From a virus, in IMG/VR virus record IMGVR_UViG_3300032315_000747, positions 1 through 64,000 of that record: 64,000 bases of DNA; one strand, written 5' to 3'. The translations under genes were made by a program, and so were the position numbers. The notes under the pieces are model-generated. The model did no database searches and was not told the origin of the DNA. It saw only the letters and a list, made by a program, of their open reading frames with translations. Positions 1-64,000 of the stretch are shown piece after piece (position 1 is the stretch's first letter; each line of letters opens with the position of its first letter).

Positions 1-7
1 AAGCTAA

Positions 8-436
8 GTGCGTAACCTCATCAACCTCTTAGAAGCAGTTCAAAAAGGTTGTCCTCGTGCCACCCATGATATCAATTTAAATCTTAAGAATCGTCAAACT
101 GCGATTGACGAATACTTGTACGGCCCTGCTAATCCAAACAAGCCCGGCTCATACTGGAAAGATTTAAGCAAAGTATTTAAAGTAGACGAACCTACTGCTA
201 AGTCAATGATGTGCGGAAATTGTGCAGCATTTGATGTTAGTGATAGTATGCGTGACTGCATTGCGACTGGCATCAAAGGTGATGAAGACAACATTGATCC
301 TAATGCTACTATCAATTTAAGTGATCTGGGTTACTGTAACTTCTTACACTTCAAGTGTGCAGGCAGTCGTAGTTGCAAGGCTTGGGTAACAGGCGGACCA
401 ATCACTGAAAAAGATAAGAACAAGAAGGCCGACTAA
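8..436 (+). CDS. Cys-rich phage protein with possible capsid-targeting N-terminus
   Basis: 142 residues, GTG start directly after a TAA. I do not recognise the family with certainty. Six cysteines lie in the second half (CGNC, an isolated Cys, then CNF, CAG and SCK), a spacing that recalls small iron-sulfur or zinc-binding proteins of the HiPIP type; metal binding is inference. The N-terminus MRNLINLLEA resembles the short leader of the internal-protein genes downstream, with an LLE end. The stop is followed immediately by the ATG of the next gene, so the two are probably translated together. Confidence 0.6.
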   Translation: MRNLINLLEAVQKGCPRATHDINLNLKNRQTAIDEYLYGPANPNKPGSYWKDLSKVFKVDEPTAKSMMCGNCAAFDVSDSMRDCIATGIKGDEDNIDPNATINLSDLGYCNFLHFKCAGSRSCKAWVTGGPITEKDKNKKAD

Positions 437-2026
437 ATGACTAGTGACGAATTCGGTGACATTGAACAGCTTGACGAGAATCTACGTAAGTGGTTCAAAG
501 AGAAGTGGGTTCGTTTTGGTCCTGACGGCAAGATTCGTGGTGCTTGTGCAAGAGGTGATGACAGTGAAGGTAAGCCTAAATGTCTCCCGCAGAAGAAAGC
601 ACAGAATTTAGGTAAGAAGGGTCGTAAGTATGCTGCTAGTAAGAAGCGCAGAGAAGATCCAAACCCAGAACGTAGAGGCCAGGCTAAAAATGTAGCTACT
701 AAGAAAAAGACAAACGAAGATATTCAATTAAACGAAAAGTGGAGTCAATCATACAAAGATAGTATCAATTGCTCTAATCCAAAAGGCTTTAGTCAAAAAG
801 CACACTGTGCCGGAAAGAAAAAGAACGAAGACATGATGAATCAAGATATTCCATTCAACGAATGCCCAAACTGTCGTGGACCTATTGTGCATGAATCAAT
901 GATTAATGAAAAGCAGGATGCTTGCTATCATAAAGTTAAAGCACGATACAAAGTATGGCCAAGTGCGTATGCATCAGGTGCGTTAGTTCAATGCCGTAAG
1001 AAGGGCGCAAGTAATTGGGGAAATAAGAGCAAAAATAATGAAAGCGCCATATTGCAGGGCATCATGCTATCTGAAAGTGAGTTAGTTTCGGTGATCTATG
1101 TTAACGACAAGCCAACTGTCAAGTATGTTGATCCCAAAGATGCGGAAAACGCTGTCAACCTGATGAAGAAAAAGTATCCAAAAAAGACCTACGAGATCAA
1201 GAAGCAAGAATTGCGAGAAGCCTCAGAAAAATGGCACAACCGTATGACGTTTGACCAGTTAGTTCAATACATCGTGGATTATATAGGTCCAAACCCTAGC
1301 AACTCTATGATTCTCGATGCAATAAAAGCCGAAGCAGAAAACGCAGGGGTTGACATCAAAAAGCTGTTTGATGCCGTATATGATCGAGTTAGACCACACG
1401 TACAAGAAGATTATAATAGAACACTCGCGACAGAGCAGGTTATAAAGATTAATACGGATGGGTGTTCAAGAGATCGTCAGTTTAACGGGCCAATCAGCGA
1501 AATAAGCGATACGCAGACAACTGCTAATCAAACAGGCGGATTCATCACACCGGAACACGATGACGCTTATGCAAGATTAAAGATAGTATCACCGAGACTA
1601 CTCGATTATATTCGATATGGCGCAGCCGTTCCACTTGATCCAATTCTTACTTTGAAGGCGCTTCGCCAGATGCAGGGAAATGAGGAAGAGGTATTACGAG
1701 TACTGAAACAAGGAATGGCAAAAGATACTGAAAAAATGTATGACAAAAATCACCCTAATGCAATGGCTGAAAGCGTGAATCGCTTCTGGAAGAAAATTCT
1801 AACTGAGATGCCAGATACATCAGGTCCGGTCGGTGTTCAACCAGGTGGAAGAAGAACGTATCGTCCTAAGCCAGCCGGTGAGATCGAAGAAGACACTGCA
1901 TACGCAGGTGGTATGGGACAAGGTGGTAACGCCGGACAATCTTATCGTAAGTTCAAGCCAAAGCGTGCAGGAGTCGTTAAGAAAGAGAGTTCCATCATAA
2001 AGGGCCTCAGCAACGAAGGTAGATAG
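437..2026 (+). CDS. Multi-domain basic phage protein (DUF5872/DUF6321-like modules)
   Basis: 529 residues. Near the N-terminus is a module with WVRFGPDGKIRGACARGDD followed by a Lys/Arg-rich stretch; at about 102-132 is a second module, KWSQSYKDSINCSNPKGFSQ; at about 160-200 a third, YKVWPSAYASGALVQCRKKG. These short basic Cys-containing modules recur in T4-like and giant-virus proteins and I associate them with DUF5872/DUF6321, whose function is unknown. The C-terminal third is Gly- and Lys-rich. Basic charge and position among probable virion proteins suggest a DNA-associated internal protein; this is inference. Confidence 0.6.
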   Translation: MTSDEFGDIEQLDENLRKWFKEKWVRFGPDGKIRGACARGDDSEGKPKCLPQKKAQNLGKKGRKYAASKKRREDPNPERRGQAKNVATKKKTNEDIQLNEKWSQSYKDSINCSNPKGFSQKAHCAGKKKNEDMMNQDIPFNECPNCRGPIVHESMINEKQDACYHKVKARYKVWPSAYASGALVQCRKKGASNWGNKSKNNESAILQGIMLSESELVSVIYVNDKPTVKYVDPKDAENAVNLMKKKYPKKTYEIKKQELREASEKWHNRMTFDQLVQYIVDYIGPNPSNSMILDAIKAEAENAGVDIKKLFDAVYDRVRPHVQEDYNRTLATEQVIKINTDGCSRDRQFNGPISEISDTQTTANQTGGFITPEHDDAYARLKIVSPRLLDYIRYGAAVPLDPILTLKALRQMQGNEEEVLRVLKQGMAKDTEKMYDKNHPNAMAESVNRFWKKILTEMPDTSGPVGVQPGGRRTYRPKPAGEIEEDTAYAGGMGQGGNAGQSYRKFKPKRAGVVKKESSIIKGLSNEGR

Positions 2027-2027
2027 G

Positions 2028-3242
2028 ATGACCTTCAATGATATTAGCACTTTTATTGATAAAATCAAGATGTTGGAATCTACGGATGCCATCTTGGAAG
2101 AATCAACAGAGCCTGACATTTGCATACATCCCTTAGTGCTTGCGATGCGCGAGCTTCAATCGGAGGGTATTGTCGAGTCGTATCACACTGACAGACTTGT
2201 ATTAGTTGAATCTATTGATGAGCTAGAAGAACTTGAAGAAGCGAGCCCGGATACATTAGAAGGTAGCTTTACCCCAGACTTAGTTGAGAGCAAGACTTGG
2301 TTATGCAAGATGTTAGCAAAAGGTCTTAAAGGTAAAAATGCAGGAACTATATATGCATTAGGTAGTTGGTATGGAAACATTGGCATCTTCTTAGAACAAG
2401 CTGGGGTACAGTTTGATAAACTTGTACTTGTTGAGCCAGACGAAGAAGCATTGATGCGTAGCAAAGAATTACTTGATACATTAAATGATGAAGGTAAGTT
2501 AATACTCATTCATCAAAAAGCAGAAGATGTTGTTTATGAAAAGCCAGGCGTTGTTATTAATACTAGTTGCAATGAAACAGGTCCGGTATTCTTAACTAAG
2601 CTTCCCTATAATATGCTATGCTTATTACAGGCAAGAAATAATGTAGACGATGTGATGATTAGTACAGAGGATTTACAAGAATTCGATGAACTGTTTCCCC
2701 TAGGAAAAACTTATTACAACGGACAAAAAGATTTAACCGATCCTGAAACAGAGTATACTCGTTTTATGAAGATCGGTAGAGCAGGAAAAGCATTGTCTGA
2801 GACTGCTAGTACCGGACAGGGTGGTGGCTCTGCTGGTAGCAGCGGCGGGCAGATGGTAGGTGGCCCTACTACCTACGAACAAGAATATGACATGTTCAAG
2901 AGTAAGGGCCCTCGTAGAATCACTGCGATGACTAATGAGTCGTCGTCAACAAGGCTCAAAGACCTATGCACAGTAAAGACTAACTTCCCTGATGCTGACT
3001 TTTGGCTGCAACGCAATGGTAGTGAATCTACAGTTGGCACGCCAACTAAAACCTTTTCACCAGACAATATCGGAATCAAAGTCACTGCTACTGATGTACT
3101 AGATCCTACATATCTATACTATATGATGATGCATATTCATAATACTGGTTACTGGAAGCCAAGAGCAACCGGTGCGTTAAGACTAGTTCACATCAAAGCA
3201 AGTGATGTCGCTAACATACCGATTGGTAATAACTCGGTATAA
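2028..3242 (+). CDS. Methyltransferase-like protein fused to a type I S-subunit-like domain
   Basis: 404 residues. The first ~60 are acidic and helical with repeated (L)xE motifs. Residues ~85-200 look like a class I SAM-dependent methyltransferase: a glycine motif (YALGSWYGNIG), an acidic end of strand 2 (LVLVEPDEE) and an Asn-containing motif IV region (VVINTSCNETGP). A Gly/Ser-rich linker near 255-280 leads to a last ~95 residues resembling the target-recognition domain of type I restriction S subunits (LKDLCTVKTNFPDADFWL ... GALRLVHIKASDVANIPI). One base separates it from the upstream stop. The substrate is unknown; a virion protein that touches DNA would fit. Confidence 0.55.
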   Translation: MTFNDISTFIDKIKMLESTDAILEESTEPDICIHPLVLAMRELQSEGIVESYHTDRLVLVESIDELEELEEASPDTLEGSFTPDLVESKTWLCKMLAKGLKGKNAGTIYALGSWYGNIGIFLEQAGVQFDKLVLVEPDEEALMRSKELLDTLNDEGKLILIHQKAEDVVYEKPGVVINTSCNETGPVFLTKLPYNMLCLLQARNNVDDVMISTEDLQEFDELFPLGKTYYNGQKDLTDPETEYTRFMKIGRAGKALSETASTGQGGGSAGSSGGQMVGGPTTYEQEYDMFKSKGPRRITAMTNESSSTRLKDLCTVKTNFPDADFWLQRNGSESTVGTPTKTFSPDNIGIKVTATDVLDPTYLYYMMMHIHNTGYWKPRATGALRLVHIKASDVANIPIGNNSV

Positions 3243-3244
3243 GA

Positions 3245-3382
3245 ATGTCACATTTAGAAGAAATAAACAAGGGCTATTTTGAGCATCTATATCGTGCATG
3301 GAAGATTGCATTTGTTTTAATGGTTCACGGCGTGTTTCCTGATGTTTGGAAAACTAAAGCTAGCGAACTTCTTCGTAAATGA
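3245..3382 (+). CDS. Small DUF6356-like protein
   Basis: 45 residues (MSHLEEINKGYFEHLYRAWK ... HGVFPDVW). The pattern HLEE..K.YFEHL..AW followed by a hydrophobic helix and HG.FP.VW matches my memory of the DUF6356 family of small phage and bacterial proteins of unknown function. It starts 2 bases after the preceding stop. Confidence 0.55.
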   Translation: MSHLEEINKGYFEHLYRAWKIAFVLMVHGVFPDVWKTKASELLRK

Positions 3383-3389
3383 ATAAATA
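3382..3389 (+). promoter_or_regulatory. T4-type late promoter, AATAAATA
   Basis: AATAAATA at the end of the small upstream gene and 18 bases before the ATG of dps. It matches the TATAAATA-like octamer found at many places in this window and fits an expected start about five bases downstream, giving a short leader. Confidence 0.45.
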
Positions 3390-3407
3390 GTCTATAGGAT
3401 AATAAAC

Positions 3408-3851
3408 ATGCTTACGGAAACACTCAAGACACTTTTAGCTACTACATACGCTTTGGCAATCAAGGCGCAGAATTTTCACTGGAATGTAGAGGGCCCAAAT
3501 TTCCCTCAATATCACAAGTTCTTCGATAAATATTATGAAGAAGTATATGAAAATACTATTGACAAATTAGCAGAAATCATTCGCCAACAAGACAGTTATA
3601 CTCCTGGCAGTATTCTTCGCTATGCCGAGTTGAGTCAGATCCAAGATCAAACAAAGATTCCTCGTGCAATGCTTATGATGGAAGAACTATATCAAGACAA
3701 TGCTATTATTCTAGATATGTATAAACAAGCGTTTCATGTTGCTGAGGAGGCGGACGAGCAAGGAATCTGCGATTTCATCGCAGGTCGCATTGACGCACAT
3801 GCTAAACATCAATGGATGTTGAGAAGCATCCTAAAGACTACAAGGGCATAA
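3408..3851 (+). CDS. dps: Dps-like ferritin (DNA-protection during starvation protein)
   Basis: 147 residues. The core motif AQNFHWNVEGPNFPQYHKFF, followed by an acidic helix (YYEEVYENTIDKLAEIIR) and a last helix with DAHAKHQW, is the Dps ferroxidase pattern. Dps proteins form 12-subunit shells that oxidise Fe(II) with peroxide and can coat DNA. Length is slightly below the usual 150-170. It sits among putative virion-internal genes but lacks the MRAxEF leader. With the superoxide dismutase at 57.1-57.7 kb it suggests protection of DNA or host from oxidative damage. Confidence 0.85.
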   Translation: MLTETLKTLLATTYALAIKAQNFHWNVEGPNFPQYHKFFDKYYEEVYENTIDKLAEIIRQQDSYTPGSILRYAELSQIQDQTKIPRAMLMMEELYQDNAIILDMYKQAFHVAEEADEQGICDFIAGRIDAHAKHQWMLRSILKTTRA

Positions 3852-3853
3852 CA

Positions 3854-4873
3854 ATGAGAAGCACAGAACTATTTAAAGAAAACATCAAAATCCTTAAGCC
3901 GAGAGTGACACACAGAGTTGCTGCGAACGATCCTGCCCGTGAAGCACTCCATCGTACTATGACTAGTCTACTTGAGGAAATTCTAGATGAAGACTCAACT
4001 ATCACTTCAGCCGTTCGTAGAAGTCCATACGCTGATGCACTCGTTAGGTACGTACACAAAGAGTTAGCTATGTCGCACGATCTTCAATGGAGAGAAGAAC
4101 AAAAAATAACCTGGGCAGACATCAAGAGTAGATCACCTAACTATGTACTCATTCAAGGTAAAGATGGTACCGGTGCGATAAAGTGGGATGGTTCTCAGTG
4201 GGTAGTTGTGCTATCTAGTAAAGAGGGCATAACAACATTTCGTGACGGTAGTATTAATGTCTTATTTAGGCAAATCAAAGAAACTATCGGCCAAATCAGA
4301 AACTACTGGTCTGCTATTGGTGCCGGTCAGACAAGCTGGGGCCGCGGGGCATCTTCTCATTCAACGGGACCTGTAGACAGATTACGCGCGGACCGTGCCG
4401 TCGCCAGAAAAATTACGAAACCAAACACATTAGACCCAAACGCACCCCCGTCACAGAATACGCAAGCAGTATTGTATAAATTACGTCCTCTCTACCTAAA
4501 ATATATAGATAAAGCAATCGCTGACATTAAAGGTGTCACTGGTACGGCATTAAAGAACGATTCTTACCAGAAAGTAAAACAGAAGTTAGAGATCCTAAAT
4601 AATTTACAAAACATAAAACAAGAATTAATCAGCAATCCAAAAGATGTCCCCGCTAAAATAAAAGAAAGATTACAACCCGCATTGTATCTGACAGCAAGTC
4701 ATTTTTATCCAGATGAAACAGGTAATTTTACTTTAGGTCTCGACAGATATGGCAGAGGAGCACCACAAAATCAAGCGGGTGTGCGAAGAGTGATTAATGA
4801 TATCGCAAACGGCGATCAACAGAAACTGACAACTCTCATGAATTACCTAAAACAATCGTTGCTGCACCCATAA
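3854..4873 (+). CDS. Unknown protein, probable internal virion protein
   Basis: 339 residues; I chose the ATG at 3854, two bases after the dps stop, because the protein then begins MRSTELFKEN, similar to the leader of its neighbours. No known domain recognised. The middle holds a compact region (residues ~85-150) with alternating hydrophobic strands (YVLIQGKDGTGAIKW, QWVVVLSS), then a Pro/Ser-rich linker and helical C-terminal part. Its N-terminal peptide lacks a perfect (L/I)xE end, so packaging is less certain than for the genes at 5892-10670. Confidence 0.55.
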   Translation: MRSTELFKENIKILKPRVTHRVAANDPAREALHRTMTSLLEEILDEDSTITSAVRRSPYADALVRYVHKELAMSHDLQWREEQKITWADIKSRSPNYVLIQGKDGTGAIKWDGSQWVVVLSSKEGITTFRDGSINVLFRQIKETIGQIRNYWSAIGAGQTSWGRGASSHSTGPVDRLRADRAVARKITKPNTLDPNAPPSQNTQAVLYKLRPLYLKYIDKAIADIKGVTGTALKNDSYQKVKQKLEILNNLQNIKQELISNPKDVPAKIKERLQPALYLTASHFYPDETGNFTLGLDRYGRGAPQNQAGVRRVINDIANGDQQKLTTLMNYLKQSLLHP

Positions 4874-4884
4874 GAAGGCTAGAC

Positions 4885-5895
4885 ATGAAACAATTATCAA
4901 GAACTAAATTATCAGAAGCCAATCCAGCAGAGAAGATTCTCAAAGATCCTAAGATGGCAAAAATGCTAGCAATTGCTGTTAAGCATGATCATACCATTCC
5001 TGGACCTAAGCTAGCAAGATTGGGACCTAAAGCAAGCGACGAAGATATAGTTAAGATGTGGAGTGAATTGATTGATAGAACTCTATCAAACACTAACTAC
5101 GGCGACTTATCAAGAGATGGTAAATTTGATAGTTGGCTAACAAAGTTGTACATCAATCACAATAACGACTATGAAGACATCAACGGCGAAGGCGGCGACG
5201 CATTAGGTGCTTGGAAAGCATTGAGTGTTCGCAACTTACTTGATCCTGCAGATCAAGACTTCAATCGTTTTGCATCTATTGCACAACTACAAAATGTAGT
5301 TCGCAAAGAAAAGTATCGTGCAGCATTAAGAAAAATTGCCGATGCTGAAAAGTTGGCATCTATGAAGAAAGATTCTAAACAAATCGTTCTTATTGATGAT
5401 GACAGGTATTATGTTATCGTTCCGTTGAACTATGGTTCTTGCTATATCTTCAATAATGCAGAAGGTGCTCAAGGACAGTTCTGCACAGGAAGCAGCAGCG
5501 GTTTAACTTGGTTCGAACGTTATTCAAGAGATGGCCCCATCATTAGTATCGTTGATAAAAAGAATATGGATGATAAAAACGGCAAGTGGCAGATGCACAG
5601 CGGAACTCGTCAGTTAAAGAATGCTACACAAGATTATAACGTGGGCGAAGACCAATTCGCTGATTTGTTTCCTGGCTTGATGAAGAAAATCGCTGATGCA
5701 CTATCGTCACGTTCAGAAGAATTAAAGAATGCATCTGACCAAATGGGTATCGCGCGCGGCGGTTGGAATATCCCTGCAGAAATTGACAGAATCAAGAGAC
5801 TGTATCCAACAGCATACAACTCTACTCCGGAAAATACTGCTAGTCAAGAAGAGATGAATCATCTATTTGGACGTCCTGATCAAGCACAGCGATGA
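4885..5895 (+). CDS. 'WCTA-type' phage protein, paralogue 1
   Basis: 336 residues. The N-terminus MKQLSRTKLSEA ends in an LSE site like the capsid-targeting leaders. Residues ~90-130 (WLTKLYINHNNDYEDINGEG) and ~195-215 (QFCTGSSSGLTWFERYSRDG) align by eye with WLARMYINGGVKLEDLNRGN and HWCTAASKGDNYFDQYNRQG in the gene at 6459. Both then continue with a strand, a Lys-rich turn and a D..LF..FP.L helix. Proteins with this Cys-Thr motif are common in T4-like phages but I know no function. The stop overlaps the next ATG (ATGA). Confidence 0.55.
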   Translation: MKQLSRTKLSEANPAEKILKDPKMAKMLAIAVKHDHTIPGPKLARLGPKASDEDIVKMWSELIDRTLSNTNYGDLSRDGKFDSWLTKLYINHNNDYEDINGEGGDALGAWKALSVRNLLDPADQDFNRFASIAQLQNVVRKEKYRAALRKIADAEKLASMKKDSKQIVLIDDDRYYVIVPLNYGSCYIFNNAEGAQGQFCTGSSSGLTWFERYSRDGPIISIVDKKNMDDKNGKWQMHSGTRQLKNATQDYNVGEDQFADLFPGLMKKIADALSSRSEELKNASDQMGIARGGWNIPAEIDRIKRLYPTAYNSTPENTASQEEMNHLFGRPDQAQR

Positions 5896-6446
5896 GAGCG
5901 TTTGAATTTATAACTGAGGGCATGACATTTAATCCAGTCGTAGAAAAAGAATTCAGCGATGGTGAAAAATACTGGACTGGTTCTGACTGGGAGCGCAAGG
6001 TGACGATAGATTGCCGAGATTGTGATGGTACTGGAAAAGACAGGGAACACCCATGTTTTTACTGTAAGGGAACAGGAAAAGAAGAAGATATTATGTCAGA
6101 TGCTCCGGAACTTCAGGTAAGCAATGCCAATGGTAAAATCATTCAACAGATGTTGGGATTAGACCCAGACTATTCGGGAGTCATATATAATAAAGATTTA
6201 CCCAATGTGATGCGAAGGTTAATTCTTTTAAAGAATAAAGACACACAACAATACACCGTAGACCCTAAACAAGAACGACGTTCTGTCCAGAAATGGACAG
6301 ACGATCAAGGAATCACCCACATCAGCCGCGGCGCATCAATGTATGATATGGGTACTAGTCAAGCTCAGATTGATAGATACATAGACCGTCTTATTGAAAT
6401 TATTCAATTCGCACAAAAAAACAATACAAGCGTGGGCTGGGGTTAA
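5892..6446 (+). CDS. DnaJ-type zinc-finger protein with capsid-targeting leader
   Basis: 184 residues starting MRAFEFITEG, the clearest form of the repeated leader, with an (I)TE end as in T4 internal proteins. Residues ~40-65 hold two CxxCxGxG motifs (CRDCDGTG and CFYCKGTG), half of the four-motif zinc domain of DnaJ; such pairs bind one Zn and occur in many small chaperone-like proteins. No J domain. The rest is unrecognised. Overlaps the upstream gene by four bases, so coupled translation is likely. Confidence 0.6.
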   Translation: MRAFEFITEGMTFNPVVEKEFSDGEKYWTGSDWERKVTIDCRDCDGTGKDREHPCFYCKGTGKEEDIMSDAPELQVSNANGKIIQQMLGLDPDYSGVIYNKDLPNVMRRLILLKNKDTQQYTVDPKQERRSVQKWTDDQGITHISRGASMYDMGTSQAQIDRYIDRLIEIIQFAQKNNTSVGWG

Positions 6447-6458
6447 AAAGTATACATT

Positions 6459-7805
6459 ATGCGAGCCCGTGAATTCCTATTTGAGTATGATCGTAAGAAA
6501 ACTGCTCAGACGATCTCTGGGGGTGAGAAAGCCGAGAAGGCCCTCATCGCCGATCGCGGTCAATCTGTGGGTCCGCTTGATCAAGTGAGAAGTAGTCTGA
6601 TCAGTCTTCAGATGGATAGACCCGTAACCATTCCAGGTGCTCAACCTGCCTTCACTCCGCCTTCTGATTACCGACCAAAGTCGGGACCCCTCATCAAAGA
6701 TCCAACAGTCAGACAGAGATTCCTAGAAGACTTGCTGAGTGTGATTGAAACAAAAGATCCTACTCCAAATAAACAATATACCCCATGGTTAGCGAGAATG
6801 TATATCAACGGCGGTGTCAAGTTAGAGGACTTGAATCGTGGTAATATATTGGGAATCTATGACATTGGTAAAAGAAGAAGAATGATCAAGCCAGAAGATT
6901 CTGATGTAAATCGTTTCAAGACGTATAGAGATTTTGAAACCAAAATGCGTGAGAACTATGATCTGGATGCCATAGATAACACCGAGACAAAAGTACAAGA
7001 AAAAGGTCAAGCATCTAAAGTCTTTGAAAACGGTGATGTTCTTGTCGTTGTTCCGCATGATGAAGCCGCCGCCTGCCGATACGGTGCCGAGACACACTGG
7101 TGCACTGCTGCTAGTAAAGGCGATAATTATTTTGATCAGTACAATCGTCAAGGTAAACTGTATATTCTTATTCCAAAGAAGCCGAAGCATGATAAAGAGA
7201 AATACCAACTGCACTTCCCTACAGGTCAATTCATGGACGAGGATGATTCTAACGTATCCCTAGATTATTTATTTACTAAAAGATTTCCAAAATTGCTTGA
7301 ATTCTTTTCTAAGAATGAACCCGAGATCAAAGATAGCATGTTATTCACACCTGACGAAATATTACAAAAGTATATCAATCAGATTGCAGAGATTGCCAAA
7401 GATCATATGTGGGATGTGATATCTGAATGGGAACACCAGGACAGCAATTACTACGAACAAATGCAAGAAGAATATGCTGACGAGGACGGCGAGATTGATT
7501 GGGATAAAGTTCATCGTGGTGGTGATGACTATATAAATTGGAACGACGAGGCTCGCAGATTTAGTATTGATATGCAAGAAGCAATCCGACCTTCGGCAGA
7601 AGAAATAAAAGATTTATTGGGTAAAGACACCGAAATGGAGACCCTCGATCCAATCAATACCTTACCGTATGCCATTGCGAGAAAAATAGAGCAAGAATTC
7701 CGAGGGACCGACGCCGGAATAGCGGATTTCGTTAGGAGAAATATCGACGTGAAAAAAGACGGTGATAAGTGGGTAGCCCGTCGGACAATGGCATCAAGAA
7801 GATGA
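6459..7805 (+). CDS. 'WCTA-type' phage protein, paralogue 2, capsid-targeting leader
   Basis: 448 residues starting MRAREFLFEYD (LFE end). It carries the HWCTAASKG motif at ~210 and the same flanking blocks as the gene at 4885, so the two are duplicates separated by the DnaJ-type gene. The C-terminal ~170 residues are extra, acidic and helical (EWEHQDSNYYEQMQEEYADE). The function of the family is unknown to me. Its stop overlaps the start of the lysozyme gene (ATGA at 7802). Confidence 0.55.
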   Translation: MRAREFLFEYDRKKTAQTISGGEKAEKALIADRGQSVGPLDQVRSSLISLQMDRPVTIPGAQPAFTPPSDYRPKSGPLIKDPTVRQRFLEDLLSVIETKDPTPNKQYTPWLARMYINGGVKLEDLNRGNILGIYDIGKRRRMIKPEDSDVNRFKTYRDFETKMRENYDLDAIDNTETKVQEKGQASKVFENGDVLVVVPHDEAAACRYGAETHWCTAASKGDNYFDQYNRQGKLYILIPKKPKHDKEKYQLHFPTGQFMDEDDSNVSLDYLFTKRFPKLLEFFSKNEPEIKDSMLFTPDEILQKYINQIAEIAKDHMWDVISEWEHQDSNYYEQMQEEYADEDGEIDWDKVHRGGDDYINWNDEARRFSIDMQEAIRPSAEEIKDLLGKDTEMETLDPINTLPYAIARKIEQEFRGTDAGIADFVRRNIDVKKDGDKWVARRTMASRR

Positions 7806-8722
7806 GAGCGTTTGAATTCATATATGAAGAAGTAGGTAGAATGCTTGATCTCACCAAGAACTATCCGCATTATTCCATCCTTAAAGGTAAGATACTTGAC
7901 ATCTCGCCTAAAGGAAAGTACAAGATACAAATCGTTGATGCTGAGATAATTCCTGGTAAGAAAGCATCAGTAAAAGTCGGCGATACAGTCGTTATCGGGG
8001 CAAACTTTCTCAAGCAAGCACTGAAAGAGTCAGAGTTAGACGAAGGTTGGAAGGGCGCGGCAAAGGGGCTTGCGGCTGCCGGTGCTCTCGCTTTAGCTGG
8101 CCACACTTTTCTTCCTGACCCTGGGAAACCTGTTCCTGCTTCTAGTACTCGACCAGTCAGCAAACAACTACCAAAAGTTGGCTCAGAAATCACGCGACAA
8201 GTTGATGCACTTATCAATAATCCAACAGCAAAGGCACTTAGGAGAGAAGCTGCTATTGCCGGTATTGAGGGCGCAGAGTTAGCACAACTTATCGCACAAT
8301 GCGCCCATGAAACTCAAAACTTTACTTCACTAAAAGAGTTTGGCGGGCCTACTTATTTTAGAAGATATGACATACAATACAATCCACAGAAAGCTAAGAT
8401 GCTCGGGAATACTGAACCAGGTGACGGCTCCCGCTATCGTGGTCGCGGATACATTCAATTGACCGGTCGTTACAATTATAGGAAAGCAGGCGAAGCATTA
8501 GGTCTTCCATTAGAAGAGTATCCTGAACTGTTAGAACGTCCTGACATCGCAGCTAAAGCAACACTATGGTATTGGCAGACTAGAGTACAACCCAAAGTTA
8601 GTAATTTTAAAGATACTCGTGAAGTCACTAAACCAATCAATTCAGGCTTGAGGGGATTATCTGATAGAGAAGAGAAATTTAATGCCATCATGCAATTTTA
8701 TAATCAACCTGTGTCTGGATAA
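7802..8722 (+). CDS. GH19 chitinase-type endolysin or virion lysozyme, capsid-targeting leader
   Basis: 306 residues from the ATG at 7802 (MRAFEFIYEE). Residues ~20-80 form a small beta domain common in these phages (ILDISPKGKYKIQIVD). A short Ala-rich hydrophobic stretch (~86-100) precedes the GH19 catalytic domain at ~130-306: AQCAHETQNF (E170 as candidate general acid), a second Glu nearby (E179), and the family signature RYRGRGYIQLTGRYNY. GH19 enzymes cut peptidoglycan in phages. The leader suggests it is packed in the head rather than used as the free lysis enzyme; this is inference. Confidence 0.8.
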   Translation: MRAFEFIYEEVGRMLDLTKNYPHYSILKGKILDISPKGKYKIQIVDAEIIPGKKASVKVGDTVVIGANFLKQALKESELDEGWKGAAKGLAAAGALALAGHTFLPDPGKPVPASSTRPVSKQLPKVGSEITRQVDALINNPTAKALRREAAIAGIEGAELAQLIAQCAHETQNFTSLKEFGGPTYFRRYDIQYNPQKAKMLGNTEPGDGSRYRGRGYIQLTGRYNYRKAGEALGLPLEEYPELLERPDIAAKATLWYWQTRVQPKVSNFKDTREVTKPINSGLRGLSDREEKFNAIMQFYNQPVSG

Positions 8723-8725
8723 ACA

Positions 8726-9205
8726 ATGAGAGCGCACGAATTTTTAACAGAACATCAAATGGACAACGTAGATGGTTGGGGCGCGACCCCGAACAACCAA
8801 AACGTCAATTACATGGGACTGCGTGTCAGTATGCGTCCATCAGTTTTCCTCGAGCTTGCCGCACCCCTGACAGAACCAACTAGTTCAAAAGCTATCTTGC
8901 AACATCTAGAACAAGGTGGAAAACTTGCTGCTCCGTTTCTATTGATAGACATACCTGAAGAATGGGAAGACGGTGATCTTTCTCGTCCTGCTAGAGTTTC
9001 GGGACACGAAGGTAGAAACCGAATGATCGCCTTACAAGATTTCGAAGGCACGCAAACTCAAGAAGTGCATATCTTCCCTAGACAATATCGCAATCGTCAC
9101 ATGACTCCAGAATGGATAGAAAAATTGAACAGCCAGTTATATCCAGAGAGAAGTGCTGAACCTATCTCAGGACCTTTTTGGCGAGAATTGATAAAAAAGG
9201 CTTGA
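8726..9205 (+). CDS. Unknown protein with capsid-targeting leader, ParB-like motif
   Basis: 159 residues starting MRAHEFLTEHQ (LTE end). The region PFLLIDIPEEWEDG ... RVSGHEGRNRMIALQ resembles the strand plus G-H-E-G-R-x-R turn of ParB/sulfiredoxin-like nuclease-fold proteins, but the match is short and I hold it loosely. Last of the run of leader-bearing genes that began at 4885. Confidence 0.5.
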   Translation: MRAHEFLTEHQMDNVDGWGATPNNQNVNYMGLRVSMRPSVFLELAAPLTEPTSSKAILQHLEQGGKLAAPFLLIDIPEEWEDGDLSRPARVSGHEGRNRMIALQDFEGTQTQEVHIFPRQYRNRHMTPEWIEKLNSQLYPERSAEPISGPFWRELIKKA

Positions 9206-9230
9206 CTTCGGGTACCCATTTTGCTATATT
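9202..9230 (+). promoter_or_regulatory. Early promoter, TTGACT-17-TATATT
   Basis: TTGACT at 9202-9207, TATATT at 9225-9230, 17-base spacer, in the extended form TTTTGCTATATTGAATCATAG seen at several other sites. It overlaps the end of the preceding gene and serves the small protein at 9262. Confidence 0.85.
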
Positions 9231-9261
9231 GAATCATAGACAGACGCAACGGGAATACAAT

Positions 9262-9423
9262 ATGAATAAGCATCTTCAGGTCGGTATCGGTGGCGTCAAC
9301 TGCAACTGTTGCTTTCCTGCTCCCGGTTCTAATCACCGCAAGCTGCGTATCCGCAAAGCAAAGCGTGATGAGGCTAAGGCTGCTTGGAAGATCGAGGCTA
9401 TCAATAAAAATAATGACGTGTAG
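9262..9423 (+). CDS. Small Cys-rich phage protein
   Basis: 53 residues from the ATG at 9262, which follows the promoter at 9202. Contains NCNCCFPAPGS then a very basic helix (RKAKRDEAKAAWKIEA). The short CxCC motif plus basic tail recurs in small T4-like phage proteins; the function is unknown. Expressed early by its promoter. Confidence 0.6.
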   Translation: MNKHLQVGIGGVNCNCCFPAPGSNHRKLRIRKAKRDEAKAAWKIEAINKNNDV

Positions 9424-9436
9424 GTAACGAAATCAG

Positions 9437-9465
9437 TTGACTTCGGAAATGAAGTTTGCTATAGT
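9437..9465 (+). promoter_or_regulatory. Early promoter, TTGACT-17-TATAGT
   Basis: TTGACT at 9437-9442 and TATAGT at 9460-9465, 17-base spacer, TTTGC upstream of the -10. It precedes a late-type octamer at 9496 in front of the same gene. Confidence 0.75.
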
Positions 9466-9495
9466 AAATTTACTAAGAGCATTTCGCTTCACTTT

Positions 9496-9503
9496 GATAA
9501 ATA
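9496..9503 (+). promoter_or_regulatory. T4-type late promoter, GATAAATA
   Basis: GATAAATA 17 bases before the ATG at 9521, downstream of the early promoter at 9437. A gene with both could be read in both phases. Confidence 0.5.
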
Positions 9504-9520
9504 ATATAAAGGAATACGAC

Positions 9521-9853
9521 ATGAAGATCAACGAATTGCTTAACGAATCGGCTCACGACGATTGGGATAAAGAAGAAGAAGAAGCTCCCGATCCTGATCA
9601 GGACAAGATTCCTCATCTTGTCATGCAACTTAAGAAAGCAATTGACCTTAAGAACTATCCGATCACGTTTAAGGACGGGAACAAATCTATAATTCCTCGG
9701 AGGAGCATTCTGCAATTCATGAATCGGTACAACGACATGAAGCCGATGGATCGTGAAAAAATGCAAGAACTGGCTTCACAGAGCCTCGAAAAGTTCAACG
9801 AAGTTCTTGATACTTTCTCAGCACCTCCTGCACCGAAAAGCATTTATCGCTAA
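9521..9853 (+). CDS. Small acidic protein with capsid-targeting-like leader
   Basis: 110 residues from the ATG at 9521 (ribosome site AAGGAA eight bases upstream). Begins MKINELLNESA, matching the leader class with an LNE end, followed by an acidic segment (WDKEEEEAPDPDQDK) and a helical remainder. Family not recognised. Early and late promoters both lie upstream and a strong terminator follows, so this is a monocistronic unit. Confidence 0.6.
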   Translation: MKINELLNESAHDDWDKEEEEAPDPDQDKIPHLVMQLKKAIDLKNYPITFKDGNKSIIPRRSILQFMNRYNDMKPMDREKMQELASQSLEKFNEVLDTFSAPPAPKSIYR

Positions 9854-9881
9854 ATCTGTTCATATTCCCGTCGACTACAGA

Positions 9882-9910
9882 GTGTCTCAGTGAAAACTGA
9901 GGCACTTTTT
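9882..9910 (+). terminator. Rho-independent terminator
   Basis: Stem GTGTCTCAGT / ACTGAGGCAC (10 pairs, one G-U) with a GAAA tetraloop, followed by TTTTT. It lies 29 bases after the stop at 9853. Confidence 0.9.
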
Positions 9911-9959
9911 AAATGGCTATAAAAGGGCACATAACATCACTTGAACTCGCAAACAAAAA

Positions 9960-9988
9960 TTGACAACAGCATGGGCCAGTGCTATATA
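9960..9988 (+). promoter_or_regulatory. Early promoter, TTGACA-17-TATATA
   Basis: TTGACA at 9960-9965 and TATATA at 9983-9988 with a 17-base spacer, upstream of the outer-membrane protein gene and downstream of a terminator. Confidence 0.8.
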
Positions 9989-9993
9989 TTAAC

Positions 9994-10019
9994 ACTGACT
10001 ATTGATAACAGTAGTCAGT
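9994..10019 (+). promoter_or_regulatory. 5' leader hairpin of the outer-membrane protein gene
   Basis: ACTGACTA / TAGTCAGT, eight pairs around a ten-base loop, followed by TTTT, starting about where transcription from the 9960 promoter should begin. It could stabilise the 5' end, as in ompA-type leaders, or act as an attenuator. It is seen only as an inverted repeat. Confidence 0.6.
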
Positions 10020-10038
10020 TTTTAACAAAGGAAAAAGT

Positions 10039-10602
10039 ATGAAGAATCTATTTGCTATCGCTGCGGCTATGTCGCTAGTTGCCTTTACTACCCCTGCCCT
10101 AGCAGAACCGACCGTGACAGGTGAAGTTCATTTTGGTGATGCGCGGGGCGGCGCCCGTGCTGATTCGACTGAATATAGGGTCGAAGCCTGGGATACTATT
10201 GGAAAGGTCAACGTCGGAGCCGAGCTTCAAGCTAACCAAGCTGCTCGTGAAGGTGAACTCCAAGCTGCCTTTTCTGTCAAGGCAGGGGTCGATGGCCCGT
10301 CTTACTTCGGCGTCCAGACTGCCGTATATGGCGAATTGGGTGGAGTTCTCGCTGATGGCAACAACGGTGAGTTTTGGGGCGTTGGCGTGAAGCTTACTAG
10401 GCCTGTGTTTGGTCCAGTGTCAGTGGTTGCTGGATATCGTCACCGTGAAGGATTTGCGAATGACTACCTCAATGAAGATCGGTTGAATCTCGGACTTTCT
10501 TATGCATTTAGTGACAAGACCTCATTTGGTGCAGGATACTATCGTACTCGAGGTACTTTCGATAGTGAAACTGTCGGTGTTTCGGTAACTCGTAATTTCT
10601 AA
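10039..10602 (+). CDS. Phage-encoded outer-membrane beta-barrel protein
   Basis: 187 residues. N-terminal signal peptide MKNLFAIAAAMSLVAFTTPALA with an ALA cleavage site, then alternating amphipathic strands separated by short turns and a C-terminal phenylalanine (VSVTRNF), the usual BAM targeting end of outer-membrane barrels. The size suits an 8-10-strand barrel. It has its own promoter, leader hairpin and terminator. A phage gene of this kind could alter the host surface, for example to block superinfection; that role is inference. Porin substrate not predictable. Confidence 0.75.
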   Translation: MKNLFAIAAAMSLVAFTTPALAEPTVTGEVHFGDARGGARADSTEYRVEAWDTIGKVNVGAELQANQAAREGELQAAFSVKAGVDGPSYFGVQTAVYGELGGVLADGNNGEFWGVGVKLTRPVFGPVSVVAGYRHREGFANDYLNEDRLNLGLSYAFSDKTSFGAGYYRTRGTFDSETVGVSVTRNF

Positions 10603-10616
10603 ATAGACTAACGGAG

Positions 10617-10642
10617 TGGCGACAATTACATTGTCGCCATTT
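10617..10642 (+). terminator. Rho-independent terminator
   Basis: Perfect ten-pair stem TGGCGACAAT / ATTGTCGCCA with a three-base loop followed by TTT, 15 bases after the barrel gene's stop. The T tract is short. Confidence 0.75.
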
Positions 10643-10653
10643 CCATATCTAAT

Positions 10654-10661
10654 GATAAATA
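10654..10661 (+). promoter_or_regulatory. T4-type late promoter, GATAAATA
   Basis: GATAAATA ends eight bases before the ATG at 10670; no Shine-Dalgarno sequence is visible between them, so the transcript would have almost no leader. Confidence 0.55.
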
Positions 10662-10669
10662 TATATATT

Positions 10670-11377
10670 ATGAGAGCTACTGAATTCATCACCGAACGTA
10701 AGCGTAAAAGAAAAAAGCCCGGGAAAAAGGCGTATGGAGGATATTTCTATCCAGGGTATACCTTTTTTGGCGTTAGTGATTCGGGCGAGTCAGGTGGCGA
10801 TGGCGGGGGCGGAGAGAGCATCAACGAGGCGCCAGAGTTAGAGTTAGCCAAAAGACTCCCCTCACTCGCAAAGCATGATTATAATGCGATTGACACATTG
10901 ATGAAAAAAATTGCTCGTAAGCACAAAATCACCAGCAAAGCATTACATGACTTGTTTAAAAAGAAATTCAAATCTACACCTGATCATTGGATAAAAAATA
11001 AGCTAAACGAGACAACTAGTGAAATTGATTTAGCTGATGAAGTGCAGAAGTTTGCCAATTGGGCCAGCAAGAAAATTAACCTACAGAATCCTGTAAAAAT
11101 CGAATTAAGTATGGACACCGAAGAGGCCCAGACCAACCATCATACTGGCGGTCATACGCCAGGTTCCGACAGTATCTGGGTTTATGCTAAGAATCGTAAT
11201 CTCGTGGATATATTGAGAACTGTATTTCACGAACTTGTCCATATAAGACAAGGTGAGCTTAACATGATCAAGCCAGGTTCCAGTTATCCTGGTAGTCCTA
11301 TTGAGGCGATGGCAGACCTCTTAGCCGGAAAATACATCAAGATATATGGTGCGGATCACAATTATATCTTCCAATAG
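10670..11377 (+). CDS. Zinc metallopeptidase (HExxH) with capsid-targeting leader
   Basis: 235 residues from the ATG at 10670: MRATEFITERK (ITE end), then a very basic segment, a Tyr/Gly-rich patch (GGYFYPGYTFFG) and a Gly linker with a second IxE site (SINE at ~50-53). The peptidase part has HELVH at 187-191 and a downstream Glu in SPIEAMAD (~212), a gluzincin-like arrangement with two His and one Glu as zinc ligands. The target is unknown. A protease packaged in the head and sent into the host would act on host proteins early; inference. Confidence 0.7.
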   Translation: MRATEFITERKRKRKKPGKKAYGGYFYPGYTFFGVSDSGESGGDGGGGESINEAPELELAKRLPSLAKHDYNAIDTLMKKIARKHKITSKALHDLFKKKFKSTPDHWIKNKLNETTSEIDLADEVQKFANWASKKINLQNPVKIELSMDTEEAQTNHHTGGHTPGSDSIWVYAKNRNLVDILRTVFHELVHIRQGELNMIKPGSSYPGSPIEAMADLLAGKYIKIYGADHNYIFQ

Positions 11378-11404
11378 TATTGGGTACACTGCCCAATAAA
11401 AACC

Positions 11405-11433
11405 TTGACTTACTCTACTGTTAGCTATATACT
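11405..11433 (+). promoter_or_regulatory. Early promoter, TTGACT-17-TATACT
   Basis: TTGACT at 11405-11410 and TATACT at 11428-11433, 17-base spacer, upstream of the DsbA-like gene and polymerase. Confidence 0.8.
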
Positions 11434-11455
11434 GAACAGACTAGAAGGAGTAAAC

Positions 11456-11713
11456 ATGTCTAGAGTATTTAATTCCGAAGCTAAGTTGAAGTTAGTACAA
11501 ATAATCAATGAAGGTATGGGCGTTCTACAAGAAATCGAAACGCTAAACGAAGGTCTTAACGACACTATTAAGGCAATCGCAGAAGAGCTTGACATCAAGT
11601 CAAGTATACTCAAGAAAGCGATTAAAGTGGCTCATAAGGCTCGTTTGAATGAGACGAATGACGAAAACGCTGAACTCAATAATATCCTGGAGACTGTTGG
11701 TCGTACTGATTAA
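11456..11713 (+). CDS. DsbA-like dsDNA-binding late-transcription regulator
   Basis: 85 residues from the ATG at 11456 (site AAGGAG). Helical protein: a coiled-coil half (KLVQIINEGMGVLQEIETL) followed by a helix-turn-helix-like half (IKAIAEELDIKSSILKKAIK). This arrangement matches the small DsbA double-strand DNA-binding proteins of T4-like phages, which in T4 assist late transcription. Identification is by pattern only. It overlaps the polymerase start (TAATG), so the two are one transcription unit. Confidence 0.55.
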   Translation: MSRVFNSEAKLKLVQIINEGMGVLQEIETLNEGLNDTIKAIAEELDIKSSILKKAIKVAHKARLNETNDENAELNNILETVGRTD

Positions 11714-14418
11714 TGTATATTGACGCGATATTAGATAGCAATGCTGACCGCATTCGTGTAGTTGAGCGGGGCGCCGACGGGAAACGAGCGTATAAAGAAT
11801 ATCCTACAAACTATGTTCTTTATTATCAGGATCCTAAAGGGAAGCATCGCTCTATCTATGGTGATCCTGTAACTCGCTTTTCTAGCCGTAAACGCGGTGA
11901 GTTCGAAAAAGAGCGAAGGATCCATTCTAATAAAAAGCTATTTGAAAGTGATGTCAATGTAGTTTTTAGGTGTCTGTCTGAAAACTACCTAAGAGCAGAA
12001 CCTCCAAAGCTTCACACTTGCTTCTTCGATATCGAAGTTGACTTTGATCCAGAAAAGGGCTTCAGTCCAACTTCAGATCCATTCAATCCAGTAACAGCGA
12101 TCAGTTGCTATCTTGATTGGTTGGATCAGCTTGTTACGTTAGTTATTCCGCCGAAACACATGACGGATGAGACTGCCCAAGAACTGGTCAAAGACTTCCC
12201 AAATACTTTCCTGTTTCGCAGTGAAATTGAAATGTTCGAGACGTTCTTTGACCTGATCGAAGATGCAGATGTATTGACTGGTTGGAACTCAGAAGGATAC
12301 GACATTCCATATATGGTAAATCGTATTACTCGCGTGATGTCTAAAGATGACACTCGCAAGTTCTGCCTCATGGGACAACTACCAAAGACTCGCACATACG
12401 AGCGATTCGGCAAAGAAGAACAGACATATGATCTAGTTGGTAGAATTCATATGGACTATCTTCAATTGTATAAGAAGTATAATTATGAATCACGACATAG
12501 TTATTCACTCGATGCTATCGGTGAATACGAACTAGGTGAGCGCAAGACCCAGTATGAGGGCACACTGGATCAATTGTACAACCGAGACTTCAAAACTTTC
12601 GTAGAATACAATCGTCAAGACACTATGCTTGTATTCAAGATCCACAACAAACTCAAATTTCTTGATCTTGCGAATGCGCTAGCTCATGAAAACACCGTAC
12701 TGCTACCAACTGTTATGGGTTCGGTGGCCATGATTGAAATGGCAGTTTATAATGAAGCACATGAACGAGGATTTATCGTTCCTGACAAGAAGCGTAGGGA
12801 TTCGTTTAGTGACGGACAACAAGCAGCAGGTGCGTATGTTGCTGTACCTAAGACGGGGATTCACGAATATGTCGGCGCAGTCGATATCAACTCACTCTAC
12901 CCCTCTGCCATCAGAGCCCTTAACATGGCTCCAGAGACTATTATCGGGCAGGTTCGTCAAACCCTTACTGACCAGTATATGCATGAAAAGAGCATTGCTC
13001 TTGCTAAAGAAAAGCGTAAGAAAAAGAACGGCGACGATGCAGAAGCCGTAATCGGTGCTATTCTTTGGGAAAATCTATTCGGTTCATTAGAATATACTGC
13101 TATCATGAACCAAGAACGCGGTACTATGCTCACCGTCGATTATGAAGATGGTCGATCAAAAGAGATGTCTGCTGCTGAAATCTGGAAGATGATTTTTGAC
13201 AGTCATAAGCCCTATATGCTATCAGCGAACGGAACCATCTTTACATACGAGAAAGAAGGCATCATTCCCGGATTGCTCTCACGCTGGTATTCTGAACGTA
13301 AAATACTTCAGAAGCAAGCTAAAGAAGCGTATGGCACTGATATGTATGAATACTATGACAAGCGACAGCTTGTTCGTAAGATTTTGCTTAACTCTGCATA
13401 CGGCGCGCTTCTCAATGAGCATTGTAGGTTCTATGATAAGCGTATAGGGCAGTCAGTTACGTTGTCTGGTAGACAGATCGTAAAGCATATGATGAGTCAG
13501 ATCAACGAGACTATCACTGAAAAATATCAACACGACGGTGATGCAATCGTATACGGTGACACCGATAGTTGCTATTTCTCTGCATATCATACGATCAAAC
13601 CGCAGATCGATAAGGGTGAGATTGAATGGAACAAGGAAGTATGCATACAATTATACGATAATATTGCTGATATCGCAAACGATAGTTTTCCAGGCTTCAT
13701 GGAGAAGGCATTTCATTGTCCCCGCAAGAACGGTGAGATCATCAAAGCTGGTCGTGAACTGATCGGAGATCGTACTCTATTCATCACAAAGAAGCGTTAT
13801 GCAATTAATATCTTTGATAAAGAAGGCAAGCGCAAAGATGTGAATGGTAAGATAGGTGAGATCAAGGCTATGGGTCTTGACTTGAAACGAGCAGATACTC
13901 CTAAGTATGTTCAGACGTTCTTGATGGAAGTGCTTGAGCAGGTACTGGGCGGCGTTCCTCGCGACGAGGTTATCACTAAGATCAGAGAATTCAAGACTTG
14001 GCTTTCTGAACAAGATAGTTGGACTAAAGGTTCTCCTAAGTCAGTCAACAATCTCACTAAACATACAGCGCAGTTCGAGAAGACCGGTCAGTGTAGTGTT
14101 GGACATGCGAAAGCTGCCATCAATTATAACTACCTGCGTAAGATGAACGGTGACCAATATAGTCAGAAGATCGTAGATGGTATGAAGGTTGTTGTATGTA
14201 CTCTCAAAGCAAATCCATTAGGGTTGACTTCGATTGCATATCCAACCGATGAGCTTAGACTACCGCAGTGGTTCCTTGAACTTCCTTTCGATGATAATGA
14301 AATGGAACGTAAGCTAGTCGATGAGAAGATCGATAACCTATTAGGTGTGCTTGACTGGAATATCAGAACAGATACTAACACTAACAGTACATTCAGTGAT
14401 CTGTTCAGTTTCGGTTAA
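11713..14418 (+). CDS. 43: DNA polymerase, family B (T4 gp43-like)
   Basis: 901 residues, close to T4 gp43 (898). Exonuclease motif I FFDIEVDFD (D106/E108), motif II in TGWNSEGYDIPY, motif III YNRQDT. Polymerase motif A VGAVDINSLYPSAIR (D391), motif B KILLNSAYGALLNEH, motif C YGDTDS (D616, D618), and the KKRY element ITKKRYA. All catalytic Asp/Glu residues are present, so proofreading and synthesis should both work. It replicates the phage genome with the clamp encoded next. No intein or split seen. Confidence 0.97.
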   Translation: MYIDAILDSNADRIRVVERGADGKRAYKEYPTNYVLYYQDPKGKHRSIYGDPVTRFSSRKRGEFEKERRIHSNKKLFESDVNVVFRCLSENYLRAEPPKLHTCFFDIEVDFDPEKGFSPTSDPFNPVTAISCYLDWLDQLVTLVIPPKHMTDETAQELVKDFPNTFLFRSEIEMFETFFDLIEDADVLTGWNSEGYDIPYMVNRITRVMSKDDTRKFCLMGQLPKTRTYERFGKEEQTYDLVGRIHMDYLQLYKKYNYESRHSYSLDAIGEYELGERKTQYEGTLDQLYNRDFKTFVEYNRQDTMLVFKIHNKLKFLDLANALAHENTVLLPTVMGSVAMIEMAVYNEAHERGFIVPDKKRRDSFSDGQQAAGAYVAVPKTGIHEYVGAVDINSLYPSAIRALNMAPETIIGQVRQTLTDQYMHEKSIALAKEKRKKKNGDDAEAVIGAILWENLFGSLEYTAIMNQERGTMLTVDYEDGRSKEMSAAEIWKMIFDSHKPYMLSANGTIFTYEKEGIIPGLLSRWYSERKILQKQAKEAYGTDMYEYYDKRQLVRKILLNSAYGALLNEHCRFYDKRIGQSVTLSGRQIVKHMMSQINETITEKYQHDGDAIVYGDTDSCYFSAYHTIKPQIDKGEIEWNKEVCIQLYDNIADIANDSFPGFMEKAFHCPRKNGEIIKAGRELIGDRTLFITKKRYAINIFDKEGKRKDVNGKIGEIKAMGLDLKRADTPKYVQTFLMEVLEQVLGGVPRDEVITKIREFKTWLSEQDSWTKGSPKSVNNLTKHTAQFEKTGQCSVGHAKAAINYNYLRKMNGDQYSQKIVDGMKVVVCTLKANPLGLTSIAYPTDELRLPQWFLELPFDDNEMERKLVDEKIDNLLGVLDWNIRTDTNTNSTFSDLFSFG

Positions 14419-14426
14419 CAACATCC

Positions 14427-14455
14427 TTGACAATCGTAATAAATTCCTATATTCT
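14427..14455 (+). promoter_or_regulatory. Early/middle promoter, TTGACA-17-TATTCT
   Basis: TTGACA at 14427-14432; TATTCT at 14450-14455 (17 bases) or the better TATATT at 14448 (15 bases). It lies between polymerase and clamp. A late-like CCTAAATA follows at 14470-14477. Confidence 0.65.
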
Positions 14456-14494
14456 ACACAATATAGATACCTAAATACTACAAAGGAAAAAGAA

Positions 14495-15226
14495 ATGAAA
14501 GATTATCTGCTTGATTTGATTCAACACACTCATGGTCTGGGTGTAGTTGATCTCGTGAAGATTGTCGGTACTGATGCAGAAACGTTAGTTTCTGCGGTAT
14601 CAGACGACAAGACTGTTATCGTTAATGGGACATTCAAGGCCCCGATCGCAGAATTTATTGGCACCTTCGGCATGCCTAATTTGTCGAAGTTGAAGACTAT
14701 CTTGTCGTTCGATGACTATGACGACACTTCTACTATCAACGTGGGGCGAGGAACTAAGGAAGATGCGGCAGCTCCTGCAAGTATTCACTTCGAAACTAAG
14801 ACGGGCGATTTCGTTAACGACTATCGACTGATGGCAAAGACATTGGTCGAAGACAAGATCAAGAAGGTAACATTCAATGGCGCCAGTTGGGACGTTTCGT
14901 TCGATCCTAGTACTGCTGGCATCCAGCGTCTAAAGAAGCAGTCGTCAGTTCACAGTGAAGACCTTCACTTCAAGACCAAGACAGAAAATAAGAACCTAGT
15001 TGTGTATTTCGGTGATCCGTCTTCGCACTCTGGCAATTTCGTATTACAGTCAGATGTCTCTGGAAGTCTCTCACGTCCTTGGAATTGGCCTGTGAAGGTT
15101 TTTCTTGCGATCATGGATCTACCCGGTGATAAGACTGTCAGCTTCTCTGATCAAGGCGTTGCCCAGATCGTAGTTGACAATCCGATCTCTAAGTATCATT
15201 ATTATCTTCCTGCACAGGCTAAGTAA
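14495..15226 (+). CDS. 45: Sliding clamp (T4 gp45-like)
   Basis: 243 residues from the ATG at 14495 (site AAAGGAAA). T4 gp45 is 228 residues. The order of features fits: an N-terminal domain with APIAEFIGTFGMPNLSKLKTILSFDD, a central GDFVNDYRLMAK, and a closing strand pair with VAQIVVDNPISKYHYYLPA. The clamp is a trimeric ring that tethers the polymerase and in T4 also activates late transcription with gp33/gp55, which suits the TATAAATA promoters here. Position directly after the polymerase supports the call. Confidence 0.85.
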   Translation: MKDYLLDLIQHTHGLGVVDLVKIVGTDAETLVSAVSDDKTVIVNGTFKAPIAEFIGTFGMPNLSKLKTILSFDDYDDTSTINVGRGTKEDAAAPASIHFETKTGDFVNDYRLMAKTLVEDKIKKVTFNGASWDVSFDPSTAGIQRLKKQSSVHSEDLHFKTKTENKNLVVYFGDPSSHSGNFVLQSDVSGSLSRPWNWPVKVFLAIMDLPGDKTVSFSDQGVAQIVVDNPISKYHYYLPAQAK

Positions 15227-15603
15227 TGATCAAGACCGTCGTTGGCAATAGATATATAATGGTCGAGGGAGGGTCACCGGCAGGAACTTACCTCAATCAT
15301 ACATCGAGTCCTTTGGGTGCGGGGAATGTTCGATGGAATGCCAACTTTCAATGGTTTGAAGTATATGATGGCATATCTTGGACATCGGTTGTACAAGGGC
15401 ATACTAGTGTGAGTCTAACTCCTGAAGCGGCGAATATCCTTGATTGGGCTAAGAAAAAGATGCATGAAGAAACTGAACTTGCTAGACTAGCAGAACACAA
15501 TCCTACTATCGCTGGCTTAATCGAACAGAAAAAAAATCTTGATGACAAGATCAAGATGGTACAAATCTTAGTTAGAGAAGAGCCGAAACTTGGAACAAAT
15601 TAA
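15226..15603 (+). CDS. Conserved phage protein of unknown function
   Basis: 125 residues; overlaps the clamp stop (TAATG). N-terminal half is beta-rich with a WNANFQWFEVYDGISW motif; the C-terminal half is a coiled coil (LIEQKKNLDDKIKMVQILV). I have seen this type in T4-like phages without a function. It overlaps the DpdA-like gene by 14 bases. Confidence 0.6.
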   Translation: MIKTVVGNRYIMVEGGSPAGTYLNHTSSPLGAGNVRWNANFQWFEVYDGISWTSVVQGHTSVSLTPEAANILDWAKKKMHEETELARLAEHNPTIAGLIEQKKNLDDKIKMVQILVREEPKLGTN

Positions 15604-17179
15604 TCTCTCGGCGTCACATGATCCAGAATGGGCGTTGTTTTTACCAGCAGTCTCGTCTTTCTTCATCTCGGGTCTTGGCAAGCAGCGTGAAGGTGAAAAC
15701 TATTTTGACCCGGCGAGAATTCCTGCGGCATTCAACGGTGATGTTGAGAAGTTAAACTTCCTTAACGAGAAGGAAGGCTTGTATACTTACAAGTGGGGCC
15801 TGTACTCTGCTGGTCACGCTAACCTAGATATCACGAAGGACGACAACAACGAATCAATCATTCGTAAGCGTGATCGCAAGAACACTTTCCTTCTAGGGGA
15901 CTCAGGTGGATTCCAGATTCTTAAGTGTCAGTGGCCTGCTGACTGGAAGGATCCTAACTGTCCCCGAGCGATGAAGAAAAGAACTGAGGTCCTTAAGTGG
16001 ATGGACGAATACATGGACTATGGTATGTGTCTTGATATTCCATCACAATCCCTGACAACTTATCACATTGAAGATCCAAAAACTCAGAAAAAAGACCCAG
16101 TAACTAAAAAGCCTATACCGGGTACGGGTATATCTATGCATGGCATTGCAACTATTCAAGATGCTATCACCGCTACCCATATCAACAATGAGTATTTTGT
16201 TGCTAATCGTGACGGTCGTTGCAAGTTTCTGAACGTTCTACAGGGTCGCAACCATACTCAGTCAGACGTTTGGTATGAAGAGATGAAGAAGTACTGCGAT
16301 ACAGCAGTGTACGGAGATCGTGCATTCAATGGTTGGGCATTCGGCGGCCAAAACAAGATCGATATCCACCTGATGCTCAAGCGTCTTGTCGGCATCATTC
16401 ATGATGGTTATCTTGAAGAAGGTAAGCAGGACTTAGTTCACTGTCTTGGAACTTCGATCATGGAGTATGCTGTATTGTTTACAGATATTCAGAAAGCAAT
16501 ACGTAAATATCACAATCCTAAACTACAGATCACCTTTGACTGTGCTAGTCCGTTCTTTGCGGCTGCTAAAGGTCTTGCTTACAATAACAATACGTTTGAG
16601 CATGGTAAGAAGTGGGCGTATGCGATGGAGAAGACTGCTGAAAACAAGAAGTATGCGACAGATACTCGCAAGTTCAGCGATGCAGTATTACAAGATAAGA
16701 TTCATAAGTTCTTTACAGATAGTCCAGTAACTGATCTATTAACGGTGAAAGACATTTGCTATCGTGGTCAGGGATTCTTGGGTCAGCATGGCAAAGAGAC
16801 CAAGACTAGTTGGGATACATTGAGTTATACATTGATTCAGGCTCACAACGTCTATCAGCATATGAGTGCTGTTCAAGAAGCTAATCGCAGGTATGAAACT
16901 GGGGTCAAACCCAAGATGGTTATGGATCCTCTCGGACACCTTAAATTTGCTGACATTGTTGATGAGATTTTTTCTCTGAAGGATCGTCAAAAAAGTCTTA
17001 GCATGATCGACAATTATGATACATTTTGGCAGCAGATTAAAGCTGGTCAAGGTTTCTCAGGTAAGAAAACCGTCAACGCACAAACGATGTTCAGTCAATT
17101 GTTCACTATAGAAGAGGAACCAGAGATCGAAGAAGTCGTTGAAGATAGCGACGATGCGATTTTGGAAGTACTAGATTGA
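15590..17179 (+). CDS. dpdA: DpdA-like DNA 7-deazaguanine transglycosylase (TGT superfamily)
   Basis: 529 residues. The TGT-type motif LLGDSGGFQIL (D104) binds the base in tRNA-guanine transglycosylases; LDIPSQ near residue 148 offers a second Asp; VHCLGTS and a C-terminal region without the TGT zinc cluster complete the picture. Phage DpdA enzymes swap guanine in DNA for a 7-deazaguanine base made by FolE-QueD-QueE, all encoded within 8 kb downstream. This gives strong context for DNA rather than tRNA modification. The last 20 residues are acidic. Confidence 0.8.
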   Translation: MEQINLSASHDPEWALFLPAVSSFFISGLGKQREGENYFDPARIPAAFNGDVEKLNFLNEKEGLYTYKWGLYSAGHANLDITKDDNNESIIRKRDRKNTFLLGDSGGFQILKCQWPADWKDPNCPRAMKKRTEVLKWMDEYMDYGMCLDIPSQSLTTYHIEDPKTQKKDPVTKKPIPGTGISMHGIATIQDAITATHINNEYFVANRDGRCKFLNVLQGRNHTQSDVWYEEMKKYCDTAVYGDRAFNGWAFGGQNKIDIHLMLKRLVGIIHDGYLEEGKQDLVHCLGTSIMEYAVLFTDIQKAIRKYHNPKLQITFDCASPFFAAAKGLAYNNNTFEHGKKWAYAMEKTAENKKYATDTRKFSDAVLQDKIHKFFTDSPVTDLLTVKDICYRGQGFLGQHGKETKTSWDTLSYTLIQAHNVYQHMSAVQEANRRYETGVKPKMVMDPLGHLKFADIVDEIFSLKDRQKSLSMIDNYDTFWQQIKAGQGFSGKKTVNAQTMFSQLFTIEEEPEIEEVVEDSDDAILEVLD

Positions 17180-17188
17180 ATAAAACAC

Positions 17189-17217
17189 TTGCAATCGACA
17201 CGACTCCGTGTTATATT
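17189..17217 (+). promoter_or_regulatory. Early promoter, TTGCAA-17-TATATT
   Basis: TTGCAA at 17189-17194 and TATATT at 17212-17217, 17-base spacer, in the gap after the DpdA-like gene and 26 bases before the next ATG. Confidence 0.65.
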
Positions 17218-17243
17218 AAAAATATGGTAGTGAGATATTACTA

Positions 17244-17720
17244 ATGGAAAATACTGTAACAACTATACTCTCTGTTAGAGAACAAGCACAGGCTGAAAAG
17301 CGTGTTCGTATCAGGGAACGTGCAAAGCGCATGATCTGGGTAACTTTTCAGCGAGAAGGTATCCACAAGTATCCGGGAGCAGATACTGATCTGAGTCTGG
17401 CAACGGGAGACGAATATGATGTCAGTTTTCTAGGTTTCCCGCACAGACATATTTTCCACTTTACAGTGGGAATACAAGTATTTCATAACGACCGAGATAT
17501 AGAGTTTATTCAGTTCAAGCGTTGGCTCGAAAAGAGTTTCAATGATGGACTGATGCAACTAGACTATCGTTCGTGTGAAATGGTTAGCGATGAACTATAT
17601 GATATGATTGCGACTCGCTATCCAAAACGTGACATTGAGATTACTGTTTCAGAAGACGGTGAGAACGGTGCCACTATCTACTATAATGCAACTCGTCCTT
17701 CTCAATCAATCCCCATCTAA
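17244..17720 (+). CDS. Conserved T4-superfamily protein of unknown function
   Basis: 158 residues. A basic N-terminal helix (QAEKRVRIRERAKRM) leads into an alpha/beta domain with KYPGAD, LGFPHRHIFHFTVGI, LDYRSCEM and EITVSEDGENGA. The HRH, Cys-Glu and SEDGENG motifs look like conserved active-site positions. There is a faint likeness to the T-fold enzymes (QueD/FolE) in the HxHxFHF strand, which I would not rely on. It stands first in the modification region after the promoter at 17189. Confidence 0.55.
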   Translation: MENTVTTILSVREQAQAEKRVRIRERAKRMIWVTFQREGIHKYPGADTDLSLATGDEYDVSFLGFPHRHIFHFTVGIQVFHNDRDIEFIQFKRWLEKSFNDGLMQLDYRSCEMVSDELYDMIATRYPKRDIEITVSEDGENGATIYYNATRPSQSIPI

Positions 17721-17731
17721 AGGAATATAAA

Positions 17732-17974
17732 ATGTCTAAGAGCCCAATTAAGTCTAATGCCGTCCGTGTTCGTCAGGTTTTTGATGATCTTGATAATTAT
17801 CGTACTTTCTGCCGAGATTTCGGTTATGGATTCGATGAGCGTGATCTATATAGTAATAAGAGCTATGTTTATCGGCAATATCAGAAATTTATTGCTGGTA
17901 AGCCAGTGAAGAATCAATGGGAAATTGATTTAGCACGATTTAAAGAACAGGCGACAACCAGTCGTCGTGGATAA
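17732..17974 (+). CDS. Small conserved phage protein, unknown
   Basis: 80 residues, mostly helical and aromatic-rich (DDLDNYRTFCRDFGYGFDE, YVYRQYQKFIAGK). No known domain. It overlaps the next gene by eight bases, so is in the same operon. Confidence 0.55.
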   Translation: MSKSPIKSNAVRVRQVFDDLDNYRTFCRDFGYGFDERDLYSNKSYVYRQYQKFIAGKPVKNQWEIDLARFKEQATTSRRG

Positions 17975-18731
17975 AGTAGTTGTCATCGTAACGGGAGGCT
18001 TCGATCCACTGCATAGCGGGCATTTGAGTTATATCAATGCAGCGCGTGCATTGGGTGACATTCTCGTTGTGGGAATCAATAGTGATGAGTGGCTGATACG
18101 TAAGAAGGATCGGCCATTCATGTCACACCAAGAAAGATCGGCTATCATGGCAGCTTTACTGGGTGTAGATTATGTGTGGACATTCGATGATGCTGATGGT
18201 AGCGGCAAAGATGCTATTCGAATAGCAAGAAATATGTTTCCAGATTCGAAACTAATCTTTGCTAACGGAGGCGACCGTACCATCGAAAATATTCCTGAAA
18301 TGGATATAGATGATGACAACATCGAATTTGCATTTGGTGTTGGCGGCAGTAACAAAGCCAATAGTTCAAGTCAGTTACTACACGAATGGAAAGTACCCAA
18401 AACAAATCGTAGCTGGGGATATTATCGAGTATTACACGACCAGCATCCCGGAGTGAAACTCAAAGAACTTGTAATCGATCCGGGCAAATGTTTGAGTATG
18501 CAGCGGCACAAAAATAGATCAGAACTGTGGTTTGTTGCAGAAGGGATAGCTCTGCTAAAAAGCCAAACTGATGTTCCAACAGTACATGAACGGTTTGATA
18601 TTATCAATGTTCCCAAAGATAGCTGGCACCAACTGGCAAACGCATCATCGGACAGTCCATTAAAGATCATCGAGATTCAATATGGCACAGAATGCAACGA
18701 AGAAGACATAGAGAGAAAACATAATGCGTAA
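17967..18731 (+). CDS. Nucleotidyltransferase-cupin fusion (sugar activation)
   Basis: 254 residues, GTG start at 17967. Residues 1-140 form a cytidylyl/adenylyltransferase of the RfaE-C/TagD type: GGFDPLHSGHL (HxGH), INSDEWLIRKK, and a GGDR motif. Residues ~145-254 resemble a type II phosphomannose isomerase cupin (WGYYRVL, LSMQRHKNRSELW, HERFDIINVPKDSWHQL). Both activities belong to nucleotide-sugar synthesis. The gene lies directly before a glycosyltransferase, with an eight-base overlap, so it may supply an activated sugar. The identity of the sugar is unknown. Confidence 0.75.
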   Translation: MDKVVVIVTGGFDPLHSGHLSYINAARALGDILVVGINSDEWLIRKKDRPFMSHQERSAIMAALLGVDYVWTFDDADGSGKDAIRIARNMFPDSKLIFANGGDRTIENIPEMDIDDDNIEFAFGVGGSNKANSSSQLLHEWKVPKTNRSWGYYRVLHDQHPGVKLKELVIDPGKCLSMQRHKNRSELWFVAEGIALLKSQTDVPTVHERFDIINVPKDSWHQLANASSDSPLKIIEIQYGTECNEEDIERKHNA

Positions 18732-19911
18732 CCTATTCTACATGGGGCTTGAGGCCTATACCGCTCGTTACACACTACAACTTACAGACTGGAACAGTCG
18801 GGTATTTCATGACCGTAAACTCAAGGTCGTTTATGTTCCCGGAACAACTCTAGGCAACAGTCAAAAGATTGTTGTCGGACAAGTACTAGATGCACATGGT
18901 CGCAGCTATTTTGCCATGAGTCAGATGATGAATCTGGTAGCGATGATGCAAAAAGGTGAAATTACTAACGAAGACGTAATCTACTTCGAAGATATGTTTC
19001 AGCCGGGCTTTGAGAGTCTTGGGTATATCTTGAATCAGGTCCCCGATAAGCTACGTCCGCGTATCTTTGTTCGTTGTCTTGCACAGACTATCGACCCAGA
19101 TGACTTTGTTCATGTCTGGGGCATGAACAAGTGGATGGGAAATTACGAACATATGGTTAATGACATCGTTTCTTTCTCTAAGGGTGCAATTCTCGCAACC
19201 AGTGAAGAAATGGTCATGAACATGAAGATTGCAGGTTGGACTGCTCCTATCTATAATATCTCAGGACTTGCTTTTGGCAAGTATGAAGTTATTGGGCGAG
19301 TAGAAAAGATTAAGGCTTTTACTGATCGTCGTATGCGAGTTGTGTTCTCGGCCAGATGGGATCAGGAGAAGCAGCCAGACTTCTATATGGATTTGATTGA
19401 AGCATGGAGTGAAAGATATCCCAGTAAAGATGTTGAGTTCGTTGTTTGTAGTGGTAGTTCACTGAAGTCAAACAATGAAAGTTACATGGTCCGTACTCGT
19501 AAGATGCAAGATAGCGGCAAGCTGACTATCTACGAAAACCTCGAAAAGGATCAGTATTACGAGATTCTTAACGATAGTCGTGTAGTCTTCAATTGTGCAT
19601 TGCAAGATTGGGTCTCAAACACGGTAAGCGAAGCAGATGCATTAGGTTGTAACGTACTTTATCCAGCGTATCGCTCGTTCCCTGAAACATTCGCAAATGA
19701 TCATGAACGTCTCTATACGCCATGGTCGTTAGAAGATGCAGTCAATAAGTTGGATCCTCTTCTCAGGAAACCGCATCCAAATATGGGTAAAATCAGTGAC
19801 TGGACTAATAGTACTGTTGATCGCATCGTTGATATCATTGAAGGTAAAGGTGAAGGGTGGTTACGCATGTCAACTGACTATCGTAAGTATTCTAAGGAAG
19901 CAAAGTACTAA
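18724..19911 (+). CDS. GT-B fold glycosyltransferase 1
   Basis: 395 residues. The C-terminal half has the GT4-like pattern: [20 protein letters not shown], a nucleotide-sugar strand [10 protein letters not shown], then [16 protein letters not shown] and an acceptor/donor helix [18 protein letters not shown] (the E and the G at the usual EX7E-like place). The N-terminal half is a plausible acceptor domain. It overlaps the upstream fusion gene and the downstream GMP reductase (TAATG). Substrate could be modified DNA; inference from context. Confidence 0.7.
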
Positions 19912-20975
19912 TGCATATTGAAAACGAAATTCTGCTAGACTTTGGTGATGTGTTGATTCGGCCAAAAAGGTCAACACTAGCTAGCCGTAAAGAAGTACAT
20001 CTGCATCGAACCTATACATTTAAGCATAGCGGTCATGTTTGGAATGGTATCCCTATTATAGCTGCTAACATGGATGGTGTAGGCACCGTCGAAATGGCTT
20101 TGGCATTGCAAACTCAAGACATATTTACTTGCTTAACCAAAGATAATATTGAAATTCCCCATGGGTTAAATTCTGATAGATATGCTATCAGTACAGGCAC
20201 AAGTGATAAAGATTTTGAACGCTTGCAAATGCTATTAAACAAGCATCCTTATATTCATTTTATCTGCATTGATGTTGCTAACGGATATAGCGAACACTTT
20301 GGTGACTTTGTTGCTAAGGTTAGAAAAGAATACCCCGCTCATACAATCATTGCGGGCAATGTTGTTACCGCAGATATGACACAGGAGTTAATTTTACGTG
20401 GAGCAGATATTGTTAAGGTGGGCATCGGGCCTGGGAGCGTTTGCACAACTCGTATTCAAACTGGCGTTGGTTATCCTCAGCTTAGTGCTATTGTGGAGTG
20501 CAGTGATGCTGCTCACGGTCTTGGTGGCCATATCATCGCCGACGGAGGCTGCACCTGTCCAGGAGATGTTGCCAAGGCGTTCGGCGCCGGTGCAGATTTC
20601 GTGATGCTAGGTGGAATGCTTGCTGGCCACGACGAGGGCGGCGGAAAAATATTCAAACGCTGGGTAAAAACTGAATATTCTAGTGAACTAGGTAAACCCA
20701 TTCGCGATTGCGAATACCGAGTACAGTTCTATGGTATGAGTTCCGATTCGGCTATGCATAAGCATCACGGCAGTGTTGCTGACTATCGTAGTAGTGAAGG
20801 ACGCACGGTAGAGATTCCTTATAAGGGTCCGGTAGAAGATACTGTTAAGGATATTCTGGGCGGGCTCCGTAGTACTTGCACTTACGTCGGAGCAAGTGAA
20901 CTTAAGCACCTTAGCAAATGCACAACCTTTGTTCGGGTAAATAAACAATTTAATGATATATACGTCAAGCGATAA
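19911..20975 (+). CDS. guaC: GMP reductase
   Basis: 354 residues, near the 347 of E. coli GuaC. Key motif [20 protein letters not shown] carries the catalytic Cys; [15 protein letters not shown] at the N-terminus, the [27 protein letters not shown] phosphate-binding region and the flap segment ([14 protein letters not shown]) are all GMPR-like. The enzyme deaminates GMP to IMP with NADPH. Next to a GTP-consuming pathway it may tilt the host purine pool; alternatively it salvages nucleotides. No frameshift. Confidence 0.85.
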
Positions 20976-20978
20976 ATA
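20971..20978 (+). promoter_or_regulatory. Late-type octamer GATAAATA before folE
   Basis: GATAAATA overlaps the guaC stop codon. Transcription would start near 20984, exactly where the folded leader begins. The overlap with a stop makes chance occurrence more likely than at intergenic sites. Confidence 0.4.
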
Positions 20979-20982
20979 ATAA

Positions 20983-21041
20983 TGTAGCACAAAGGCTACA
21001 AAGTGAGAGTGACCTCTCCGTTGGGTATTAACGTTAGATAC
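20983..21041 (+). ncRNA. Candidate structured leader upstream of folE
   Basis: Three consecutive hairpins: TGTAGC/GCTACA, GAGAG/CTCTC with a TGAC loop, and GTAT/ATAC enclosing TTAACGTTA. They end just before the folE ribosome site (AAAGG). FolE genes can be controlled by tetrahydrofolate or other riboswitches; I cannot match a known class, so this is only a candidate. Confidence 0.35.
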
Positions 21042-21057
21042 TTTGAAAGGAAAACAT

Positions 21058-21738
21058 ATGTCTTTTAATAAAAATAAATGTGACCCCGAATTGGGTCGTC
21101 TCGTTCACGAACATCTTGTAAAGATGGGTGTTGAAACTCCCGCTATCGAAAACAATCTCAGCAGAACAGACAAAATTGAGATCATTGAACGCAAGTTTAA
21201 GGATATCATGGAAACCTTAGGGCTTGACCTAAGTGATGATAGTCTTATTGAAACTCCGAAGCGTGTTGCCAAAATGTATGTAGGTGAAATCTTTTGGGGC
21301 CTCGACTATGAAGCATTTCCCAAGTGTACTACAGTTGACAACAAGATGAAGTACAACGAGATGGTCGTTGAACGCAACGTGAATGTGCAATCTAACTGTG
21401 AGCATCATTTTATTGTAATCTCCGGTCTTGCTACTGTAGCATATGTACCAAACGAAAAGGTTCTTGGATTAAGCAAGATCAATAGGATAGTGGAATATTT
21501 CAGTAAGCGGCCTCAGATTCAAGAACGTCTTACTGAACAGGTATTTCACACTCTTTGCTACATTCTCGAAACCCAAGATGTTGCAGTCATGATTGATGCC
21601 CAGCACTATTGTGTCAAGTCACGCGGTGTAGAAGATACAGGGTCAAGCACGGTAACGTGTAAGCTGGGTGGTGGATTCAAGTCTGACCCTGCTGCTCGTG
21701 CAGAGTTTCTTAGTATCGCTCGCATGGGTAAGTGCTAA
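21058..21738 (+). CDS. folE: GTP cyclohydrolase I
   Basis: 226 residues from the ATG at 21058. Zinc ligands are present: NCEHHF (C114, H117) and HYCVKSRGVED (C185). Also VLGLSKINRIVEYFSKRPQIQERLT, the family signature. Converts GTP to dihydroneopterin triphosphate, the first step of both folate and 7-deazaguanine synthesis. In this neighbourhood (QueD, QueE, DpdA-like) the deazaguanine role is the likely one. A TTG eleven codons upstream is rejected for lack of a better ribosome site. Confidence 0.93.
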   Translation: MSFNKNKCDPELGRLVHEHLVKMGVETPAIENNLSRTDKIEIIERKFKDIMETLGLDLSDDSLIETPKRVAKMYVGEIFWGLDYEAFPKCTTVDNKMKYNEMVVERNVNVQSNCEHHFIVISGLATVAYVPNEKVLGLSKINRIVEYFSKRPQIQERLTEQVFHTLCYILETQDVAVMIDAQHYCVKSRGVEDTGSSTVTCKLGGGFKSDPAARAEFLSIARMGKC

Positions 21739-21755
21739 CGGAATTTATCATATCA

Positions 21756-21968
21756 ATGGCCCAGCTAGACCTTCACAGCGTTAAGCACCAGGATGTTGAT
21801 CTGTTAGTGGAGAACTTCGTTCTAATGAACCAGAATGAGTTCCCACTAACTATCATCTGCGGTAACAGCATTAAAATGATTAAGCTGGTTGAGAATACGA
21901 TAAATAGGATTGGATGCGATGCAACTATGATCAGACATGGATTCATAGTTATTCAGCGTATCAAATAA
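21756..21968 (+). CDS. Small Smr-like domain protein
   Basis: 70 residues from the ATG at 21756. LDLHSVKHQDVDLLVENF followed by a TIICGNSIKMIKLVENTI strand-turn-helix and a final VIQRI strand resemble the Smr domain, which in other proteins binds or nicks nucleic acid. The LDLH motif is the Smr signature, the G-N-S replaces the usual G-K/R-G. Function in phages is unknown. Confidence 0.55.
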   Translation: MAQLDLHSVKHQDVDLLVENFVLMNQNEFPLTIICGNSIKMIKLVENTINRIGCDATMIRHGFIVIQRIK

Positions 21969-21993
21969 ACAGCGGTCTTGGCGTCATTCCCGC

Positions 21994-22022
21994 TTGACAA
22001 ACTCTGCCGCCTATGTTATGCT
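21994..22022 (+). promoter_or_regulatory. Early promoter, TTGACA-17-TATGCT
   Basis: TTGACA at 21994-21999 and TATGCT at 22017-22022, 17-base spacer, 19 bases before queD's ATG. Confidence 0.75.
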
Positions 22023-22040
22023 AATATAGGAGATTAAAAT

Positions 22041-22544
22041 ATGGCAAATCAACCAGTAAGTTACAAGTACACGAGTACTAAAGAATATCATGATTCGTTT
22101 CCGTGCGCCTATCGTCAGTGGCGTGCTGATAGTCATTGTAATAACATTCATGGCTACAGTTTTTCCATGAAGTTCTACTTTGGAACCAACGACCTCGATG
22201 TCCGCAACTGGTGTGCAGACTACGGTGGTATGAAGGAACTCAAGAAGATTCTAGAAGATCAGTTTGATCATACCTTGCTTGTCGCAGAAGATGATCCTGA
22301 ACTTGAGATGTTCAAGTTGCTACAAGAAAAGAAGATGGCTAAGTTGACGATCCTTCCCAAGTTGGGTTGCGAGAGTCTTGCTGATATGCTATACAAGTAT
22401 ATCAATGGTGTCTACATTCCTGAAATGTGGGGACAAGGTGAAGCCGATCGTCTTTGGTGTTACAGGGTTGAGGTAAGAGAAACGCAAAGTAATATGGCCT
22501 TTCGTGAAGGCCACAGATGTTGGAATGAGGATCTGTTAGGGTAA
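22041..22544 (+). CDS. queD: QueD-like 6-carboxy-tetrahydropterin synthase
   Basis: 167 residues. The T-fold signature is CAYRQWRADSHCNNIHGYSF: the catalytic Cys (C33) and one zinc His (H37) are kept, but the other two positions of the usual zinc triad are Tyr (Y24 for the His of AAHR, Y39 for the second His of HGH). D in FDHTLL and a C-terminal VEVRET Glu are present. Members from other T4-like phages, as I recall them, share HGY, so this looks like a subfamily rather than decay. Own promoter at 21994. Confidence 0.8.
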   Translation: MANQPVSYKYTSTKEYHDSFPCAYRQWRADSHCNNIHGYSFSMKFYFGTNDLDVRNWCADYGGMKELKKILEDQFDHTLLVAEDDPELEMFKLLQEKKMAKLTILPKLGCESLADMLYKYINGVYIPEMWGQGEADRLWCYRVEVRETQSNMAFREGHRCWNEDLLG

Positions 22545-22550
22545 GACGTA

Positions 22551-23099
22551 ATGGGCAAAGAGATACATTTCAACAACGTCAATGAACTTGTTCATAACAT
22601 CATAAGACAGATTACGGTAGACCAGTTTCGACCTGATTATGTTGTAGGCATTACCAGAGGAGGATTAGTTCCTGCTCTAATGATTAGCCATTATTTGAAT
22701 ATTCCAATGCATACACTAAAAGTAAGTTTGCGTAGCGATCCCCCTGATACCGAACAAAATGCCTGGATGTCCGAAGATGCATTTGGGTATGTTTCGTCGG
22801 ATGATCGCCCTATCATAAAGAGTCGTTGGGATACAAAAAAGCGTAAAAATATCCTGATCGTGGATGACATCAACGATAGCGGCGCGACCTTTGATTGGGT
22901 TAAACAAGATTGGATTAATAGCTGCTTCCCGGATCAAAAAGAAGCTTGGGATTCAGTCTGGAATCATAATGTGAAGTTTGCTGTTTTGGTAGATAACGAA
23001 GCAAGTGACTTTGGAGGTATCGACTACTTCGGGGAATCTATAAACAAGATTGAAGATCCGGTCTCTATTCGATTTCCTTGGGAGCGGTGGTGGAAGTAA
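22551..23099 (+). CDS. Phosphoribosyltransferase (xanthine/hypoxanthine type)
   Basis: 182 residues. VVGITRGGLVPALMI is the N-terminal PRTase strand, ILIVDDINDSGAT the 13-residue PRPP-binding motif with both acidic residues, and a C-terminal WERWWK hood end resembles Gpt-type enzymes. Links a purine base to PRPP. Close to guaC, folE and queD, it may recycle guanine released when the DpdA-like enzyme exchanges the base; this is inference. Confidence 0.8.
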   Translation: MGKEIHFNNVNELVHNIIRQITVDQFRPDYVVGITRGGLVPALMISHYLNIPMHTLKVSLRSDPPDTEQNAWMSEDAFGYVSSDDRPIIKSRWDTKKRKNILIVDDINDSGATFDWVKQDWINSCFPDQKEAWDSVWNHNVKFAVLVDNEASDFGGIDYFGESINKIEDPVSIRFPWERWWK

Positions 23100-23509
23100 T
23101 GAATGTCGTTCCATTGCGAGACGATCTAATGGTTCAGCAACAGATCACATCTGAGTGGCAACATATGGTAGGGGTGATCATGTTGAACCAGACTCATAGA
23201 TTGTTGGTAAAAAGGGTCCTTCCTGAATTCTTATCTAGATGGGACACATGTGAGAAGTTCTTGGCAAGTACGAGCGAAGAAGTATACGAAGTTATACGTC
23301 CACTTGGACTAGTCGCCGTTCGGGAAAACCGAATTAGAAGGATGTCCAATCAATACTTGACATGGGACAAGAGTGATGCTACAGTTCTTTATGGTATAGG
23401 AAAGTATGGCAGTGATAGTTATGAGATTTTCTTTAAGAACAACTATGCTGTACAACCTACTGATAAAGAATTAGTGCGATACTTAAGAGAAGAATGCATA
23501 GATGCATAA
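23099..23509 (+). CDS. MBD4-like HhH-GPD DNA glycosylase
   Basis: 136 residues from the ATG at 23099, overlapping the previous stop (TAATG). WQHMVGVIMLNQTHRLLVKRVLPEFL is the N-terminal helical part, LYGIGKYGSDSYEIF (99-113) the helix-hairpin-helix, and VQPTDKEL places an Asp (D122) where MBD4 has its catalytic Asp (VHPEDHKL). It lacks an iron-sulfur cluster and the methyl-CpG domain. MBD4 removes T or U opposite G. Its presence inside a DNA-base-modification region is notable. Confidence 0.75.
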   Translation: MNVVPLRDDLMVQQQITSEWQHMVGVIMLNQTHRLLVKRVLPEFLSRWDTCEKFLASTSEEVYEVIRPLGLVAVRENRIRRMSNQYLTWDKSDATVLYGIGKYGSDSYEIFFKNNYAVQPTDKELVRYLREECIDA

Positions 23510-23675
23510 TAAAATTGTGAATTATATAGATGCTAAGAATGGTAGGCATTTGTATTCTATTCCTTTCTACGATCCAGATAACTTATATGAAGGTTGGTTT
23601 TACAAATCGGGCGACAAATATAAGACATATGAAGAATATCTAAAAGAACGAGACAATGACGCAAATCAAGGTTAG
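23502..23675 (+). CDS. Small protein, unknown
   Basis: 57 residues, ATG overlapping the end of the glycosylase gene by 8 bases and overlapping queE by 20. Aromatic-rich (HLYSIPFYDPDNLYEGWFYK). Start placement and even its expression are uncertain, but it fills an otherwise empty stretch in the right frame for coupling. Confidence 0.4.
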   Translation: MHNKIVNYIDAKNGRHLYSIPFYDPDNLYEGWFYKSGDKYKTYEEYLKERDNDANQG

Positions 23676-24510
23676 TGAACTATTTTATTCTATTCAGGGT
23701 GAAGGCAGGTATCAAGGCGTACCTAGCATTTTCCTAAGAACGTTTGGCTGCAACTTCACGTGTGGAGGATTTGGCATGCCTAAGGGAGAAACATCTGTTG
23801 AACGGAAAAAGGTCGACCCGAAAGTTTACAAAGATTACGATTCTCTCCCGCTCGTCACCACTGGTTGCGATTCTTACGCCTCATGGGACCCTCGCTTCAA
23901 GCATCTCTCTCCTAGCAAGGACATTGATACCATTGTTGATGACATCATAGAATTACTACCGTTTAAAGAATGGCGAGAAGAACATCTTGTCATCACCGGA
24001 GGAGAACCACTACTTGGATGGCAGCGAGCTTTCCCAAAACTCTTGAGTCATCCTAAGATGAAGGGTCTCAAAGAGATTACTTTTGAGACTAATGGTACAC
24101 AGGAACTTTCACCTGAGTTCGCACACTATCTTGAAGACTGGAGCTGGCCAGAAGTATATCCGGGATTTGAACGAGAAATTACTTTTAGCGTCAGTCCTAA
24201 GTTAAGTTGTTCCGGTGAGTCTCATAAAAGTGCGATCAAACCTAAGGTTGTGCGTGAATATGAGGAATTTGGCTATGCATACCTCAAGTTTGTGATTGCT
24301 ACAGAAGAAGATGCGCAGGAAGCTCTTGAAGTAACTAAGCTCTATCGTGATGAAGGTTTTGAAGGGCCTGTATATTTCATGCCCGTCGGTGGAGTAGAGA
24401 GTGTATATCAATTGAACAACCGTACAGTTGCCGAGTTAGCGATGAAGTATGGGATCAGATATAGTGACAGGCTTCACATTCCTCTTTGGGGTAATCGATG
24501 GGGAACGTAA
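23656..24510 (+). CDS. queE: QueE-like 7-carboxy-7-deazaguanine synthase (radical SAM)
   Basis: 284 residues. SELFYSIQGEGRYQGVPSIF and the GGEPLL motif are QueE hallmarks, and FSVSPKLS follows the family. The cluster-binding cysteines are C32 and C36 (CNFTC), but the third (C71, in TGCDSYASWD) is displaced by an insertion of about 32 residues rather than two. The enzyme makes 7-carboxy-7-deazaguanine from QueD's product. The expected next enzyme, QueC, is not in the window, leaving the final base open. Confidence 0.85.
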   Translation: MTQIKVSELFYSIQGEGRYQGVPSIFLRTFGCNFTCGGFGMPKGETSVERKKVDPKVYKDYDSLPLVTTGCDSYASWDPRFKHLSPSKDIDTIVDDIIELLPFKEWREEHLVITGGEPLLGWQRAFPKLLSHPKMKGLKEITFETNGTQELSPEFAHYLEDWSWPEVYPGFEREITFSVSPKLSCSGESHKSAIKPKVVREYEEFGYAYLKFVIATEEDAQEALEVTKLYRDEGFEGPVYFMPVGGVESVYQLNNRTVAELAMKYGIRYSDRLHIPLWGNRWGT

Positions 24511-24519
24511 AGGTAAAAT

Positions 24520-25863
24520 ATGAATACCTATAACAAACGTATTGGATTTCTAGTCAGTTCTCAGACCTTGATTCCGCACGGTGGAATAGGACAGTTCGCT
24601 AAGAGTTTCTGCGAATTGATGGATAGTCATGGAATTAAAGTAGATATCATCACCGACAAAGCTCCGCAAGGACTCAGTACCGAGTTCTTAGAATCATTCG
24701 ATGCTACCGTTATTTATCCAGACATCCCACTCAAGTATACTGATCATAGTGCTATCTTTATGTATGAAGATAGTTTCTGCTATGAAAGAATGGCTAACTT
24801 CCGTAATGCTATCGTTAAAGCATTCACTACCAACATCTATGACGTACTAGTATGTAATACCTATGAAGCGATTCAAGTCGCAAGTACTATGGGACTTGAC
24901 GAATGTGTACAGGTCATCGCATATACTCATCTTGAGAGTCAAATTTTCAAAGATACAAAGAATCCATTCTTTCATAGCACTAATGAGATGATGCGATTAC
25001 AGTTGCAGATGAATAATATCACTATCGGTACGCAAAGCAAGTTCAATGAACTTCAGTTCGATGGTATGGCTACGCATCTTCCTATTCCAGTGACTGAGAA
25101 AGAATTACTAAATCAGTACGTCAACCCCAGGGAAGGTGTGTTGTTCATCGGACGTTGGGAAGAGGGAAAGAATCCTGAGTTGTTTATCGATCTGATCGAG
25201 CAGACTAAATTGCCAGCTAAGGTAATGACAAGTGCAACTGGTGCTAAGAAGTTCGAAGAACGATTGAAAAAGATCAATGCTACTTATGAGATCAAGGTGG
25301 GCATCATCGGCAAAGAGAAGGTAGACTTCATCACCGGTGCAAGAGTAGCATTTAATCCTAGCACAGTTGAAAGCTATGGCATGGCGTTCTATGAGCAAAC
25401 TATGCAATTGCCTACTTTCTGTTTGGAGAATCAACGCTGGACCCGAAACTTTTCTTCTCAGTTTTTCTTCGAAACCGACAAGAAAAACATGGCAGATGAT
25501 GTACAGCAGACATATGAGATGTTCGATACCGCCGAATCATGGTACGGTAAGGGAGCATTGGTAAATGCGAATCAGATCGAAAGCCAAGTGTTTCACAAGT
25601 GGAATCAGTGTTTCAATTCATTCAAACCAAAAACGTCTAATAGCAATACAGCTAAGATTTGTAAAGAAACTTCTATTAAGTATGCAGATTTTATCGATGG
25701 GTTGAATCGCGGTCTTCTGTGCATCGATGATATCAAGTCGGTGTTGATGAACAAGAATAAGTTTAGAGTGATTTATACAGATACTAATACATATCTGACT
25801 AAGGAACCTAACTTTGAACCATCTGAAGAAATGGTTGGATTAGGATTATTCGAGGGACTATGA
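24520..25863 (+). CDS. GT4-like glycosyltransferase 2
   Basis: 447 residues. N-terminal PHGGIGQFAKSFCELM is the GT4 glycine motif; VLFIGRWEEGKNPELFIDLI and FNPSTVESYGMAFYEQTM (with the EX7E Glu pair) form the nucleotide-sugar domain. The last ~80 residues are an extra tail with no recognisable domain. Overlaps the epimerase gene by four bases. May glycosylate DNA or a surface or virion structure. Confidence 0.75.
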   Translation: MNTYNKRIGFLVSSQTLIPHGGIGQFAKSFCELMDSHGIKVDIITDKAPQGLSTEFLESFDATVIYPDIPLKYTDHSAIFMYEDSFCYERMANFRNAIVKAFTTNIYDVLVCNTYEAIQVASTMGLDECVQVIAYTHLESQIFKDTKNPFFHSTNEMMRLQLQMNNITIGTQSKFNELQFDGMATHLPIPVTEKELLNQYVNPREGVLFIGRWEEGKNPELFIDLIEQTKLPAKVMTSATGAKKFEERLKKINATYEIKVGIIGKEKVDFITGARVAFNPSTVESYGMAFYEQTMQLPTFCLENQRWTRNFSSQFFFETDKKNMADDVQQTYEMFDTAESWYGKGALVNANQIESQVFHKWNQCFNSFKPKTSNSNTAKICKETSIKYADFIDGLNRGLLCIDDIKSVLMNKNKFRVIYTDTNTYLTKEPNFEPSEEMVGLGLFEGL

Positions 25864-26711
25864 AAAAGATATTAGTAACAGGATGTTCCGGCTATATTGG
25901 ATCACATCTTTGTAAATTGCTTGAGAAAGAGTACGAAGTATATGGACTTGATATCAGGCAGCCATTGCATCCAGTCAAGGAATTCTTTCAGCTTGACATT
26001 AATCGTCCGTTCAACATTGAACAAGAATTCGATTCAGTAGTGCATCTTGCAGCACTTGTAAATGTAGGCGAGAGCGAAAGTATGCCTATTCAGTATTATA
26101 TTACTAATCTGAATGGGACGATGAATGTAATCAATAAAGTGAAGACACGGAACTTTATTTTTGCGTCGACCGGTGCAGCAGATCATTGCGAGAGTGCATA
26201 TGGAATCTCGAAACGAGCAGCAGAAGATGTAGTTCGGGAATATTGTACCCAGCATAAGACTATGCCATATACAATTTTTAGATTCTATAATGTGATCGGT
26301 TCATCAGGTTATCCTCCTACTAACCCAGACGGATTGATGTACAATCTGATGAAGGCTGCTGACACCAAAGAGTTTACTGTTTTCGGTGATGATTATGATA
26401 CCCCAGACGGTACCTGCATTCGAGATTATGTTCACGTAGATGAAGTATGTGAAGCAATCAAGATGGCTATCGAGCAACCTGCCAATAAAGTAGAATGTTT
26501 AGGGCATGGTGTAGGATATTCGGTACTGGAAATCTTTGAGAAATTTGAAATGGTAAACGCAGAAACCATTTATTCTGATGATGACGAAGAAGGCATCAAG
26601 ATAAAGATTGGACCCCGCAGAAAAGGGGACATCTCTTGTAGCGTACTAGAAGAAGTGTCCCCTTATATGAAAAATTTGTATTCGTTTACCGAGTTGTTGA
26701 AACTTTACTAA
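25860..26711 (+). CDS. NAD-dependent sugar epimerase (GalE-like SDR)
   Basis: 283 residues. Rossmann motif GCSGYIGSHLC, active site STGAADHCESAYGISK (S/T and YxxxK), and GTCIRDYVHVDEV typical of UDP-glucose 4-epimerases. Shorter than GalE (338). Interconverts UDP-sugars, giving a donor for the two glycosyltransferases. It converges with the minus-strand gene at 26708, sharing four bases. Confidence 0.85.
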   Translation: MKKILVTGCSGYIGSHLCKLLEKEYEVYGLDIRQPLHPVKEFFQLDINRPFNIEQEFDSVVHLAALVNVGESESMPIQYYITNLNGTMNVINKVKTRNFIFASTGAADHCESAYGISKRAAEDVVREYCTQHKTMPYTIFRFYNVIGSSGYPPTNPDGLMYNLMKAADTKEFTVFGDDYDTPDGTCIRDYVHVDEVCEAIKMAIEQPANKVECLGHGVGYSVLEIFEKFEMVNAETIYSDDDEEGIKIKIGPRRKGDISCSVLEEVSPYMKNLYSFTELLKLY

Positions 26712-27940
26712 TGCATCAATAGAAACGTATTAAGAACGTCATTACGGTTAGCAGAGTCATCTCCGTCTCCCGGTTTAACAATGACATTATACTTACCCTT
26801 TTCATTACTGACTGGTCTCTTCATCATCTCGTCATATGTCAATATCGAATCGGGCTTTACGCTATATTTAGCAGCTAGTCGAGCCTTCAGAGCATTGATC
26901 GAAGATTGATCTTTATATACGAGCTTACCTTCCACCCGATCAAGAACGTCCTTGAATAATACTTCAGGAACAACTCGGCTATTCTTAGTTGTTGCGAAAT
27001 CGATCTGTTGTTCTTCTTTGGGCTTCGCGCCCATCGAGTAATTCATCTTGAAATTGTTGGGTGCTTTACCTTGAGCGACATTTGCTAATTTAGTATACGC
27101 ATAGAAAGATACGTCAGGATACTTTTTAGCTAAGTCATACGCATACTTAAGATATTCAGGAGAGAAGAAATCACCAGCATCATGCCAACGAATGATGAGT
27201 TTAGTTTTTGTGCCTTTTTTGTTATCGATCTTTGTTAACTTTTTACTTTGTGCTTCGATCTCGTTTCCTAGCATATCCATGAATCCTTGGGGATCGTTAT
27301 ACAAGAAGTTCAGTAGCTTAGATTGTTCGAGTGATGGGCTAGTCCACATGATATAACCACCCTTCATCGCATAGCAATATGTCTGACATGCACCGGCGCC
27401 CGGACAAGTATCAATGATTACGAACTCGCCGGTATCTTCATCGACTGCCAGTCCTTTCAGAGCAGGAAGACCAATATTGTAGAACGCGCTGGCGGTACCA
27501 TCACTGTGTTGCATCTTTTCGTTCTGCTTGAGAACCTTCGCCGGACGCTTGGTGATCATAGCTCTTAGCTTTTCTAGATCATATTCTTTGTTTTCTTCAT
27601 CGACGATAGGAACATTCTTATTATGAATGTATGGCATCGTGAACTTATCTTGCTTAGTCTTTTCACTCTTGCGAATCTTACCGCCTGCTTTATTGACTTT
27701 GCCTGTATCGGTACCTAAGGTTCTACTTAAATATTTAGTTAGTTCATCTTTTGGAAAAGGTCTTGCTGGCGCAGCTAATTTCGCTTCATCCACTTCTACT
27801 TCTTGTGGTTCGACCCCTGCACCGAGAAGGAAATTCTCAAGAGACATCGCCGGCAACCCAAACCCACCCGAAACAGGTGTTTTTTGCTTGACGGGCCGAG
27901 AATTTTCACTTATGATATCTAAGATGTTACGAATATCCAT
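26708..27940 (-). CDS. GP88-like protein with capsid-targeting leader
   Basis: 410 residues. Begins MDIRNILDIISENSRP, ending in an ISE site; a further LxE is not obvious. The central part has TCPGAGACQTYCYAMKGG (four Cys/Tyr positions) and IIRWHDAGDFFSPEYLKYAYDLAKKYP followed by SFYAYTK, which matches the GP88 family (first described from mycobacteriophage L5 gene product 88), of unknown function. It is the only minus-strand gene between 0 and 42 kb, with its own late promoter, so it is probably a later arrival or a displaced virion gene. Confidence 0.65.
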   Translation of the reverse strand: MDIRNILDIISENSRPVKQKTPVSGGFGLPAMSLENFLLGAGVEPQEVEVDEAKLAAPARPFPKDELTKYLSRTLGTDTGKVNKAGGKIRKSEKTKQDKFTMPYIHNKNVPIVDEENKEYDLEKLRAMITKRPAKVLKQNEKMQHSDGTASAFYNIGLPALKGLAVDEDTGEFVIIDTCPGAGACQTYCYAMKGGYIMWTSPSLEQSKLLNFLYNDPQGFMDMLGNEIEAQSKKLTKIDNKKGTKTKLIIRWHDAGDFFSPEYLKYAYDLAKKYPDVSFYAYTKLANVAQGKAPNNFKMNYSMGAKPKEEQQIDFATTKNSRVVPEVLFKDVLDRVEGKLVYKDQSSINALKARLAAKYSVKPDSILTYDEMMKRPVSNEKGKYNVIVKPGDGDDSANRNDVLNTFLLMH

Positions 27941-27963
27941 TAGTTTTCCTTTTATTATGAGAG

Positions 27964-27971
27964 TATTTATC
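27964..27971 (-). promoter_or_regulatory. T4-type late promoter, GATAAATA (minus strand)
   Basis: GATAAATACTCTC on the minus strand, giving a leader of about 18 bases with AAAGGA before the ATG of the GP88-like gene. Confidence 0.7.
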
Positions 27972-27972
27972 T

Positions 27973-28998
27973 ATGAATGATGGCATCAAACGAATTGGTT
28001 TCGCATGTAAGTTTGTAGAAATCAACACTAAGGGTGAGATCGTTAGTGTCGACGGATTCAACACAGGCGGCACTACACTCGCCTGGGCAAAACGTCAGAA
28101 CAACTCACATGCTGTCGAAGAAAAGATCATGGATGTCGCAAAGCGCAACATCCTAAACACTCACGCACTCGTCAAAAAAATTGCGACTCTTCCTATCGAA
28201 CTACGCATGTTGCGCATCACCAGCGATATGTTGAGTTTCTACACACATCCCGATTATCATTATTTCTGGTCGCGACAAGATGTGCAAGACAGTCTAGCAC
28301 GTTGGATGGCTCCGATCGGTGAGACTGCTCGTAAGCACAATGTTCGTCTCTCATTTCACCCTGATCAATTTGTAGTCCTTGCTAGTGATCGTGAAGAAGT
28401 GGTAGAAAACAGTATCAGAGAATTCGAATATCACGCTGACATGGCACGTTGGATGGGCTATGGTAAAACCTTTCAGGATATGAAGATCAATGTTCATATC
28501 AGTGGTCGTCAAGGGCCCGACGGTATCAAGAAGGTAATGTCTCGACTAAGCCCCGAGGCTCGTAATTGCATCACTATCGAGAATGACGAGATGACTTGGG
28601 GTATCGATAGCAGTCTAGAACTTGCTGATACCTGCGCTCTCGTACTGGATATCCATCATCATTGGATCCGGACCGGTGAATATATCGAAGCCACTGATGA
28701 TCGTATCAATCGTATCATTGACAGTTGGCGAGGTGTACGTCCTGTCATTCATTACAGTGTAAGTCGTGAAGATGTACTTCCCGGACATTGTAAGATGACT
28801 TGTCCCGAATTAACTACACTACTAGAGCAAGGTCATAAGAAGCAAAAGCTACGTGCCCATAGCGAGTACTATTGGAACAAGGCTGTCAATGATTGGGCTA
28901 TGACTCACAACGAATGGTCCGACATCATGTGCGAGAGTAAAGCGAAAAACCTAGCTAGTTTCAAATTATATGATACATATATTAAGAAAGGTAATTAA
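27973..28998 (+). CDS. uvsE: UV damage endonuclease (UvdE/UvsE)
   Basis: 341 residues, TIM-barrel family. RIGFACKFVEIN, RLSFHPDQFVVLAS, KINVHISGRQG, CITIENDEMTW, ALVLDIHHHWI and PVIHYSVSRE carry the His, Glu and Asp metal ligands of the three-metal site. It nicks DNA 5' of UV photoproducts. A repair role for a phage exposed to light. No clear Shine-Dalgarno; start chosen because the next upstream codons are non-coding and divergent from the minus-strand gene. Confidence 0.9.
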   Translation: MNDGIKRIGFACKFVEINTKGEIVSVDGFNTGGTTLAWAKRQNNSHAVEEKIMDVAKRNILNTHALVKKIATLPIELRMLRITSDMLSFYTHPDYHYFWSRQDVQDSLARWMAPIGETARKHNVRLSFHPDQFVVLASDREEVVENSIREFEYHADMARWMGYGKTFQDMKINVHISGRQGPDGIKKVMSRLSPEARNCITIENDEMTWGIDSSLELADTCALVLDIHHHWIRTGEYIEATDDRINRIIDSWRGVRPVIHYSVSREDVLPGHCKMTCPELTTLLEQGHKKQKLRAHSEYYWNKAVNDWAMTHNEWSDIMCESKAKNLASFKLYDTYIKKGN

Positions 28999-29420
28999 TG
29001 TTTAAAGCAATCAAAGACTGGATCAGTCCTCCTCCCCCACCTATCCCGGTTCCTGAACCCGAAGTAAAGAAAGAGCCCAAGGCTAAGAAGCCTGAATTAA
29101 CTCCTAAGGAAAAGGCAACACTTGCAGGTGAACCCTATATCTCTATTTTGAGTGTGGAGCTCGATCCTAACGATATCAACAATGGATCATTCGACTTAGA
29201 TTGGAATGATAAGTTCGTGCTTAACCTAGTCAAGCAGGGATATAAGTTCTCACCTAAGGATACTGATTCAATGATCGTTGATCGCTGGTTCCAGACTGTA
29301 TGCAGGAATATCGCTTTAGAAGTGTATGAGCAAGAGATTGCTGATCCCGAGAAGCGAGAATCTGAAGTGCGAGTCATTCAACAGCGTGATATTGGTGGCG
29401 GATTTACTGAGGTAAGTTAA
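28998..29420 (+). CDS. Conserved T4-like phage protein, unknown
   Basis: 140 residues. A Pro-rich segment (SPPPPPIPVPEPE) and a Lys/Pro-rich linker separate a short N-terminal helix from a C-terminal domain (YISILSVELDP, SFDLDWNDKFV, DRWFQTVCRNIALEVYEQ). That domain is familiar from T4-like marine phages but has no known function. TAATG couplings at both ends. Confidence 0.6.
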   Translation: MFKAIKDWISPPPPPIPVPEPEVKKEPKAKKPELTPKEKATLAGEPYISILSVELDPNDINNGSFDLDWNDKFVLNLVKQGYKFSPKDTDSMIVDRWFQTVCRNIALEVYEQEIADPEKRESEVRVIQQRDIGGGFTEVS

Positions 29421-29998
29421 TGAAAAAAATGTTTGACCGACCAATTGAACTTGATGCTCCGGACTTCATAATTCCATTACGAAATATTCAAAGTCCCACG
29501 GACATATATAATTTTTGCAGAACCAACAATATTTCTCATTATGGATATGGGTTTAGGTTTGCTCGTAACAGTTATTTAACGAAACAGCTTAAATTTGGAT
29601 TTAGTGCCCCAGAACCAAATGCAAAGGCTATTCAAAAAGGTGAACGGTTGGTTCGGCAAATTGCTTGGCTTCCAGGCTGGAATATTAATGTGTCAAGTTC
29701 TCATGGATTTGAATTTTGGCACGGTTGCACCTCTTTGATTAATCAAGAAATTCTCCCCAAAGATACAAATTATACTGATATTGAAATTGCAATTTGGTCG
29801 GTTGACAAACGTACTAACATCTCGGGGTACCCTTTAACTAGAAAAGAACTTGCAGCATATACTGAAAGCGAGTTGTGTGAACAGTACGTCGAACATCACG
29901 GCTGTCTCCCGCATTTAAACATTGTAGATCCTACCCTAAATAAAACATATCGGGGATTGAGAAAAAGCACCTTTTTAGACTTGTTTGAAATCGGATAA
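29420..29998 (+). CDS. Unknown protein, possibly GIY-YIG-like nuclease
   Basis: 192 residues. HYGYGFRFARN followed by LKFGFSAPE and KGERLVRQIAWLPGW loosely follows the GIY-YIG order (Y-x-G strand, K-x-G strand, then an Arg helix), but the diagnostic spacing is not exact. The codons are visibly more AT-rich than in the neighbours. Together with the HNH gene after it this suggests an inserted endonuclease pair. Confidence 0.4.
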   Translation: MKKMFDRPIELDAPDFIIPLRNIQSPTDIYNFCRTNNISHYGYGFRFARNSYLTKQLKFGFSAPEPNAKAIQKGERLVRQIAWLPGWNINVSSSHGFEFWHGCTSLINQEILPKDTNYTDIEIAIWSVDKRTNISGYPLTRKELAAYTESELCEQYVEHHGCLPHLNIVDPTLNKTYRGLRKSTFLDLFEIG

Positions 29999-30004
29999 AA
30001 AGAC

Positions 30005-30033
30005 TTGACATCTATCTATTAAGTGCGTGTATT
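30005..30033 (+). promoter_or_regulatory. Early promoter, TTGACA-17-TGTATT
   Basis: TTGACA at 30005-30010, TGTATT at 30028-30033. It overlaps a possible GTG start at 30023, so the HNH gene is better started at 30068. Confidence 0.55.
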
Positions 30034-30067
30034 AAAAATTGAACACAGAAATGAAAGTTTAATTGAT

Positions 30068-30439
30068 ATGCAAATTCGTCCTACTTGTATTAATCACGGC
30101 TGCAATCGTCTAGTTGCTAATGACGGAAGTCGTTGGAGGCCTACCTGTTATCGATGCCATAAAGCAGGGTATGGGAAAGGTACTTTTGCTTTCGGCGTTA
30201 CCCCATTTCGAACCGGTTATTGCACTAACGCTGATAGTCATTTGGGTTTTCCGTGCGCTATTGATTACAAAAAGGCACCGTGGGTAATAGGCAAAACGCA
30301 TATTGATCATATTGACGGTAACCATTTAAATAATATTCTAGAAAACGTGGTTGAACTTTGTCCTCTCTGTCATCAATACAAAGGTATGCTTACCGGTGAC
30401 TTTAAGAATCAAGGCGTGTATCACTACAACAAAAAATAA
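30068..30439 (+). CDS. HNH endonuclease with extra zinc cysteines
   Basis: 123 residues from the ATG at 30068, chosen because a promoter covers the upstream GTG. N-terminal Cys pairs (CINHGC, CYRCHK) and a further pair precede the HNH core THIDHIDGNHLNNILENVVELCPLCHQYKG, which keeps the HIDH, the N and the H plus the zinc CPLC. Such genes are common free-standing homing or DNA-packaging-associated nucleases in phages. AT-rich like its upstream neighbour. Confidence 0.8.
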   Translation: MQIRPTCINHGCNRLVANDGSRWRPTCYRCHKAGYGKGTFAFGVTPFRTGYCTNADSHLGFPCAIDYKKAPWVIGKTHIDHIDGNHLNNILENVVELCPLCHQYKGMLTGDFKNQGVYHYNKK

Positions 30440-30442
30440 TGG

Positions 30443-30471
30443 TTGACATTCAGCCTAATCCTTGCTATAAT
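30443..30471 (+). promoter_or_regulatory. Consensus promoter, TTGACA-17-TATAAT
   Basis: TTGACA at 30443-30448 and TATAAT at 30466-30471: both hexamers are the sigma-70 consensus. A late octamer TATAAATA follows six bases later. Confidence 0.9.
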
Positions 30472-30476
30472 ATGCG

Positions 30477-30484
30477 TATAAATA
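30477..30484 (+). promoter_or_regulatory. T4-type late promoter, TATAAATA
   Basis: Exact T4 late octamer 13 bases before the ATG at 30498 and directly downstream of a consensus early promoter. Confidence 0.6.
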
Positions 30485-30497
30485 GAGAAAGCCTCAT

Positions 30498-31529
30498 ATG
30501 AAATATGCACTGATCGACACGGCTAATACCTTCTTTCGCGCTAGGCACGTTGCGTCTCGTAATACCGACACGTGGGAAAAAGTAGGAATGGCGATGCACC
30601 TTACATTATCTTCTGTCAATCAAATGGTACGTAAGTTTGGCATCGATCATGTCGTGTTCTGTCTCGAGGGTCGTTCTTGGCGTAAGGACTTCTACAAGCC
30701 ATACAAGGCGAATCGAGTAAAGACTGACGCAACTGAGGCTGAGATCGAAGAGAACAAGATGTTCTGGGATACGTATGAAGAGTTTACTACGTTCATTCGT
30801 GAGCGCACAAACGCTAGCGTACTACGTCATCCTGCTGCTGAAGCAGATGACCTCATCGCACGTTTCATTGCGTTGCATCCCGAAGACGAGCATTTCATTA
30901 TCTCGTCTGACACTGACTTTGTTCAACTGATCGCACCTAACGTAAAGCAGTACAACGGTGTTGCTGGTCAGTTGATCACACTTGAGGGTTACTTCGATGA
31001 TCGTGGTAAGCCTGTCAAAGATAAGAAGACTAAGGAACCTAAATTGCTTGAGGATCCTGAATATCTTCTATTCAAGAAGATCATTCGCGGTGACGCAACT
31101 GACAACGTGTTCTCTGCATACCCAGGTGTGCGCGAGAAGGGTTCTAAGAACACTATCGGTATTCAGGAAGCATATGCAGATCGCATTAAGCAAGGCTTCA
31201 ACTGGAATAATTTTCAATTGCAACGTTGGACTGATCACGATAACGTTGAGCATCGAGTTAGAGATGATTATGCACGCAATCGTACCTTGATCGATCTAAC
31301 TGCACAACCGCAAGAAATTAAAGATGCCGTCGACCAATCAATATGTACAGGAGTAAAGACTACCCTTACTTCTCAGGTCGGTATTCATCTACTTCGTTTT
31401 TGTGCAAAATACGAACTAACAAAAATAAGTGAACAGGCCGAGACTTATTCTAAGTGGCTCAACAATGCCTATTCCGGATCTCTTATTGAGAAACAATCTC
31501 CAACAAAGGAAACACAACATGACGACTGA
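30498..31529 (+). CDS. rnh: 5'-3' exonuclease / flap nuclease (T4 RNase H-like)
   Basis: 343 residues (T4 Rnh 305). PIN/FLAP pattern: ALIDTANTFFRARH, VVFCLEGRSWRKDFYKPYKANR, HPAAEADDLIARF, FIISSDTDFVQLI and IIRGDATDNV, giving the clustered Asp/Glu metal ligands. The C-terminal helix-hairpin-helix lies around YPGVREKGSKNT. In T4 this enzyme removes RNA primers from lagging strands. Fits with the polymerase, clamp and ligase in the window. Confidence 0.9.
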   Translation: MKYALIDTANTFFRARHVASRNTDTWEKVGMAMHLTLSSVNQMVRKFGIDHVVFCLEGRSWRKDFYKPYKANRVKTDATEAEIEENKMFWDTYEEFTTFIRERTNASVLRHPAAEADDLIARFIALHPEDEHFIISSDTDFVQLIAPNVKQYNGVAGQLITLEGYFDDRGKPVKDKKTKEPKLLEDPEYLLFKKIIRGDATDNVFSAYPGVREKGSKNTIGIQEAYADRIKQGFNWNNFQLQRWTDHDNVEHRVRDDYARNRTLIDLTAQPQEIKDAVDQSICTGVKTTLTSQVGIHLLRFCAKYELTKISEQAETYSKWLNNAYSGSLIEKQSPTKETQHDD

Positions 31530-31977
31530 TCTGGTCGCAAAAACAATCGTTAAGGACCAATTTTGGATTGTTACAGATGGTACGAAAAAGGTAGGAAACA
31601 TCGAAGCCAATAACTCTGGTTACGGTGTTCAACTCAACGGACATTCGTTTCAGTTTGATAATGCGGTCGAGTTAAAGAAAAAGACTAAGATCCGATTCGC
31701 CCCTATCAAGTCAGATAGTACAAAGATATCTCTGCCTTACCCTGAATATCCTACTCCAGCCAATGTATATAATTCAATATTTGACATCACGCGCGGCTTG
31801 CATCTGTTTACTACATCGATGAAGAGTAAGTGTTTACATGCTGCAGGATGGTTCCTATTAGAGCAGAACGGGGTCAAGACAGTCATGTTCTGCCCGAAGT
31901 ATATTTTCATTCAACGTTACCCATATGAGGGTCCGTTTAAAACGGAAACTGAAGCTATTAATAAGATAAATATCTGA
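31519..31977 (+). CDS. Conserved phage protein, unknown
   Basis: 152 residues from the ATG at 31519, which has a good ribosome site (AAAGGAAA) inside the end of the previous gene. Beta-rich first half (QFWIVTDGTKKVGNIEANNSGYGVQLNG), then a helical part with SKCLHAAGWFLLEQNG. I recognise the pattern from T4-like phages but know no function. Confidence 0.55.
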   Translation: MTTDLVAKTIVKDQFWIVTDGTKKVGNIEANNSGYGVQLNGHSFQFDNAVELKKKTKIRFAPIKSDSTKISLPYPEYPTPANVYNSIFDITRGLHLFTTSMKSKCLHAAGWFLLEQNGVKTVMFCPKYIFIQRYPYEGPFKTETEAINKINI

Positions 31978-31979
31978 CG

Positions 31980-32189
31980 ATGTTTCATATCCGACGATTC
32001 ATAGAAAAGATGGCAGTGGTCGAATCAAAGAACACTAAAGATGTGGTTATTCCTATCGCCGAAGCACGTGGATTGCGAGATGAGCTTACTAAGCTAGTAG
32101 CAGAACTATATGAGTACAGTAAGAAACATGATGAAGATCGAAAAAATGAAGTGTTTGAGATACAAATAAGAGGGGGTTCATTTAAATGA
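31980..32189 (+). CDS. Small helical phage protein
   Basis: 69 residues: an N-terminal helix (MFHIRRFIEKMAVVES), a conserved-looking KDVVIPIAEARGLRDELTKL coiled segment and a Gly-containing tail (IQIRGGSFK). Small conserved protein in T4-like phages, function unknown. Confidence 0.55.
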   Translation: MFHIRRFIEKMAVVESKNTKDVVIPIAEARGLRDELTKLVAELYEYSKKHDEDRKNEVFEIQIRGGSFK

Positions 32190-32198
32190 ATGATCTAA

Positions 32199-32504
32199 AT
32201 GTCTAGAAATCAACCCAACATTTTGCTCGAACACGTAGATAGACAGACCTATAAATGTGATCAGATCGTAGAGGCTGCTGGAATATGGGCTGTATTTCTT
32301 GATGGTCAACCTATTAACCTCAAGTCATCACATTATCTCACTAACGATTCTGCTCCCAAATATAAAAAGACTAGTTTCTCAAATCCCGGTCATGCTAGGA
32401 ATCTATGTCGCAAGTTGAATGCACAGTTTAAGACTGACAAGTTTACTGTTTGTTTTTTGAACCAAGGTAGAACGGTTTACCCAGAATCCATCACTGATGA
32501 GTAG
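32199..32504 (+). CDS. Unknown phage protein
   Basis: 101 residues with an alpha/beta core: YKCDQIVEAAGIWAVFLDGQPINLKS, NPGHARNLCRKLN and FTVCFLNQG. No family recognised. Nine bases after the preceding stop, in the same direction, so probably one operon from 30498. Confidence 0.5.
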   Translation: MSRNQPNILLEHVDRQTYKCDQIVEAAGIWAVFLDGQPINLKSSHYLTNDSAPKYKKTSFSNPGHARNLCRKLNAQFKTDKFTVCFLNQGRTVYPESITDE

Positions 32505-32515
32505 GTAATACGATT

Positions 32516-32926
32516 GTGACCTATCCTAAGTCGAAGACAGATATAATAAAAACTATCTTAGCGTCGATAGGTGATGATCCCGATAATCCCTGGAAAAATA
32601 TACCAGTAGACAAACTTGTGTTCTCTTGGTTTATTAGCGGACGTACTGGTTCTGGATTACGACTAACAGTAGAAGGATCTAAAGCCTTCGCTTATGCACA
32701 GCTAGCACATTATGATTTTCCAGTCGACAACAGTGGGAAAGTTTGGACGGCGGCAGCATGGGAGAGGTATGCGGTCTTCATCAACAAGAAACTACACTGT
32801 CCATATTTTATTTCTTCTAGCATAGAACATCAACATCTACGGGTGCGGGTATATGATCATCGTATCGCGATGATGTTAGGTTTGTTTGGATCACTGACTG
32901 AATACATCGAATCTGTCATAACATAA
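32516..32926 (+). CDS. Unknown phage protein
   Basis: 136 residues, GTG start. DKLVFSWFISGRTGSGLRLTVEG and LRVRVYDHRIAMMLGLFGSL suggest a small alpha/beta fold; no known family. No better start in frame. Confidence 0.45.
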   Translation: MTYPKSKTDIIKTILASIGDDPDNPWKNIPVDKLVFSWFISGRTGSGLRLTVEGSKAFAYAQLAHYDFPVDNSGKVWTAAAWERYAVFINKKLHCPYFISSSIEHQHLRVRVYDHRIAMMLGLFGSLTEYIESVIT

Positions 32927-32949
32927 TTAACCCGAACCAGTTTACTTAT

Positions 32950-32957
32950 ACTAAATA
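32950..32957 (+). promoter_or_regulatory. Possible late promoter variant, ACTAAATA
   Basis: ACTAAATAG, one base off the late octamer, 59 bases before the ATG at 33016. The same ACTAAATAG occurs at 38251. The leader contains an ACACACACACAC run just before the ribosome site. Confidence 0.35.
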
Positions 32958-33015
32958 GTATCGTAGACTGACACTGTAGTCGATCTACAAACACACACAC
33001 ACAGAAAGGAATACT

Positions 33016-33294
33016 ATGTTTAAAACTTTAATCAACAACACCGTTGAATCGGTGCAGGCAATGCAAAAAATTGCCATTGACTCTTTTGTCAGACACGAAC
33101 CACTTGCTAATACATTCAACAAATTCGTAGATGCACAAACAGTGTATACTAAGAATTCCGTTACAGCTATGTCTGAAGCTAGTTCTTCACTTTTTCAGTT
33201 AATCACTGATAAGGATTTTTATACTGGTTTGGTTAATACTGCCCAAGAAAGCGCAAAAACTGTTTTCCCTAATAGGGAAAAGCAAAATGATTAA
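33016..33294 (+). CDS. Phasin-like helical protein
   Basis: 92 residues, entirely helical and amphipathic: VESVQAMQKIAIDSFVRHEP, then FNKFVDAQTVYTKNSVTAMS and FYTGLVNTAQESAKTVF. The FVDAQTVYTK pattern recalls phasins, which coat polyhydroxyalkanoate granules. A phage phasin-like protein could bind host granules, but a structural or membrane-surface role is equally possible. Ribosome site AAAGGAA. Confidence 0.5.
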   Translation: MFKTLINNTVESVQAMQKIAIDSFVRHEPLANTFNKFVDAQTVYTKNSVTAMSEASSSLFQLITDKDFYTGLVNTAQESAKTVFPNREKQND

Positions 33295-33430
33295 ACAGTT
33301 TTTCAAACAGGCACTAGAGTTTTATCTCCGCGGATTGATAATCAATGGAGAGAATCAGGCTTTTATGCATCAAGCGATGTATTCACAGTCAAAGAAAATT
33401 TTTAACCAAAAGACAGAGAAAGATAATTAA
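33287..33430 (+). CDS. Small protein, unknown
   Basis: 47 residues, ATG overlapping the preceding stop by eight bases. One amphipathic helix (IKQFFKQALEFYLRGLII) and a basic tail. Overlap suggests coupled translation with the phasin-like gene. Confidence 0.45.
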   Translation: MIKQFFKQALEFYLRGLIINGENQAFMHQAMYSQSKKIFNQKTEKDN

Positions 33431-33432
33431 AA

Positions 33433-33537
33433 ATGACCACTTATGAAGCAACTCGGCTAGCAAGTCGTGCTGGTAGTACTGTTATGGGTGCTATATGCGT
33501 ATTTATGTTATTTGTTTTTACAAGTCTCGTATATTAA
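33433..33537 (+). CDS. Small single-span membrane protein
   Basis: 34 residues with one hydrophobic helix (GAICVFMLFVFTSLVY), two bases after the preceding stop. Likely inner-membrane peptide; function unknown. Confidence 0.45.
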   Translation: MTTYEATRLASRAGSTVMGAICVFMLFVFTSLVY

Positions 33538-33549
33538 GGAGAAAATCAG

Positions 33550-33798
33550 ATGGACCTACCAGAAATAAAGTTTAACAAGACTGGATACGAGATTCGCACT
33601 AACATTCTTGAAATGGCGAAAAATCTTGTCTCTGAAGAATACCATGCCAAATATATGGGATGGGAAATATCTCAGGAACGCGACCCGGTGACTAACCAAA
33701 TTGTTACTAAGGTCGCAGCTCCGGAATTTCCTGGACTTGACAAAGTCCTCGAGACCGCTGAAAAAATGTATGAATTCGTTAACTACAAGAAATCTTAA
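33550..33798 (+). CDS. Conserved small phage protein, unknown
   Basis: 82 residues. GYEIRTNILEMAKNLVSEEYHAKYMGWEIS is a pattern I associate with T4-like marine and Gram-negative phages; no function known. Ribosome site AAGGAGAA is strong. Confidence 0.55.
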   Translation: MDLPEIKFNKTGYEIRTNILEMAKNLVSEEYHAKYMGWEISQERDPVTNQIVTKVAAPEFPGLDKVLETAEKMYEFVNYKKS

Positions 33799-33810
33799 CA
33801 GAGAATCATA

Positions 33811-34026
33811 ATGCCTTCAGAAGTTCCTAGGTATCAACCAAGAGAGACTCATCAACGTCTGCTCGATCAACAAGGAAATACTCATCTTTCACTGTTGTCG
33901 AACGAAATTGCTTGGATGCCGAACAATAATTCTAGACGCATCCGTGATACCAAAATGTTTATCTCGGGTACAATTGTAGGTATTGTCGCAATTGTCGGCA
34001 GTCTTATGTTAATGATAGCTCGATGA
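33811..34026 (+). CDS. Small protein with C-terminal membrane span
   Basis: 71 residues: soluble basic N-terminal part (YQPRETHQRLLDQQGNTH) and one C-terminal transmembrane helix (GTIVGIVAIVGSLMLMIA). A tail-anchored topology is likely. Overlaps the next gene by four bases. Confidence 0.5.
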   Translation: MPSEVPRYQPRETHQRLLDQQGNTHLSLLSNEIAWMPNNNSRRIRDTKMFISGTIVGIVAIVGSLMLMIAR

Positions 34027-34271
34027 GTGATGTTCTAGGTACTATTGCTTCTCTACTCAGTAGGGCAGAACACGCTGAACTCATGGTGATGACTGCTCAA
34101 TATCGGATCAACGAATTAGAATCTATGTTGAACGCCAATATTGAGCAGTCTAATACTAACGAGCGAGCTAAAATCGTAGATTATTTGAAATACCATGACC
34201 CAGCAGGTTGCTGGTGGAAAGAAATCGAAGCAGGGGAACATCTGAAATTAGCCTCGAATCAGATACTTTGA
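34023..34271 (+). CDS. Small coiled-coil protein
   Basis: 82 residues: a long helix (LLSRAEHAELMVMTAQYRINELESML) and a C-terminal WWKEIEAGEHLKLA patch. No family recognised. ATGA overlap with the upstream membrane protein suggests the two act together. Confidence 0.45.
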   Translation: MSDVLGTIASLLSRAEHAELMVMTAQYRINELESMLNANIEQSNTNERAKIVDYLKYHDPAGCWWKEIEAGEHLKLASNQIL

Positions 34272-34299
34272 TTTTTTTAGCTATTTCGGACTAAAAAGG

Positions 34300-34328
34300 T
34301 TGACATTCTAAATCTCTTTTGCTATATT
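34300..34328 (+). promoter_or_regulatory. Early promoter, TTGACA-17-TATATT
   Basis: TTGACA at 34300-34305, TATATT at 34323-34328 in the extended form CTTTTGCTATATTAAGTTATA. Confidence 0.85.
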
Positions 34329-34358
34329 AAGTTATAAGCTGAGAAAAAGGAACTGAAC

Positions 34359-34646
34359 ATGTCAAATGAATTGAAGCAGTATCTTGATCGTGCTAACACT
34401 CTGGCCAAGCTTTTTGGTGACAAAGAGTATGACCTCAACAACGTGTTTGATCGTCGTCGCCTTGCTGAGAAGCTGGATTGCGATCTTAGCCCTGAAAACC
34501 TGTCCTGCGACGGTGAAGTGCGTGGGAAAGCACTTAAGCATAAGTACACCTTTTTGACTCGTGTGCTCAAGCAGCTTGTGGCCATTGAGGAGCATGAACG
34601 TAAGCATTATATGCTTGCTGGCGGCCCCTTCCCTATCTCCTACTAA
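34359..34646 (+). CDS. Unknown early phage protein
   Basis: 95 residues, helical and charged; two Cys (KLDCDLSPENLSCDGEV) in the middle. No known family. First gene after a strong early promoter, so likely an early host-takeover or metabolic protein. Confidence 0.5.
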   Translation: MSNELKQYLDRANTLAKLFGDKEYDLNNVFDRRRLAEKLDCDLSPENLSCDGEVRGKALKHKYTFLTRVLKQLVAIEEHERKHYMLAGGPFPISY

Positions 34647-34662
34647 TTTATAATCCTGATCA

Positions 34663-34932
34663 ATGGAAAATACCATGTCTAAGACTCAAAAGAATTATTA
34701 TCTGATCATCCCTAATGATTGTGAGTTTATGCCCGAAAATTGGAATTGGGCAGGCGAGTATCACAAGGATGAAAAGCCTGAAGGGGGCGAAATGGTGTAT
34801 GACGTTTATACCACCCGTAAGGAAGCTCTTGCAGTAGCAGAAGAATGGGCTAGCATGTACCGCGGGGAGTCTGCTTTCCGCATTAGTTTGAAAGATGATA
34901 CTTATAAGGAAAAGTCGGTAGCCGCCGCCTAA
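34663..34932 (+). CDS. Unknown early phage protein
   Basis: 89 residues from 34663; an alternative ATG at 34675 (MSKTQKNYYL) is as plausible. Alpha/beta with aromatic patches (NYYLIIPNDCEFMPENWNWAGEY). No known family. Confidence 0.45.
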   Translation: MENTMSKTQKNYYLIIPNDCEFMPENWNWAGEYHKDEKPEGGEMVYDVYTTRKEALAVAEEWASMYRGESAFRISLKDDTYKEKSVAAA

Positions 34933-34942
34933 TTAAAAAGGC

Positions 34943-34970
34943 TTGACTTTCTCACAAAGAAGCTATACAT
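34943..34970 (+). promoter_or_regulatory. Early promoter, TTGACT with TATACAT
   Basis: TTGACT at 34943-34948; the -10 can be TATACA (15-base spacer) or TACATT (17). The flank AAGATCATAG matches other early promoters. Confidence 0.65.
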
Positions 34971-35003
34971 TAAGATCATAGATTGAAGCAGCGGAAGCGT
35001 CAC

Positions 35004-35663
35004 ATGGCTCGTTATCAGGCTCCCAAGATTTCTTATTCGACTGGCGAAGTGTTTGCCGCTGCTTGTGCTGCACAGCGCATCAACGGTGAATATCTCAAGA
35101 ACGACAAGGTTCTTTATGATACTGATGGGTATGTCGAGAAGGTCGAGAAGATCGCCAACAAAAAGCTGACTTCTCAGTTTCTTCGCGGTGTTTTTGAAAT
35201 CAGCGACGATGATCGTGAACAAGGGCAAGAGGTACGTCAGTACTGCAACTCCCTGACGTTCAAGATCCTGCAGGGAAAGACTCTGAGTGAGTTTGAGCAA
35301 GTTATGCTCAATGTTGCTGACAAAGAGATGGTTGACAGTTTCTATGAGATTGCTGTTATCTCGTCTCTCCCTGCGTCCCATGAGCGTTACAAAGCTCGTG
35401 CAGAAACTGATCGCCGTGTCCGTGACACGAATGGTTTTGTTGGTGACATGGGTGATAAGGTTGATCTCAAAGTTAACGTAATGAAGTGTTTTTATTCTCG
35501 TAACTGGAACGTGCATTTCATTACTGCGATCACTGAAAATAATGAGTCCGTGTTTTTCAGCAGCCGTGTTCAGTTTGATATCGGCAAGTCGCTGAATGTT
35601 AGGGGTACTGTTAAGTCTCATCGCGATGGGTCTTCTCAGCTTTCCCGTGTTAAGGTTCTCTGA
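35004..35663 (+). CDS. Phage protein with C-terminal OB-like domain
   Basis: 219 residues from the ATG at 35004. The first ~140 residues are helical; the last ~80 (GDKVDLKVNVMKCFYSRNW, VFFSSRVQFDIGKSLNVRGTVKSHRDG, QLSRVKVL) read as an OB-fold like those of phage single-strand or RNA-binding proteins. No precise family. An early promoter precedes it and a strong folded RNA follows its stop. Confidence 0.5.
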   Translation: MARYQAPKISYSTGEVFAAACAAQRINGEYLKNDKVLYDTDGYVEKVEKIANKKLTSQFLRGVFEISDDDREQGQEVRQYCNSLTFKILQGKTLSEFEQVMLNVADKEMVDSFYEIAVISSLPASHERYKARAETDRRVRDTNGFVGDMGDKVDLKVNVMKCFYSRNWNVHFITAITENNESVFFSSRVQFDIGKSLNVRGTVKSHRDGSSQLSRVKVL

Positions 35664-35668
35664 ACCTT
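35652..35668 (+). terminator. Hairpin across the stop codon
   Basis: AAGGTTC / GAACCTT around a TCT loop, covering the TGA of the preceding gene. No T run follows, so it is not a standard terminator; it may belong to the larger folded element just downstream. Confidence 0.4.
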
Positions 35669-35673
35669 AAAGT

Positions 35674-35764
35674 GGGTGTTCGTCAAACACGAATGGTCTT
35701 TCGTAAAGTGGGTCTCCCTTCAATGGGTTGTAAATTCCCTAAGTGGACTGTTTGACGAACACCC
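35674..35764 (+). ncRNA. Candidate structured RNA closed by a 15-bp helix
   Basis: GGGTGTTCGTCAAAC (35674-35688) pairs perfectly with GTTTGACGAACACCC (35750-35764). The 61-base interior holds a smaller hairpin (ACGAA/TTCGT) and a second copy of TAAAGTGGGT, first seen at 35668. No ORF fits. I know no RNA class of this shape; it could be a noncoding RNA, a riboswitch-like leader or a protein-binding site. Confidence 0.5.
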
Positions 35765-35846
35765 AAATTTTAAAGGAAGGTGTTGTAGCCTATTCGCCGC
35801 CAGCTACTTCATGAGCTGGAAAATCAGTAAAGAAGGATAAAGAATA

Positions 35847-35990
35847 ATGGAATTCCTCATAGCGTTTATCGTTGGTAGTATCGCCGGCGCGATCGGCGCG
35901 CGTCTGCAACTCTGGCTCGCTGATCGCTATTCTAAGCAGCGTAAGCGAGATGTCATGAAAGATTACCACACAGGTTATCTCAATGACTAA
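35847..35990 (+). CDS. Small membrane protein
   Basis: 47 residues: N-terminal span MEFLIAFIVGSIAGAIGARL, then a basic cytoplasmic part (RYSKQRKRDVMKDYH). Gly-rich helix may oligomerise. Overlaps the next gene by eight bases. Confidence 0.5.
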   Translation: MEFLIAFIVGSIAGAIGARLQLWLADRYSKQRKRDVMKDYHTGYLND

Positions 35991-36159
35991 TTCAGAGATC
36001 CTAGACGACCTCGATGGTGTGCTGTCTGATGTTAGCCATCTACTCGACCGCGTGCCGGAAGAGACCGAGAGCCTGATGCTCCTCGGCATTCGTCGTACTC
36101 TTGTACGAATTGCTACCGCCATCGAGTCGAGAAAAAGTGCAAGATTGTCGAACACCTAA
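35983..36159 (+). CDS. Small helical protein, unknown
   Basis: 58 residues: two amphipathic helices (EILDDLDGVLSDVSHLLDRV, LMLLGIRRTLVRIATAIESR). No family recognised. Higher GC than most neighbours. Confidence 0.45.
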   Translation: MTNSEILDDLDGVLSDVSHLLDRVPEETESLMLLGIRRTLVRIATAIESRKSARLSNT

Positions 36160-36188
36160 CTGTCATTGACGTTTATATTGAGACGGCC

Positions 36189-36395
36189 ATGAACAGTAAA
36201 GAAAACATAATTAGGAAATTAAAAGAGGAACCGTTGTTAGTGACAAGTTTTTGGTGTAGATTTGGCTTACACAACTGGACCAAATATAATGAACCCGTAG
36301 ACTACGAGGGGGCCTGGCGTCGCCGCCGTCGTAGTCAGGATCGGCGATGCGCCTCATGCAATAAGTTTAATCACTGGCTTATACCCGAACTTTGA
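36189..36395 (+). CDS. Small zinc-ribbon-like protein
   Basis: 68 residues. FWCRFGLHNWTKY followed by a run of Arg and RRCASCNKFNHW places four possible zinc ligands (C, H, C, C). Similar FGLH.W...C..C proteins are common in phages and prophages; no known function. Confidence 0.5.
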   Translation: MNSKENIIRKLKEEPLLVTSFWCRFGLHNWTKYNEPVDYEGAWRRRRRSQDRRCASCNKFNHWLIPEL

Positions 36396-36397
36396 AC

Positions 36398-36426
36398 TTG
36401 ACATCAACCTAATTTGATAGTATAGT
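36398..36426 (+). promoter_or_regulatory. Early promoter, TTGACA-17-TATAGT
   Basis: TTGACA at 36398-36403, TATAGT at 36421-36426, 23 bases upstream of the ligase ATG. Confidence 0.8.
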
Positions 36427-36449
36427 AGTCTGTAACTTAAGGAAAATTA

Positions 36450-37799
36450 ATGTCGGCATCTTGGATTAACTCACTCAATAGTAGTGATTCTCGCATTCAC
36501 AAAGAAAATATTATCAGTCAGGCGCTAACAGCAGCATTGCTTGGCAACACAACTGCTAAGTTTTTTCTTAATATGCTGAAGCTTTGTTATGATCCATATG
36601 TCGTGTTTGGGGTAAGACAGATACCAGAAACTTCTGGAATCACTGGTGCAGAAAACCCCTGGAACGAGTTTGGCGATCTTACTGTAAGGCTCAGCACTCG
36701 TGAAATCACCGGACATGATGCACGTGACGCTATCCAAACAATGGCAGACCGATTTGATAGTGACGAGTGGAATACTTTTCTTGCTCCCGTCTTGCGGCGA
36801 GACATACGCTGTGGCATATCGTCAACTACAATCAACAAAGTTTGCAAAAAGACAGAGTACGAAATTTCAGTTTTTGGGTGTCAACTGGCAACCAATTCTG
36901 AAGGCAGACCCGAGATGACCGGTATCAAACGTCTCGAACCTAAACTTGATGGCGTGCGTGTTCTACTAGTAGTGCAAGTTCTTGACAGCGGGGCACATGT
37001 CACATGCTATAGTCGTAATGGTAAGGTATTTGAGAACTTTAACCACATCGAAAAACAAGTACTTGATAACTTACCTGAAATGATTGCTGCTAGGCATGAG
37101 GTAGGAGGCCTTGGGGCAGACCTAACTCTTGGATTTGTGCTTGATGGTGAAGTTGTGGGTAATAGTTTTCAAGAACTGATGCGCCAGGCTCGTCGCAAAG
37201 AAAATGTTGCGAGCGAGGACAGTGTGTTTCATGTATTTGACATTATTCCTATTCTTGATTTTAGCAGGGGATACTGGAACGCATCCCTGACCAAACGTCT
37301 CGCATTGCTTGACGCAATGAAGTCTGCCATTGACAAGATGTCCAACCTAGAATTACTTCCACATCTACTTGTTGATCTTACTACACTCGAGGGCAGAAAC
37401 CAGCTTGATCGTTATGCAAAAGATATGGTTACTGCTGGATTTGAGGGCATCATGATCAAGGATCTTGCGACCCCGTATGAATGTAAGCGCAACACCGCCT
37501 GGATGAAGTACAAGCCCGTACATGACTACGACCTCGCTGTAATTGGGGTAGAGTCTGGAACCGGAAAGAACAAAGACAGAATGGGAGCTTTGGTGTGCGA
37601 AGGGATCGACGACGGAAAACACATCGTAGTCAATGTGGGTAGCGGGTTTACTGATGCCGAACGACAAGAATATTGGGATAACCGAAACGATCTGATCGGG
37701 CGATCGGTGGTAATTATGGCAGATGTGGTAACTCTTAATCAAAACGGCACTTATAGTCTACGTTTTCCTAGATTTAAATCATTTCGATATGACAAGTGA
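36450..37799 (+). CDS. 30: ATP-dependent DNA ligase (T4 gp30-like)
   Basis: 449 residues (T4 gp30 487). Adenylation motif I EPKLDGVRVLL with the catalytic Lys, motif III-like FVLDGEVV, motif IV FEGIMIKD, motif V AWMKYKP, followed by an OB domain (YDLAVIGVESGTG). It seals nicks after removal of RNA primers by the flap nuclease. All nucleotidyltransferase motifs are intact. Confidence 0.93.
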   Translation: MSASWINSLNSSDSRIHKENIISQALTAALLGNTTAKFFLNMLKLCYDPYVVFGVRQIPETSGITGAENPWNEFGDLTVRLSTREITGHDARDAIQTMADRFDSDEWNTFLAPVLRRDIRCGISSTTINKVCKKTEYEISVFGCQLATNSEGRPEMTGIKRLEPKLDGVRVLLVVQVLDSGAHVTCYSRNGKVFENFNHIEKQVLDNLPEMIAARHEVGGLGADLTLGFVLDGEVVGNSFQELMRQARRKENVASEDSVFHVFDIIPILDFSRGYWNASLTKRLALLDAMKSAIDKMSNLELLPHLLVDLTTLEGRNQLDRYAKDMVTAGFEGIMIKDLATPYECKRNTAWMKYKPVHDYDLAVIGVESGTGKNKDRMGALVCEGIDDGKHIVVNVGSGFTDAERQEYWDNRNDLIGRSVVIMADVVTLNQNGTYSLRFPRFKSFRYDK

Positions 37800-37808
37800 G
37801 GAACTAAA

Positions 37809-37988
37809 ATGTCTGATTTAAATATTATTTTCGAAGAACTACCTCAACGCTGCGAAGGTTGTGGTATTATTGCAGAGACTCGACCGTTTGGCATCAATCA
37901 TGAAGAAATCTGCTTTGATTGTGCTATGAAGGATGAAGCGGTTACTCAGATCCGTATGAAAGAATTTCTGTTTGGCGATGAAGAATGA
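37809..37988 (+). CDS. Small zinc-finger protein
   Basis: 59 residues with RCEGCGIIAETRPFG and EICFDCAMK, two CxxC pairs spaced like a treble-clef or ribbon zinc site. No family name. Overlaps the next gene (ATGA). Confidence 0.5.
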   Translation: MSDLNIIFEELPQRCEGCGIIAETRPFGINHEEICFDCAMKDEAVTQIRMKEFLFGDEE

Positions 37989-38227
37989 ACGAGAACACTG
38001 ATGCTATAGAAGGTTGGGAAGAAGATCCAGTCGATTATGTAGAACTGCAAGCGATGGTCGGTAAGAAATATGTTTTTGAAGACGGAGATAGCATCGAGAT
38101 TGTACAGATCAAACGAAGAGACACCGGTCCTTGGGTAACATATCATGTTCAGCAAGGACCTGGTATTCCTAGAAAGTTGGTGATGATGCTCGACGAATTT
38201 CATATTACATATGGTCATCTGTTTTAA
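37985..38227 (+). CDS. Conserved phage protein, unknown
   Basis: 80 residues. GKKYVFEDGDSIEIVQIKRRDTGPWVTYHV and MLDEFHITYGHLF resemble a small beta protein shared by T4-like phages near replication genes; no function known. Confidence 0.55.
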   Translation: MNENTDAIEGWEEDPVDYVELQAMVGKKYVFEDGDSIEIVQIKRRDTGPWVTYHVQQGPGIPRKLVMMLDEFHITYGHLF

Positions 38228-38250
38228 ACCCAGCAGAAACAGAAAATTAG

Positions 38251-38258
38251 ACTAAATA
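38251..38258 (+). promoter_or_regulatory. Possible late promoter variant, ACTAAATA
   Basis: ACTAAATAGTTAATG, one base different from the late octamer and five bases before the ATG of the GIY-YIG fragment. Same ACTAAATAG as at 32950. Confidence 0.35.
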
Positions 38259-38262
38259 GTTA

Positions 38263-38394
38263 ATGACGATTGCATATGTATACGAATGGACTTACCTATC
38301 TACATGTAAATGGTATGTAGGGTACCGCACTAAAGCCGGCACACATCCGGATGATAGATATTATTCCGGCAAGGAAAACACAAATGATATTTAA
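38263..38394 (+). pseudogene. GIY-YIG endonuclease N-terminal fragment
   Basis: 43 residues: AYVYEWTYLSTCKWYVGYRT contains the GIY-YIG half-motifs (Y-V-Y and Y-V-G-Y-R) and DDRYYSGKE follows as in phage Seg-like enzymes, but a stop at 38392 ends it before the catalytic Arg/Glu helices. The next gene starts inside it. Most simply a remnant of a homing nuclease gene. Confidence 0.55.
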
Positions 38395-39958
38395 TGTCAT
38401 CGTACTGTTAGTTGCCCTGTTTATTTCCGCAATTAGTGCTTTCTATTCCATCACTGGTTTGGCCGTTATCTTTTCGGCAGCAGCAGTGCCAGTGATGGTT
38501 ATGGGAAGTGCATTAGAATTAGGTAAAATCACGGCGGTAGTATGGCTTCACAAATACTGGGCAAAAGCTGGATGGGTGTTAAAGGCGTATCTAGTGCTGG
38601 CAGTCGCGTCATTGATGTTGATCACTTCTATGGGGACCTATGGATATTTGGCAAAAGCTCATAGTGACCAGACTCTAGTAAGCGGAGATGCTGCTGCTAA
38701 GATTGATCTAGTTGACGAAAAGATCAAGATTTCGCGCGAAAACATTGCCATGAACCAAAAGGCTCTTGAGCAAATGAACAGTCAGGTTGATCAGTTGTTG
38801 GGTAGAACCGACGATGACAGAGGAGCTAATCGTGCGATTCAGGTTCGTAGGCAACAAGCCACAGAACGCAATCGATTAACACAAGAGATAGAAGCCGAAC
38901 AAGCTGAAATAGCAAAACTTAACGAAGAAGTTGCGCCCATTCGTGCCGAGATTCGTAAAGTTGAGGCTGAAGTAGGTCCCATCAAGTACATCGCCGCAAT
39001 GATATACGGTGATGACCCAGATACTAATTTATTAGAACGCGCGGTACGTTGGGTTATCATTCTTCTCGTACTAGTGTTTGATCCTCTTGCACTTGCTCTT
39101 ATGGTAGCTGCACAGAGCAGCTATAAATGGTTAAATGAAGATTTAGCAAAAAAACAAAACGAAGACAAATCTACAGATAGTATAGAAGTTGTGCCATCTG
39201 CTGAACAGCCTAAACCTAAAGTTCGAGAAGATATCGCACCGAAGGAAGAAAAAGCTGAATCAATAGAGCATGACCTCCCGAAAACAACGGAGATAAAATT
39301 AATACCAGAGCCAGTATTAATGATAAATGATATTTTCCCTTATACAGAGGATGTATACAATGATGCTACTAGACCTATACCAGAGCGCAATGAAGCAATA
39401 CCTGCTGAATTCAATGAATCAGATAGAGAAGAGCCTGACGAAGCATCTTTGGCCGTCTCAGATAAAGATGTGGAACGATTGGGTGATTCTAAAAACGAAA
39501 CTGAAAAACGACATAAAATAGTAGAACCCAACATCAAGACTGAAGGAGTAACTCTGCGGTCTACCGGCGGAGACTATGTAGAATATGATGGAAAATCTAT
39601 GAGTACAGCCGCACTAAAGACGATGCGTCCTGATTTATTTGTCATTGTCGCGGATGAGGACCAGCCTATCAGCACTAATTTTGGAACGCAGTTTCCTAAG
39701 ATTGCACAAAAAGGCGACGTGTTTGTGCGGGTAGACATGTTGCCGAATCGTGTTTATAAATTTGATAGCTATAAATGGATAGAGATTAACAAAGAACAAT
39801 CTGATTCTTATTTGTATGATGATGCTTATATAGGACATCTTATTGCCCAAATCGAACGGGGCGAATACGATGTTGATTTGCTTACCGAAAACGAAAAGGT
39901 ACAAATAGAAGAATACATCGAAAAAAATACCCAGACAGTTTCGGTCGTCAAAGAGTAA
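38384..39958 (+). CDS. Phage membrane protein with coiled-coil domain
   Basis: 524 residues from the ATG at 38384 (site AAGGAAAA). Three N-terminal membrane spans (residues ~1-20, 22-45 around ALELGKITAVVWL, and ~67-88), then a long coiled coil (~110-205, QEIEAEQAEIAKLNEEVAP), a fourth span (WVIILLVLVFDPLALALMVAA), an acidic disordered stretch and a C-terminal domain (FGTQFPKIAQKGDVFVRVDM). I have seen this architecture in T4-like phages; its role is not known. It ends four bases before clpX. Confidence 0.65.
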   Translation: MIFNVIVLLVALFISAISAFYSITGLAVIFSAAAVPVMVMGSALELGKITAVVWLHKYWAKAGWVLKAYLVLAVASLMLITSMGTYGYLAKAHSDQTLVSGDAAAKIDLVDEKIKISRENIAMNQKALEQMNSQVDQLLGRTDDDRGANRAIQVRRQQATERNRLTQEIEAEQAEIAKLNEEVAPIRAEIRKVEAEVGPIKYIAAMIYGDDPDTNLLERAVRWVIILLVLVFDPLALALMVAAQSSYKWLNEDLAKKQNEDKSTDSIEVVPSAEQPKPKVREDIAPKEEKAESIEHDLPKTTEIKLIPEPVLMINDIFPYTEDVYNDATRPIPERNEAIPAEFNESDREEPDEASLAVSDKDVERLGDSKNETEKRHKIVEPNIKTEGVTLRSTGGDYVEYDGKSMSTAALKTMRPDLFVIVADEDQPISTNFGTQFPKIAQKGDVFVRVDMLPNRVYKFDSYKWIEINKEQSDSYLYDDAYIGHLIAQIERGEYDVDLLTENEKVQIEEYIEKNTQTVSVVKE

Positions 39959-39962
39959 AATA

Positions 39963-41174
39963 ATGCCAGATAAACTTCAGTATTGTTCTTTCTGCGGAAC
40001 GCACAAAGACAACGTGACTAAATTGATCGTGGGCGATGACGCGGCTATATGCAGCGATTGCATCGCATTGTGTAACCAACTTGTTGTCAACGAGCAAACA
40101 GAGGAACCAGTAGCCGCTGAACCTGAAAGCTTTGATGCGTATAGTATTAAGAAACACTTAGATCAACATGTTATTGGGCAAGACTCTGCTAAAGAAGTGT
40201 TGGCAGTCGCTATATCCAATCACTATAAAAGAATCACATATCCAACGTCGGATCTAGAGATTCGAAAAGGAAATGTATTACTTGTCGGTCCCACTGGATC
40301 CGGCAAGACCTTGATCGCCCGAGCAGTTGCGAAGTACCTAAGTGTTCCTTTCGTGGTTGCGGACGCGACGAGTTTAACCGAATCAGGGTATGTTGGCGAA
40401 GACGTAGAAAGTATGATCAGTATGCTATTGTCTATTGCTAATGGTGATGTTGCATTGGCAGAGAGAGGCATCGTCTTTATCGATGAGATTGACAAGGTGT
40501 CACGTAAAAGTGAAAACGCCTCTGTTACGCGCGATGTTAGTGGAGAAGGTGTTCAGCAAGCACTGCTCAAGATGATCGAAGGGACGGTATGCCGTGTGCC
40601 GGTAACCGGGAAACGCAAGAATCCACAAGGAGATATGATTGAGGTCGATACTAAAAACATTCTCTTTATTGCCGGCGGCGCCTTCACGGGCCTCGATCTT
40701 ATAATCAAAAATAGAATTCAGGGCGCCTCGATTGGATTCGTGCCAAATATAAAGACTAGGGACAAGAAAAGCAGTGCTATCACTCCAGATGATCTGATCA
40801 AATTTGGAATGATTCCTGAATTTATCGGCAGGTTCACTACGACTGTTGCATTGAACGAACTTACATTGGCCGAATTGATTTTGGTACTGACCTCAGTAAA
40901 AAACAATTTTATCGAGCAATTCGCGCATCTATTTAAGATAGACGATATTAAATTGTCCTTCACTGACGAAGCTGTATCACAGCTTGCGCAGCGTTGCATA
41001 GAGCTAAACGTCGGTGCACGGGGTCTTCATACTGAGATAGAGCGAGTATTGATGCCGGCGATGTTCCATGTTAGCAAGCTTAAAGAACACGGGGTCACTG
41101 AATTAATAATCACCGATGAACACATCAAGGATCCTAGTTTAACAGTAGCGAAGTATCTTTCACCTAAAAAATAA
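39963..41174 (+). CDS. clpX: ClpX-like AAA+ unfoldase
   Basis: 403 residues (E. coli 424). N-terminal zinc domain C8-x2-C11 ... C30-x2-C33; Walker A GPTGSGKT (109-116); pore loop GYVG (142-145); Walker [25 protein letters not shown]; and IGF at 257-259 ([14 protein letters not shown]), the loop that docks on ClpP. The stretch after IGF is shorter than in E. coli. All parts for an active unfoldase are present. With the phage ClpP, ClpS and Hsp20 nearby it suggests a private protease. Confidence 0.93.
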
Positions 41175-41224
41175 TGCAGCGGATAACTTGACCCAAAATA
41201 TTTTACAACTACTGAAATTTCTTG

Positions 41225-41232
41225 TATAAATA
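41225..41232 (+). promoter_or_regulatory. T4-type late promoter, TATAAATA
   Basis: Exact octamer, intergenic, 58 bases before the hsp20 ATG. Confidence 0.7.
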
Positions 41233-41290
41233 ACATTGTAGGGTGCTTTAACAGGCTCTATTGTCATTATTTGCTTAAAGGAGAAATAAT

Positions 41291-41761
41291 ATGACTAATT
41301 CACAACTAACTCTTCGTTCCCTCGACATTCCGTCGATTCATAAATTTGCTGTAGGATTCGATAACGTCTTTGACGAACTTTTACGAATCAATGCACAGAA
41401 TGCACAGCAAGCAAACGGATCAAATTATCCCCCATACAACGTAGTAAAACATGATGACGATCACTTCGCCATCGAACTTGCCGTGGCTGGTTTTAATGAC
41501 GGGGATATCTCTATCACAGTAGAGAAGAATCTTCTAACCATCAAGGGTGAGCAAACACAAAGTCTTGATGAGCTAGAGAAGGAAGTCGAATACCTGCATC
41601 GCGGTATTTCAGCCCGTAATTTCTCTCGCACATTCACTTTAGCGGAGCATGTCGAAGTAACAGGGGCAGCATCGGAGAACGGCATTCTCAAGATTGATCT
41701 TGAGCGTAAGGTTCCTGAAGAACAGAAGCCTCGCAAGATACCTATTACTTTCAACAAGTAA
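41291..41761 (+). CDS. Hsp20 small heat-shock chaperone
   Basis: 156 residues. NYPPYNVVKHDDDHFAIELAVAGF, ISITVEKNLLTIKGE, EYLHRGISARNFSRTFTL and ENGILKIDLERKVPEEQKPRKIPI give the alpha-crystallin domain with the C-terminal IxI anchor. IbpA-type holdase. Common in T4-like phages, where it may help particle assembly. Strong ribosome site AAAGGAGAA and a late promoter upstream. Confidence 0.95.
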   Translation: MTNSQLTLRSLDIPSIHKFAVGFDNVFDELLRINAQNAQQANGSNYPPYNVVKHDDDHFAIELAVAGFNDGDISITVEKNLLTIKGEQTQSLDELEKEVEYLHRGISARNFSRTFTLAEHVEVTGAASENGILKIDLERKVPEEQKPRKIPITFNK

Positions 41762-41829
41762 TATTTCAGACACCTGCGGACGACATCTTTATTTAGTCCA
41801 AAGTTGTTGCTTTCTGTAGAAAATAGTAG

Positions 41830-41837
41830 TATAAATA
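41830..41837 (+). promoter_or_regulatory. T4-type late promoter, TATAAATA
   Basis: GTATAAATAATAAT, intergenic, 42 bases before the clpS ATG. Confidence 0.7.
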
Positions 41838-41879
41838 ATAATATGCTTGATGTGCAAGCACATTTAAAGGAAGATAATA

Positions 41880-42188
41880 ATGTCAACGAATGCAGATACC
41901 CGTAGCAAGATCAAGCCTAATATTGCCTTGAAGGAGCCACCGCTTTTCAGGATCATCTACATCAATGATGAGGTGACTTCGATGGAATTTGTGGTCGGAT
42001 CACTGATAGACTATTTCAATTACAACCCAGATACTGCTAGTCAGATCACGTCTGAAATACATGAAAACGGCAGTGCAATCGTTGCTGTTCTACCTTATGA
42101 GATCGCAGAACAGCGCGGAATTGAAGTTACGCTTGATGCCCGTGCACAAGGATATCCGCTTCAGGTTAAGGTTGAAGCCGACAGCTAG
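41880..42188 (+). CDS. clpS: ClpS-like N-degron adaptor
   Basis: 102 residues (E. coli 106). PPLFRIIYINDEVTSMEFVV keeps Asn29, Asp30 and gate Met35; His61 in EIHENGS and GYPLQVKVE at the end complete the N-degron pocket and the ClpA-facing surface. ClpS normally hands substrates with N-terminal Leu, Phe, Tyr or Trp to ClpAP. The phage has no ClpA in the window, so it would work with host ClpA or steer it away from other substrates. Terminator follows. Confidence 0.9.
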   Translation: MSTNADTRSKIKPNIALKEPPLFRIIYINDEVTSMEFVVGSLIDYFNYNPDTASQITSEIHENGSAIVAVLPYEIAEQRGIEVTLDARAQGYPLQVKVEADS

Positions 42189-42191
42189 TAC

Positions 42192-42231
42192 TTTGCGGCT
42201 CTGAATCTAAGACTCAGAGCCGCAAATTCTT
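42192..42231. terminator. Bidirectional terminator
   Basis: Thirteen-pair stem TTTGCGGCTCTGA / TCAGAGCCGCAAA with a nine-base loop, between convergent clpS and the minus-strand phosphoesterase gene; TTCTT on the plus side. Confidence 0.85.
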
Positions 42232-42261
42232 ATAGCAGTAGAATTTCTCTTTCATACTGAC

Positions 42262-42960
42262 TCAAACAGTCAATGTGATTCTTTTAGCCCAATAGGGATT
42301 CTTACTTAAATAAGGATTATTAACAAAATTGATATCATTGATATAGGTATCGACTGTTTTGCGGTAAGTACCAAATACCCAATGCGTGACTTTATGTTCA
42401 GTATCGCTACGTAGTACCTCTTTAAAAGGGATTTGTGCATTCTTTTGGTGAGGAGCCTCACCAAAATAAAGTTCTTCCTGCGGTACAGTATTCGATATCA
42501 CTATTATTTTTTTAACATCTAAGTGTTTTTGTAATTTTTCAATCGACTTGTGAAGATAGAACATATCTTCGTCTCTGGCTACCGTTCTTGCTGTTTCGCT
42601 AATCGTCGGTGTGATTCCTGAATCAGCCCATCCATTCGAGCCTAGTACGGCAATGCCATCAATGATAGCTACTTGTTGATGCAACAAACAGACATTAGGA
42701 ATACTACTTGCAATAACAATAAGTTCTTTTGTTTTAGTAGAAATATCGACGGCATCAGCATATTCGAGTTGTCCAGGAACATAGAACACGCCTTGGTAAA
42801 ATCTACTAAGATGAGATAGTGTTTGTATGATCGTTCGTGTATCAGAGCTAATATTGCCGGCTATGATACAATACAAACTAGTCGCCTTGTTTTCCCAATT
42901 AAAATGGTCATCGGGCGCAAGATGCAGGTCGCCTATTATGTCAAAGCCAATATCTTGCAT
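42262..42960 (-). CDS. Degenerate metallophosphoesterase-like protein
   Basis: 232 residues. FDIIGDLHLA keeps the first Asp and His of calcineurin-like phosphoesterases, but the next blocks are altered: IAGNISSDT (N for the metal Asp), VPGQLEY in place of GNHE/D, and VISNTVP where a His is expected. The fold is probably kept while catalysis is lost or changed. Starts ten bases after the upstream minus-strand gene's stop. Confidence 0.65.
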   Translation of the reverse strand: MQDIGFDIIGDLHLAPDDHFNWENKATSLYCIIAGNISSDTRTIIQTLSHLSRFYQGVFYVPGQLEYADAVDISTKTKELIVIASSIPNVCLLHQQVAIIDGIAVLGSNGWADSGITPTISETARTVARDEDMFYLHKSIEKLQKHLDVKKIIVISNTVPQEELYFGEAPHQKNAQIPFKEVLRSDTEHKVTHWVFGTYRKTVDTYINDINFVNNPYLSKNPYWAKRITLTV

Positions 42961-42970
42961 GAAATGTATT

Positions 42971-43165
42971 TTAGTCAGCTATGTTCAACTTTGGCTTGCG
43001 ACCGGTTGTTTTTTTACCTGTTGCTTTCTTAGTTTCTGTTTTTTCTCGTGAAGGTTCTACTTCTTCTGCTAGCGTAGTTTCGTTTGTTTCGATTACAGGT
43101 TCAACTTTTGTGGGAGCAACAGCAGCCGTAAATTTAGTTAGTAGCTTTTTCAAAAATAACATCAT
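42971..43165 (-). CDS. Small Lys/Thr-rich basic protein
   Basis: 64 residues: a hydrophobic-basic N-terminal helix (MMLFLKKLLTKFTAAV), an acidic middle and a basic tail (KKATGKKTTGRKPKLNIAD). Ribosome site GGAG and a late octamer on the minus strand upstream. Histone-like tail; function unknown. Confidence 0.5.
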   Translation of the reverse strand: MMLFLKKLLTKFTAAVAPTKVEPVIETNETTLAEEVEPSREKTETKKATGKKTTGRKPKLNIAD

Positions 43166-43193
43166 GAATCTCCTATTGCTGATGTTCTGTTAG

Positions 43194-43201
43194 TATTTAT
43201 G
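43194..43201 (-). promoter_or_regulatory. Late promoter, CATAAATA (minus strand)
   Basis: CATAAATAC 28 bases upstream of the minus-strand gene's ATG at 43165, back to back with the plus-strand late octamer at 43217. Confidence 0.5.
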
Positions 43202-43216
43202 ATTGTGCGATATTTG

Positions 43217-43224
43217 AATAAATA
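43217..43224 (+). promoter_or_regulatory. T4-type late promoter, AATAAATA
   Basis: AATAAATACTTTATG: only four bases separate the octamer from the ATG at 43229, so the transcript should begin at or next to the start codon. Confidence 0.6.
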
Positions 43225-43228
43225 CTTT

Positions 43229-44776
43229 ATGCGTGATCTTCTTGACAAAATTGAAACTCTAGCCGAAAGTACTGGCCTTGCTGGCCGAAAAGCCGGCGCT
43301 GTATTTCGCAATTCAGCCGGCGAAGAAATAATATTTGACAAAATCGAGTTCTTCCCAGAAAAAAGCGGAAGATATACTCCTGAACAATTAGATCATGTGT
43401 TGTTAGATATCAATAGTCAGACTGACCATAACATTCAATGGATGAATACTCGCACTATTAGAATGGGAGGATTTGCTCTCGCTACGTTCACTGGTCCAGA
43501 CGGTCCTGTGTATTTCGGTAGATATCTAGAACAGATCAAGCCAAATTTCACAGACAACTATGTTCCGAATTTAGTAGGAGACTATAAATTAGCTAGCAAA
43601 TCGGCTGAGAAGGCTCAAGCTGGCTTGAGCCCTCAGGATCTATTGACCAATAAGAGTGATTTGACTGCTAACGACATCCTTAAGCAATTGGCCGAGAAAT
43701 TGGGTACCGATAATCCATTATACGACGTTACATACCGATTAGTAGCAGGTGAACCCCTTCCGATGACGTTTAATGCACCTGATAATCTTAGCTTCTCTGC
43801 ATTTAGAGATTATTTCTGTGAGATATTGCAACCGATCGCATTGCAGATGGGGCAATACGAAGGTAATGCAGGAGAAGCTGCTGAAATTTTTCTGAATGGA
43901 AATTTTAAAAACACCCTTATCTCGTTTGATACTACTAAGACTGCTGGACTAAGCGATAGCATCATGACCAACGATGAAGGCAAGTCGATCAAGGTCAGTA
44001 CTAAAGGTGGCAAAGGAGCCACTGCAAGTACGACTAATCTAATCAACAGCGTTGACGAATTATCTCAGACTGAAGGGGGCAATAAATTACGTGAAAAATA
44101 TGCTGATACGATTGAGATCATACGCGAGATAAAGCGTCGAGGTCAGGCGCTCTCGCCTATCTATCTGGGTCTGAAGTTTGACATTATCGATGAAACAGAT
44201 GCTAGGATGATATTATCACTCAAGAATGATAGTCCTTTACCAATGAGTGAATTAGATAATCTCGGGTTATCTGACAATCTGCTAAAGCTAGCACAGACCA
44301 GAAAATCATTGGATAGAGCCAAAGTTAATTTTTACTATCTCTTGCTTGCTGCCGTAGCACATAAAGCAGCAGAGGAAGTCAACGAGAAAACTGATTTCAG
44401 CAAAGCTGCGGCAGACATACTCAATCAAGGGGCGTTGATTCAGGTTTATACTAAAGCTAAAGAGAGCAAAGGTCAATGGACTCTTGACGAATTCAACACA
44501 GTCTACCCAGGTGATAGTATCAAGGGTGTTTATCTTTCGGCAAGCAAGACATATTACAGTACAGGCATCAAGGGAAACTTTACGTTTAAGATCGACAGCG
44601 GCAAAGGCGTGGCCAAAGATGAACCTATTATAGATGCCGAGATAGGGAGAGAAAAGCGGATTCCCACTTCATCTGAGTTTACTAAAAAGGCAGCCGACAT
44701 CGCTCTTGGTAGAAACAAGCCAAAAGAGAAGCGCATGTCTTCTATGGGAAATGTTGGACGTTCATTACGAAAGTAA
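43229..44776 (+). CDS. Large unknown protein with capsid-targeting-like leader
   Basis: 515 residues from the ATG at 43229; an upstream ATG at 43199 would lie before the late promoter and is rejected. N-terminus MRDLLDKIETLAEST fits the leader class (LAE). The body is mixed alpha/beta, with SIKVSTKGGKGATASTTNLI and ERAKVNFYYLL-like helical blocks reminiscent of nuclease or DNA-binding phage proteins, but nothing I can name. C-terminal 40 residues are basic. Probably a virion protein. Confidence 0.55.
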   Translation: MRDLLDKIETLAESTGLAGRKAGAVFRNSAGEEIIFDKIEFFPEKSGRYTPEQLDHVLLDINSQTDHNIQWMNTRTIRMGGFALATFTGPDGPVYFGRYLEQIKPNFTDNYVPNLVGDYKLASKSAEKAQAGLSPQDLLTNKSDLTANDILKQLAEKLGTDNPLYDVTYRLVAGEPLPMTFNAPDNLSFSAFRDYFCEILQPIALQMGQYEGNAGEAAEIFLNGNFKNTLISFDTTKTAGLSDSIMTNDEGKSIKVSTKGGKGATASTTNLINSVDELSQTEGGNKLREKYADTIEIIREIKRRGQALSPIYLGLKFDIIDETDARMILSLKNDSPLPMSELDNLGLSDNLLKLAQTRKSLDRAKVNFYYLLLAAVAHKAAEEVNEKTDFSKAAADILNQGALIQVYTKAKESKGQWTLDEFNTVYPGDSIKGVYLSASKTYYSTGIKGNFTFKIDSGKGVAKDEPIIDAEIGREKRIPTSSEFTKKAADIALGRNKPKEKRMSSMGNVGRSLRK

Positions 44777-44802
44777 TAACACTTTTGTTTGTCCCAGAGT
44801 CA

Positions 44803-44831
44803 TTGACATTGTGGTTGCGATATAGTAATAT
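44803..44831 (+). promoter_or_regulatory. Early promoter, TTGACA-17-TAATAT
   Basis: TTGACA at 44803-44808 and TAATAT at 44826-44831, upstream of clpP. Unlike hsp20 and clpS, clpP therefore appears to have an early promoter. Confidence 0.75.
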
Positions 44832-44861
44832 ACACTTACATTAACAATGAAGGTAAAAAAA

Positions 44862-45446
44862 ATGTCTAACTTAGTACCAATGGTAATCGAACAGTCCAGT
44901 CGTGGCGAAAGAGTAATGGATATCTACAGTCGATTACTAAAGGACCGGGTGATTCTTCTAGAAGGGGAAGTCAATGATTATATGGCTAATCTCATCGTTG
45001 CACAATTGCTCTATCTTGAGTCGGAAAATCCCGCCGCCGACATCTCACTTTACATCAACAGCCCGGGTGGTTCAGTGACTGCTGGATTAGCGATTCTTGA
45101 TGCTATGCAATTTGTTAAGTCCGACATCTCCACTATCGCAATCGGAAGTGTCTGTTCAATGGGATCACTTCTAGCAAGTTCCGGCACCAAAGGAAAAAGA
45201 TTCATTCTTCCTAGGGCACGCCATATGGTGCATTCTGTGTCCGGTGGTTCTCGTGGCACGGTATGGGACGCCGAAATTCAAATGGAAGAAATGGTCCGAT
45301 TGAATAATCTTCTCACTGAGATTTATGCAACTAATACTGGCAAGACCGTCGAAGAACTTAAGATAGCTATGGCACGTGACAACTATATGGACGCTCAAGC
45401 ATCTGTCGAGTTTGGACTAGCGGACAAAGTTCTTATTTCTCGATAA
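44862..45446 (+). CDS. clpP: ClpP-like serine protease
   Basis: 194 residues from the ATG at 44862, which has AAGG eight bases upstream; the ATG at 44847 is less well placed. [20 protein letters not shown] starts as in bacterial ClpP after the propeptide. Catalytic triad Ser99 (SVCSMGS), His124 (RHMVHS), Asp173 (ARDNYMD). [11 protein letters not shown] is the oxyanion strand. Length equals mature ClpP, so a double-heptamer barrel is expected. Partner of the phage ClpX 4 kb upstream. Confidence 0.95.
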
Positions 45447-45516
45447 AAGTGATATACCCATTAGTGTTATTTCGAGAAAAAGAATTAGCTAAAGTCAGCA
45501 TTTCCTGAATTCTAAT

Positions 45517-45563
45517 GGTTACTGATTTAGGAGTAACCTGAACCAAAATAATAATTATTTTGG
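45517..45563 (+). other. Two hairpins downstream of clpP
   Basis: GGTTACT / AGTAACC (45517-45538) and CCAAAATAAT / ATTATTTTGG (45543-45563). The second is followed by A, not T, residues on the plus strand, so a standard terminator is not present; they may still slow or protect the transcript end. The rest of 45447-45574 holds no gene. Confidence 0.4.
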
Positions 45564-45574
45564 CAAAAAAAAAG

Positions 45575-45603
45575 TTGACTTCGGCTATCCATTTTGCTAT
45601 ATT
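45575..45603 (+). promoter_or_regulatory. Early promoter, TTGACT-17-TATATT
   Basis: TTGACTTCGGCTATCCA form with TTTTGCTATATTAAATTATAG, almost the same as at 9202, 45886 and 48168. Confidence 0.9.
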
Positions 45604-45631
45604 AAATTATAGACAGCAAGGAGACATTGAC

Positions 45632-45871
45632 ATGGAAGATATCAGCACTCTTATCGTTGACTTTCAGAATTATGCTAATTCGCTTCGTTCCGGATATCTT
45701 AAGCTTTGGAAGGCTACTGGTATCATTGAGACTCTGTGTGATGGTCGCATTCCTATCATTAATGATGAGGTTCGCCTTCTTTCCTATCTCAAGAACTGCC
45801 TTGAAATGGAAGGCTTCTATAGCACTGATATTGAGCTTATTATGGGTTGGCTTTACGAAAAAATTGCCTAA
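45632..45871 (+). CDS. Small early protein, unknown
   Basis: 79 residues, helical (DFQNYANSLRSGYLKLWKATG, LLSYLKNCLEMEG). Ribosome site AAGGAG and a dedicated early promoter. No family recognised; typical small host-takeover gene by position. Confidence 0.55.
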   Translation: MEDISTLIVDFQNYANSLRSGYLKLWKATGIIETLCDGRIPIINDEVRLLSYLKNCLEMEGFYSTDIELIMGWLYEKIA

Positions 45872-45885
45872 TGGTAGTTATTTGG

Positions 45886-45914
45886 TTGACTTCGGCTATT
45901 CATTTTGATATATT
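45886..45914 (+). promoter_or_regulatory. Early promoter, TTGACT-17-TATATT
   Basis: TTGACT at 45886-45891, TATATT at 45909-45914, same extended sequence class as at 45575. Confidence 0.9.
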
Positions 45915-45960
45915 AAATTATAGGCAATGATCTCTTTCTCTTAGAGAAATAGGAAACACG

Positions 45961-46395
45961 ATGAACTACGAACTGACCGATGAAACCATCCAATACGATA
46001 GCAAAACGCTTTATCGCATTCGTGCGCTGGTAGATATGCCAATCCACAATGTGAAGGCTGGCGAACTTGGTGGTTTTGTCGAGAAGATCGAGAACCTTCA
46101 AGGGAATGCTTGGGTCTCTGACGATGCTAGGGTCTCTGACGATGCTAGGGTCTCTGACAATGCTAGGGTCTTTGGCTGGGCTTGGGTCTCTGACGATGCT
46201 AGGGTCTTTGGCAATGCTTGGGTCACTGGCGGTGCTTGGGTCACTGGCGGTGCTTGGGTCTTTGGCAATGCTCAGGTCTTTGACAATGCTAATGTCTCTG
46301 GCAATGCTCAGGTCTTTGACAATGCTATGGTCTTTGGCAATGCTAGGGTCTATGGCAGTGCTATGGTCTTTGGCAGTGATATGGTCACAAAATAA
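45961..46395 (+). CDS. Left-handed beta-helix (hexapeptide-repeat) protein
   Basis: 144 residues. After a 45-residue cap (MNYELTDETIQYDSKTLYRI) come about 15 six-residue rungs of the form (A)xVxx(D/N)(A), e.g. ARVSDDARVSDNARVF, AQVFDNANVSGNAQVF. This makes a left-handed beta-helix. At DNA level the rungs are near-identical 18-base units. Unlike acetyltransferases no active site is seen. Widespread in phages; function unknown. Own early promoter. Confidence 0.8.
   Translation: MNYELTDETIQYDSKTLYRIRALVDMPIHNVKAGELGGFVEKIENLQGNAWVSDDARVSDDARVSDNARVFGWAWVSDDARVFGNAWVTGGAWVTGGAWVFGNAQVFDNANVSGNAQVFDNAMVFGNARVYGSAMVFGSDMVTK
46104..46386 (+). repeat. Tandem 18-base coding repeats
   Basis: Units such as GCTAGGGTCTCTGACGAT repeated about 15 times with few substitutions inside the beta-helix gene. 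Recent copying by slippage or unequal exchange is the simplest reading. Confidence 0.85.
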
Positions 46396-46399
46396 GTAG

Positions 46400-46428
46400 T
46401 TGCTTTATTCTCATAAAGAGCCTATATT
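46400..46428 (+). promoter_or_regulatory. Early promoter, TTGCTT-17-TATATT
   Basis: TTGCTT at 46400-46405 and TATATT at 46423-46428 with the shared GAATTATAG flank. Confidence 0.7.
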
Positions 46429-46460
46429 GAATTATAGTATCAATTAAAGGAACTAACGAT

Positions 46461-46784
46461 ATGTCTCTGGATGTTTATCTGACTGCTGTTCGCCCCACAG
46501 AAGTGTACAGCCGTAATATCACGCATAATCTGAACAAGATGGCTATGGAAGCTGATATCTACATGGCTCTGTGGCGTCCCGAAGAAATCGGAGTCACTAC
46601 TGCTAAACAACTGATTCCTCTGCTGGAAACAGGACTGGAAGTCATGCAATCCGACCCCGAAAGGTTCAAGATGTTCAACCCCGAGAATGGTTGGGGTGAC
46701 TACGAGAACCTAGTAAACTTTGTGGAAACTTACCTGCAAGCTTGCAAGGAAAACCCTGATGCTGAAGTTAGGGCGTGTCGTTGA
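46461..46784 (+). CDS. Conserved phage protein, unknown
   Basis: 107 residues. YSRNITHNLNKMAMEADIYMALWRPEEIGVTTAKQLIPLLETGL and FNPENGWGDYENLVNFVETYL are a pattern seen in many phages and prophages, without known function. Ribosome site AAAGGAA. Overlaps the next small gene by one base (TGATG). Confidence 0.7.
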   Translation: MSLDVYLTAVRPTEVYSRNITHNLNKMAMEADIYMALWRPEEIGVTTAKQLIPLLETGLEVMQSDPERFKMFNPENGWGDYENLVNFVETYLQACKENPDAEVRACR

Positions 46785-46891
46785 TGTCCCGCATAATTAA
46801 ATTTATCATTCGTAACGGTCTGAACGGTGGTTTGGTCGTTTCTATTCTAGCTTTGTTGATGGCGATCTGGTTCTCGGCAAGCACCCAATAA
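46784..46891 (+). CDS. Small membrane peptide
   Basis: 35 residues with a basic start (MSRIIKFIIRNG) and one span (GGLVVSILALLMAIWFSAS). Inner-membrane, positive-inside topology. Function unknown. Confidence 0.5.
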   Translation: MSRIIKFIIRNGLNGGLVVSILALLMAIWFSASTQ

Positions 46892-46926
46892 GTTTACCTT
46901 CTTGTTACCGACAGGACCAATCCCGC

Positions 46927-47034
46927 ATGACCTTACTAGAAACCATTCTTACCGTGATGACTATTGCTATTCTTTTTGGCTTCTTTCATTGGGCTGATAG
47001 CCGCGGTCAAGATGAATCTCAGGACAAAGAATAA
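46927..47034 (+). CDS. Small membrane peptide
   Basis: 35 residues: an N-terminal span (LLETILTVMTIAILFGFFHW) and an acidic tail. Weak ribosome site, but same size and place as its neighbours. Confidence 0.4.
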   Translation: MTLLETILTVMTIAILFGFFHWADSRGQDESQDKE

Positions 47035-47118
47035 TACTGTTGCCTTAAATAGGCGCGGCGTTGATATTTAACCTCTAAAAGTAATTCGCTCTTAGTTGAA
47101 AAATAGGTGACATCAGTT

Positions 47119-47679
47119 ATGTTGAATATAGACCATCAAGCTGAGATGTGGGCGGTTCTTTGTGCTCCACCCGAGCAGTTCAATGAATTGATCGAGCTTT
47201 TCGATAATATGGAATTCAAGAAAAAGTTCAAAAGAACTTCGTTTGCTTGGAATACCATCGATCCAGATGAAGTGGTGCGCAAGTTTCGTATCGCATGTGT
47301 CGAATATGCTATGGTTATGGCGAGAAAAGTACAGCCAACACCTACACCTGATTACTGGCAAACGGTAGAAGATTCCTGTCGACAGGTTATCGATGCCTTG
47401 AATGGTAATGGTGATTTGGTTGCTGCTCGTGCTGCTGCTGATGCTGCTGATGCTGCTGCTGCTTATGCTGCTGATGCTGCTGCTGCTTATGCTGCTGCTG
47501 CTTATGCTGCTGATGCTGCTGCTTATGCTGCTGCTGATGCTGCTGCTGCTGCTCGTGCTGCTTATGCTGCTGCTGCTTATGCTGCTGATGCTGCTGCTGC
47601 TGCTCGTGCTGCTGCCGAAGCTGACCTATCTGAAATCTTTATCAACATTATTTTGTCCGAATATGAAAATAAAGATTGA
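47119..47679 (+). CDS. Protein with long Ala-rich repeat
   Basis: 186 residues from the ATG at 47119. Residues 1-90 form a helical domain (HQAEMWAVLCAPPEQFNELIELF, FRIACVEYAMVMARK); ~100-170 is a run of Ala with Tyr, Asp and Arg every three to four residues (AAAAYAADAAAYAAAD), coded by GCT triplets. It predicts a long single alpha-helix. The tail ADLSEIFINIILSEY is non-repetitive. The family is unknown. Confidence 0.55.
   Translation: MLNIDHQAEMWAVLCAPPEQFNELIELFDNMEFKKKFKRTSFAWNTIDPDEVVRKFRIACVEYAMVMARKVQPTPTPDYWQTVEDSCRQVIDALNGNGDLVAARAAADAADAAAAYAADAAAAYAAAAYAADAAAYAAADAAAAARAAYAAAAYAADAAAAARAAAEADLSEIFINIILSEYENKD
47421..47615 (+). repeat. GCT triplet-rich repeat
   Basis: About 195 bases of GCT with interspersed GAT, TAT and CGT codons inside the Ala-rich gene. 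Length variation between related phages would be expected. Confidence 0.85.
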
Positions 47680-47704
47680 CATCAATTACCCGTTTTGCTA
47701 TATT
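47676..47704 (+). promoter_or_regulatory. Early promoter, TTGACA-17-TATATT
   Basis: TTGACA at 47676-47681, TATATT at 47699-47704, extended TTTTGCTATATTGAGTTATGG. The ATG of the next small gene lies where other members of this class have their start site. Confidence 0.85.
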
Positions 47705-47709
47705 GAGTT

Positions 47710-47808
47710 ATGGAAAAGCTTGAGCAACATCTGATCGCGCGAGGAATGGACCCGTCTTTGTACGGTCCGGCACTCGACGATGAAAACAGAGTAGCCACGT
47801 TCTACTAA
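47710..47808 (+). CDS. Small protein, possibly leaderless
   Basis: 32 residues (MEKLEQHLIARGMDPSLYGP). ATG is six bases after the -10, so the message would begin at the start codon. Expression is uncertain. Confidence 0.35.
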   Translation: MEKLEQHLIARGMDPSLYGPALDDENRVATFY

Positions 47809-47810
47809 AC

Positions 47811-47915
47811 ATGTCGAGCATCAATTGGGAATTTTTGATTGTATGGACCGTAATTATTCCTGGTTGTGGCACCATTTGGTACTGGGTAATTAAGACTATT
47901 TTGTCTGCGTGGTAA
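47811..47915 (+). CDS. Small membrane peptide
   Basis: 34 residues, almost wholly hydrophobic (WEFLIVWTVIIPGCGTIWYWVIKTIL). Two bases after the preceding stop. One span; function unknown. Confidence 0.45.
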   Translation: MSSINWEFLIVWTVIIPGCGTIWYWVIKTILSAW

Positions 47916-47926
47916 AGGAACGGAAC

Positions 47927-48142
47927 ATGTCAAAGAAATATAATAATCGTCACGGTGGTCCCTATGACCGTGGTTCTGCTGATAGCTACTACGGTCGGGG
48001 GCATAACCCTCATTACTATGTTGGGGCTACCCGCGCATCTGACAGGATCGATAGGGAAAATATGACCCCCGAAGAAATCGAAGCTTATACCGCGGGCTAC
48101 GAGGCTAATGAAGAAGCTGGCAATTTTAAAGATTGGAATTAA
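47927..48142 (+). CDS. Conserved small phage protein, unknown
   Basis: 71 residues from the ATG at 47927 (AAAGGAACGG upstream). YNNRHGGPYDRGSADSYYGR, HYYVGAT and MTPEEIEAYTAGYEANEEAG are typical of a small protein spread across many unrelated phages. Function unknown. Confidence 0.75.
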   Translation: MSKKYNNRHGGPYDRGSADSYYGRGHNPHYYVGATRASDRIDRENMTPEEIEAYTAGYEANEEAGNFKDWN

Positions 48143-48167
48143 AATTGTACCCGAGGTCATTTTTCGG

Positions 48168-48196
48168 TTGACTTCGGGTACCCATTTTGTTATATT
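48168..48196 (+). promoter_or_regulatory. Early promoter, TTGACT-17-TATATT
   Basis: TTGACTTCGGGTACCCA with TTTTGTTATATTGAATCATAGAG; 34 of the first 35 bases equal those of the 9202 promoter. Confidence 0.9.
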
Positions 48197-48228
48197 GAAT
48201 CATAGAGATTGAGCAAAGGAACTATCAA

Positions 48229-48579
48229 GTGGCTTATATGAATCAAGAGCGTAAGGCAATCATCGCTGCTAACTTGAAGCCTGTCCTCAAGAAGTACGGC
48301 GTGAAGGGAACTCTGTCAGTAGACCATCACACAAGCATCGTGCTGAGCCTCAAGTCGGGTAAGATTGATTTCGGTTCTGCCCGCGACCAAGTTAACCCCT
48401 ATTGGTTCCATGAGCATTACGAAGGTGTCGCTAAGGAGTTTCTCACCGAAGCGTTTGCTGCACTCAAGAGCGCGGACTGGTATGATCGTAGCGATGCTAC
48501 GTATGATCACTACGACGTTGCTTACTACGTTGATGTCAACGTTGGTAAGTGGAACAAACCGTATGTGCTGGAGGCGTAA
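48229..48579 (+). CDS. Widespread phage protein, unknown
   Basis: 116 residues; GTG at 48229 follows the ribosome site AAAGGAAC; an ATG at 48238 is possible. IAANLKPVLKKYGVKGTLSVDHHTSIVLSLKSGKIDF and VAYYVDVNVGKWNKPYVLEA mark a very common phage family with no known function. Confidence 0.75.
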   Translation: MAYMNQERKAIIAANLKPVLKKYGVKGTLSVDHHTSIVLSLKSGKIDFGSARDQVNPYWFHEHYEGVAKEFLTEAFAALKSADWYDRSDATYDHYDVAYYVDVNVGKWNKPYVLEA

Positions 48580-48580
48580 A

Positions 48581-48694
48581 ATGCTTGACAAGCTTAAGAT
48601 TTGGGTCTATAGTAAAGATATGACGTTTTGGCTCACGGTTGATTTGATTTGCTGGGCTATAGCGGTCAGCGTAATTGCTTTTTTTGTATATTAA
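48581..48694 (+). CDS. Small membrane peptide
   Basis: 37 residues, one span (FWLTVDLICWAIAVSVIAFFVY) after a short basic head. Starts one base after the preceding stop. Confidence 0.5.
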   Translation: MLDKLKIWVYSKDMTFWLTVDLICWAIAVSVIAFFVY

Positions 48695-48706
48695 AGGAGA
48701 TATAAC

Positions 48707-48868
48707 ATGAGTAATCAAATGCGTACTTGGAAAGTTTGGATTCGTACTACGTCTGGTTCTCAGATTCTGGTTACATTTATGGCTGAGAACCATATGATTC
48801 GCGCACTCGATACTGCTCGGGCTTTGTACGGACCTGCACTGCTTTCAGAAACTGTAATCCCAGCTTAA
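48707..48868 (+). CDS. Small early phage protein
   Basis: 53 residues (TWKVWIRTTSGSQILVTFMAENHMIRALDTARALYGPALLSE): beta-beta-alpha arrangement familiar from small phage proteins. AAAGGAG ribosome site. Unknown function. Confidence 0.55.
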   Translation: MSNQMRTWKVWIRTTSGSQILVTFMAENHMIRALDTARALYGPALLSETVIPA

Positions 48869-48892
48869 CACATTTATTTAAGGAGATATAGT

Positions 48893-49258
48893 ATGACAGA
48901 ACAACTATTTACTGTAGTCGGCATCACTGTTCATGGTAATGACGCTAAGATTCGCTTCACTGATGACATGTGCCGCCGCGTAAAACAGTTTTCTAAGGGC
49001 AAGGCTTCCCGTATCGATTTCATTGATCTTCCCAATAAGATGACCAAAATCGAGGCTCTTAAATATATGCTTACATGCAAAGAGTTTTCGTCAGCCGAGG
49101 ATCAGGCTACGATTAAAGATACACTTGAGGACAAGGAACGCGAAGCTCGTAAGAGCATGAAAACAGTCAGTGTGAAGAGCGCAGTTTCACTTGATGCAAT
49201 TAAGAACCGACCTCGAAAAGATGTTTCGGTTAGTGATATTTTAGAGGCAGTACAGTGA
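48893..49258 (+). CDS. Conserved phage protein, unknown
   Basis: 121 residues. LFTVVGITVHGNDAKIRFTDDMCRRVKQFSK, a DLPNKMTKIEALKYMLT helix and a long charged helix (DTLEDKEREARKSMK). A common small phage family without known function. The GC-rich island begins at its stop codon. Confidence 0.65.
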   Translation: MTEQLFTVVGITVHGNDAKIRFTDDMCRRVKQFSKGKASRIDFIDLPNKMTKIEALKYMLTCKEFSSAEDQATIKDTLEDKEREARKSMKTVSVKSAVSLDAIKNRPRKDVSVSDILEAVQ

Positions 49259-49272
49259 CCCCGGGGAACACC

Positions 49273-49653
49273 ATGACAGAGACAGAGAAGCTGGAAGACG
49301 TTCAACAGATCATCGGAGCCGTGTTCGATGCGGGCATGTGCTTCGGCGATCAGCAAGATAGGTCGCTATCTCGATCTCAGTATCTCGACGTGCGAAAGGC
49401 TGCCGTCGCGGCCGCCCTCACCGCATGGAACACCCTCCCGGCCCCGGCTCTGGATAGAGAGGGGGTGAAGGCGGCCCTACAATCCTCGCGCGGCTGGCCT
49501 GCTGATCTGCACCCCGGTCCTGCCGCCGACGCCATCCTCGCTATGGTCGGGGGCGGGGTTCCGGCTGAGCCGACCCAACCGGCCTATCGCTACCAAGATG
49601 ACAGCGCCGTCAATCCGTCGATGCTCAGCGTTTCCTCTACGGTGGAGGGGTAG
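49273..49653 (+). CDS. Unknown protein in GC-rich block
   Basis: 126 residues from the ATG at 49273 (GGGGA upstream). A helical N-terminal part (EDVQQIIGAVFDAGMCFGDQQ, AAVAAALTAWNTLPAP) and a Pro-rich tail. Proteins with LD.EGV..AL pattern occur in alphaproteobacterial prophages. No known function. Confidence 0.5.
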   Translation: MTETEKLEDVQQIIGAVFDAGMCFGDQQDRSLSRSQYLDVRKAAVAAALTAWNTLPAPALDREGVKAALQSSRGWPADLHPGPAADAILAMVGGGVPAEPTQPAYRYQDDSAVNPSMLSVSSTVEG

Positions 49654-50070
49654 ATGGAAGATCAGAAGGCATCCCGGGACCACGCCCCGACGATCACCTC
49701 CGGCAAGGGAACCCTGACCCTTGCCGCACTCACCGCTGCGCTTCTCGTGAGCGGGTGCGGCCCAACCGATAGAGAAGTTGCCCAAGGCGCCTACGATTAC
49801 GGCGTCTACGTCGGGCGCGTGCTTGGTCTGTGCCAACACCTCCGCGAAATCTACGAGGCCAATCCCGACAGCGACTGGGCGCACGACAAAGAAACGGTCG
49901 CAACCATCGCGACATGCCGCAAAGCCGAAGCCCAGCACGGCCCCGGAACGCGCGAGACGATCCACGTTCCAGCGGCGTCAAGACTTCCCCTCGCCCGTGA
50001 TGGCGCGTCTTCGCGTCCACCAATGACCAACGATGCAGTTCCTGGGACGAACAAGGAAACCGACCAATGA
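49654..50070 (+). CDS. Putative lipoprotein in GC-rich block
   Basis: 138 residues. A hydrophobic stretch TLTLAALTAALLVSGCG with a lipobox (LVSGC) after a ~20-residue polar head; lipidation would place it in the outer membrane or periplasm. Two more Cys lie in the following domain (GLCQHLREIYEANP, ATCRKAE). It could be an outer spanin-type or surface-exclusion lipoprotein, but nothing specific supports either. TAGATG coupling with the gene before it. Confidence 0.55.
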   Translation: MEDQKASRDHAPTITSGKGTLTLAALTAALLVSGCGPTDREVAQGAYDYGVYVGRVLGLCQHLREIYEANPDSDWAHDKETVATIATCRKAEAQHGPGTRETIHVPAASRLPLARDGASSRPPMTNDAVPGTNKETDQ

Positions 50071-50348
50071 CCAAGACACTGGTTGAGCAGTTGCGCGAGG
50101 CGAAGCACCTGCACCTCGAAACGAAGATGCTTCTGGAAACCGCCGCCTCTCGCATAGAGGAACTAGAGAAGGCTATGGAGGGACTTGTGGACGATCTAGA
50201 ACGCCGTCACCGTCAGGTTGCCGAAGTCTGTGACGAGATGCAGCAACAGGCGAACGATGGGTATTCGTATCACCGCTTGGTCGGCAAGCAGGCAGCTTAC
50301 CACCACGCCGCCGAACTTGCCTATCAAGCCCTCTCATACAAGGGGTAG
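50067..50348 (+). CDS. Coiled-coil protein in GC-rich block
   Basis: 93 residues, a long coiled coil (LLETAASRIEELEKAMEGLVDDLERRHRQV) and a His/Tyr-rich end. Overlaps the lipoprotein gene by four bases. Family unknown. Confidence 0.45.
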   Translation: MTKTLVEQLREAKHLHLETKMLLETAASRIEELEKAMEGLVDDLERRHRQVAEVCDEMQQQANDGYSYHRLVGKQAAYHHAAELAYQALSYKG

Positions 50349-50549
50349 ATGAGTGTGAAAAAGCTGTCGCCCAAGATGCGAGAGGCGTTAGCCGTCGTCA
50401 CGAACGACTGGCAGAGCGCCTACGTTTTACGGCTTTCGCTGGTCACTCTTGAGGACCTGCGCTCTCGCGGGCTTGTTGAGAAATCGTTGTACTCTCCTCG
50501 CACTGCGACAAAGTGGCGCCGCATCGAAGCCACCAAGATGATGACTTAG
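50349..50549 (+). CDS. Small winged-helix-like protein in GC-rich block
   Basis: 66 residues: KMREALAVVTNDWQSAYVLRLSLVTLEDLRSRGLVEKS reads like a small wHTH (helix, turn, LxDLxxRGLV helix). A DNA-binding role is possible. Follows the previous stop without a gap. Confidence 0.45.
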   Translation: MSVKKLSPKMREALAVVTNDWQSAYVLRLSLVTLEDLRSRGLVEKSLYSPRTATKWRRIEATKMMT

Positions 50550-50577
50550 TTGAGAACTTCACTCAAAAAAGATCGCT

Positions 50578-50606
50578 AATAGAAAAGCTTCTGAAGCTTT
50601 TCTATT
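50578..50606. terminator. Bidirectional terminator
   Basis: Perfect 13-pair inverted repeat AATAGAAAAGCTT / AAGCTTTTCTATT with a CTG loop, between the convergent GC-rich block and the tail-fibre genes. Confidence 0.8.
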
Positions 50607-51303
50607 AATATCCGAATCTTGCTTTATATGTAGCGTACAGAGATTGTACAGTAGTCAAATCTAACACACCGTTGTACACTTTGACAAATCCTATATTAGC
50701 AGTTTGCACTTCGGTCCCGGATGAACGGCTCCAGATTCTTAATTGATTGAATCCGCCACCACCGCCATTGGTTGAAGAAAACGCCGCAGAGGTCGGTTGA
50801 GTACTTGTTGCAGTGTACAGTTGTCCTAGAGAGGTCGTTGTATTCCAAGTACCCCAACCAAAATGCCACACAAGATCAGCACCTGATCCGGGCAAATTAA
50901 CTGCGTAGTTTGGATAGAATGTGTCAGGGTTGCCATTGTAAAGACCCATGAGCCAATCTTTGCTAGCTTCACTCTGTGTGTTCAGCAATCGTCCAGTAGC
51001 AACGGCAGTTCTTTGGTAAGCCATAAATACACTATAACTTTGTCCAGTTACATAGTTAGGACCACCGTACATCGTGTCTGTGCCAGTAGCATTAGATTTA
51101 GTAAATATTCCACCGTTAGTTGCTGACCAACCAATGCTGCTTCCGGCATTAGCTACTGTGATAGGGAATGCACCTGCGCCGGCCACCGTAGAACCATTTA
51201 CAGGCACATCCGCATAGTTTGCTGCATCTAGATCATAGACTAATACCGGAGTAGTAGAAAGAGATTTCCAACTGCCGATTGAGGCTTGCATAATTCCACT
51301 CAT
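50605..51303 (-). CDS. Tail-fibre or receptor-binding protein with LamG-like domain
   Basis: 232 residues. The ending IGFVKVYNGVLDLTTVQSLYATYKARFGY is typical of concanavalin/LamG-type domains in phage structural proteins, and VLVYDLDAANYADVP opens such a domain. Gly- and Ser-rich beta protein. Last gene of the fibre set, translated after the 777-residue fibre (stop/start overlap). Likely distal and host-binding. Confidence 0.7.
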   Translation of the reverse strand: MSGIMQASIGSWKSLSTTPVLVYDLDAANYADVPVNGSTVAGAGAFPITVANAGSSIGWSATNGGIFTKSNATGTDTMYGGPNYVTGQSYSVFMAYQRTAVATGRLLNTQSEASKDWLMGLYNGNPDTFYPNYAVNLPGSGADLVWHFGWGTWNTTTSLGQLYTATSTQPTSAAFSSTNGGGGGFNQLRIWSRSSGTEVQTANIGFVKVYNGVLDLTTVQSLYATYKARFGY

Positions 51304-53636
51304 TACGAAACTCCTGTACCGTTAATCATCCAGGTATCAGTTGCAACCTTCAACAGCGTTGCCATACCATAGTTACTTACAACACGATTTGCTGCGGTTG
51401 AGTTACCTGCCATATACAATGTTACACCTGCTGCTGCATTGACCAAGACATTACCTGCAGACTGAACAACGACACTGATTGCAGAACCGGTAGAAAAGCC
51501 TACGCTTGCGTCAGAAGGAATAGTTAGTGTAAAGTTACCCGCTGACGTTGAGTAGTAGTGCTTTCCTGCATCAGTTAGTGCTAGTGTAGCATTAGCTGCT
51601 GCAACTTGTGGAATATTCAAGTAACCGATAGCAAAGCCGGCTGTATTACCTGTAATATTACCGGTAACATTCAATGTACCAGTGATGTTAGCACCAGTAC
51701 CAGTGACTGTCATAGTTGTATTACCAACTGCTGCTATAGTTACATTGCCATTTGCCGTTGCAATATTGACATTACTATTACCATTTGCTAACGCACCGAC
51801 AAAGGTCGTTGCAGTAATTGAGTTGTTTGATAAGTTAGCAGTGAGACCTGTACTTGTTACTTCTGACACATTGCCTGTTGCTGCGTTTGCGAATACGAGG
51901 AAGTTATTTCCGGTTCCAGCAGCTACAGTCATAAAATCAGCAACATTAGCATAATCAACATTCAAGTTTGCAACACGAGTAGTGCTTGTTACTGTTAAAG
52001 GCGCGGTACCAGTTGCGACATTTGAAGTTAGGGTACTTGCAATTACCGCAGTTGTTGCATTTAAGTTACCGACATTTGCATTGCCTGTTACAGCCAACGA
52101 AGTTAGTGTACCAACAGATGTGATATTAGGTTGAGCCGCAGTTGTTACTGTACCAGCAGTTGTAGCAGAACCGGCAGTAGCAACACTTAGATTTGCTACC
52201 TGTGTAGTTGAAGTAACTACTAACGGAGCAGTACCAGTTGCAATATTTGAGATTAGTTGAGGTGCGGCGATATTAGCAGTGGCAAGTACTTGAGCAGTAC
52301 CTAAGTTACCGACATTCGCATTACCAGTAATATTAGCAGTACCAGTGATGTTAGCACCAGTACCAGTAACTGTCATAGTTGTATTGCCAACTGCTGCTAT
52401 AGTAACATTACCATTTGCTGTTGCAATATTGACATTACTATTACCATTTGCTAACGCACCGATAAATGTAGTTGCAGTAATTGAGTTGTTTGCTAAGTTA
52501 GAAGTAATACCTAAACTCGTCCACTCGACAATATTTCCTGTAGTTGCATTAGCAAATACGACATAACCAGTACCTGTTCCAGGTGCAGTAACATTAATAT
52601 TATCAGCAACATTAGCATAATCAACATTTAAGTTAGAAACACGGGTTGTAGAAGTTATTGCGAGAGGAGCAGTACCGGTTGCTACCGAAGATATAAGTTG
52701 ACCTGTAGTAGTCAAGTTTCCTGCACTTGCATTTCCTGTAACAGCGAGTGAGGTCAATGTACCAACTGAAGTGATGTTTGGTTGAGCGTTAGTTGTTACT
52801 GTACCAGCAGTAGTTGCGCTTGGAACAGTACCGGTAACATTAGCACCTGCTACAGCAAATGCAGTATTAGCAACATTAGCATTAGGTACGAAACCCGATA
52901 CGTTAGCACCTGCAATTCCGGTCAACGCTTGTCCATTACCAATAATATTACCGACAGCAACATTGCCAGTTGTAGTAATCGTGTTACTACCAAACGCCGC
53001 CATCAATGAGACAACATTGCTATTGCCATATGAACTGTTGGCGTCATTTGTCCAACTTAATACACCATTTCCATTTGTAGTAAGAACCTGACCATTACTT
53101 CCGCCACTAATTCTTACGTTGCCTACAGCACCTAAGTTAGCAGTAGTAGAAACATTAAGTGTTGTCAGTGACGCTAACCCAGTAGAACTAATTCCATTAG
53201 CGTACACCGTACCAGTAACGTTAACGTTACCTGCGCCTACATTACCTGTATACGCTGGAAGATAATTTGCAACACTACTGTTACTGTAGACGTTTGTCAA
53301 GAATCCCCCGTCACCTGAATAGAAGTTTGCTACAACGATATTTCCACCATTAATGTTTCCTGCTGTAATATTTCCGATAACCGCAAGAGAAGTAAGCGTC
53401 CCCACGCTCGTGATATTAGGTTGCGCAGCATTAGCTACTGATAGTGCCAAATTAGATTGAGCAGCACGAACAAAGTACGAACCACCTGCTCCGCTCAGAA
53501 TCAAATTTCCCAAATCTTGTGCAGTTGCTTTCTGTGTCAACGGCGTTCCGGTCATGTTGACAACCGGAACAAGCGTAGTATACGCAATATTTGCGCCTAT
53601 AGCAGTAAGTGCTGTAATTTTAATGTTGTCGACCAT
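51303..53636 (-). CDS. Long tail fibre with repeated beta units
   Basis: 777 residues, composed of repeated ITGTANITGNANVG-type and NGNVTIAAVGNTTMTVTG units, forming a beta-helical or triple-beta shaft. The C-terminal part has VNAAAGVTLYMAGNST and a closing strand region. N-terminal MVDNIKITALTAIGANIAYTT is a short trimerising head. Two 157-base stretches are almost the same at DNA level. No chaperone or DGR element is seen. Confidence 0.8.
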   Translation of the reverse strand: MVDNIKITALTAIGANIAYTTLVPVVNMTGTPLTQKATAQDLGNLILSGAGGSYFVRAAQSNLALSVANAAQPNITSVGTLTSLAVIGNITAGNINGGNIVVANFYSGDGGFLTNVYSNSSVANYLPAYTGNVGAGNVNVTGTVYANGISSTGLASLTTLNVSTTANLGAVGNVRISGGSNGQVLTTNGNGVLSWTNDANSSYGNSNVVSLMAAFGSNTITTTGNVAVGNIIGNGQALTGIAGANVSGFVPNANVANTAFAVAGANVTGTVPSATTAGTVTTNAQPNITSVGTLTSLAVTGNASAGNLTTTGQLISSVATGTAPLAITSTTRVSNLNVDYANVADNINVTAPGTGTGYVVFANATTGNIVEWTSLGITSNLANNSITATTFIGALANGNSNVNIATANGNVTIAAVGNTTMTVTGTGANITGTANITGNANVGNLGTAQVLATANIAAPQLISNIATGTAPLVVTSTTQVANLSVATAGSATTAGTVTTAAQPNITSVGTLTSLAVTGNANVGNLNATTAVIASTLTSNVATGTAPLTVTSTTRVANLNVDYANVADFMTVAAGTGNNFLVFANAATGNVSEVTSTGLTANLSNNSITATTFVGALANGNSNVNIATANGNVTIAAVGNTTMTVTGTGANITGTLNVTGNITGNTAGFAIGYLNIPQVAAANATLALTDAGKHYYSTSAGNFTLTIPSDASVGFSTGSAISVVVQSAGNVLVNAAAGVTLYMAGNSTAANRVVSNYGMATLLKVATDTWMINGTGVS
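51681..52500 (-). repeat. Direct repeats inside the tail-fibre gene
   Basis: 51681-51837 and 52344-52500 are near-identical copies, 663 bases apart, in frame. A weaker copy is in the adjacent fibre gene around 54060-54190. They could recombine to change fibre length or to exchange segments between fibres. Confidence 0.75.
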
Positions 53637-53657
53637 GTTGTTTTCCTATTATTGTTG

Positions 53658-55073
53658 TTATGCGAACACTACACCGTTGTTGCCGATGCAATACCATTTG
53701 CTGTTGATGTATTGTAAAGTACATCCGTCCCCTATATCATCAAACGTCATCGTACCCGTGCCTGAACTCTTCCATCCTGCATTGGTAACCGTAATAACCA
53801 TATTGCCGCCGTCGGCCACTAGCATAAATGTTTTGATCAGGCCAGCCGTTCCAGCAGCAAGAGTAGCAGTTGATGGGGCCAATGTAGTAAAATAACTCGA
53901 AGTTACTGCCAAATTAGCCGCACCTCCTGTTAATAGATTTTCACTTCCTGCAGCCGAGATAGCCGTAGTTGATGCAACCGTAGTGAATACACCAGAAGCA
54001 GCACCAATGTTGCCAACGTTGGCATTGCCAGTTGCATTTAAAGTGCCAGCAATATTGGCGCCTGTTCCAGTTACAACAAAGATGTTAGCATTGCCTACCG
54101 CACTGATGTTAACGTTGCCATTTGCAGCGGGAATGCGGACACTTGAGTTGCCATTGGCAAAAATACCAAGTAAGTTACCAGCAGTTACATTGCCTGTAAC
54201 AGCCAATGACGTTAAGTTGCCCACTGATGTTATGTTGGGTTGTGCAGCAGTTGTTAACGTTCCAGCAAGATTACTTGCAGTGACTGTTCCTGCAAAAGTA
54301 GCACTAGATGGAAGATTGATAGCGATTGTTCCTGCTGAAACAACCGGGCTATTAGTAACGACTAATTGGCTGCTCGAAACCCCAACGCTAGTAACTGTAC
54401 CGCCGACAGAAGTAGTAGAAATGGTTACATTGCCATTACCACTCGAAAGAGCGATACCAGCGCCCGCATTGATTCTGAGTACCCCTGTGTTCGTAACAGT
54501 TATGTTTCCGTTGGACGTGATTGGGCCGCCGTTGATTTGAATACCAGAGCCGGGCGTAAGTCCTATGCTAGTTACGGTGCCCGACACCGATCCGCCTGTA
54601 GCAGACGTGACTCTTCCATAAGCATCAACGGTCATTGTTGGATTTGCATATGTGCCCGGCAAGACTCCGCTCGCAGCTAAATCAATATTAATAACGCCGG
54701 ACGAGACTACAGGAGATCCGGAAACAGTCAGTCTTGCAGAAGGAACCAATGCTACGCTCGTAACAGTCCCTCCGCCATTGCCGTTGCCCGCAGTTGATGA
54801 AATAGTTACATTACCGTTTGCATTGCTGACTACAATGTTAGTGCCGGCAATGATATTAGTTACACCGGTGTTAGTGAATGCGACTGTGCCGGCACCAACG
54901 TTAGATACGATATCTATCCCAGGACCCGGGGTAAAGGTGTTGTATGGACTCGCACACGCAAACAGTGTGTCAAAGTTGTATTGAGTTTTGTTGAAAGCAG
55001 TATATAGGGAGTCGCTTCCTGTAGATTCGTTGGGCAAGCCAACATTGATTGTCTGTTTACCTGATATACTCAT
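53658..55073 (-). CDS. Tail fibre with N-terminal virion-attachment region
   Basis: 471 residues. N-terminus SISGKQTINVGLPNESTGSDSLYTAF...FDTLF is a common start of T4-like fibre proteins; then repeated NGNVTIS units as in the next fibre and a C-terminal region (GLIKTFMLVADGGNMVITV ... TLQYINSKWYCIGNNGVVF) typical of fibre ends. Late promoter GATAAATA upstream. Shares repeat units with the fibre at 51303. Confidence 0.75.
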   Translation of the reverse strand: MSISGKQTINVGLPNESTGSDSLYTAFNKTQYNFDTLFACASPYNTFTPGPGIDIVSNVGAGTVAFTNTGVTNIIAGTNIVVSNANGNVTISSTAGNGNGGGTVTSVALVPSARLTVSGSPVVSSGVINIDLAASGVLPGTYANPTMTVDAYGRVTSATGGSVSGTVTSIGLTPGSGIQINGGPITSNGNITVTNTGVLRINAGAGIALSSGNGNVTISTTSVGGTVTSVGVSSSQLVVTNSPVVSAGTIAINLPSSATFAGTVTASNLAGTLTTAAQPNITSVGNLTSLAVTGNVTAGNLLGIFANGNSSVRIPAANGNVNISAVGNANIFVVTGTGANIAGTLNATGNANVGNIGAASGVFTTVASTTAISAAGSENLLTGGAANLAVTSSYFTTLAPSTATLAAGTAGLIKTFMLVADGGNMVITVTNAGWKSSGTGTMTFDDIGDGCTLQYINSKWYCIGNNGVVFA

Positions 55074-55090
55074 TGCATGTCCTCATGTTG

Positions 55091-55098
55091 TATTTATC
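55091..55098 (-). promoter_or_regulatory. T4-type late promoter, GATAAATA (minus strand)
   Basis: GATAAATACAACATGAGGACATGCA then ATG: leader of ~12 bases with GAGGA. Drives the fibre operon. Confidence 0.7.
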
Positions 55099-55420
55099 AA
55101 CAAGGACTAAAAGAAGTACCGCATCCACAACAGCTTTTGGCTTGAGGGTTAGTAATAGCAAATCTTGCTCCCTCTAAGTCATCTTTGAAATCCACGATTG
55201 ATCCATCAAGCATCTCAAACGATGCTGAATCGACAATCAGTTTGATAGGTCCGGCCGTGACCTCGATGTCACTATCATCTTGTTCAGTTCCGATGACGAA
55301 CCCGTATGAGAATCCCGAACATCCTCCGCCTTGGACAAACATTCTAAAACTAACATTAGGCCCTTCATTGGACAGAACATCTACGATCTTTGCTTGGGCG
55401 GGGTCAGTGACTGTTATCAT
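55097..55420 (-). CDS. A-type Fe-S cluster carrier (IscA/ErpA-like)
   Basis: 107 residues. MFVQGGGCSGFSYGF and SCCGCGTSF supply the three conserved Cys of the HesB/IscA family, spaced as in ErpA. Carries Fe-S clusters to target proteins. In a phage it could mature the radical SAM QueE or a tail-tip iron protein; both are inference. The start codon is five bases after a late octamer. Confidence 0.9.
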   Translation of the reverse strand: MITVTDPAQAKIVDVLSNEGPNVSFRMFVQGGGCSGFSYGFVIGTEQDDSDIEVTAGPIKLIVDSASFEMLDGSIVDFKDDLEGARFAITNPQAKSCCGCGTSFSPC

Positions 55421-55424
55421 AATT

Positions 55425-55895
55425 TTATTTATCGACCTCTGGTTCCCATACCATATTTCCTGAATTATCCTTAGAGGTGAATCCTTGCTTTTTGTAAAAC
55501 TTAATGAGTTTTGATTGTGGCACTACTCCTTTGTCGAACGCATACCCAACGAACTTGATCCCAGATGGTCGTGCTAAGTCTTGCAGTATCTTCATGGCTT
55601 TATCACCGTAACCACTTCTCAATGGGGTCGCTTGAAACCATTTTATTTGTACTGCGTTCTGTTGTTTCGGAACAAGCTCAAACTGCACATATGCTGCGAT
55701 ATCTTTAGTTTCTTCTTTGCCTAATGGAATGATGTTACCTTCGTGATTCCAAAAGATATAGGAGTTATTACCTTCGTTATAGAATCTGGACTTTACGTCC
55801 GCGACCCACTCTTTGGTTTTCTCAGACGCACCAAAACCTCTGAGTTTTAGTATCTTTGGTTCTTCGTCTTCTATTAGTAGTTCTTCGATTTTCAT
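55425..55895 (-). CDS. GNAT acetyltransferase with capsid-targeting leader
   Basis: 156 residues, MKIEELLIEDEE (LIE end). The acetyl-CoA region is LRSGYGDKAMKILQDLA (Q/RxxGxG/A form) with the closing KFYKKQGF strand. Substrate unknown. Overlaps the next minus-strand gene's stop by four bases, so coupled to the kinase-fusion gene upstream. Confidence 0.65.
   Translation of the reverse strand: MKIEELLIEDEEPKILKLRGFGASEKTKEWVADVKSRFYNEGNNSYIFWNHEGNIIPLGKEETKDIAAYVQFELVPKQQNAVQIKWFQATPLRSGYGDKAMKILQDLARPSGIKFVGYAFDKGVVPQSKLIKFYKKQGFTSKDNSGNMVWEPEVDK
55426..55433 (-). promoter_or_regulatory. Late octamer GATAAATA before the Fe-S carrier (minus strand)
   Basis: GATAAATAAAATTATG: five bases between octamer and ATG. 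It overlaps the stop of the GNAT gene, so chance cannot be ruled out. Confidence 0.45.
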
Positions 55896-56956
55896 CGGTT
55901 GCCCCTCTGATAAAGGTGTCGCACTGCTTCAGTAAATCCAAGATCGATAATAACTGGTCTACCCTGATATTCTCCCCAGTTGGCTGGTTGACGTAAATCT
56001 GCGAATACTACTTCAGAGTTGTGTAGTAGATTAACAGTATCGTCTACGTATTCGGCAAATAGTTCTACCTCTTGCTCAGATTTACCTTTGGCGAGTAATC
56101 GTTGTTTAGTCTTTTCCAGATTGCTCGGTTCAATTTTCACCTCAGTTGGCCCATTTTGACCCCAGATAGCCCGGGATTTTGGTTTAGGGTTAATTATGCT
56201 GTCAACGCAATCAAGGAATTCCCAGAAGTCAGTACAGTGTAATAGTTCTGCTAATCGTTTAGCATTTACCTTCTTAGCAAGTTCCGTTTGAATCCAAATC
56301 GGAGACGGATTCTTTTGATCATAGTCAATGAGCGGGATAACGATGTCTAGCCTACCAAGGTAACCATCGTCTAGCACATCAACTTCAGCAATATTCTGCG
56401 CTACACCTTTGCGATTCTTTGCCACCTTTAAGACTGTAGGACGCCCCTCAAGCTCTATCATGAACGCGACTCTTGATGACCCAGTGCCAAGCTTCTTAGC
56501 TCGCTCTAGCGCGTACTGTAAGCGATTCTTGAAGGTCTGATCAGCGCCCAATGCACCTTCTTCCCAATCAGCAGGAAGAGCCATCTCGTCTAATTTAGGT
56601 TCACGGTACATCTTTCCAGCACCTAGTGCGTAATCAATGTTTCTACCTTTGCTTTCTTTGAAACCAAATTGTTTATAGAATCTAACGAGTCTACCTCTAG
56701 AAGTAGTACCCTGTATCTTGTCTTGTAAGCCGGGAGTCAATATGATGCGTTTACCATGCTCATCGGCATAATCAGTCAGCATCCTCATAGCTTTACTGCC
56801 CAGACCCTGACCTTGCTTATCTTTGCCAACAATCAATGAATCTAGCACAAGGCCATCATCTCTCTCGAATACAACAAAAGACTTCAATCCTAATTGAGAT
56901 TGAATCCGATCACCGAACGAAGTAACTGATTCGGGTAAGAACTCTCTAGCTCTCAT
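55892..56956 (-). CDS. GNAT acetyltransferase fused to a kinase-like domain, capsid-targeting leader
   Basis: 354 residues starting MRAREFLPESV (LPE end). Residues ~20-115: GNAT with KDKQGQGLGSKAMRML (acetyl-CoA loop) and FYKQFGF. Residues ~130-354: protein-kinase-like segment, with a Gly/Ser loop (LGTGSSRVAFMIEL), a Lys strand (TVLKVAKN), and RPVIIDLGF resembling the DFG metal-binding motif; the HRD-type loop is degenerate (LRQPANWG). A modifying enzyme with two activities delivered with the DNA is a striking possibility; substrates unknown. Confidence 0.65.
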   Translation of the reverse strand: MRAREFLPESVTSFGDRIQSQLGLKSFVVFERDDGLVLDSLIVGKDKQGQGLGSKAMRMLTDYADEHGKRIILTPGLQDKIQGTTSRGRLVRFYKQFGFKESKGRNIDYALGAGKMYREPKLDEMALPADWEEGALGADQTFKNRLQYALERAKKLGTGSSRVAFMIELEGRPTVLKVAKNRKGVAQNIAEVDVLDDGYLGRLDIVIPLIDYDQKNPSPIWIQTELAKKVNAKRLAELLHCTDFWEFLDCVDSIINPKPKSRAIWGQNGPTEVKIEPSNLEKTKQRLLAKGKSEQEVELFAEYVDDTVNLLHNSEVVFADLRQPANWGEYQGRPVIIDLGFTEAVRHLYQRGNR

Positions 56957-57135
56957 TTCTTGCGCCCTCTAAATCCAACTGGCATTTGCATATCGTTCAC
57001 GGGAAACATTTGCTTGAACCAATCGTCAGTGCCTGGCTTAGCGGTAATTCCACTGCGATTGATAGGCTCTGCATGAGTAGGTTTGCCCCTACCGTCAACT
57101 ATACCTGCAAGTCTTCTTAGATCATCCGTATCCAT
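56953..57135 (-). CDS. Small phage protein, unknown
   Basis: 60 residues (MDTDDLRRLAGIV ... FRGRKK), with a helix and a basic tail. ATGA overlap with the next gene. Short proteins of this type follow virion genes in T4-like phages; function unknown. Confidence 0.5.
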   Translation of the reverse strand: MDTDDLRRLAGIVDGRGKPTHAEPINRSGITAKPGTDDWFKQMFPVNDMQMPVGFRGRKK

Positions 57136-57696
57136 TTAAGTTGACCAATATTTTCCTAAGCGAGTAGAAATCACATTCCAATTAATGATCTTCCAAAGGT
57201 TGCGCAGATAAGCCTTTTTATCGGAACCGTAATCCAATATGAATGCATGTTCCCACCAGTCTACTAATAATAGAATGTCGCTTTTAACTTCATGATTTTT
57301 GATTGTTTTTATGTTGCCATCGTGAGCGAGATATACCCAGCCTGATCCTTGAATCTTCATCGCTATTTCTTCAAACTTATCTTTGAAGCTATCATAGCTT
57401 CCGTAGTTTTTTTCAATAAATCCCTTAATAGGACCGTTGGGTTTATTGTTAAGAGCGACTTGTCTAAATTGTGTAAACCAAAGATTATGTAGGAAAACCC
57501 CTGCGTAGTTAAACTCAGGGTTCCCTTGCTTTTCGTTATACCGTTTAGCGTAACCTTTTGCCAGTTTGGTATAGTGTAGGTCGAGGGTATCACCGCTCAT
57601 CACAGACGACACCTCACGCTCAGTGAAGTTTAGTGGGATGATTTCTAAATCCGTAGATTTAGCCTTGCCCTCAAGTAACTTGATAAACTCTAACAT
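57136..57696 (-). CDS. Fe/Mn superoxide dismutase with capsid-targeting-like leader
   Basis: 186 residues. Leader MLEFIKLLEGK (LLE). Metal ligands in family order: His41 (LDLHYTKLAKGY), His70 (VFLHNLWF), Asp146 and His150 (VDWWEHAF). The SGDTLDLHY and GSGWVYLAHDG segments match Fe/Mn-SODs. Converts superoxide to peroxide and oxygen. The start follows a late octamer by five bases. With Dps it suggests oxidative protection in the virion or at entry. Confidence 0.85.
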   Translation of the reverse strand: MLEFIKLLEGKAKSTDLEIIPLNFTEREVSSVMSGDTLDLHYTKLAKGYAKRYNEKQGNPEFNYAGVFLHNLWFTQFRQVALNNKPNGPIKGFIEKNYGSYDSFKDKFEEIAMKIQGSGWVYLAHDGNIKTIKNHEVKSDILLLVDWWEHAFILDYGSDKKAYLRNLWKIINWNVISTRLGKYWST

Positions 57697-57701
57697 GAGA
57701 G

Positions 57702-57709
57702 TATTTATC
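57702..57709 (-). promoter_or_regulatory. T4-type late promoter, GATAAATA (minus strand)
   Basis: GATAAATACTCTCATG, wholly intergenic; ATG five bases after the octamer and no ribosome site, so a leaderless message is predicted. Confidence 0.7.
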
Positions 57710-57710
57710 G

Positions 57711-57929
57711 TTACTTGCGCCTGACAATCCGCCCTTTAGAAAGATCATACGGACTCATTTCTATGTCGACCTGATCTCCCATGAGAATGCGTATCTCGTG
57801 TTGTCTCATCTTGCCTGAAGCATAGCTCAGTATAGTCAGGTCTGTGTCGGATAATTTTACTTTGAAGGTAGCATTCGGCAATACATCAATAACCTGACCT
57901 TCTGCCTTAATTATATCGTTCTTACTCAT
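57711..57929 (-). CDS. infA: Translation initiation factor IF-1
   Basis: 72 residues from the ATG at 57929, the standard IF-1 length. [39 protein letters not shown] and the ending [13 protein letters not shown] match bacterial IF-1 along its whole length, including the basic residues that fill the ribosomal A-site. A phage-encoded IF-1 could favour phage messages, notably the leaderless ones predicted here; inference. Confidence 0.9.
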
Positions 57930-57952
57930 AGTGTTAGATTTACTTTTGTCCT

Positions 57953-58411
57953 TTACTTTTTCAATGTTGACCAAATTCGTTCTTTTTCGAGAATATTCTT
58001 TTCTAATTCTCTATAGCGATCGGCTAGTTCTTTTAGTTCTTCCCACCTGTCTTCTAGTTCAACATTTGGATGTAGGATTGCCAAACGCTGCTCGATAGTA
58101 TCTAGGAGTTTTCCGATATTCTTTCCGCCAACGGTAAGTTCGCCGGTTACCACTACATTGCCGTTCGGCCCACTGCTGATGACAGGAGTTCCAAGACTAG
58201 TTGAAATAGTATAAGGTGCTGGTGCAGCACTAATAGTGTTATTAACAAATAATCCTGATTGATTAAGAGTACCTACATAATTTCCTCCTGTTAAGATCGA
58301 ACTTCTAATCGCGCAGTCGACCGCAGAAATCTGTGGTAAGGAAGGATCAACATCGGTTATTTCGATTGTGTCTCTGATACCAGGAGCAACACAGATGTCG
58401 TCTTCGTTCAT
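57953..58411 (-). CDS. Phage structural protein with coiled-coil end
   Basis: 152 residues. The first ~90 are beta-rich ([18 protein letters not shown]), ending in a helix typical of T4-like fibre or neck proteins ([35 protein letters not shown]). Function is not known in detail; probably virion-associated. Overlaps the AbrB-like gene's stop by four bases. Confidence 0.6.
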
Positions 58412-58593
58412 TTGTTCGTTTTCCTTAAAAAAAGTTGGTTGTTCTCGTCAACCCCGATATCTACATTATCACCTTCTTTCCATCCCAATTGTTCTAGGAC
58501 AGTAATAGGAATAGGTATGATCATATCACCCGATTCATCTTCTTGGGTAATAACTTCATACCGTGTATTGTCTCGTCCGGGTGTATTTGACAT
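58408..58593 (-). CDS. AbrB/SpoVT-like DNA-binding protein
   Basis: 61 residues. IIPIPITVLEQLGWKEGDNVDIGVDENNQLFLRK is the swapped-hairpin pattern of AbrB/MazE N-domains. As a dimer it would bind DNA. No toxin gene is adjacent, so a toxin-antitoxin pair is unlikely. It may be a transcription factor or a virion-linked regulator. Confidence 0.75.
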   Translation of the reverse strand: MSNTPGRDNTRYEVITQEDESGDMIIPIPITVLEQLGWKEGDNVDIGVDENNQLFLRKTNK

Positions 58594-58660
58594 TATGTGG
58601 CGCGGACCGAATGGCGCATTAGTTCGTTGGTCCCGTAGATTTCTACAGTAGTCATATCAA

Positions 58661-58668
58661 TATTTATT
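58661..58668 (-). promoter_or_regulatory. T4-type late promoter, AATAAATA (minus strand)
   Basis: AATAAATATT in the 98-base gap upstream of the AbrB-like gene; leader of about 60 bases containing a small GTAGA/TCTAC hairpin. Confidence 0.55.
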
Positions 58669-58691
58669 GAAGGTTAGAGTGCAGTACATTT

Positions 58692-59744
58692 TTACCACAT
58701 TCTGCAGGACCAGTAGCGAGCCTTCCACTTAGGTCCTGGATTCTCGCAGTTGTGTCTAGCCCTAAACGATTTGCGTCGAGCAGGATTAGACTTCTTGATT
58801 CGCATTGTTTTATCGCCGAAGTTTACTTTTACGACCTTGCCATCTGGTTTCTTCACGTATACTTTGCTTTTGGCGACATCGCCTTGCATGGGCTTGTTTA
58901 ACGTAACCTTGCGGCCCTGATATTCTGCTTCGCCTAATGCAAGACTCTTGATTTTGGAAAGTTCGTCTTTTTCTGCACGGAACTCACTTACGTCAAACGG
59001 TTGGCTATTCCGAATAAGATCATCCATATGATCGATAATCTGTTCAAAGTCATCGTCTGGATGATATCCTCTATCGATCACTACGTCGTCATACATATCC
59101 TGAAGTCTGATGCGTGACTCTTCCCCAAAGTGACCCGAGAGACCATCATAAATTATTTGGAAGGGGTTATCGCCCTTTACGACCTTAGCAAAGATGTCAG
59201 AATCTTCTACTGATTCTCCTACGTTTCTTTTGATCGGGACCGTATCGGCGTCATCGTAATAGCCCTTTTCTAGGTCATCAATAACTTGACGAGTCCAAAT
59301 GCTGATATCGCTTGAACCGATTTCTTCTAGATCGTCAAGACCACTTGCTTGATCTTCAATCGCCGCCATGATTCTGACTGGACCGTACTTAGCAACAATA
59401 TCATGATGCTGATTAAGGATTCTATGACGGATTGAGTCTGCTACACCTTGGCTAGAACCTTCGCCTAATGTTTTAGATCCGGCAGAAGATGCATCAGAGT
59501 CTGCACCCATAACCATCATTTCTTCAGATTCAGTGAGCATACCGTTAAAGTCTAGAAACTCTAGTGCTGCTTCGTCAAGCTGAATGATAATGCCGTCCTC
59601 AGTTAGACCAACCACGCCGCTTTCAATAACAAAGTGTTCGTTAAGTTCCAAATCAAAACTGTCATGCAAACCCACAGTGTCATTTTCTTGGTGCTGGCTC
59701 TCAAGCTCTCTGAATAGCTTGTACAGGTCTCTGGGATCATTCAT
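58692..59744 (-). CDS. Phage structural protein with conserved C-terminal 'YWSC' module
   Basis: 350 residues, acidic. The C-terminal ~80 residues (EYQGRKVTLNKPMQGD ... KSFRARHNCENPGPKWKARYWSCRMW) form a module very common in large phages, often at the end of head or core proteins. The N-terminal part is helical with LTEDG and LTESEE sites that could be cut by a prohead protease. Function unknown; structural or core by association and late promoter. Confidence 0.65.
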   Translation of the reverse strand: MNDPRDLYKLFRELESQHQENDTVGLHDSFDLELNEHFVIESGVVGLTEDGIIIQLDEAALEFLDFNGMLTESEEMMVMGADSDASSAGSKTLGEGSSQGVADSIRHRILNQHHDIVAKYGPVRIMAAIEDQASGLDDLEEIGSSDISIWTRQVIDDLEKGYYDDADTVPIKRNVGESVEDSDIFAKVVKGDNPFQIIYDGLSGHFGEESRIRLQDMYDDVVIDRGYHPDDDFEQIIDHMDDLIRNSQPFDVSEFRAEKDELSKIKSLALGEAEYQGRKVTLNKPMQGDVAKSKVYVKKPDGKVVKVNFGDKTMRIKKSNPARRKSFRARHNCENPGPKWKARYWSCRMW

Positions 59745-59763
59745 GTTACTATCTCCGTATAGT

Positions 59764-59771
59764 TATTTATC
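59764..59771 (-). promoter_or_regulatory. T4-type late promoter, GATAAATA (minus strand)
   Basis: AGATAAATAAC, leader about 14 bases with CGGAG before the ATG at 59744. Confidence 0.7.
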
Positions 59772-60029
59772 TTAAACCAGGCATTTCTTGATAGGTGTGT
59801 AGTCTCGGTACATCACCGGTGTTCTATCCGGAATGATTTGAGATGTACTGCGGATGTCATCACCATATTTGAGTAGTAAGTATGAAATGACACCTTCATC
59901 TTCTTTGAAATCCAAAATCAAATGATTGGTAAACTTGATGACTGCTAAAATCTTTCGCTTAAGATTCACATCCTTCAATATGTCATCAAAATTATTAGAT
60001 TCTCTATGTATAAAAATATGTATCATCAC
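59772..60029 (-). CDS. Small unknown protein
   Basis: 85 residues. Lys/Ile-rich, mixed fold (IHIFIHRESNNF, AVIKFTNHLILDFKE). ATGA overlap with the preceding minus gene at 60026. No family recognised. Confidence 0.45.
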   Translation of the reverse strand: MMIHIFIHRESNNFDDILKDVNLKRKILAVIKFTNHLILDFKEDEGVISYLLLKYGDDIRSTSQIIPDRTPVMYRDYTPIKKCLV

Positions 60030-60226
60030 TTATTCCAAAACAAAAATGCTACGAGGTCACGATCGGACTCAAAGAAAAACTCATACCCGCCCCATTGATT
60101 ATTCACATCTTCCATATAACGCCAATCAGAGGTGCAATTGCGATCACACCACTCAACTATTTTCTGTAGTTCCCCGTATGGAACTTCTATATTGGCTCTA
60201 TGTGCAGTTGGAATGTTGATGGACAT
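60026..60226 (-). CDS. Small unknown protein
   Basis: 66 residues from the ATG at 60226, chosen for its strong AAGGAGG ribosome site inside the end of the deaminase gene. IEVPYGELQKIVEWCDRNC and WGGYEFFFESDRDLVAFLF. No known family. Confidence 0.55.
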   Translation of the reverse strand: MSINIPTAHRANIEVPYGELQKIVEWCDRNCTSDWRYMEDVNNQWGGYEFFFESDRDLVAFLFWNK

Positions 60227-60722
60227 CAAGCCCTCCTTGAGTAAGAAACTTGACTCCGCGGTCGTCCCTGTACGTTTCTTTATAATATACAGTAGAGATA
60301 CCGGCTTGGTAAATCGCTTTAGCACAATCCATGCATGGAGCATGGGTACAAAACAATGTTGCTCCTGTCGAGGATTCCGTGGATTGCGCAACCTTCATTA
60401 ATGCATTCATTTCAGCGTGTAGTGTTTCGGGTTTTGTGACCCATCGGTATCTACCCTCTTCGTCTTCTAACGGATACATTTCATCAAACGGAGTGAACGT
60501 CATTGGATCAATTCCAGTCCAATAAGGTTTCTTATATTCCTTATATTCACATGTGTTTGGCCATCCCGCAGGCATACCATTCCATCCATAAGACAATATA
60601 GTATTTTCTTTAACAATCACGCTACCAACTTGAAGTCTTTTAGCGTGTGACATTTGGCTTATTCTTTCAGCAATATCCATATAAAGGGATATGTATTTGG
60701 GTTCCATTTTTAAATCTTTCAT
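60198..60722 (-). CDS. cd: dCMP deaminase
   Basis: 174 residues. Zinc motifs HAEMNAL and PCMDCAKAIYQAG are intact; SYGWNGMPAGWPN is a typical dCMP deaminase opening (T4 Cd 193). Makes dUMP for thymidylate synthesis. The 8-residue TRY/RYRWVTKPETLHAE insert before HAE is as in T4-like enzymes. Part of the minus-strand early group. Confidence 0.93.
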   Translation of the reverse strand: MKDLKMEPKYISLYMDIAERISQMSHAKRLQVGSVIVKENTILSYGWNGMPAGWPNTCEYKEYKKPYWTGIDPMTFTPFDEMYPLEDEEGRYRWVTKPETLHAEMNALMKVAQSTESSTGATLFCTHAPCMDCAKAIYQAGISTVYYKETYRDDRGVKFLTQGGLDVHQHSNCT

Positions 60723-60739
60723 CGTGATTTATAAGTAAC

Positions 60740-61276
60740 CTAATCCCAGAGTGAGCGGAAATATTTACCGAACAGGTCTAACCCTTCTTGGATTCGCTCC
60801 TCATGCAGTTGATGTCCGACGGAATCATACCAGTGTTCATCGGGATTATGGTCAACCATCTGGTAGGTGCCTTCCATCTTTCCTGTTACAGGATTTGGAT
60901 ACTGCTTGTCTGTCTTCTTCCAGCTAATATCCATCTTACCGTGATGATACTTGCTGTCATAGTCACCCAATGCAATCTGCTGAAAAGACCAAATCATCTT
61001 GTCAAGCGTGTCGTCCCATTCATCGCATCCTTTTTCGAACACTTCATCCTTATCTTCTTTCATGAAGTCAAACGTAGCTTGATTATTATAATCTTCTGCG
61101 CTATCATTCACAAAATCTCCGGGTACGCCCATCTTAGACTGTTTGAGTTGAATGAGTGCAGGCAAAATGATCAACGACAACGTGTTATCTAAAGACCAAG
61201 TATCGAACTTTTCGATCTTGACGTTGATCTTTCTGTTGCCGGTACCTGATGGAAATCTTCCTATATTAACTTTCAT
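60740..61276 (-). CDS. Conserved phage protein, unknown
   Basis: 178 residues from the ATG at 61276; the 52 residues further upstream overlap another gene and look non-native. VNIGRFPSGTGNRKINVKIEKFDTWSLDNTLSLIILPALIQLKQ and HWYDSVGHQLHEERIQEGLDLFGKYF. A widely seen family of large phages with no function known to me. Confidence 0.65.
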   Translation of the reverse strand: MKVNIGRFPSGTGNRKINVKIEKFDTWSLDNTLSLIILPALIQLKQSKMGVPGDFVNDSAEDYNNQATFDFMKEDKDEVFEKGCDEWDDTLDKMIWSFQQIALGDYDSKYHHGKMDISWKKTDKQYPNPVTGKMEGTYQMVDHNPDEHWYDSVGHQLHEERIQEGLDLFGKYFRSLWD

Positions 61277-61277
61277 C

Positions 61278-61538
61278 TCACGTTTCTCTACGCTCGTACA
61301 CATATGAGAAGTCGCAGCCATATGCTGGACATACCATAATCTTTTCTGGCATGTTGTTATCGTCTTTAGTGCCGCTTTCCCCGCAGATAAAATACGAGTC
61401 GGGGAACGTGTCAGGGTACGTAGCACGAACAATTCTCATTGCTGCTTCATACCCCTTCTGAAATCGTTCAACGTCTTCACGGAGCTTCCTAAGCTCTCCT
61501 ACGTGTGCTTCATGTTCAAGATTCATTTTCTTCAACAT
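61278..61538 (-). CDS. Small protein, unknown
   Basis: 86 residues (or 82 from the ATG at 61526). N-terminal coiled coil (AHVGELRKLREDVERFQKGYEAAM) and a C-terminal part with FICGE and VCPAYGCDF, possible zinc ligands. One base from the next gene. Confidence 0.5.
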   Translation of the reverse strand: MLKKMNLEHEAHVGELRKLREDVERFQKGYEAAMRIVRATYPDTFPDSYFICGESGTKDDNNMPEKIMVCPAYGCDFSYVYERRET

Positions 61539-61546
61539 ATCTTTCT

Positions 61547-61574
61547 ACTATAGCAAATTATATCGGATGCTCAA
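61547..61574 (-). promoter_or_regulatory. Possible promoter, TTGAGC-16-TATAGT (minus strand)
   Basis: On the minus strand TTGAGC then TATAGT with TTTGC upstream as in the early class, nine bases before the 61538 start. Confidence 0.45.
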
Positions 61575-61933
61575 CGCCTCATCCTTGCGATTTCTTCCGC
61601 ATTCTGCTTATTAAACACAGGCACCAAACAACTTTTATGCATTACGGAAATTCCCAAAAGATTGTCACCTGTATACTTGTTCTCTTCCTTCTTGAACCCG
61701 TTACCAACTAGGTTAGAAGTGGGAACAGCACAACGAGACTCGTATGTAAATTTACTTTCTTCTACGTCACGCTTCTTTGACTTCTTGGCTTTGAGTTGAT
61801 CAGGATGCAATCCTTGCCTAGACAACCAAGCTTCATGCTCTGCCTTAGCCCTAAGTTGGGGAGCAGTCAGTTTCTTCTTGATCTTCCCGTGGTTAACTGT
61901 GCTAACAAAAATAGGAGCCAGATGCATGGTCAT
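61571..61933 (-). CDS. Conserved phage protein, unknown
   Basis: 120 residues. KKLTAPQLRAKAEHEAWLSRQGLHPDQL and NLVGNGFKKEENKYTGDNLLGISVMHKSCLVPVF mark a family found in many phages; no known function. ATGA-type overlap with the preceding minus gene. Confidence 0.7.
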   Translation of the reverse strand: MTMHLAPIFVSTVNHGKIKKKLTAPQLRAKAEHEAWLSRQGLHPDQLKAKKSKKRDVEESKFTYESRCAVPTSNLVGNGFKKEENKYTGDNLLGISVMHKSCLVPVFNKQNAEEIARMRR

Positions 61934-62268
61934 CGATTCGTCTCACCTGTCTTGATCTGTTCCGCTATATCGTTGTCAACATAGATCCAATCACGGATCC
62001 TACCACTAGTCAGACTGACTTGCTCGTCGATCCAACGCAATGCATTATTGTAGTCGTGTGAATAAAATGGTGCTTTGCCTTGCCAGATCAACTTACCGTA
62101 GATAGTTTCTTTAGTATAATCCACATATATTTCATGCTTTTGAGGATCATAGATTCCGGTCCAGGCGCCGTTAATCACTTCGAACGTAATCCGGCCGTCC
62201 GGTAACACGCTATTTTGTTCGCACCAAAGTGATGCACTACCGTCTTTACTTGCGATTGCAAACTGCAT
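61930..62268 (-). CDS. Unknown phage protein
   Basis: 112 residues with beta-strands and Trp-rich patches (FEVINGAWTGIYDPQKHEIYVDYT, ALRWIDEQV). No family recognised. One base separates it from the kinase gene upstream. Confidence 0.5.
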   Translation of the reverse strand: MQFAIASKDGSASLWCEQNSVLPDGRITFEVINGAWTGIYDPQKHEIYVDYTKETIYGKLIWQGKAPFYSHDYNNALRWIDEQVSLTSGRIRDWIYVDNDIAEQIKTGETNR

Positions 62269-62269
62269 T

Positions 62270-62728
62270 TTATACCACCATTATTTTGTTGAAACCTTCT
62301 TTCTTAGAAGGCATAGAAAAGTTATTGATCATTTGCTTCATGACATGATCGGGAATGTTCTTGCCAGGGCGGTTCGCAAGCCTCTTAGCAAGTTCTTCTG
62401 GTTCCGGAGTCTCGAACACGACTGCGATAGCTTCGTATCCCTTGAGCATATTCAACTTGCGGGCGCGAGCAGCACGAGAAGTCGAAGTCTGGTCCCACAC
62501 GATATCCTTACCTGCATTACGGGCCTCGATAACCTCTTTGGTCATCAAGTTGATGGCAGTTGGCATGTAGCCTTCAAACACCTCCGAATAGGTCTTACCG
62601 ACAGACTGAGCATATTCGTCTACGAATTTATCCGTAGAGATGAATGCCGTGTTCGTCCATTCTTGTTTAGCTACCCAGGTGCTTTTACCGGATCCCGGAA
62701 CACCAACAAGGACATACAACTTCGGCAT
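62270..62728 (-). CDS. P-loop kinase (polynucleotide kinase-like)
   Basis: 152 residues from the ATG at 62728. Walker A VGVPGSGKSTWVAK, an Asp-containing VWDQTSTSRAARARKL strand-loop and a lid region (RLANRPGKNIPDHVMKQM) follow the 5'-kinase half of T4 PseT; the phosphatase half is absent. May phosphorylate 5' ends of nucleic acid. Coupled by ATGA to the SWIM gene. Confidence 0.75.
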   Translation of the reverse strand: MPKLYVLVGVPGSGKSTWVAKQEWTNTAFISTDKFVDEYAQSVGKTYSEVFEGYMPTAINLMTKEVIEARNAGKDIVWDQTSTSRAARARKLNMLKGYEAIAVVFETPEPEELAKRLANRPGKNIPDHVMKQMINNFSMPSKKEGFNKIMVV

Positions 62729-63120
62729 CACTTGACTCCTTCGATGTGCTTGCACGTTTTCCTAAAACCGAAGCCCTTGCAAGTGCAAGAGGACCTGAGA
62801 CCATCTTTGATGACAGTGTACATATCACCCTTAGAGCCTTGGACCACAACAGTCTTAGGAGCAGACACGACAGGGGGAACATAGTCAGACACGACACCGT
62901 CGATCTCGACGATATTTTCCATACGGATCACACGAAAAGGAAAATATTTATCCTGAGTCGTCAGTCCGATCTCATTCGTACCAAACCACTTCTGGCGCAT
63001 GATAATACCGGAATAGAGGTTGAACTCATGGATGACACCTGATGCGTAACGGTCTCTCGTGCCCCACAACGGACTACGAACTTTGAGAGTGACAACGTTA
63101 CCTTCAATCAGCTTGTTCAC
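62728..63120 (-). CDS. SWIM zinc-finger protein
   Basis: 130 residues. The N-terminal part is a beta-barrel-like domain (VVTLKVRSPLWGTRDRYASGV); the C-terminus has a SWIM motif, SCTCKGFGFRKTCKHI (CxC...CxH). SWIM fingers bind DNA or proteins. First gene of the minus-strand early operon after the 63149 promoter. Confidence 0.75.
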   Translation of the reverse strand: MNKLIEGNVVTLKVRSPLWGTRDRYASGVIHEFNLYSGIIMRQKWFGTNEIGLTTQDKYFPFRVIRMENIVEIDGVVSDYVPPVVSAPKTVVVQGSKGDMYTVIKDGLRSSCTCKGFGFRKTCKHIEGVK

Positions 63121-63148
63121 GAAAAATCCCTAATTCAGACTATAATTA

Positions 63149-63177
63149 AATATAGCACTGAAAACGTACAATGTCAA
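63149..63177 (-). promoter_or_regulatory. Early promoter, TTGACA-17-TATATT (minus strand)
   Basis: On the minus strand TTGACA, 17 bases, TATATT, then TAATTATAG, the same extended class as on the plus strand. Likely drives the operon from 63120 down to about 59.8 kb. Confidence 0.85.
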
Positions 63178-63178
63178 G

Positions 63179-63436
63179 TTAATTTTTAGAAGTGTCCGCT
63201 GATTTGAACAAGATAGTACATAAAACTAGCAGGCCCCAGGCCTGAATCCAGCTGATAGGCTTAACAACTGCGAGAGCAGGAACCAAACAGAGATTCCAAA
63301 GCCACATGATCGGAAGGCTGACGAGCAATCCAAAAAGTACAGGAGTGAAGATTTCTTTTGCGATTGCTCTAATTATAGCACGGACGTTTTCTATTTTTTT
63401 TTCTTTGGACGTTTTTTCATACATCAGATATTGCAT
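63179..63436 (-). CDS. Small membrane protein with two spans
   Basis: 85 residues; start at 63436 or 63424. A basic head (KTSKEKKIENVRAIIRAIAKE) and two hydrophobic helices (VLFGLLVSLPIMWLWNLCL, AWGLLVLCTILF). Function unknown. Confidence 0.55.
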   Translation of the reverse strand: MQYLMYEKTSKEKKIENVRAIIRAIAKEIFTPVLFGLLVSLPIMWLWNLCLVPALAVVKPISWIQAWGLLVLCTILFKSADTSKN

Positions 63437-63445
63437 AACTAGCTC

Positions 63446-63622
63446 TTACTTAGTTCGAGACAAAAGCATCTGGCAAGCAGTGTTCTCATCTGGCCAAAAA
63501 TGCTGACACTCATTATTCTTTTCCCACTTGATAAATTCAGCAAGAACATCCCCGATAGTCTTATTGCGTTCTTTCGCCATCTTCTGGACGATGCGCAGGG
63601 CGTGATCATTGTCGGTCACCAT
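63446..63622 (-). CDS. Small phage protein, unknown
   Basis: 58 residues starting at 63622: MVTDNDHALRIVQKMAKERN, then VLAEFIKWEKNNEC. Helical, no known family. One base upstream of the 63623 gene's stop. Confidence 0.5.
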   Translation of the reverse strand: MVTDNDHALRIVQKMAKERNKTIGDVLAEFIKWEKNNECQHFWPDENTACQMLLSRTK

Positions 63623-63910
63623 TTAACTGTCTTTACCGTAGTTCAAGATATATTCCTTAGCCTTTTCCTTGCTGACATATTCGCCGTCCCAATCAAGATA
63701 GATTTGATCAGCATTAACAGCGTCAATGATTTGAAGAATAAGCTGCTTCTGCCTATCAGTATCACGCCTTGCCATTGCAGACATTGACACGGGTTCATCA
63801 AAATACTGCTTCGCTAATTCATGAGCAGGACTACCCTCGTTAAAGTCCCAGCCCTTAAGGCTGCCCCACTTCAAGCTAAGATGTTCCTTGTTATCAACAG
63901 AGGTATTCAT
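63623..63910 (-). CDS. Widespread phage protein, unknown
   Basis: 95 residues. LKWGSLKGWDFNEGSPAHELAKQYFDEP, ARRDTDRQKQLILQIID and IYLDWDGEYVSKEKAKEYILNYG match a very common phage family of unknown function. Confidence 0.75.
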   Translation of the reverse strand: MNTSVDNKEHLSLKWGSLKGWDFNEGSPAHELAKQYFDEPVSMSAMARRDTDRQKQLILQIIDAVNADQIYLDWDGEYVSKEKAKEYILNYGKDS

Positions 63911-63912
63911 AA

Positions 63913-64000
63913 TTACATGCTCCAGTAGGATTCAGAGTCGGGGCGGCAGCTCCAAGGCGTATCGGCAGCAATCTCTACATCCTTGCCGCTCATCATGTTC
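63913..64000 (-). CDS. Partial gene at the right edge, unknown
   Basis: Minus-strand reading frame open to the window edge and ending at 63913. The visible C-terminus is SGKDVEIAADTPWSCRPDS then ESYWSM. An internal ATG lies at 63993, but the true start may be beyond 64000. Confidence 0.5.
   Translation of the reverse strand, partial: NMMSGKDVEIAADTPWSCRPDSESYWSM

Follow-up and report, generated by a model that had tools for sequence, protein, structure and literature searches.

Within the window, the 64,000-nucleotide stretch of viral DNA analyzed here (positions 1 to 64,000 of IMG/VR record IMGVR_UViG_3300032315_000747), an open reading frame on the plus strand at 10039–10602 encodes a predicted outer-membrane beta-barrel protein of 187 amino acids. 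The protein begins with a Sec signal peptide (residues 1–22, MKNLFAIAAAMSLVAFTTPALA, followed by EP) ending in an A-x-A site, with cleavage after ALA22 read by eye, and the mature form has 165 amino acids and a C-terminal Phe. Sec signal peptides and C-terminal aromatic residues are both features of outer-membrane beta-barrel proteins, and both, as originally predicted, could be read directly in the open reading frame. They were also conserved in our family alignment, which held 20 distinct proteins, the window's own included, with the 19 others at 35–97% identity. A22 and F187 were invariant (20/20), and A20 was nearly so.

AlphaFold, supplied with the 20-sequence alignment, predicted a signal helix followed by ten strands (pLDDT 81.8, pTM 0.75, most mature blocks at 80–95), and a shallower nine-sequence alignment gave the identical ten strands. 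Hydrophobic alternation within the strands, whose limits were taken from the AlphaFold model, was 2.49 vs. 1.26 by permutation (p = 0.0002), which bears out the beta-strand pattern proposed before. The model has the even number of amphipathic strands expected of a membrane barrel and the standard topology, with short turns on one side and longer, length-variable loops on the other. Foldseek searches of the PDB returned only membrane barrels, or proteins containing one, among the best 50 matches. The highest TM was 0.63, and function therefore cannot be transferred to the barrel protein from these structures. Among viral proteins, 38 matched the fold at E ≤ 0.001, several of them already named outer membrane proteins, so the original statement that lytic phages rarely carry such a protein was too strong. 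The best viral matches were six proteins of uncultured Caudovirales at TM 0.75–0.88, one of which is named porin domain. The models make a barrel fold very likely, and together with the sequence signals they argue strongly for export and an outer-membrane location.

A sigma-70-type promoter (TTGACA-N17-TATATA) precedes the gene on the plus strand at 9960–9988, with the −35 element TTGACA at 9960–9965, an N17 spacer, TGC ahead of the −10, and the −10 element TATATA at 9983–9988. The expectation that the gene has its own promoter was right as to its presence, but this promoter is not distinctive: it was assigned to a class (TTGACW-N16-18-TATANT) with 12 sites in the window vs. 0.4 expected. Each of 14 relative loci contains TTTACACACA a single time, in the −35 region of the barrel gene. 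The promoter in the window falls in the early class. At −10, many relatives carry TAAATA, a sequence that is also similar to the late motif, and the timing of barrel-gene expression is uncertain for that reason. The early class as a whole was very uniform, TTGACW-N17-(TGC)TATATT, with sites at 9202, 9437, 34300, 45575, and 48168, among others; those at 9202 and 48168 share nearly the whole spacer (TTGACTTCGGGTACCCATTTTG). The site at 9202 serves as the own early-type promoter of a 53-amino-acid peptide (9262–9423) with GGVNCNCCFPAPG (phrog_25404, E = 3e-18). A late-type motif, GATAAATA, was found at 10655, 27964, 55091, 57702, and 59764, in each case upstream of a start codon by between a few and roughly 30 bases. 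It resembles T4 late promoters and precedes several minus-strand genes as well as the gene that follows the barrel gene (10670–11377), where ATAAATA at 10655–10661 on the plus strand marks a separate unit.

The barrel gene lies between two plus-strand hairpins, both of which had been predicted. The 5′ leader hairpin at 9994–10019 (ACTGACTATTG-ATAA-CAGTAGTCAGT) has 11 pairs and a z of about −3 relative to dinucleotide-preserving shuffles. Transcription is predicted to start about six bases past the −10 element, which places the beginning of this hairpin at or adjoining the first nucleotide. An unpaired leader with the ribosome-binding site (AAAGGAAAAAGT) follows at 10020–10038; the site itself is written AAAGGAAAAA, and a purine-rich AAAGGAAAA was conserved in the leader alignment. 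Approximately ten bases past the stop codon begins a terminator-type hairpin (10613–10643, stem core TGGCGACAAT/ATTGTCGCCA at 10617–10639, z = −5.1 relative to the same kind of shuffles), which a simple terminator scan missed because the T-run is short.

Both hairpins keep their place in relatives while their sequences are unrelated. The 5′ stems of relatives read CTGACA/TGTCAG, AGTGTC/GACACT, ATCGTA/TACGAT, and GCTGCATAT/ATGTGCAGT, compared with ACTGACTATTG/CAGTAGTCAGT in the window. Folding of 15 early-type promoters in the window placed a strong 5′-end hairpin only at the barrel gene, the other 14 having none. The combined leader z of 13 representative family members was −8.4 (three of them, L010, L031, and L032, were not individually significant), and the leaders of four neighboring genes scored between −0.8 and +0.95. 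The leader of the downstream gene, named here for its HELVH motif, scores strongly because it contains the terminator of the barrel gene. Column-wise covariation on a MAFFT leader alignment was abandoned, the 3′ arms being out of register, and shuffles and the unrelated stems were used instead. What sets the barrel gene apart is thus its 5′ hairpin and not its own promoter. Because the hairpins hold their position with changed sequences and are absent from other leaders, the promoter-hairpin-terminator unit is, as judged by sequence comparison, real, old, and gene-specific.

The predicted layout of this leader, a 5′-end hairpin followed by an unpaired ribosome-binding site on the mRNA of an outer-membrane protein, resembles that of E. 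coli ompA, whose mRNA is protected by a 5′ stem-loop. The two leaders are unrelated in sequence. Like an ompA-type mRNA stabilizer, the barrel-gene hairpin is conserved and sits at the predicted transcription start. An attenuator was also considered for this hairpin and rejected. A T-run follows the hairpin in the window and is missing in several relatives, and a stabilizer consequently fits better. Stabilization of mRNAs is established for 5′ stem-loops and for 3′ terminator hairpins alike (PMC7509114).

A tblastn search of 50,697 phage records gave no match to the barrel protein. With four family members as queries, tblastn detected no homologue in isolated phages at E ≤ 1, the only other matches being to tape-measure proteins at E = 2. 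Iterated searches of IMG/VR contigs recovered about 30 loci with family members, and every contig concerned came from an uncultured virus. No host relative turned up when 84,980 species genomes were scanned twice; these scans used short peptide patterns, which distant homologues can escape. Within the sensitivity of these searches, the family has so far been found only in viruses. Residues Q67, G72, G91, E99, G101, W113, G114, F139, R148, G152, Y167, and F187 were invariant in all 20 aligned proteins, as was the run G132-Y-R-H-R-E137, part of a shared family motif, GYRHRE[GS]F. The gene is under purifying selection (dN/dS 0.08–0.26). Among most relatives the barrel proteins are 46–61% identical, vs. 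78–86% for the adjacent DNA polymerases (99% in the two nearest). Surface proteins often diverge fast, as the barrel does relative to the polymerase. The C-terminal signal was rejected as a guide to the host: several relatives carry His at +3, but the window protein has Arg there. Porins of beta-proteobacteria with 16 strands feature His at +3 (PMC3582582).

The virus is an uncultured, T4-like virus of bacteria. The neighboring DNA polymerase is of the T4 type (phrog_262) and shares 45–48% identity with its counterparts in Sinorhizobium phage Phosso and Agrobacterium phage Atu_ph07. The gene order of barrel, HELVH protein, DsbA-like protein, and DNA polymerase is kept in most relatives, sometimes with extra genes in between. 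In Phosso, a distant phage, a DsbA-like gene near the polymerase is retained, and the annotation shows no barrel gene at the corresponding place. The most distant members lie near other genes, among them those for RtcB, NAD synthetase, or a T4-type clamp loader, which indicates that the barrel family spans several phage lineages. In having its own promoter and terminator, the barrel gene resembles a phage moron. Recent insertion or absence from close relatives, also expected of a moron, was not observed, the same neighbors being present in most relatives. No integrase was matched in the 81.9-kb record, perhaps a fragment, and a lytic lifestyle of the virus is only suggested by this result. In a search for the gp23 capsid protein, the controls gave no signal.

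Phage-encoded outer-membrane barrels are already known, and relatives by fold, mostly unannotated, exist in BFVD. The BFVD barrels A0A6J5KT01, A0A6J5LHQ2, A0A6J5TAD3, and A0A6J7WWH4 from uncultured Caudovirales are likewise phage-borne and have the same length and fold (TM 0.80–0.88), although they are only 17–25% identical to the window protein and are named uncharacterised or porin domain. Pfam family PF24653 (Phage_OMP, cyanophage outer membrane protein-like) also describes a small phage barrel with a signal peptide. It matched residues 1–105 of the window protein weakly (15.1 bits), scores reached 15.1–16.9 bits vs. a cut-off of 27, and 5 of the 20 family members gave a weak match. Named phage outer membrane proteins of the same barrel type from Aeromonas phage phiAS5 (E1A206), Vibrio phage nt-1 (R9TIU5), and Synechococcus phage S-CBWM1 (A0A3G1L3F6) were weak structural matches (TM ≤ 0.53) with 10–14% identity. 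Lambda Lom and the Ail family are small phage-encoded outer-membrane barrels as well, but with eight strands compared with the ten predicted here, and the window protein has no Pfam match to that family. The sequence family, its GYRHRE motif, and above all the conserved unit bracketed by hairpins had no counterpart in the literature searched (open papers only). Environmental viruses encode many outer-membrane barrels, and to our knowledge a role is established for few of them at most. The family described here combines a sharply defined motif with a conserved position in one phage lineage and an mRNA architecture that is both unusual and conserved.

The open reading frame, the conserved unit with its hairpins, the predicted barrel, and the purifying selection, all obtained by computation, are the basis for a tentative proposal. 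Host RNA polymerase would transcribe the barrel gene from its own sigma-70-type promoter into a short single-gene mRNA. The 5′-end hairpin and the 3′ terminator hairpin would protect this mRNA, which by analogy with established pathways may yield much barrel protein. The protein would then be exported by Sec with removal of residues 1–22 and, as in established pathways, the BAM complex would fold it into a barrel of ten strands whose loops are mostly short. Once in the outer membrane, it may alter the exterior of the infected cell, most likely making it harder for further phages to adsorb or to deliver their DNA. We give this reading, ompA-style mRNA protection included, a probability of roughly 0.4, and the surface function itself is weakly inferred. 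The predicted extracellular loops are short, and a bulky receptor shield is therefore not evident. A more specific version, in which a virus-only family of ten-strand barrels with an invariant GYRHRE motif and a hairpin-protected mRNA closes the cell to competing phages through lipopolysaccharide or host receptors, seems unlikely. We know of no described superinfection-exclusion protein that is a barrel acting on lipopolysaccharide or host receptors. Both a surface function and the use by a phage of ompA-style 5′-end protection for its own outer-membrane protein are directly testable in laboratory strains.

It is possible, if doubtful, that the barrel instead forms a selective channel or gate of narrow bore and thereby alters the uptake or permeability of the infected cell, for example, to take in nutrients during infection. 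E62, E99, R134, R136, and R148, all charged and invariant or nearly so, lie on the predicted lumen face, and the PDB fold matches include KdgM, which is a narrow channel. Some family members gave sub-threshold porin-like matches (LbtU porin, best E = 4e-7), whereas the window protein scored only 13.7 bits against LbtU (E = 0.03, cut-off 90). The total score to Porin_4 (PF13609) was 29.5 vs. a cut-off of 27, but this is not a whole-barrel match: the best stretch covers just residues 9–33, mostly signal peptide, and no single stretch passes alone. Wide pores are usually absent from ten-strand barrels and one is unlikely in this model; a general porin is less likely because only ten strands are predicted. 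Binding or modification of lipopolysaccharide at the outer leaflet, in the manner of small outer-membrane enzymes, is quite unlikely. Invariant Y133, H135, and E137 on strand 7, as well as invariant Y167 and nearly invariant R169 on strand 9, are predicted by alternation to point outward near the extracellular rim, though the facing of strand-end residues is uncertain. No conserved Ser/Asp set as in PagL or omptins was seen in the family, solved structures in the PDB gave no sequence match beyond a chance match at E = 0.07, and no omptin, a type of protease with ten strands, was among the best 50 fold matches. Vibrio OmpT, which does appear among the PDB fold matches, is a porin and not an omptin.

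We consider it very unlikely that the protein acts late in infection to weaken the outer membrane for lysis or release. About 1.3 kb upstream of the barrel gene is a gene for a GH19 endolysin, which several relatives likewise have upstream, and the TAAATA of the relatives' promoters resembles the late motif; however, the promoter in the window belongs to the early class, and in distant relatives the barrel gene adjoins other genes. That the gene came from a host and is carried along passively, without any role for the phage, is highly improbable. Outer-membrane proteins are common in hosts, and the GC of the gene is somewhat above that of the window (0.505 vs. 0.426), but third-position GC resembles that of the neighbors, and the scanned species genomes held no host homologue. 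A passenger is also hard to reconcile with the purifying selection and with regulation that is kept among phages whose polymerases are 78–86% identical.

Further features were observed around the barrel gene. The adjacent gene at 10670–11377, kept beside it, has no Pfam match; its HELVH motif is zinc-peptidase-like. An extra open reading frame lies between the barrel and HELVH genes at two relative loci (L005, 2010–2573, and L022); judged by eye, that of L005 looks like a class I glutamine amidotransferase. The most distant barrel members, in L033 (5171–5950) and also in L034, adjoin an NAD synthetase gene. Upstream of the barrel gene in L014 (1987–5363), two long, repetitive proteins rich in Asn, Thr, and Ser have signal-peptide-like N-termini.
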